DNA of 20,784 bases from Clostridia bacterium (GTDB lineage: Bacteria; Bacillota_E; SLMV01; PUMD01). Each line of letters starts with the position of its first letter. The stretch's first letter is position 1. A program made the translations under genes and the position numbers. The stretch covers positions 1 to 20,784 of the forward strand of contig PWUC01000157.1 of the NCBI GenBank assembly GCA_003562655.1. The letters run 5' to 3'. Shown here piece by piece: positions 1 to 20,784 of this stretch. The notes under the pieces were generated by a model. It was not told the origin of the DNA. It saw nothing but the letters and a program-made list of their open reading frames with translations, and did no database searches.

Positions 1-173
1 GCCCGCTCGAGCTCGTGTTTGTCCACTATATTCGGCAGGACAATGAGATCCATGAACCGCTTTATGAATGTGGACTTGCCCGTCCTGACAGGACCACTCA
101 CCCCAATGTAGATATCTCCGCCTGTGCGTTCGGCTATGTCGTGAAAGACCGCCGCTCCATTATCTTCTACCAT
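1..173 (-). CDS. spoIVA: Stage IV sporulation protein A, N-terminal part (runs off the window)
   Basis: SpoIVA is the ATPase that polymerises on the forespore surface in the mother cell and forms the basement layer of the spore coat. The 57 complete codons seen begin with an ATG at 173-171 and include FHDIAERTGGDIYIGVSGPV, followed directly by a P-loop, VRTGKSTFIKRFMDL (about residues 29-43). This is the highly conserved SpoIVA N-terminus. An AGGAGGG ribosome binding site at 184-190 lies 10 bases upstream and supports this start. The rest of the gene (the family is about 490 residues) lies beyond the window edge. Its position downstream of gpsA and der in the same direction is the usual Bacillota arrangement, although here an accessory island of about 2.7 kb separates it from gpsA. 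A sigma-E-like promoter lies upstream, which fits the known mother-cell expression of the family. Confidence 0.95.
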   Translation of the reverse strand, partial: MVEDNGAAVFHDIAERTGGDIYIGVSGPVRTGKSTFIKRFMDLIVLPNIVDKHELER

Positions 174-232
174 GCCCCAGCATCCCTCCTTCGGCACACC
201 GGTCCCTTCCTCCCGGACACACCATGATCACT

Positions 233-248
233 TGTCCGCACGCGGACA
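233..248. repeat. Perfect palindrome at the predicted spoIVA transcription start
   Basis: TGTCCGC and GCGGACA form a perfect 7-base inverted repeat separated by 2 bases. It lies just downstream of the candidate -10 box, overlapping the predicted start of transcription. It could be an operator half-site pair for a regulator or a 5'-end hairpin in the spoIVA mRNA. The sequence alone cannot decide. Confidence 0.5.
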
Positions 249-250
249 GT

Positions 251-280
251 AATGTATATGAAGTGCAGGGGATAATATGA
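251..280 (-). promoter_or_regulatory. Candidate sigma-E-type promoter for spoIVA
   Basis: On the minus strand a -35-like TCATATT (280-274) is followed after 15 bases by TATACATT (258-251). This resembles the sigma-E pattern (KMATATT, 13-15 bases, CATACAMT), with mismatches at the first and seventh -10 positions. It would start transcription near 243 and give a leader of about 70 bases before the spoIVA ATG. spoIVA is a sigma-E gene in Bacillus subtilis. The match is by eye only. Confidence 0.5.
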
Positions 281-498
281 ACAGGCGGGAGAATCCTCAG
301 TTTGGGACTGCCACCTTCCTGCTGGATCGCCGGCCCGGGCGGTCTGTTCTGTCGCAGAGTGACCGTTACAGCAGGGCCCGGCACGACCGACAATGCCGCC
401 CGGCTGACGCTGAATGAACCTGGGAGGCGCCCCGACGGAAACCGAATGCTCATGGGGCTCAGGCACAAGCCGGTCGCCTCAGTAGCACGTCGTCAGGA

Positions 499-930
499 TC
501 AGACTCCCGCACCAGGAACTTTCAGTCTCTCATAGTCCTCTTTTGGCCTCAGAGCATCGTACTTCACATGCAGAAAGCCCAGGTTGACCTGCTCGTGATA
601 GACACCCGCTATGAGAACGGACATCAGCGATTTCCCTCTGTGCTCAGATGAGAACCCCAACACCCCGGGTTAGCGAGGAGTTTGCCCCTCCAGCTGATAT
701 ATGCCTGATTGTGAGTGTGGCCAAGCAAATGCATCCTGCATCCACCTCGGCGAACTCCTGTATGATCGTATTCAGGCACTGGCCGGAAGATCACAGCCCT
801 GCCGGGAATGCATCAGTTGATGTACTCCGGGGCTAAGGACCGTCAACTCTTGCACGCCAGGCCAAAGATCAACGCAACTGGTGAGCAAAAGGTGCTGTTT
901 CTCAAGGGCAGTATCTGCCGATCAATCCCG
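499..930 (-). pseudogene. Decayed calcineurin-like metallophosphoesterase (C-terminal two thirds)
   Basis: No intact frame exists, but joining minus-strand frames gives a recognisable protein. One frame reads LNTIIQEFAEVDAGCIC (about 770-720). A shift near 730 leads to LLGHTHNQAYISWRGKLLAN plus PGC, the GHTH metal-binding motif followed 13 residues later by the NPG motif of Metallophos_2 proteins. A second shift near 630 leads to KSLMSVLIAGVYHEQVNLGF and then HVKYDALRPKEDYERL, ending at a TGA (501-499). This matches the family's C-terminal strand order (alanine/leucine-rich strand, then a V-x-YD motif). Upstream of 780 a 43-codon open stretch may continue it. The N-terminal DxH and GNHD motifs were not found, so the 5' boundary is uncertain. 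At least two frameshifts make it non-functional. Confidence 0.6.
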
Positions 931-1320
931 GCTACTCTATCTCGATCCCGAGCAGGCTGCATGCCGAAGAACTCAGCCTGCTTTGCTTCAAGACCACGTG
1001 CCCGCCGATTTCTGAGGGTTCACTCCAGCTCTTCGTGCTCTCCGTCAAGGGGGCAGGGTCCTCTGCAGCAATCGGTCGGGTTTGCAAAGCTCGGAGGAAA
1101 ATGGACTCTGCCGTCCAAAGAGTATAGTATGCATGGGGCATTTTCTGGACTCCCTTCTGCCTCTTCTCAGCCAGGGCGGTCCAGGCCCCAGTCGCTTGAG
1201 GGTCTGATGTCATGTCTGACACCACCAGTCGACCCAAACCGCGATGTCCGCCGGGCGCCACAAAATCGGGCCCAGGCGGGGGCGAATTCCCCGGCCTCGA
1301 CCGCCGGGCTGTAGAGAGTA
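931..1320. other. Stretch with no recognisable gene
   Basis: Several open frames cross this 390-base stretch on both strands, but none has a convincing ribosome binding site, motif or codon pattern. It may contain the eroded N-terminus of the metallophosphoesterase relic and the promoter of the aldo/keto reductase gene. I could not find a clear -35/-10 pair. A short inverted repeat (TGTCA-tgtc-TGACA, near 1208-1221) is the only structure noticed. Confidence 0.5.
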
Positions 1321-1338
1321 TTCCGGGAGGTGCACACA

Positions 1339-2289
1339 GTGAAAATGATCGATTGGGGCCAGGGGTGGAAGGTGAGCACCCTGTGCTTCGGCGTGCTGCC
1401 CATGGGACCGGCGGGAAAGGGTCTGTCAGCCTCCGAGGGAGGCGAGCTCCTGCTCGAATCCTTCCGCCTCGGCGTCAACTTCATCGACACCGCCCAGAGC
1501 TACGGTACCTACCCCCACATCCGGTACGCCCTCGATAGGCACGCGGGCGACAAGATCTACGTCGCAACGAAGTCCGCTGCGGAATCCTACGACGACATGG
1601 AGGAGGCTGTAATCGAGGCCCAGGAGGAACTCGGACTGAAGCACATCGACATCTTCCACCTTCACGCGGCCAGGGTGAAGCCCGATGTCTTCGAGGAGAG
1701 GCGCGGCGCCCTGCAATGCCTGTGGGACTACCGGGCGCGCGGGATCATCGGGCGGGTGGGCATTGCCACCCACTCCGCAGCCGTGGTCGAACGGGCAGCA
1801 GACGAGGATGCGGTCGAGGTCATTTTCCCGCTGATCAACATGACGGGACACGGAGTCCTCGACGGGGACCGGGACGATATGATCCGTGCGATCGAGGGGG
1901 TGCACAGGACGGGCAGGCCGATGTATGCAATGAAGGCCTATGCGGGGGGCAATCTGCTGGGAGACCGCAGGGGAGCCCTCGACTTCGTGACCTCGCTGAA
2001 GGGCATTGATGTAGTGGCAGTGGGCATGGTCAATGCCAAGGAGCTGCTGGTGAACGTGGCACTCCTCGAGGATTCTAAGGTGGATGAGAGGCTGTGGAAG
2101 GAGACGGCCCAGAACACCAAGCAGGTGTTTATCGCACCCTTCTGCAGCGGCTGCGGCACCTGCCTGGATCGCTGCCCCAACGACGCCCTTTACCTGGAGG
2201 ACGGCATCTGCAAGATCAGGCCCGATGAGTGCATACTCTGTGGATACTGTGCTCCAGACTGCCCGGAATTCGCCATAAGGATGGTCTAG
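1339..2289 (+). CDS. Aldo/keto reductase with C-terminal 2x[4Fe-4S] ferredoxin domain
   Basis: This is a 316-residue protein with an N-terminal aldo/keto reductase barrel (about residues 8-260) fused to a bacterial ferredoxin domain. The barrel shows the catalytic set: FIDTAQSYGT (Asp50, Tyr55), VATKSA (Lys78) and FHLHA (His109). The C-terminus carries CSGCGTCLDRCP (Cys269, 272, 275, 279) and CILCGYCAPDCP (Cys298, 301, 304, 308), two complete cubane-cluster motifs. Such fusions occur in anaerobes, and the physiological substrate is usually unknown. The GTG at 1339 is preferred because GGGAGG ends 8 bases before it. A GTG at 1330 and an ATG at 1345 are alternatives. It is the only intact gene in the spoIVA-gpsA island and is transcribed against its flanking block. 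An HD-hydrolase relic follows about 55 bases downstream on the same strand. Confidence 0.93.
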   Translation: MKMIDWGQGWKVSTLCFGVLPMGPAGKGLSASEGGELLLESFRLGVNFIDTAQSYGTYPHIRYALDRHAGDKIYVATKSAAESYDDMEEAVIEAQEELGLKHIDIFHLHAARVKPDVFEERRGALQCLWDYRARGIIGRVGIATHSAAVVERAADEDAVEVIFPLINMTGHGVLDGDRDDMIRAIEGVHRTGRPMYAMKAYAGGNLLGDRRGALDFVTSLKGIDVVAVGMVNAKELLVNVALLEDSKVDERLWKETAQNTKQVFIAPFCSGCGTCLDRCPNDALYLEDGICKIRPDECILCGYCAPDCPEFAIRMV

Positions 2290-2291
2290 AC

Positions 2292-2341
2292 GTCTGGACG
2301 CTTCCCTTCACAGGTCAGGGAAGGGAGCCATGACACCAGAC
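2292..2341 (+). terminator. Possible hairpin after the aldo/keto reductase gene
   Basis: An outer stem GTCTGG/CCAGAC (2292-2297 and 2336-2341) encloses an inner stem CTTCCCT/AGGGAAG (2301-2307 and 2317-2323), starting a few bases after the TAG stop. There is no T-run, so a role as an intrinsic terminator is doubtful. It could be an mRNA-stabilising structure. Confidence 0.3.
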
Positions 2342-2344
2342 CTG

Positions 2345-2941
2345 AAGCATCTGTAGACAGGGATTGATCCCAGCTCCAACGGGACGTTGCGCGTTTCCTG
2401 GTGGCTCCGGCAGGCGGAAACAGCCCGGCGAAGCCGTCCTGACGCCCGGTAGGCTCGCTGAACGATTCGACGCGGACCCCGACGGGCCGCCCAGCAACCG
2501 CAGCCCGCTGCACGTTGTGAGCAAGGTCTGGTGGCCGGTGAAAAAGCTCGAGGCAGCCTGATTTCTCGGTATCGGTGTTCCGCCTGCCGAGGCCCCCTTC
2601 CCTTCTTCACGGGAAAGTGTCCGCGGTGTTCGCCCGGGAGCTGTTCACATTGGCGACGCAGCCATACCCGGCGCTATCGCCTGCCACCGAGCGCTGAGAT
2701 CCGGGGCATGTGTGTTGGACACAATCATACTGGTGGCGAACAAGCTGTCCTGGCAACCGGAGGATGCCCCCTTTAACAAGCCGATGGAGAGGGCCCTGGA
2801 GATATCCGTTCATCCCTCTGGGCTCGTATATGAAGCATCTCTGGACGCAGCGCTCCGACAAAGGATGGTGGCGTTTCTGCGGCACCTTGAGTCCCGTCTT
2901 CACATCATCAACCTTCGCGAAGCGGCACCCCGTTCAGGGAC
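2345..2941 (+). pseudogene. Decayed HD-domain phosphohydrolase
   Basis: Joining frames recovers most of a small HD-superfamily hydrolase. LQRDVARFLV starts near 2374. A frameshift near 2410-2430 leads to GRLAERFDADPDG and SPLHVVSKV, which corresponds to the family's LA-x-RFGADP and LHDIS core, but the metal-binding Asp of the HD pair is Val. An in-frame TGA (2559-2561) interrupts the gene. The same frame then continues with FLGIGVPPAEAPF, AIPGAIACHRALRSG, VLDTIILVANKLSWQPEDAP and MERALEIS, matching the family's 'AIxxHTTL', 'LDxxxxxADKxxW' and 'ALxxSL' segments in order. The HTT and ADK positions are also altered (HRA, ANK). The gene therefore has a frameshift, a stop and lost catalytic residues. 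It runs up to the end of the convergent gpsA gene. Confidence 0.7.
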
Positions 2942-2944
2942 TCA
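2888..2944. repeat. Inverted repeat at the gpsA 3' end
   Basis: TGAGTCCC (2888-2895) and GGGACTCA (2937-2944) are perfect 8-base inverted copies. They enclose a central palindrome, CTTCGCGAAG (about 2913-2922). The structure sits where gpsA and the HD-hydrolase relic converge. No T-run is present on either strand, so it may be an mRNA 3'-end structure or chance. Confidence 0.35.
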
Positions 2945-3991
2945 CGGGCGATACCCACCCAGGATGCCCGACCCCGTCACAAATTCCTCCTCGCGCTCGG
3001 TCCGGGCAGCCCGTTCCATCAGCTCCTCCACTGCCGCTGTTGGGGCTTTCCCCGCAAACAGGATCTGGTGCAGCTGTTCCGCGATGGGCATCTCGACGTC
3101 ACACCGGTGGGCGAGTTCCCGGACCGCTCGCGTGGCGCGGATCCCCTCCACCGTCTCCCCGGTGGCCACAATCTCCTCAACGGTCTGGCCCCGGCCCAGG
3201 GCCAGTCCCGCCCGGCGATTCCGGCTCAGGTCACTGGTGCAGGTCAGCACCATGTCACCCAGGCCGGACAGCCCCGCAAAGGTGAAGGGGTGGGCTCCCA
3301 ACCTCACGCCGAGCCTGGCCAGCTCCGCCAGGCCGCGGGTTATCAGGGTCGACTGGATGTTGACCCCGAGTCCCAGGCTATCCACCATTCCCACCGCGAT
3401 GGCGTAGACGTTCTTCAGCGCCCCTCCCAGCTCCACGCCCACCAGGTCGTCGCTGGTATATACCCGGAGGCCAGGACCGCTCAGAATCTGCTGAACGCGA
3501 CGGGCGCACTCCTCATCCCTGCAGGCCACCACGGTGCCGGCAGGCAGACCGCGGATGATCTCCCCGGCGAAATTCGGCCCCGAAAGCGCGCACAGAAGCT
3601 CCTCTGAACCTGATTCCAGCTCTTCGGCCAGCACCTGCGTCATGCGCAGGTCACTGCCGGGTTCCAGGCCCTTGGTGACGCTGACCACGGGAGCGCCCCC
3701 CGGGTACTGCAGGGCCAGGCGACCGGCAAAGTCCCTGATGCCCGAGGATGCCACCGCAACCAGAACCACATCACTGCCTCGCAGTGCCTCGCCCAGGTCC
3801 GCGGTGGGGTTGATCGCGGGCGCCAGCTCGTACTGTTGAAGGTAATCGGGGTTATGCCGGGTCTGCATCATCTGCCGCACCTGTCCGGCCCTGCGGCCCC
3901 ATAACAGGACCTCATTGCCGCAGCGGGCCGCCACAGCGGCCAGGGCAGTCCCCCAGCTGCCCGCCCCCAGCACAGCCACCTTCGCACCCAT
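2942..3991 (-). CDS. gpsA: NAD(P)-dependent glycerol-3-phosphate dehydrogenase
   Basis: This cytosolic enzyme reduces dihydroxyacetone phosphate to sn-glycerol-3-phosphate, the backbone for phospholipids. The protein has 349 residues, the usual length. The N-terminal Rossmann motif VLGAGSWGTALA (about 7-18), SGPNFAGEI (137-145), the catalytic Lys193 in ELGGALKNVYAIAVG, and FAGLSGLGDMVLTCTS followed by SRNRRAGL are all present. The ATG is preceded by AGAGGAG. It lies 20 bases downstream of plsY, whose enzyme consumes its product, so the two are very likely co-transcribed. In this lineage spoIVA would normally follow directly, but an island intervenes here. Confidence 0.98.
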   Translation of the reverse strand: MGAKVAVLGAGSWGTALAAVAARCGNEVLLWGRRAGQVRQMMQTRHNPDYLQQYELAPAINPTADLGEALRGSDVVLVAVASSGIRDFAGRLALQYPGGAPVVSVTKGLEPGSDLRMTQVLAEELESGSEELLCALSGPNFAGEIIRGLPAGTVVACRDEECARRVQQILSGPGLRVYTSDDLVGVELGGALKNVYAIAVGMVDSLGLGVNIQSTLITRGLAELARLGVRLGAHPFTFAGLSGLGDMVLTCTSDLSRNRRAGLALGRGQTVEEIVATGETVEGIRATRAVRELAHRCDVEMPIAEQLHQILFAGKAPTAAVEELMERAARTEREEEFVTGSGILGGYRP

Positions 3992-4011
3992 GGGATCTGT
4001 TCACACTCCTC

Positions 4012-4605
4012 TCACCTGCTGCTCCCCATCTTTCGCTCTTCCCCGCGCCGGAGGCGGTCGATGTTTTCGCGATGCTGCCACACGAGCCACACCACGGCCA
4101 CCAGGGCCGCCCCTTTGTAGGGCAGAGGGTAGGGACCAAACTGCAGCACCACCGCCCCGATGGTAATCCCCAGCATTGACCCCAGCGACATGTAGCGGGT
4201 CAGGATCACGGTGAGGACCACGATCCCGAGGCCGATTGGTACCACCACCGGGGCCATATACAGAAAGATCCCCGCCGTCGTCGCCGCTCCCTTGCCCCCC
4301 CTGAAGTTCAGAAACACGGACCAGTTGTGTCCTGCGATCGCCAGCAGGCCGCTGACAGCGACCGCCACCGGCGAGAACGGCTGGACCAGCTGCCCGGCCA
4401 GATAACACGCAGCCAGCCCCTTGCCAGCATCAAGGATCAGCACGATGAGGGCCCAGACCGGACCCAGGAGGCGAAAGGCGTTGGTGGTGCCGATGTTGCC
4501 GCTGCCGTGATCGCGGATGTCCTTACCGTGCAGCTTACCCACCAGGTAGCCAATGGGTACAGATCCGATCAGATACCCGATAGAAACAGCCAGGACTGTA
4601 GGCAT
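4012..4605 (-). CDS. plsY: Acyl-phosphate:glycerol-3-phosphate acyltransferase
   Basis: This integral membrane enzyme makes lysophosphatidate by moving an acyl group from acyl-phosphate to glycerol-3-phosphate, the first committed phospholipid step. The 197-residue hydrophobic protein has family motifs in order: IGYLIGSVPIGYLVGKL at the N-terminus, DIRDHGSGNIGTTNAFRLLG (motif 1), AIAGHNWSVFLNFRGGKGAA (motif 2), and a third conserved region with SLGSMLGI before a basic C-terminal tail. An AAGGGAG box sits 7-8 bases before the ATG. It lies between der and gpsA and pairs functionally with gpsA. The lysophosphatidate would be used by PlsC, encoded at 13304-13915. Confidence 0.97.
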   Translation of the reverse strand: MPTVLAVSIGYLIGSVPIGYLVGKLHGKDIRDHGSGNIGTTNAFRLLGPVWALIVLILDAGKGLAACYLAGQLVQPFSPVAVAVSGLLAIAGHNWSVFLNFRGGKGAATTAGIFLYMAPVVVPIGLGIVVLTVILTRYMSLGSMLGITIGAVVLQFGPYPLPYKGAALVAVVWLVWQHRENIDRLRRGEERKMGSSR

Positions 4606-4668
4606 CTGAGACTCCCTTCACATATACTCAGAATAACCAATTCGCCTTCAGGTGGGGAAAAGCCTTCC

Positions 4669-6003
4669 TCATTCCGATCTTCTGAACAACAGACGCACCG
4701 GAGTCCCCGACAGGCCCAGAGCTGCACGCAGAGCCCTGTCGAGGTAACGCCGGTAATTATCGGTGATGAGCCTGGGATCATTGGCAAAGAACAGAAAGGT
4801 TGGAGGGCCATCTGCCACCTGGGTGACATAATACAGGCGGAGCTTCCGTCCACTCCTGGAAACGGGGGGCTCGTGCCGCTGGAGGATCCGTCTGACCGTC
4901 CGGTTCAGCTCTGATGTGGGCACCTGGGCTCTCCAACACCGGTGAGCGGCCAGCACCATCTCCGGGATCCGCATGATCCTCTGCCCGGTGAGGGCCGATA
5001 TGGACACGGCCGGGGCATAGTCAACCAGGTAAAGGCGCCGATGTATGAGGTCGGTGTAATCGTCCCATGTCTGGTCCCCGGCCTCCACCATGTCCCATTT
5101 GTTGACCACGATGACCGCAGCCTTGCCCTCCCGGCGCGTATAGTTGGCTATGCGCCCGTCCTGCTCGGTGACCATCTCCAGGGCATCCAGGAGCAGAAGC
5201 ACCACGTCGCTGCTCCGCACCGCCCTGAGGGCCCGGGACACACTGTGCCATTCCAGCTTCTCCTCCACCCTCGAACGCTTTCTGAGCCCCGCAGTATCCA
5301 CGAAGACGAAATCCTGTCCCTGCCACCGCCAGCCCACCTCCACCGCGTCCCGGGTCGTCCCGGGACGCTCGGAGACCAGCACCCGTTCATCACGCAGCAG
5401 CGCGTTCAGCAGCGAGGACTTTCCCACGTTGGGCCGGCCCACGATCGCAACCCTGACCTCGTCCTGCCGCCCTTCATCCGCCGCGTCCCCGGGCAGCAGA
5501 ACCGCCACCACCGCGTCCAGCAGATCCCCGGTGTTGTGACCGTGCTCCGCCGAGATGGGTATGGGCTCGCCCAGGCCCAGACCGTAGAACTCGGAGATGT
5601 CCCCGGCCGGCGACCGTGATTCCATCTTATTGACCGCCAGGATCACGGGTAGCCCCCGCGAACGCAAAAGCTCAGCCATCATTTCATCCAGGGCGGTCAT
5701 GCCTGCCCGGCCATCGACGACACAGATTGCGGCATCGGCCGCGTCCAGGGCGATCTCCGCCTGCCGGCGTATCGCCGCCGAAAGCTGCCTCGCAGAGGGC
5801 TCCATGTCCCGCCGGTCATCCTCCCATCCCCCGGTGTCCACGGCAACAAACTCCCGCCCCGTCCACTCGACCTCACCATAGATCCTGTCACGGGTGACAC
5901 CCGGGGTCCTGTCGGTAATGGAACGTCGCTCACCGACCAACCGGTTGAACAGGGTCGATTTCCCGACATTGGGTCTACCGACGATCGCCACTACCGATTT
6001 CAC
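4669..6003 (-). CDS. der: Ribosome-assembly GTPase Der (EngA)
   Basis: Der is an essential two-domain GTPase in late 50S subunit assembly. The 444-residue protein has the double G-domain layout. Domain 1 has GRPNVGKSTLFN, DTGGWE and a G4 motif that reads NKME instead of NKxD. Domain 2 has GRPNVGKSSLLN, DTAGLRKR, NKWDMVE and SALTGQ. A C-terminal KH-like domain contains KLRLYYVTQVADGPPTFLFF and FANDP, as in the family. I place the start at the GTG at 6003 (MKSVVAIVGRPNVGKS) because GGGGAG lies 5 bases upstream. A GTG at 6009 would be too close to it. The gene follows DUF3189 after about 75 bases and precedes plsY by 63 bases. Confidence 0.97.
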   Translation of the reverse strand: MKSVVAIVGRPNVGKSTLFNRLVGERRSITDRTPGVTRDRIYGEVEWTGREFVAVDTGGWEDDRRDMEPSARQLSAAIRRQAEIALDAADAAICVVDGRAGMTALDEMMAELLRSRGLPVILAVNKMESRSPAGDISEFYGLGLGEPIPISAEHGHNTGDLLDAVVAVLLPGDAADEGRQDEVRVAIVGRPNVGKSSLLNALLRDERVLVSERPGTTRDAVEVGWRWQGQDFVFVDTAGLRKRSRVEEKLEWHSVSRALRAVRSSDVVLLLLDALEMVTEQDGRIANYTRREGKAAVIVVNKWDMVEAGDQTWDDYTDLIHRRLYLVDYAPAVSISALTGQRIMRIPEMVLAAHRCWRAQVPTSELNRTVRRILQRHEPPVSRSGRKLRLYYVTQVADGPPTFLFFANDPRLITDNYRRYLDRALRAALGLSGTPVRLLFRRSE

Positions 6004-6078
6004 ATGCACTCCCCCATCCTCTACTGCACCTGTGCCGCTTCCTAAACACTACGTCAACAGAGAGAGACTGGCAAGATA

Positions 6079-6546
6079 CTACCGGGGCGGGTGGGGCCGG
6101 TCCAGTCTCCGTTCGACGCCCTCAACATAGCAGACAAGCCGGGGGTGCGCTCGCCTCACCCCCCGGATCACCAGGGGGCGGCCCAGCCAGGTCAGACGGA
6201 GACGGCAGGACAGGAACCCGCCGACTCTCAGCAGCCACCCGGCCGCCGGAAGGGTGTGACAGCCGATGATCTCCCCCTGCTTCCAGCCGACCACATCCAT
6301 CAGCTGCAAATACAGCGGCCACAGGACCTCGGTCCCGCCGCCCAGGCCGAGGGCCTTCACCTCCACGCCCCGGCGGTCGCGGCCCAGATGATGGATCTGG
6401 CCGATCCGCGTCTGAAGGGAGTCAAACTGCTCCAGCCCCTCGAAGTCGTCCCGGCCGAGGACACCCTCACGGGGCAATCTGCCCAGGTGCAGGGCAGCGC
6501 TGACAACAGAGGTGTGGGCGCCGCCGTAGCAGTGATAGACCACCAC
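6079..6546 (-). CDS. DUF3189 family protein
   Basis: This is a protein of about 155 residues of the DUF3189 family, whose function is not known. Its members occur in spore-forming Clostridia. The start of the mature family fold is clear: VVYHCYGGAHTSVVSAALHL, with the conserved YHCxGGAHxS motif, and later GVEVKALGLGGGTEVLWPLY. The start is chosen at the GTG at 6546 because a GAGAGG box lies about 8 bases upstream and family members begin at this point. A later GTG (6543) is equivalent. However, the same frame stays open and coding-like for a further 70 codons upstream, with an in-frame ATG at 6642. It is therefore possible that the true product is longer. It belongs to the YIEGIA, capping protein, DUF3189, der series. 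Confidence 0.82.
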   Translation of the reverse strand: MVVYHCYGGAHTSVVSAALHLGRLPREGVLGRDDFEGLEQFDSLQTRIGQIHHLGRDRRGVEVKALGLGGGTEVLWPLYLQLMDVVGWKQGEIIGCHTLPAAGWLLRVGGFLSCRLRLTWLGRPLVIRGVRRAHPRLVCYVEGVERRLDRPHPPR

Positions 6547-6754
6547 CGGCCGGGTCCACCTCTCGGGGCAGATCAACCGGGGGCGGTACCGCCAGGGCCC
6601 ATCGACCCCACCGGGGGCGGGGGGGCCCAACACCGACGTCATGATGTTTCGACAGACCCGCGTCCAGCCTCCGCCCTCGACATAGTAATCTCCCCGCGAT
6701 TTCCTGAGAGCAATGAATCTCTCCCGGTGAGGCCGGGCATGCAGGATGATCTCG
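6547..6754 (-). other. Open, coding-like stretch in frame with the DUF3189 gene, no normal start
   Basis: Directly after the capping-protein stop (TAG, 6757-6755) the DUF3189 frame reads EIILHARPHRERFIALRKSR, GDYYVEGGGWTRVCRNIMTS and then VLGPPAPGG into the DUF3189 protein without a stop. Third codon positions are mostly G or C, as in real genes here. No ATG, GTG or TTG with a ribosome binding site opens it. An ATT overlapping the upstream stop (CATTAGC) is the only start-like codon near its beginning. It may be an N-terminal domain, a fused or start-eroded small gene, or a leader. I do not recognise the sequence. Confidence 0.4.
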
Positions 6755-6949
6755 CTAATGCTGGACCACCAGGAACACACCGTTTCCCATGTCGTGGGCG
6801 ACGGCGTCCAGGATCCTGGACATCTGCAGGGCCATCTCCGCCATCTCCTCCTCATCGCCGGCAACAAACACGGGAACCCCTCCCCCCACCACCCGTTCCG
6901 GGTCCGTGGTGATGCAGGCGACGGGCCACTTTTCCATCCGGGTCTTCAT
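6755..6949 (-). CDS. Capping complex subunit for YIEGIA
   Basis: This small soluble protein of 64 residues begins MKTRMEKWPVACITTDPERV. It has the family features of an ITT-D start strand, GGGVPVFVAGDEEEM, a helix (MALQMSRILDAVAHD) and the terminal MGNGVFLVVQH, in which the GNGV and final VQH are typical. The family is known as the partner of YIEGIA membrane proteins in spore-forming Clostridia, and its exact role is unclear. The ATG lies one base after the YIEGIA-gene stop, with a GGGAGGG ribosome binding site inside that gene, so translation is coupled. The length matches the family. Confidence 0.88.
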   Translation of the reverse strand: MKTRMEKWPVACITTDPERVVGGGVPVFVAGDEEEMAEMALQMSRILDAVAHDMGNGVFLVVQH

Positions 6950-6950
6950 G

Positions 6951-7823
6951 TCACAATCCCTCCCCTGATCCCCTTCTTGCGTTGCTCAGAACGGGGGTGT
7001 GGGCCGCAACCTTCAGAATCCTGTCCAGGTCGTCCTCCACCGGACAGAAGTAGAGGGCCATTTTTCCGGTCTCCAGGTGCTTTCTCATCTGCGATTTCAG
7101 CTCCGGTGTGTCCACATCGGCCCGGCTGCCGAGAACATGAACCAGGTCGTGGATGAGTGCCTGGCGCTGGCCGATGTTGTCCAGGACCCCGAGGTATTCT
7201 CTCTTTCGGGCCTCAATGGTCAGTCCGACTCCCCATCTTTCAATCCGATCCCGCAGCTCAGGAAGGGCCACGTTCATGAAATCAACCTCCGCCACGAAGA
7301 GCTGGGTTCCCTCAAACCGGACCGGAGCAATATCGATCTTCGCCACGTCATGCAGGCTCAGGTCGGACCGCATCAGCTGGGTGACACCGACCAGGACCAA
7401 CCCGGTGACAACTCCCGGAGACTCCCCCAAAAACAGCACGGCACCCGCAGCCGCGCCCGCCACAAACATGACCAGGTAATTGCGCAGCTCGAAGACCTCC
7501 GCTATGCCTTCGATGTAGTTGGCACCCCGGGGCACCAGTTCAATCGACTCCAGCTGCTGCAGCTTGTCCCGCTCCATCCTGCGTATCTCGCGAAACTGGG
7601 TGGCGACCAGCAGCAGAAAAGTGACCGCATCAAACTGCTGAGCGACCAGGGCCACCGGCGCCACGGCGCCCACCAGGCTGGCAAGGAAGCCGAAGGCGAG
7701 GTGGGAGGTGTAGGCGTGAGGATACGACGGATAGGCCCGGTAATCGACCCGTAGCAGGAGGAGCCGGCAGACCAGCCCCCAGAGAGCCCCAATCAGTATT
7801 GCACCAAAATATCGCTCGCTCAT
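6951..7823 (-). CDS. YIEGIA family membrane protein
   Basis: This 290-residue protein contains the name-giving motif NYIEGIAEVFE (YIEGIA at residues 103-108). The N-terminal half has several hydrophobic segments (about 5-24, 43-62, 65-77, 114-131 and 134-149). The C-terminal half is soluble and alpha/beta-like (about 155-290, beginning near DVAKIDIAPVRFEGTQLFVA). The family is found in spore formers, and its biochemical role has not been settled as far as I know. It sits between spoIIP and its capping partner. The start ATG has GAAGG 7 bases upstream. SpoIIP ends 27 bases before it, which suggests one operon. Confidence 0.9.
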   Translation of the reverse strand: MSERYFGAILIGALWGLVCRLLLLRVDYRAYPSYPHAYTSHLAFGFLASLVGAVAPVALVAQQFDAVTFLLLVATQFREIRRMERDKLQQLESIELVPRGANYIEGIAEVFELRNYLVMFVAGAAAGAVLFLGESPGVVTGLVLVGVTQLMRSDLSLHDVAKIDIAPVRFEGTQLFVAEVDFMNVALPELRDRIERWGVGLTIEARKREYLGVLDNIGQRQALIHDLVHVLGSRADVDTPELKSQMRKHLETGKMALYFCPVEDDLDRILKVAAHTPVLSNARRGSGEGL

Positions 7824-7850
7824 GGAATGGCCTTCGGGAGCATCTTCACC

Positions 7851-8915
7851 TCAACGAGCACGCCCTCCACCGTCCCAGGGGTTGTACTGGTTGAGCCGGG
7901 CCAGGGCCTCCTCCCAGTTGCCCGTTGAGATCAGAAGGAAGATCCCGCCGCCGAGCACCAGGGCGGCAAAGAGCCACCAGGCCGCAGAGGAGGATCCCTC
8001 TTCGCCTCCTCTCGGGAGTATATCGGGCACCACTGTGGCCAGGCGGGCCACCGAGGCCTCTGCCTGCCCCAGGGATACCTCGTGACTGCCCACCTCCAAC
8101 AGCAGGACCCGGGGACCCAGATCCTGATTGTAGCCTCCCCGGGCCATGAGAATCCCCTTGATCAGCCCGGGATACTTCTCATCAGCGGCCCCCTTAAGGG
8201 CCTTGGCGAAGGACAGGTTAGCCTCCATGTTGGGATTGGCCCGGCCCACGACCAGCAGCACCCTCGACGTCTGCTGTCCATCAATTTCTACCAGGTATCT
8301 CTCGGCCGGGGCGGAGTCGCGATGGACGTCGAAGAGGACGTCGGCCTGCTGCTGCAGGAGGGCGACCGCAGTTCGCCGCGAGCGCGTGTACGCGGCCGCA
8401 TCGTGCGGATCGTGGGAGGTGGGATCGTGGATCGCGGTGATCCCCTCCCGCTCAAGGCGCTCCGCCATCACCTCTCCCACCCTGAGGACGTCTCCTGCGT
8501 CTTCCTTGGAGTCGGTACCCGAGGTGGGGACGTAGGACTCGGCGCTGTGGGTGTGGTATATGCCCACATCAATTGAGTCCGCCTCTGTAAACTCCTGCAG
8601 TGCGGTGTCCGGGGACACCCTCTGCACCAGGGGCCCGGATTCCCCGGTGGCCCTCGAGAGGTCCACCCTGCCCACATACCGGGCGTAGGCACTGCGTTCG
8701 CTGATACGATACACCTCATACATCCGGTTGTCCCAGTTGATGTAACGATCCCCGGACTGCAGAACCCGTCCGGTGCACAGAATCTCCTGTCCCAGGTCGG
8801 TGATCACGGTGAAATGACCATCCCTCAGCTCCTCCGCACCGGCAATCCCGGAGGCTGAAAAGCAGAGGCATACGGACAGAGACAACAGGATCACGGCCTG
8901 AAGCGGTCGTTTCAT
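7851..8915 (-). CDS. spoIIP: Stage II sporulation protein P, peptidoglycan amidase/endopeptidase
   Basis: SpoIIP cuts septal peptidoglycan with SpoIID and SpoIIM during engulfment of the forespore. The 354-residue protein has a signal peptide (MKRPLQAVILLSLSVCLCFS, likely cleavage near GIAGA-EE). The SpoIIP domain has YHTHSAESY (His121, His123, Glu126), DVLFDVHRDS (Asp197, His198) and LLLEVGSHEVSLGQA (Glu274), the expected metal-site and catalytic residues. A second hydrophobic segment (about 312-330, AAWWLFAALVLGGGIFLLIS) near the C-terminus suggests C-terminal anchoring. Bacillus subtilis SpoIIP has an N-terminal anchor instead. The ATG at 8915 is one base after the DUF1614 stop with GAGGGGG upstream. 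A longer frame exists but lacks such a site. Confidence 0.95.
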   Translation of the reverse strand: MKRPLQAVILLSLSVCLCFSASGIAGAEELRDGHFTVITDLGQEILCTGRVLQSGDRYINWDNRMYEVYRISERSAYARYVGRVDLSRATGESGPLVQRVSPDTALQEFTEADSIDVGIYHTHSAESYVPTSGTDSKEDAGDVLRVGEVMAERLEREGITAIHDPTSHDPHDAAAYTRSRRTAVALLQQQADVLFDVHRDSAPAERYLVEIDGQQTSRVLLVVGRANPNMEANLSFAKALKGAADEKYPGLIKGILMARGGYNQDLGPRVLLLEVGSHEVSLGQAEASVARLATVVPDILPRGGEEGSSSAAWWLFAALVLGGGIFLLISTGNWEEALARLNQYNPWDGGGRAR

Positions 8916-8916
8916 G

Positions 8917-9549
8917 TCACCCAGCCCCCTCACTGGTGACCCTCTGACGGCGGTGAAACCGCTCTCGCAGTTCCCCGGTGATCTCGGCAACCCCCACTGC
9001 CACAATGCCGGCGACGATCACCGCATCAAAGGCACCACCGCCTCCGATCCATATGCGGCCGCCAATTCCCCGCGTCACCACCTCGGCGTATTGAATGGCA
9101 TCAGCCGTTACGATTCCAAGGGTCCCCGCTATGAAGGCACTCCGCCTGGAGCGACCCAGAAGATAGGCCACTATTCCGGCCGTCAGTGAGAAAGCCCACA
9201 GGGGATCTATGAGCATGGCCCCAGGGTCCTCGGGCAGGAGCTTGCCCAGACCGAAGACCAGGATGCCGGTAAGCAGCGTGGCCATGACGGCCCTGCCCCG
9301 CTCCACCCCCGTATCAGCGCGCCGCACGAGAAAGGCTGCCAGCAGAAGGGGAATGACCGCACCTCCCAGGTTGATCCGGAGTTCGGGGGTTCTGATCACG
9401 ACCACGTTGACATAGCTGCCCCCAATTATCAATGCGATCCAGAGGGCCGTGCCCCAGTCTGTGAGACCCATGCGATCCAGCACCCTGTGCAGAAGCCCGA
9501 AGAGTGCAGCAACAGCCACGATCACCAGAACGACAGAACCAACAGGCAT
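8917..9549 (-). CDS. DUF1614 family membrane protein
   Basis: This 210-residue protein is hydrophobic almost throughout, with about seven to eight membrane segments. Conserved pieces include RINLGGAVIPLLLAAFLV, the GxVIP motif typical of DUF1614, and FIAGTLGIVTADAIQY followed by WIGGGGAFDAVIVAGIVAVG. The family is common in Clostridia and often next to spoIIP. Its function is unknown to me. AGGGAGG is 6 bases before the ATG. The stop is one base from the spoIIP start, so the two are translationally coupled and DUF1614 may act with SpoIIP or simply share its expression. Confidence 0.88.
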   Translation of the reverse strand: MPVGSVVLVIVAVAALFGLLHRVLDRMGLTDWGTALWIALIIGGSYVNVVVIRTPELRINLGGAVIPLLLAAFLVRRADTGVERGRAVMATLLTGILVFGLGKLLPEDPGAMLIDPLWAFSLTAGIVAYLLGRSRRSAFIAGTLGIVTADAIQYAEVVTRGIGGRIWIGGGGAFDAVIVAGIVAVGVAEITGELRERFHRRQRVTSEGAG

Positions 9550-9614
9550 GCAATCCTCCCTCCAATCGCCCGTATTATCCCTCGGCGAGGAGAAGGTTAT
9601 GCCTGCGGCAGGGT

Positions 9615-10670
9615 TCAGCGAACGGTGGGAAAACCCCTCTGCTGAAGGTACTCCCGGGTGTGGCCTGTGAGAACGTAGGGTAGCTGGTGAAGGCTGTTCA
9701 TATCCCGGGCACCGATCAACAGCATCAGATTCCGGGTGTCGCGGTTCCAGCGCAGCAGGAACCGCTCAAGATGGTCGACTCCGCCGCCCCGAAGTATTCT
9801 CCAGGCCGGGGCGGCCAGCGACACCATGTCCGCTCCGAGGACCAGGGCCCTGATCCCGTCCAGGGGCGAGCGGATTCCTCCACTGGCTATCAGCCCGACC
9901 CGGTGGCCCCGGGAGGCAACTGCTGCCGTCTCGGCCAGGCTGATGGCGGTGGGTATGCCCCAGAGGGCGAAATCGTCGCTTCTGATGGGACGGGCATCAC
10001 GGGAGAGGGTGCGGGTCAGCTCCATGGTGGCAAAGTTGCTTCCCCCGGCACCGGCGACGTTGATGCCAGCAACCCGACAGCCGATGAGGTCGGCGGCCGC
10101 CTCTGCAGAAATCCCGAAACCCACCTCCTTGGCCACCACCGGCACCGGCGATTCCTCGACCACCCGCCTGATGGCCCGGAGCGTCCCCCCGAACTCGCGC
10201 TCGCCCTCAGGCATCAGGAGCTCCTGGCACGGGTTCAGATGGAGCTGCAGCAGGTCAGCCTCAACCATTTCCACCGCAACCCGCGCCTGGTCCGCCGTTG
10301 CCCTGGCGGAGAGATTTGCCAGTACGAGACCGTCGGGGTTGATCTGGCGCACAACGTCGAAACTCCGCCTGCACTCCTGGTGATCCAGCCCGGCCCGCTG
10401 CGACCCGACGGACACGCCCCATCCGGCGCGGCGCGCCGCCTCAGCCAGCGAGGCGTTGATCTCGACACATTCAGGGGGGCCCCCGGTGAGAGCATCGATG
10501 AAAAATGGGGACGGAAGGGCTCGTCCCCACAGTGAAACGTCCAGAGTGATGTCACGCACGTCCGCATCGCTGACCGCCCGATGGATCAAATGCATGTCAC
10601 CGAACCCGGAGGATAGAGGACCATCCTCAATATTGATGGAGCCGTTAAGATGCTCCAGCTTGCGCCGCAA
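9615..10670 (-). CDS. fni: Type 2 isopentenyl-diphosphate delta-isomerase
   Basis: This FMN-dependent enzyme interconverts isopentenyl and dimethylallyl diphosphate. The protein is about 351 residues. It shows RKLEHL near the start, PFFIDALTGGP (flavin loop), VGSQRAGL, LHLNPCQELLMPEGEREFGG (the N-P-x-Q-E and PEG-D/E-R-x-F segment that holds the Mg-binding Glu), PVVAKEVGFGIS, GINVAGAGGSNFATME, and IASGGIRSPLDGIRALVLGA. The TTG at 10670 is preferred because AGGAG lies 5 bases upstream. A GTG at 10676 is also possible but has no good site. It sits one gene away from ispH, whose product mix it would balance, with rpsA between, an arrangement known from Clostridia. Confidence 0.94.
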   Translation of the reverse strand: MRRKLEHLNGSINIEDGPLSSGFGDMHLIHRAVSDADVRDITLDVSLWGRALPSPFFIDALTGGPPECVEINASLAEAARRAGWGVSVGSQRAGLDHQECRRSFDVVRQINPDGLVLANLSARATADQARVAVEMVEADLLQLHLNPCQELLMPEGEREFGGTLRAIRRVVEESPVPVVAKEVGFGISAEAAADLIGCRVAGINVAGAGGSNFATMELTRTLSRDARPIRSDDFALWGIPTAISLAETAAVASRGHRVGLIASGGIRSPLDGIRALVLGADMVSLAAPAWRILRGGGVDHLERFLLRWNRDTRNLMLLIGARDMNSLHQLPYVLTGHTREYLQQRGFPTVR

Positions 10671-10717
10671 CCGCACTCCTGCGGCTTCAGGCGGCCGATC
10701 ATCCCGGGACTGTCCGT

Positions 10718-12280
10718 CTATTTCCCTTCCTCCCTGTTCTTCTTCTCATCGCTCAAGCGATCCCTGGTCTCAGTCAACAGGTCACCGAAAACGTCGCCCA
10801 GGGTGAGACCACCGGCCCGACGCTGCTGCCGGGTCTGTTCCTGGTCCCTGCGCGCCTCCTTCAGGCTCAGGCTTATGCGGCGCTCGTCCGGCTGAACCCG
10901 CAACACCTTGACCAGCACATCCTCGCCCTCGGAGACAACTTCACTGGGCTCACCCACGTGATAGTCGGCCAGCTCCGAGATGTGGACCAGGCCCTCGACC
11001 CCAGGCTCCAGCTCCACGAAGGCGCCGAAGGGAGCGATTCTCATGACGCGACCCTCCACCCCCTCGCCGGCCGTATACTTCTCGTCCACGTTCTCCCACG
11101 GATCTGCCTGAAGCTGCTTCAGGCCGAGAGATATCTTGTCGTCCTCGGGATCCACCCGCAGCACCTTGACCTCGATCTCTGCTCCCACATTGACCACGTC
11201 AGAGGGATGATCCACCCGTCCCCAGGACATCTGGGACACGTGCAGAAGACCGTCGACGCCACCCAGATCCACGAAGGCACCGAAGTCGGTCACGCCCTTG
11301 ACAACGCCCGTGCGAACCTGACCCTCTTCCAGATTGGACCAGGTCTCCTCGCGCTTCTCCTCGTGCTCCTCATCCAGCACGACCTTGCGGGAGAGAATTA
11401 TGCGGTTCTTGTTCCGGTCGAGTTCGATGACCCGGGAACGCACGCGCCGGCCGACGTAGTCGGAAAGATCGCTGACAAAGCCCCGGTCCACGTGGGAGGC
11501 GGGCATGAAGCCCCGCAGCCCAAAAACATCGAGAACCAGTCCCCCCTTGACCTCCTCAACCACAGGAGCTTCCAATGCCTCATTCTCGTCGTGACACACG
11601 TAAAGACGATCCCAGGCAATCTCATCCAGAGCCCTGCGGTAAGAGGCGAGCACCGCTCCGTCCCGGCCGTCGACACTCAAGATGTAAACGGGAATCTCCT
11701 GGCCAACGGTGAAGACATCCTGGGGCTTTTGGCCCGAGGTCAGCTTCAGCTCAGACAGGGGTATGACCCCATCGGACTTGTAGCGCACATCGACCAGCAC
11801 GTTCTCGTCGTTAACCTGAACCACCGCACCCTGCACCACGTCGCCGGGTTGAAGGGGCTCGAAATCCAGGGCGGCTTCTGTTTCCTCCATGCTGGGAATG
11901 GCTTCTTCTTCCTCAGCATCGGCGCATGGTCCAGCATCCTCTTCCTCAGCTTCGGCACAGGGCACAGATTCCTCGCCCTCAACTTCGGCGCAGGGCACAG
12001 GTTTCTCGTCCCCGTCTTCGGCACAGGGCACAGGTTTCTCGTCCCCGTCTTCGGCGCAGGGCACAGATTCCTCCTCCTCGGCCTCAGGAGAGCAACCGCA
12101 CTCCTGTTCCTCGGCGCATTCTGCTAGCTGATCCTCCTCTGGCTGCGCGACGTCTGCCTGAACCTCTTCTTCCTCGAGTTGGTCCTCCTGCTTTTTGTCC
12201 AGCTCGTGACCCATTTCCTTTTCTTCATCGAACACGTTAGAAAATTCCTCTCCTTCGCCTGTCCCGGAACTGCTACCCAT
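10718..12280 (-). CDS. rpsA: Ribosomal protein S1-like, four S1 domains, long acidic N-terminal extension
   Basis: This 520-residue protein has four S1 RNA-binding domains at about 143-210, 225-295, 313-380 and 397-465. Clear S1 strands include GVVKGVTDFGAFVDLGGVDG and LLHVSQMSW in domain 3, and GRVMRIAPFGAFVELEPGVE and GLVHISELAD in domain 4. A charged tail ends in EKKNREEGK. It should bind mRNA on the 30S subunit or act as a general RNA-binding protein. The first 140 residues are very acidic and contain five 11-residue repeats (75-129), each starting with CAE or CAD, plus Cys55, 61 and 63. I know of no such extension in S1. The ATG start has only a weak AGG upstream. An internal ATG (residue 23) would still include the repeats. 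Confidence 0.92.
   Translation of the reverse strand: MGSSSGTGEGEEFSNVFDEEKEMGHELDKKQEDQLEEEEVQADVAQPEEDQLAECAEEQECGCSPEAEEEESVPCAEDGDEKPVPCAEDGDEKPVPCAEVEGEESVPCAEAEEEDAGPCADAEEEEAIPSMEETEAALDFEPLQPGDVVQGAVVQVNDENVLVDVRYKSDGVIPLSELKLTSGQKPQDVFTVGQEIPVYILSVDGRDGAVLASYRRALDEIAWDRLYVCHDENEALEAPVVEEVKGGLVLDVFGLRGFMPASHVDRGFVSDLSDYVGRRVRSRVIELDRNKNRIILSRKVVLDEEHEEKREETWSNLEEGQVRTGVVKGVTDFGAFVDLGGVDGLLHVSQMSWGRVDHPSDVVNVGAEIEVKVLRVDPEDDKISLGLKQLQADPWENVDEKYTAGEGVEGRVMRIAPFGAFVELEPGVEGLVHISELADYHVGEPSEVVSEGEDVLVKVLRVQPDERRISLSLKEARRDQEQTRQQRRAGGLTLGDVFGDLLTETRDRLSDEKKNREEGK
11894..12058 (-). repeat. Five tandem 33-bp repeats inside rpsA encoding Cys-led 11-residue units
   Basis: Codons 75-129 of rpsA form five units of exactly 11 codons: CAEDGDEKPVP twice, then CAEVEGEESVP, CAEAEEEDAGP and CADAEEEEAIP. 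The first two units are nearly identical as DNA, which points to recent duplication. The others have diverged while keeping the Cys, Ala, acidic residues and final Pro. A degenerate 12-residue unit (CSPEAEEEESVP, 63-74) precedes the array. Confidence 0.9.
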
Positions 12281-12384
12281 GCGATCTTACCTAAGGAAGG
12301 CTTCATGCTGTAGTTGCCGCGTCAATAATTCCTGGGCCGACCAACGCAGTGAACTGGGCCGCTGAGACCAAATACACCCCACCC

Positions 12385-13311
12385 CTACCGGCTTCCCGAT
12401 GACAGATCTTCCCGATGATCGCCAGCACTCGACTGGAACTGTAGGATCCTCTCCCTCACCGCGTCCAGACTAGCCTGCGGTGTGGAGGTTCCTCCCACTA
12501 CACCCACTGAGATAAGGTCTGAAAAATCGCCACACACCAGGCCCTTGGCATCTTCAACGTGGAAGGCCGGTATTCCTGCTTCCAAAACCATATTTACGAG
12601 TAAAGACGTATTTGAGCTGTTCTTTCCCCCTACGACCACCACAGACTGGACCCTCCTGGTGATCTGTTGCAACAGGTTTCGACGCGTCGCGACAACATCG
12701 CAGAGCGTCTTCTCCACCAGCACTTCCCTCGCAGTGGACCTGAGGGACTCGAGGATTGCAGCCCCCTCATCGGGGTCAAAGGTGGTCTGAAACAGAACCG
12801 CCCTCTCCCGGGCAAAGGGAAGGGACTCGGCCTGCCCGGTCGATTCGACGACCACCCCGTCCGGGCCACACCTGGCCAGAACACCCTGCACCTCGGGATG
12901 GTCCCTCCGTCCCACGATGACCACCTGGATATTCAGGTCGCGATACCTCTCTGCCGCCCGCTGAACTCGCCGAACCCGGGGACAGGTGGCATCGACAACC
13001 TCCACTCCCCCCGCCTCCAGCTCACAGATCACCTCAGGAGCCACGCCGTGGCTTCGGATTACCACCACCGATCCCGGAGCAACCTCGTCCGGCCTGTGCA
13101 CCACATCGACTCCCCGGTCCCGCAGGTCCTCGACGACGAGGGGATTGTGCACGATCTCACCCAGGGTGAACACCTGCCGCGGGGCGTCACGGTCCGCCGC
13201 CCGAAGGGCACTCTTCACTGCACGCTGCACACCATCACAGAACCCGCCCTCCCTGACAGTCAGGATCCGAAACGTTCTGCCGCGTCGGCACAACTCCACC
13301 GTTTCAATCAT
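12385..13311 (-). CDS. ispH: 4-hydroxy-3-methylbut-2-enyl diphosphate reductase
   Basis: IspH is the last enzyme of the methylerythritol phosphate route and releases IPP and DMAPP using a [4Fe-4S] cluster. The 308-residue protein has the three cluster cysteines: Cys25 in GGFCDGVQRA, Cys110 in DATCPRV and Cys204 in KTLCDVVATR. It also has His55 (EIVHNPLVV), His88 (RSHGV) and catalytic Glu140 (DHPEVQG), with GKNSSNTSLL and VGGTSTPQASLD near the C-terminus. The ATG at 13311 overlaps the end of plsC by 8 bases and has GGAG 9 bases upstream, so translation is coupled. rpsA follows after about 100 bases, matching the clostridial ispH-rpsA neighbourhood. Confidence 0.97.
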   Translation of the reverse strand: MIETVELCRRGRTFRILTVREGGFCDGVQRAVKSALRAADRDAPRQVFTLGEIVHNPLVVEDLRDRGVDVVHRPDEVAPGSVVVIRSHGVAPEVICELEAGGVEVVDATCPRVRRVQRAAERYRDLNIQVVIVGRRDHPEVQGVLARCGPDGVVVESTGQAESLPFARERAVLFQTTFDPDEGAAILESLRSTAREVLVEKTLCDVVATRRNLLQQITRRVQSVVVVGGKNSSNTSLLVNMVLEAGIPAFHVEDAKGLVCGDFSDLISVGVVGGTSTPQASLDAVRERILQFQSSAGDHREDLSSGSR

Positions 13312-13915
13312 GGGTCAGTTCTCCAATTTCATCTCTGATGCGTCGGGTCAGGGTCGACATCAGAGAGCGCCGCCCTCTGCGCCCGTCGCCGCCGGCCGCC
13401 CCCCTTTTCGAGCGCCTGAGATCCTGCCAGTCTACGGAGCTTCCGACCCTGACCTGAATCTCAGAAAAAAGCCGGTACTCGCTCCGCACTCCCACGGGTA
13501 TGATGGGAGCTGCACATTTCAGGGCCAGGTACGCTGCACCATTGGCGAAATCAGATAGCTCTCCTGGGCTTCCCCGCGTACCCTCCGGAAAGAGCCCGAG
13601 AAGCTTCCCCTCCTGCAGGATCCCAATGGCCCGCCTTATGGCCGAACGATCAGACTGTCCACGCCTGACCGGAATCACATCGGCCCGCCGGAGTATGGGG
13701 CCGAGAACGACATTTCGAAAAAGCTCCTCCTTGGCCATGAAGTGCACCTGCCTGGGAGCCACCACCGCCAGCAGGGGAGGGTCCAGCCAGCTGAGATGAT
13801 TGGCACAGATTATACCCGCACCGTCTGCCGGGATGTTCTCAATGCCCTGCACCCGCACGCGGTACAAAAGACCTATGTAGACGCGCAACGCCAGGCGCGC
13901 CACATTATATAGCAA
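13304..13915 (-). CDS. plsC: 1-acyl-sn-glycerol-3-phosphate acyltransferase
   Basis: PlsC adds the second acyl chain to lysophosphatidate and gives phosphatidate. The 203-residue protein has the acyltransferase boxes: NHLSWLDP (the H-x4-D catalytic pair), GVRSE-adjacent region IIPVGV, and FPEGTRGSPGELSDF (box III). A hydrophobic N-terminus (LYNVARLALRVYIGLLYRV) fits membrane association. The TTG at 13915 is used, with AGGGG about 10 bases upstream. An in-frame GTG four codons later is possible. It begins 5 bases after the cmk stop and overlaps the ispH start. With gpsA and plsY in the same block, most of phosphatidate synthesis is encoded here. Confidence 0.95.
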   Translation of the reverse strand: MLYNVARLALRVYIGLLYRVRVQGIENIPADGAGIICANHLSWLDPPLLAVVAPRQVHFMAKEELFRNVVLGPILRRADVIPVRRGQSDRSAIRRAIGILQEGKLLGLFPEGTRGSPGELSDFANGAAYLALKCAAPIIPVGVRSEYRLFSEIQVRVGSSVDWQDLRRSKRGAAGGDGRRGRRSLMSTLTRRIRDEIGELTHD

Positions 13916-13920
13916 TGGAC

Positions 13921-14637
13921 TCAGTCCCCTCTGCGATCCTTCAGTCGCTCAAGCAACATAAACTCCATCTGCCGCACCACATCCGAGCGGGTCAAATGGG
14001 TGCTGTCAATGACGACAGCATCAGGCGCTGGCCTCAGTGGTGCAACGGCACGGGTTGAATCAATCCGATCTCTGTCGACCACACTCCTGGCGGCATCCTC
14101 CCACCTGATCCCCGTTCCATTCTGTCGACGCTGCAGAAGACGCCGCGCAATGCGAACCGGAAGCGCTGCGGTCAGGTACACCTTCAATCCCGCATCGGTC
14201 AGAACGTGGCTGCCGATGTCCCGGCCGTCCATGACCACCCCGCCATCCCGGGCCAGTTCCCTCTGTCTCGCCGTGAGCGCCACCCGCACCTCGGGAGAGC
14301 TGGCCACAAGGGACACGGCCTCCTCGACCGCTCTCGAACGGAGTTCTTCGGTCCGGTCAACCCCGTCGAGCAGGACCCGCCCCACCCCGGGGGGGTCGCT
14401 GACAAACTCTACATCCAGACTTCTGGCCAGTCGCACCAGGATCGCATCATCACATTCGGCATTCCAACGACCATCCTCCAGTGCCTTGAGGGTCACAGCC
14501 CGGTACATGGCCCCCGAATCGATGTGGCGAAAGCATACCTGCCGGGCAAACATCCTGGCCACCGTGGTCTTTCCGGCACCAGCCGGGCCATCCACGGACA
14601 CATTGGGCAACAGTCCGTATGTTGGGGCAGGAATCAC
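13921..14637 (-). CDS. cmk: (d)CMP kinase
   Basis: Cytidylate kinase phosphorylates CMP and dCMP for nucleotide supply. The 238-residue protein has the P-loop VDGPAGAGKTTVAR (about residues 15-28), then HIDSGAMYRAVT (the CMP-binding segment), VVMDGRDIGSHVLTDAGLKV, IARRLLQRR with the lid, and RDRIDSTRAVAPLRPAPDAV followed by VIDST. The start is the GTG at 14637, 8 bases after GGGAGGGG. It gives a normal family length, whereas the frame's upstream ATG would add 49 low-complexity residues. It heads the cmk, plsC, ispH, rpsA, fni series, behind a sigma-A-type promoter and a leader of about 185 bases. Confidence 0.96.
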   Translation of the reverse strand: MIPAPTYGLLPNVSVDGPAGAGKTTVARMFARQVCFRHIDSGAMYRAVTLKALEDGRWNAECDDAILVRLARSLDVEFVSDPPGVGRVLLDGVDRTEELRSRAVEEAVSLVASSPEVRVALTARQRELARDGGVVMDGRDIGSHVLTDAGLKVYLTAALPVRIARRLLQRRQNGTGIRWEDAARSVVDRDRIDSTRAVAPLRPAPDAVVIDSTHLTRSDVVRQMEFMLLERLKDRRGD

Positions 14638-14896
14638 TGGGGAAACCCCTCCCTGCGGAGGGCTGGGGCCTGAGGACCTTGGGGAATGAAGCAATGCTGC
14701 ACCGCCACCTCCGTCACCGGGTGACGTACGAGAACACCTTGCCTCTACAGAACTGCCTGAACCATTTCGATGTCTATAGCCCATCTAACGCCCTCAAGTT
14801 AAACAGATTCATTCTATCTTGCCCATAGATTATACATCTATCACCCGCTGCAGGCAAGAAGCTGCGCCGGAGTTCGCTCACCTTTTGACACCATTC
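14638..14896. other. Intergenic region: cmk promoter and leader
   Basis: No gene is seen in these 259 bases. They hold the promoter at 14829-14857 and a long leader with a small hairpin (CGTCAC-CGG-GTGACG, 14712-14726). I recognise no known riboswitch class in the leader. Confidence 0.6.
14829..14857 (-). promoter_or_regulatory. Sigma-A-type promoter for the cmk block
   Basis: On the minus strand TTGCCT (14857-14852) and TATAAT (14834-14829) are separated by exactly 17 bases. The -10 is perfect and the -35 matches four of six positions. Transcription would begin near 14822 and read into cmk. Confidence 0.65.
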
Positions 14897-15430
14897 CTAC
14901 TGGTCTTCCAGGGTCACCGAGCCCAGAATCACCTCTCCCCGAACCAGGGACCACTCCCGGCCGAGGGGCGGGGTTCGAACACCGCTGACTGCAATGACCC
15001 GTACGCGGACGGGATCCGCCCCCTCGTTCAACACCACGGCAATGGTGTCTCCCGGTGAGACGGAAAGGGCCACCCTCCACCCGGTGAATGACGCCACCTT
15101 CCGTCCATCGATCGTAACCTCAACCCCGGGAGAGGCTGGACGGTTAATCAACCCCAGTACCACGACGGCCTCTCCCCGGCCCTCCAGCAGGGTCGACACT
15201 GCAGTTGCAGCCCCGGACCCCGCTTCCTCCAGCCAGAAGGGCCAGCTGTCGAAGTTGCCCACCTCCCGCACCGGCGCCCCGCCAGAAAAGACCGCGGACA
15301 CGGCGAAGAGTACAAGAGCAAAGATGATGAGCGTCTGCACGTGGTGCCGCGACATCCCTCTCGGCGCGTCTGGCCGGTGCCTGTCGGCCCAGACCCACTG
15401 CCTCCAGTTGGACGGATGATCTGAACCCAT
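14897..15430 (-). CDS. Membrane-anchored protein of unknown function
   Basis: I do not recognise this 177-residue protein. It has a short basic, tryptophan-containing cytoplasmic start (MGSDHPSNWRQWVWADRHR), one membrane segment (about 32-49, QTLIIFALVLFAVSAVFS), and then an extracytoplasmic part. That part has NFDSWPFWLEEAGSGAATAV, a valine-rich region that looks like beta strands, and no cysteines. The ATG at 15430 has GGGAG 5-6 bases upstream, and a longer frame to 15478 lacks a good site. It follows btuD by 54 bases on the same strand, so it is probably the last gene of the riboswitch-controlled operon. Read-through toward cmk is also possible. A periplasm-side accessory role is only a guess. 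Confidence 0.75.
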   Translation of the reverse strand: MGSDHPSNWRQWVWADRHRPDAPRGMSRHHVQTLIIFALVLFAVSAVFSGGAPVREVGNFDSWPFWLEEAGSGAATAVSTLLEGRGEAVVVLGLINRPASPGVEVTIDGRKVASFTGWRVALSVSPGDTIAVVLNEGADPVRVRVIAVSGVRTPPLGREWSLVRGEVILGSVTLEDQ

Positions 15431-15484
15431 GCGCACTCCCGTCCTTTCCTGCGAAAGAATATGTGCCCTCCCGGGCACTTATGC

Positions 15485-16273
15485 TCAGAGCCCGGAGGAG
15501 ATGAGAACCTGGGGAGCAGAGCACTGGGGATGCTGGACCACTTCAACAGAGACCCCGTAGACTCTCTCAATGATGTCGCCATTGAGGACGCTGTGGGGGG
15601 CGCCCTGGGCAAAGACCTGGCCCCGGAACAGGATCACCAGGTGGTCGCAGTAGAGGGCCGCGGTGTTCAGATCGTGCAGGACTGCGACCACCGCCATTCC
15701 CTTTCGGGCCAGGCCTCGCGCATATTCCATCACAATGCGCTGGTGACCCAGGTCCAGGTGACTTGTGGGTTCGTCCAGCAGCAATACCTCCGGACTCTGG
15801 GCCAGGGCCCGGGCCATTATGACCCGGCGCTGCTCTCCGCCGCTCAACTCCCAGAAGGAACGATCCTGAAAACCCGTCACACCCATGACCTCCAGGGCCT
15901 GATCGATGGCCTCTCGATCCGCCCCCGTCTCCCCCGACCAGATGGACTGATGGGCGAGACGACCCATGGACACAATGTCCCGGACGGTGAAATCGAAGAG
16001 GATGTCGCCCATCTGGGGAACGACTGCCACATGCCGCGCCATGAGCTGCCGCGACCAGCGCCTGATGTCGCGTCCGTGCAGCAGGACCCGTCCCGACTGA
16101 AGCGAGATCACTCCCGTCAGGGCCCGCAGGAGGGTGGTCTTGCCGGCACCGTTCGGGCCGACTACGCCGATCATCTGTCCCCGGTCGGCAGAAAAGCCGA
16201 CCCCCCTCAGCACCCGACGACCCTTGTAGCCGGCGTGGATCTTCTCTGCGGTCAGCAGAGCGCCATTCTCCAT
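15485..16273 (-). CDS. btuD: ABC transporter ATP-binding protein, cobalamin/Fe-siderophore type
   Basis: This is the ATPase of a type II importer. The 262-residue protein has Walker A (GVVGPNGAGKTTLLRAL), a Q-loop (VVPQMGDI), the signature LSGGEQRRV, Walker B (VLLLDEPTSHLD) and the H-loop (AVLHDLN). Its length and the TVRDIVSMGR segment are typical of the FecE/BtuD group. The ATG at 16273 follows GAGG. The permease gene ends 10 bases upstream. The substrate is taken to be a cobamide because the operon is led by a cobalamin riboswitch; the protein itself cannot distinguish B12 from iron-siderophore. Confidence 0.92.
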   Translation of the reverse strand: MENGALLTAEKIHAGYKGRRVLRGVGFSADRGQMIGVVGPNGAGKTTLLRALTGVISLQSGRVLLHGRDIRRWSRQLMARHVAVVPQMGDILFDFTVRDIVSMGRLAHQSIWSGETGADREAIDQALEVMGVTGFQDRSFWELSGGEQRRVIMARALAQSPEVLLLDEPTSHLDLGHQRIVMEYARGLARKGMAVVAVLHDLNTAALYCDHLVILFRGQVFAQGAPHSVLNGDIIERVYGVSVEVVQHPQCSAPQVLISSGL

Positions 16274-16283
16274 CAATATCGCC

Positions 16284-17297
16284 TCACGCTTTCCAGCTTC
16301 GGTGTCTCACCAACAGATACAGGAAAAAGGGCCCGCCCAGTATTGCCGTGATGATGCCCACGGGCAGCTCCGCCGGGCTCAATACCGTCCGGGCCGCCAG
16401 ATCCGCCAGCATCAAAAAGGGGGCCCCTACCAGGATCGACGCCGGCATCAGAAACCGGTGATCCGGTCCCGCCAGCAGCCGGACCATGTGCGGGACGATC
16501 AGCCCGACAAAACCGATGATCCCACCCACCGAAACCGCCACCGCCGCCAGCATGGAGGCCCCCAGCAACAGGTACTTCCGCACCCTCTCCACGTCGACGC
16601 CCAGGTAGAGGGCCGTCTCATCGCCCATCAACATGGCATTCAGATGACGTGAATAGACGACGAGAGGGATCAGCCCGAGGGCCTGGAAGGGCAGTACCGT
16701 CCTCAGCTGTCCCCAGTTGGACCGGCCGAGCCCCCCCATGGTCCAATACACGATGGCACGCATTTCCTCCCCACTGAAGAAGATGATCAGGGAGACCAGG
16801 CCCGAGAGAAAGGCGCTCATGGCCACACCGGCCAGCAGCAGCGTCATGACCGAGGCTCCTCCCTCACGCCTCGCCAGCGCATAGACCACCGCAACGGCAC
16901 TGAGGGCTCCCACAAAGGCCGCCAGGGGCACCATGACCCCGCTGTAGCCACCGGTCATGATAATGGCAGCTCCCAGGGCTGCACCCGCGGAGACGCCCAG
17001 GACAAAGGGATCCGCCATGGGGTTCTGAAACAGCCCCTGGTACGTGGCGCCGGCCGCGGCCAGGGATGCACCCGTCAGTCCCGCCAGCAGCACCCGCGGA
17101 AGACGGAGCTGAAGCAGTATGACCTGCCAGCTGGACGGCCACCGGTCTGCGGCCACCCCCCCGGTGGCAGCCGACCAGAGCGTGTCGGCCACGGCCCGCA
17201 CCGGCATCCGCACAGACCCCCCGTACAGGGCGACCAGAGCACAGACTCCGGTGAGGACGAGCAATCCGATCAGAATGGCAACGCGGCTGCCCTTCAA
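16284..17297 (-). CDS. btuC: FecCD/BtuC-type ABC transporter permease
   Basis: This membrane subunit of the importer is about 337 residues with roughly ten transmembrane helices. Family segments include LLQLRLPRVLLAGLTGASLA, GATYQGLFQNPMADPFVLGV and SAGAALGAA near the N-terminus, then VGGIIGFVGLIVPHMVRLLA and LMLADLAARTVLSPAELPVG near the C-terminus, the coupling-helix region. The TTG at 17297 is chosen because GGGAGGAG lies about 10 bases upstream. A TTG at 17321 would overlap btuF by 8 bases and has no such site. It is followed by the ATPase gene after 10 bases. Confidence 0.92.
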   Translation of the reverse strand: MKGSRVAILIGLLVLTGVCALVALYGGSVRMPVRAVADTLWSAATGGVAADRWPSSWQVILLQLRLPRVLLAGLTGASLAAAGATYQGLFQNPMADPFVLGVSAGAALGAAIIMTGGYSGVMVPLAAFVGALSAVAVVYALARREGGASVMTLLLAGVAMSAFLSGLVSLIIFFSGEEMRAIVYWTMGGLGRSNWGQLRTVLPFQALGLIPLVVYSRHLNAMLMGDETALYLGVDVERVRKYLLLGASMLAAVAVSVGGIIGFVGLIVPHMVRLLAGPDHRFLMPASILVGAPFLMLADLAARTVLSPAELPVGIITAILGGPFFLYLLVRHRSWKA

Positions 17298-17313
17298 CGC
17301 CCCAGCTCCTCCC

Positions 17314-18285
17314 TCACTCAAAGACCCCTGGATGCAGGAGGCGGGCCATCGCCCTGAGCCCCTCGATGATCCTCGGGCTGGGACGGGTCACGATGTCGGG
17401 GTCGATCTGGTAGTACCGGTCATTTTGCACCGCCGATATGCTCTCCCATCCGGAACGCCTGCCGCCCTCGAGTTCCAGGATCGTGTCTCTGAGGGTGGTG
17501 AGGATGACATCCGGGTTGCGTTCAACGAGGTCCTCGGTGCTGAATTCCACCCATTCGCCGCTGACATCTGCGGCGATGTTGGTCCCTCCGCTGACGGTGA
17601 TCATGAAATCGATGAAGGTGCCGGGACCCGTCGTCATCAGGGGCTCGGGACCCCAGACCTCGTAGAACACGGACACCCTCTCCTCCTCCGACAGGCCGCT
17701 CAGGGCCTCCTCAATCCGCCAGACCTCCGAGCGCATGTAATCAATGACCTCCCGCGCCTGGATCGGGACCCCCATGATCTGGCCGGCGGTCTGTATGTTG
17801 TGGTAGATCCCGTCGAAATCGCTGGGCTGAAACACCACCACGGTCACACCCAGATCCTCGAGCTGCGCGGTCATCTCCTCCATGCCGGCAATGGTGAAGA
17901 ACAGCTCCGGCTCCAGGGAGGCGATGATCTCAAAATTCGGGTTCATCGGCCCACCGACGCTGGGTATGTCCTCCAGCTCCTCCTTGGGCCAGTTGCTGTA
18001 GTCGTCAATGCCCACAATTCGGTCCCCGACCCCAATAGAAAACAGGATCTCGGTGTTGCTCGGGGCAAAACAGATCACCCGCTCCGGCCGGCTCTCGATG
18101 GTGACCTCCTGCCCGGAGTCGTCGACAATGGTGATGGGATACTTGATCAGCTCGGTTACCGTCTCCTCTTCTGGCAGTTCCTCTTCGACCGGCTCTCCCT
18201 CTGCACTCCAGAAAAGACACCCGCTCAACAGGACCAGTGACAGGATCAGCCCGATCAGAAACCTCCGTCTGACTCCAAGTCTCAC
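17314..18285 (-). CDS. btuF: Cobalamin-type substrate-binding lipoprotein
   Basis: This is the extracellular substrate-binding subunit of the importer. The 323-residue protein starts with basic residues, a hydrophobic stretch and a lipobox LLSGC (Cys23), so it should be lipid-anchored after cleavage by signal peptidase II. An acidic linker (about 30-43) follows, then the helical-backbone metal/cobamide-binding fold with ERVICFAPSNTEILFSIGVG, VGGPMNPNFEIIASLEPELF, and NPDVILTT in the C-terminal lobe. The GTG at 18285 has AGGGG 9 bases upstream. It is the first gene after the cobalamin riboswitch, which supports a cobamide as the ligand over iron-siderophore. Confidence 0.92.
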   Translation of the reverse strand: MRLGVRRRFLIGLILSLVLLSGCLFWSAEGEPVEEELPEEETVTELIKYPITIVDDSGQEVTIESRPERVICFAPSNTEILFSIGVGDRIVGIDDYSNWPKEELEDIPSVGGPMNPNFEIIASLEPELFFTIAGMEEMTAQLEDLGVTVVVFQPSDFDGIYHNIQTAGQIMGVPIQAREVIDYMRSEVWRIEEALSGLSEEERVSVFYEVWGPEPLMTTGPGTFIDFMITVSGGTNIAADVSGEWVEFSTEDLVERNPDVILTTLRDTILELEGGRRSGWESISAVQNDRYYQIDPDIVTRPSPRIIEGLRAMARLLHPGVFE

Positions 18286-18333
18286 AGCACATTCCCCTTT
18301 CGCCTCGCATTTTTGCGTGGCAACCCCCTAAGC

Positions 18334-18365
18334 AAAATGTCCCACCTCCACTGGGAGACGGGACA
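18334..18365 (-). terminator. Attenuator hairpin of the cobalamin riboswitch
   Basis: On the minus strand TGTCCC-gt-CTCC, loop CAGT, GGAG-gt-GGGACA is followed by TTTTG. The ten paired bases flank a small internal GT/GT bulge. It lies between the aptamer and the btuF ribosome binding site, where a transcription terminator of the expression platform is expected. Confidence 0.7.
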
Positions 18366-18418
18366 CGGTAATCTGGGAAAGCCACTTCTCCCTCTCCACG
18401 GAGGGTCAGGTGGACCCT

Positions 18419-18597
18419 TCGGGCAGGTCTCCTGGCTTCTGCCGTCGTCTCTTCTCCCCTTCCCGCGTTGTGCAGTGGGCTATGAGAAGAAACTGGCAGT
18501 CACAGTGGCGGGACCGCGTCAGACTTGCCGCACAGAACGGCTCACTGAACTTCCCTATTCTCCACCAGCGAGATCTCTCCCCACTGGTGGCACCCGA
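18419..18597 (-). ncRNA. Cobalamin riboswitch aptamer
   Basis: Minus-strand landmarks of the class occur in order: GGGTGCC at the 5' side, AATAGGGAA, GCGGTCCCGCCACTGTGA, and the B12 box AGCCAGGAGACCTGCC (18437-18422). TCGGG (18597-18593) can pair with CCCGA (18423-18419) as the closing stem. When adenosylcobalamin or a related cobamide binds, expression of the downstream btuF, btuC, btuD genes should fall through the attenuator at 18334-18365. Edges are approximate. Confidence 0.92.
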
Positions 18598-18650
18598 TGG
18601 GTTACCCTATACGTGAGCAGATATCACCTGCTCATCTGACCTTTAATGCC

Positions 18651-18679
18651 ATTATAGGTCTTGCGCTCTCGACTTTCAA
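18651..18679 (-). promoter_or_regulatory. Sigma-A promoter of the riboswitch-btuFCD transcript
   Basis: TTGAAA (18679-18674) and a perfect TATAAT (18656-18651) are separated by 17 bases on the minus strand. The start would be near 18644. The transcript would open with a 7-base-pair hairpin, TGAGCAG/CTGCTCA (18614-18634), before the aptamer. Confidence 0.8.
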
Positions 18680-18786
18680 CACCGCAGACGCGATTGGCTT
18701 GCCGGTACAAAAAGACAGCCCGATGATACCCGGAGTGGTTGGCGGACCGGGGGGACTGAGGCCCTAACCTCATCGATCCCGAAGAT

Positions 18787-19003
18787 CTACGCCCCTTCGG
18801 CAAATTCCAGAAGATCTCCCGCCTGACAGACAGGGCTGCGGCACAGGGACTCAGGGGTGCAGAAACGAACGGCGCGCCCGGTCGTTTCTGAGTATCGACA
18901 GACTCGCCATGGTGATGCCGACCCGGCTCGAGAGTTCGCTCAGAGACATGTCTCTTTCGACCATGATCCGGTCCAGCCGAACTGGGCATGTCTGGCACCT
19001 CAC
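18787..19003 (-). pseudogene. Frameshifted small Xre/YozG-type HTH regulator
   Basis: The first minus-strand frame reads VRLDRIMVERDMSLSELSSR, VGITMASLSILRNDRA, the helix-turn-helix of the short regulators that accompany DUF2975 proteins. It then runs into a premature stop. A shift near 18870 restores the family's C-terminus: AVRFCTPESLCRSPVCQAGD, LLEFAEGA, ending at TAG (18789-18787). This corresponds to the usual 'RFSTLEAICRALDCQPGDLLEY'. The rebuilt protein would have about 70 residues, the family length. The 5' end is uncertain: GTG at 19003 is in frame but has no clear ribosome binding site. No DUF2975 gene is visible beside it. A sequencing error could give the same picture. Confidence 0.6.
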
Positions 19004-19234
19004 ACCGTGTACGTCAGGTGAGAAACTCTCGAGCTGCCTCGGTAACACCGCCGCGACATATGCCCCCGGTGTGAGGTGGGCCATCTGCGGCACCTGCCAG
19101 GGACCGGTCGGGGAAACAGCACCCCGGCCGGGCATCTTTGCCGATACTTCGCCGCCCCATCGCGGTCGGGCTCCCGGGATCGGGGAATCGCCGGGCAGAC
19201 CCGGGCGGGTCTCGGGCCAGCCCCCTGGCTGTTC
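19004..19234. other. Stretch with no recognisable gene
   Basis: Open frames cross these 231 bases but show no motif or membrane segment. Part of a 12-base perfect inverted repeat (18996-19007 with 19068-19079) is the only feature noticed. Confidence 0.5.
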
Positions 19235-19264
19235 TTGACACTCATTGCTCCGCCTGATTAGAAT
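19235..19264 (+). promoter_or_regulatory. Sigma-A promoter of the ferredoxin gene
   Basis: A perfect TTGACA (19235-19240) and TAGAAT (19259-19264) are separated by 18 bases. Transcription would begin near 19271, about 40 bases before the ferredoxin start codon. Confidence 0.8.
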
Positions 19265-19312
19265 TATCTCGGATAAGCCTGCTTTACAATCACAAGTTGG
19301 GAGGGATTCACC

Positions 19313-19504
19313 ATCAAGCCCATCATAGTGGAGGACCTCTGCATCGGTGACGGCATCTGTGAGACAATCTGCCCCGAGGTGTTTGAGCTGCGCGACGATG
19401 GCCTCGCCTACGTCATTGACGAAGATCCTTCTGACGACCTCAGGGAGGCCATCGAGGAAGCCATCGAGGCCTGCCCGACCGAAGCGATCACACTGGAAGA
19501 GTGA
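19313..19504 (+). CDS. Single-cluster [4Fe-4S] ferredoxin with Asp ligand, apparent ATC start
   Basis: This 63-residue electron carrier reads IVEDLCIGDGICETICPEVF at its N-terminus and EAIEACPTEAITLEE at its end. Cys10, Cys16, Cys20 and Cys54 are present, while the usual second cysteine of the C-x2-C-x2-C motif is Asp13. The same C-x2-D-x2-C pattern is known from Pyrococcus furiosus ferredoxin, where the Asp binds the labile iron. The acidic composition fits a ferredoxin. No ATG, GTG or TTG lies at the right place. A GGGAGGG ribosome binding site (about 19300-19306) is 6-7 bases before ATC (19313-19315), so ATC is the likely start. An in-frame GTG (19328) is too far away and would cut off conserved residues. 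The gene has its own promoter and terminator. Confidence 0.85.
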   Translation: MKPIIVEDLCIGDGICETICPEVFELRDDGLAYVIDEDPSDDLREAIEEAIEACPTEAITLEE

Positions 19505-19529
19505 AGGGGTAACATATCGGTCCATCCCT

Positions 19530-19560
19530 GTGCGGCACCGCCGGGCGGTGCCGCACTTTT
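19530..19560 (+). terminator. Intrinsic terminator of the ferredoxin gene
   Basis: GTGCGGCACCGC (19530-19541) pairs perfectly with GCGGTGCCGCAC (19545-19556) around a CGG loop, followed by TTTT. It lies 25 bases after the ferredoxin stop and 4 bases from the end of the convergent phosphoribosyltransferase gene. Confidence 0.92.
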
Positions 19561-19563
19561 CCC

Positions 19564-20631
19564 TCACATCAGCTTCTCAAGACGGGCGGTCTGGGTGATC
19601 CCGGGCATTCGTCCCCGTTTGGCAACGGGCTCACCGCTGACCTCCTTCAGATCCAGGGTCATGTTTATCCCGCCCGCGGCAGCAATGTAGCTGCCCACAC
19701 CAAAACCGTCGGCCCCGGCGGCCGACAGCTGCCGTATGATATCAGGATCCAGGCCTCCAGAGCAGAAGATCTGGACGCAGTCGAAGCCCGCCAGATCCAG
19801 TTTGGCCCGGGTCTCTCGAACCAGCTCCGGTGTGACCCGCCCTCGTTCAGAGGGCGTGTCGAGACGAACTGCCTGCAGCCGGCCCTTCAGAGCCCTGGCT
19901 ACCCGCAGGCTCTCCTCCACCTCATCCTTGAAGGTGTCGACCAGGATGATGCGAGGATCTTCGTCCGGCATCACCTCATCATAGGCGCGCGCGATTTCCA
20001 CTGTGTCCCCGGCGATTATGATCGCCGCGTGAGGCACGGTGCCCATCGGTGAACGACCCAGGAGCTTTGCACCCAAAACGCAGCTGCAGCCGTCCATTCC
20101 GCCGATGACCGCCGCCCTCTCCATGACCGGGGCGACCGCCGGATGAACATGTCTTGCCCCGAAACACACGGCGGTTCTGTCCCCGGCAGCCTCCTTCACT
20201 TCCCTGCCCCGGGTCGCCCACCCACTGGCCGATGCCAGGATCCCCAGCAGGGGCGTCTCCGCCATGCCAAAATCACCATAGCGACCGTGGATGCGAAGCA
20301 CCACTTCCTTGCGCTCAAACTCTGCTCCCTCGGGGAGACTCCAGAGCTGGGAAACCCGGCCCCGCAGCAGGCTGCACACCTCGTCGATTCCACAAAATAC
20401 GCCGGGCCCACCGCTGAACACCTCGCCGACCACCTCTGTGTCGACCAGTCCCATGTGCTGCAGCATCTGGCGCGACTTGATGAAGTATATGTCCGTGGTG
20501 TGGCCCGCCAATATCTCCTCATGCACCGCGGAGTTGAAAGGCCGGCCGGGTTTGATCTTGAGATTCTGTACATCTTCCAGGTTCTCGAGCCTGCTCAGCC
20601 TGGACTCAGACGATGCTCTATCACCCGTCAC
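19564..20631 (-). CDS. Nicotinate phosphoribosyltransferase
   Basis: The enzyme joins nicotinate and PRPP to nicotinate mononucleotide in NAD salvage. The 355-residue protein resembles the short archaeal/Bacillota type. Motifs in order are HEEILAGHTTDIYFIKSRQM (substrate-side loop), MAETPLLGILASASG, CFGARHVHPAVAP, IILVDTFKDEVEESLRVA, VQIFCSGGLDPDII and DGFGVGSYIAAAGG (phosphate-binding end of the barrel). The GTG at 20631 has GGAGGAGG just upstream, overlapping the stop of the preceding gene. The neighbouring isochorismatase-family hydrolase may be a nicotinamidase that makes its substrate. Its 3' end meets the ferredoxin terminator. Confidence 0.93.
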   Translation of the reverse strand: MTGDRASSESRLSRLENLEDVQNLKIKPGRPFNSAVHEEILAGHTTDIYFIKSRQMLQHMGLVDTEVVGEVFSGGPGVFCGIDEVCSLLRGRVSQLWSLPEGAEFERKEVVLRIHGRYGDFGMAETPLLGILASASGWATRGREVKEAAGDRTAVCFGARHVHPAVAPVMERAAVIGGMDGCSCVLGAKLLGRSPMGTVPHAAIIIAGDTVEIARAYDEVMPDEDPRIILVDTFKDEVEESLRVARALKGRLQAVRLDTPSERGRVTPELVRETRAKLDLAGFDCVQIFCSGGLDPDIIRQLSAAGADGFGVGSYIAAAGGINMTLDLKEVSGEPVAKRGRMPGITQTARLEKLM

Positions 20632-20640
20632 GACCTCCTC

Positions 20641-20784
20641 CTAACCGTCAGAATCGACACCCACCACCTCGCAGCCCAGGGTGTTTTGCATTTCATTCAG
20701 AGCCCAGCTGTGCGCCTGGTCGGATAGGCCAGCGACAGCGGCGGCATCGACGAGCACGCGGTAGTTCAGATTGCGCGCATCGGC
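20641..20784 (-). CDS. Isochorismatase-family hydrolase, C-terminal part (runs off the window)
   Basis: Only the last 47 residues are present: ADARNLNYRVLVDAAAVAGL, then SDQAHSWALNEMQNTLGCEV and a short tail. This matches the C-terminal strand-helix-strand of cysteine hydrolases of the isochorismatase/nicotinamidase superfamily. The catalytic residues lie outside the window. It ends 9 bases before the nicotinate phosphoribosyltransferase start, and the shared ribosome binding site and stop region suggest one operon. A nicotinamidase role is inferred from this neighbour only. Confidence 0.75.
   Translation of the reverse strand, partial: ADARNLNYRVLVDAAAVAGLSDQAHSWALNEMQNTLGCEVVGVDSDG

Follow-up and report, generated by a model that had tools for sequence, protein, structure and literature searches.

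Cysteines persist in a variable acidic N-terminal arm of ribosomal protein S1 in one clade of uncultured bacteria

Ribosomal protein S1 (bS1) encoded in a 20,784-nucleotide contig of a Clostridia bacterium (PWUC01000157.1, analyzed over its whole length and hereafter called the window) starts with a long acidic arm that carries eight cysteines. An acidic, cysteine-bearing arm was found in 13 of the 13 S1 proteins of the clade to which it belongs, namely, the window protein and 12 proteins from among the best 120 of 7,997 scored matches, with 2 to 10 cysteines at positions that shift from protein to protein. The arm is genuine and makes this S1 a clade-specific variant of a known protein, whose cysteines, as far as the compared sequences indicate, look to be retained as a dose and not as a motif. 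The persistence of cysteine in an otherwise scrambled S1 arm, which is new to us, is more interesting than the regular cysteine array of the window protein itself. The explanation that we favor, at a probability of roughly one in three, is that the arm would be a thiol-bearing, acidic, disordered RNA mimic that is tuned by the binding of soft metals to its thiolates and carboxylates.

The gene, rpsA, lies on the reverse strand at positions 10718 to 12235 (stop codon included) and encodes 505 aa with four S1 (OB) domains. Its identification as ribosomal protein S1 in an earlier note on this DNA is borne out by the bS1 profile NCBIfam NF005208, for which the 520-aa form read from an upstream ATG scored 435.9 bits (cutoff, 368), and by four stretches that match Pfam PF00575; the structural model likewise matched bS1 structures, with bS1 chains as the best Foldseek hits. 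The S1 body (10721 to 11869, reverse strand; 383 aa) contains a single cysteine, Cys214. Upstream of rpsA are a separate ispH/lytB gene (12385 to 13311, reverse strand; TIGR00216, 222.9 bits against a cutoff of 187.85), a PlsC-like acyltransferase, and the cytidylate kinase gene cmk, and downstream is the type 2 IPP isomerase gene fni. The window protein is not an IspH-S1 fusion, given that the two ORFs are separate (12385 to 13311 and 10718 to 12280) and that the fusion profile NF000907 scored 429.3 bits against a cutoff of 624. The ispH and rpsA ORFs are also separate in the three related genomes L001, L002, and L003 and are fused in 36 of the 61 relatives read outside the clade, which points to a fusion or fission event near the clade.

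Several other features of the window were recorded. A 389-aa ORF that runs antisense through S1 (10958 to 12127, forward strand) is taken as a probable by-product of S1 codon use. A 290-aa protein (6951 to 7823, reverse strand) matched the Pfam family YIEGIA (PF14045) at 304 bits and matched no NCBIfam model, and an ORF of 193 aa that lies between cmk and the gene for an ABC transporter ATPase (14897 to 15478, reverse strand) had no Pfam match. An aldo/keto reductase with a C-terminal ferredoxin-like 4Fe-4S region is encoded at 1330 to 2289 (forward strand), and a binding protein, a FecCD permease, and an ABC ATPase at 15485 to 18285 (reverse strand) make up an uptake system of the metal, siderophore, or cobalamin type.

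Translation of S1 very probably starts at a GTG codon (12233 to 12235, reverse strand), 15 codons downstream of the ATG at 12280, as judged from a comparison of eight DNA sequences. The GTG follows a Shine-Dalgarno-like site, GAAGGAGAGG (12247 to 12256, reverse strand), and the same or a similar purine-rich site stands shortly 5' of a GTG at the loci of all seven relatives compared. In three of these (L040, L041, and L042), a 1-nt indel makes the gap between site and GTG 1 nt shorter than in the window, so that the bases farther upstream lie in a different frame there and are noncoding in those three. The conserved site and GTG, together with this change of frame, make translation from the ATG at 12280 very improbable. 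The earlier note had numbered the protein from that ATG; its Cys75 and the others therefore shift, and the eight cysteines become residues 40, 46, 48, 60, 71, 82, 93, and 104 of 505. The extreme N terminus is conserved in the clade (M[FLI], followed at most a few residues later by [DE]EK), the remainder of the arm being variable; by its sequence, this conserved start could be a short docking motif.

The arm of the window protein (11870 to 12235, reverse strand) is 122 aa long, with 50 Asp or Glu and 5 Lys or Arg residues and a net charge of −45. An AlphaFold2 model built with a 15-sequence alignment gave a pLDDT below 50 for residues 1 to 110 and mostly 80 to 90 in the OB domains, and the description of the arm as acidic and disordered is thereby upheld, the disorder being a prediction. 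A search of the arm against PDB sequences returned no match at E values up to 1. Cys40, Cys46, and Cys48 (CAEEQECGC; 12092 to 12118, reverse strand) are followed by five 11-residue units of the form C-A-[ED]-x3-E-x3-P (11894 to 12058, reverse strand), each with one cysteine (Cys60, 71, 82, 93, and 104) and with 4 to 5 Asp or Glu residues per 11 and a terminal Pro. The last of these units extends into the conserved junction between the arm and OB1, IPSMEETEAALDFEP (11855 to 11899, reverse strand), which was delimited in an alignment of 15 S1 proteins and includes a short predicted helix (residues 116 to 122). The pattern described in the earlier note is thus present in the sequence: five cysteines spaced by 11 (Cys75, 86, 97, 108, and 119 in the ATG numbering), three further ones (55, 61, and 63), and acidic units that end in Pro, two of which are nearly identical at the DNA level, units 1 and 2 being distinguished solely by the last base of the Cys codon (TGC or TGT).

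Four equal spacings in a row among eight randomly placed cysteines arose in 44 of 200,000 simulations, and the 11-residue period is explained by tandem duplication, the array being detected by Tandem Repeats Finder at 11907 to 12079 with a period of 33 and 5.2 copies. Among the five units, the Cys codon has undergone silent changes only (TGC/TGT), and the residue varies at 7 of the 11 positions. The array had been described as expanding or contracting; expansion is the simplest course, with one PVPC[AS]E-like unit in the clade member P0002 and five in the window. A run of 11-residue cysteine spacings was seen in none of the 12 clade relatives (from the best 120 of 7,997), P0011 having one single spacing of 11. 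Regular spacing was accordingly rejected as a functional geometry, and the part of the earlier reading that was built on it concerns a feature local to the window. Arrays with cysteine in the unit occur in five of the eight arms for which DNA is available (periods of 33, 30, 27, 30, and 15 bp), and cysteine-less arrays also occur, for example, a 9-bp array in L001.

The clade arms are 91 to 139 aa long and contain 10 cysteines in P0010, 8 in the window protein and P0013, 6 in P0004, 5 in P0003, P0005, P0007, and P0011, 4 in P0001 and P0012, and 2 in P0002, P0006, and P0008, for a total of 66 cysteines in 1,459 arm residues compared with 4 in 5,094 body residues (the arm of P0004, 128 aa from the start of its record, is counted as 112 aa from its GTG). 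Membership rests on the best 120 of 7,997 scored matches of a full-length search, so weaker members could be missing; when the query was limited to residues 1 to 150, four of 7,044 candidates were recovered, and an alignment-based search found no further clade member among the best 120 of 7,997. In a midpoint-rooted tree of 27 S1 bodies, the 14 proteins with cysteine-bearing arms (the 13 and that of L001) share one side of a branch supported at 98/98, a topology that fits a single origin of the arm cysteines in the clade. The next branch outside the clade is P0015, whose lone arm cysteine lies upstream of the likely start. Relatives with the extension and without conserved cysteines, which the earlier note had named as evidence against its reading, were therefore found in part: cysteine as such occurs in 13 of 13 clade arms, its number and position are not conserved, and the arm of P0015 has none past its likely start.

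For comparison with S1 proteins outside the clade, an acidic arm was defined as at least 60 aa with at least 30% Asp plus Glu. The database set of 146 proteins includes 134 from outside the clade (2 IspH fusions and 132 others), all of them matches to the window query, so that acidic arms are overrepresented and many of the proteins are near kin. Acidic arms were present in 88 of the 132, totaled 8,563 aa, and contained a single cysteine, in P0015; no cysteine occurred in the other 44 arms. An arm or linker could also be read in 68 of 151 genomes, 7 from the clade and 61 from outside it (22 + 39), the arm of G008 being left out because its contig ends inside S1. The 36 IspH-S1 fusions among the 61 comprise 3 with one linker cysteine each and otherwise none; L132 and L159, sorted by script as unfused, were recounted by eye as IspH fusions without linker cysteines. 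The 25 unfused relatives have no arm cysteine downstream of the likely start, which is a guessed one, and L044, L045, L056, L062, and L127 show cysteines only upstream of it. Within this sample, cysteine-bearing arms are restricted to one clade. The statement in the earlier note that S1 as a rule begins near its first domain was too strong, since many of the related S1 proteins in this query-biased sample carry an acidic arm or an IspH linker. Because cysteine-free acidic arms surround the clade, the acidic arm is probably older than its cysteines, as far as can be told from the sequences.

Acidic segments of other proteins were examined in crude ORF calls on parts of two clade genomes, to each of which the S1 locus was added deliberately. 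The G002 sample (657 kb, 659 ORFs) has 17 acidic segments with 13 cysteines, 5 of them in S1 and 8 in the other 16 segments together, four of these 8 being single lipobox-like cysteines; the G007 sample (208 kb) has 5 segments with 12 cysteines, 8 in S1 and 4 in the other 4 together. No acidic segment except S1 has more than two. Cysteine-rich acidic stretches as a general trait were thus not seen in the two sampled genomes, where the arm cysteines are S1 specific. Among the titles and abstract openings retrieved from open-license literature on S1 arms, redox, zinc, or autoinhibition, none concerned cysteine-bearing S1 arms.

In the reading that we favor, the acidic arm is most likely an intramolecular nucleic acid mimic that would occupy the basic surfaces of the OB domains in competition with RNA, like the acidic tail of Hfq. 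Cysteines would have been gained in the clade, once at the simplest, and retained at a variable number (2 to 10) without fixed positions. Thiolates and carboxylates would together bind soft divalent ions, so that the arm is partly neutralized and compacted, and compaction by metal would change the freedom of S1 to hold RNA or to dock on the ribosome. The thiol dose would be set by tandem-repeat expansion, with the 33-bp array of the window as an example. S1 helps to bring mRNAs to the ribosome; tentatively, the clade may possess a metal- or thiol-responsive S1 whose disordered acidic arm links the recruitment of mRNA to the soft-metal or sulfur state of the cell, through a dose of thiols that a fast-changing tandem repeat determines. 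We infer selection on thiols, metal as the ligand, and an effect on RNA or ribosome binding. That cysteine position is free and cysteine number never zero (13 of 13) favors such a fuzzy chelator over a redox pair. The members with only two cysteines (P0002, P0006, and P0008) count against it, as little is left there for chelation, and so does the lack of a fixed CxxC or CxC set, cysteine positions turning over between clade arms.

In the clade arms, 11 close cysteine pairs were observed where 8.6 would be expected (P = 0.21); after thinning to nine arms, P was 0.19 for close pairs and 0.06 for distances of at most 2, so a clustered-cysteine metal motif is unsupported. Conserved CxC or CxxC elements of the metallothionein or zinc-ribbon kind are absent, cysteine positions being unconserved across the clade arms. 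Asp or Glu stands within two residues of 64 of the 66 arm cysteines and of 95% of all arm positions, and the carboxylates near cysteine are therefore arm background, with no enrichment.

Unconserved number and position and nonsignificant clustering are also what would be expected if acidic disorder alone mattered and chance cysteines, copied by replication slippage, were tolerated in an exposed arm within a reducing cytoplasm. Such neutrality, which we consider somewhat less probable than chelation, would accommodate P0008 and P0012, whose bodies are 97% identical and whose arms have 2 and 4 cysteines, as well as the cysteine-less, E-rich repeat of L001, which has an arm 11 aa shorter than the P0003 arm. 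It is harder to reconcile with the presence of cysteine in all 13 arms (from the best 120 of 7,997) despite their otherwise scrambled sequence. Cysteine makes up 4.5% of arm residues, close to Ser (4.6%) and above Gly, Phe, Arg, and Tyr, each of which is one mutation step from Cys codons; the silent-only changes of the Cys codon in the window units and the absence of any cysteine buildup in the other acidic segments sampled from G002 and G007 likewise speak for retention.

An alternative of similar weight is that the arm cysteines are oxidized, cross-linked, or persulfidated, joining S1 arms or blocking S1 upon redox change. The confinement of thiols to an exposed, flexible arm on an almost cysteine-free body would suit such a switch, as would the habitat. 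The clade consists of uncultured bacteria, some known from soda-lake sediment: L001 to L003 come from MAGs whose titles are Clostridia bacterium T3Sed10, B1Sed10, and T1Sed10, and T3Sed10 and B1Sed10 appear as sample names in passages of a soda-lake sediment study that also describe how other bacteria there metabolize polysulfide (PMC6146748). Polysulfide is plausible in such sulfidic sediment. Oxygen is a less plausible trigger. COX1 and cytochrome bd were absent from all eight related genomes searched, and the same searches were positive in 8 and 10, respectively, of 14 control genomes. An anaerobic life with rare exposure to oxygen is thus probable, with the proviso that MAGs can be incomplete, and oxygen sensing by the arm is disfavored. 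Conserved pairs are absent, and the odd number of cysteines in P0003, P0005, P0007, and P0011 (five each) is ill suited to complete disulfide pairing. Acidic neighbors, moreover, should raise the thiol pKa, lowering thiol reactivity and favoring cation binding over redox chemistry.

General acidification of proteins in salty habitats could be invoked for the arm from the soda-lake samples for which L001 and L002 are named, together with the acidic proteomes reported for various soda-lake CPR bacteria in passages of the same study (PMC6146748). This is very improbable: in two clade genomes, six-frame ORFs of 250 aa or more average 12.7% Asp plus Glu against 10.1 and 10.9% Lys plus Arg (a crude count that includes antisense frames), six enzymes of the window contain 11.5 to 14.0% Asp plus Glu, and a generally acidic proteome was accordingly not seen in the samples of the two genomes; acidic arms, furthermore, occur in many other S1 proteins, and the cysteines would be left unexplained. 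Repeats are prone to misassembly, but an untranslated arm or an assembly artifact is scarcely credible given the GTG and ribosome site conserved in eight of eight DNA sequences and the open arms of 12 other database proteins, whose frames stay open through shifting repeats.

With an S1 clade that has added and kept arm thiols, control of translation initiation by metal or thiols could be tested directly, and such a clade would exemplify selection on residue dose, rather than on positions, in a disordered region. Compared with known systems, the window protein shares with the Bacillota-type four-domain bS1 (NF005208) the four S1 domains, an above-cutoff match, and the neighbors ispH, plsC-like, cmk, and fni, and it differs in its 122-aa arm with eight cysteines, acidic arms outside the clade being almost cysteine free. 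IspH-S1 fusions (NF000907) carry a linker at the same place before OB1, which in P0023 is acidic and cysteine free; their 36 linkers contain zero or one cysteine, and IspH and S1 are separate genes in the window. Metallothioneins and zinc-ribbon ribosomal proteins also have cysteine-dense stretches, whereas the clade arm lacks their conserved CxxC or CxC order and is very acidic.

The arm occupies the same position before OB1 as the uS2 anchor of Escherichia coli bS1, and the uS2 proteins of all eight relatives contain VDTN and GNDDA motifs, which we take to hold the aspartates of the uS2 zinc pocket. No cysteine-rich extension downstream of the uS2 start was seen by eye in the eight genomes (L167 has extra cysteines upstream of its likely start), and a special uS2 partner for the arm was dropped. 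Passages on the E. coli protein locate the S1 N terminus by the zinc pocket of uS2 and propose zinc control of S1 binding (PMC4288201, PMC10123108), a proposal that rests on the uS2 pocket (PMC4288201). Because this pocket belongs to uS2 and is contacted by a lysine of S1 (PMC10123108), the zinc precedent concerns place, not chemistry; the E. coli anchor, furthermore, consists of a short helix that includes Phe5 and Phe9 (PMC10123108). The arm also resembles the acidic C-terminal tail of Hfq, whose acidic tip is reported to mimic nucleic acid and to limit RNA binding (PMC5606850): both are acidic, disordered extensions of an RNA-binding core (for the window arm, by its net charge of −45 and predicted pLDDT below 50). 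Autoinhibition is known for the Hfq tail, and the arm of the clade differs from it in being N terminal, in belonging to S1, and in bearing cysteines.
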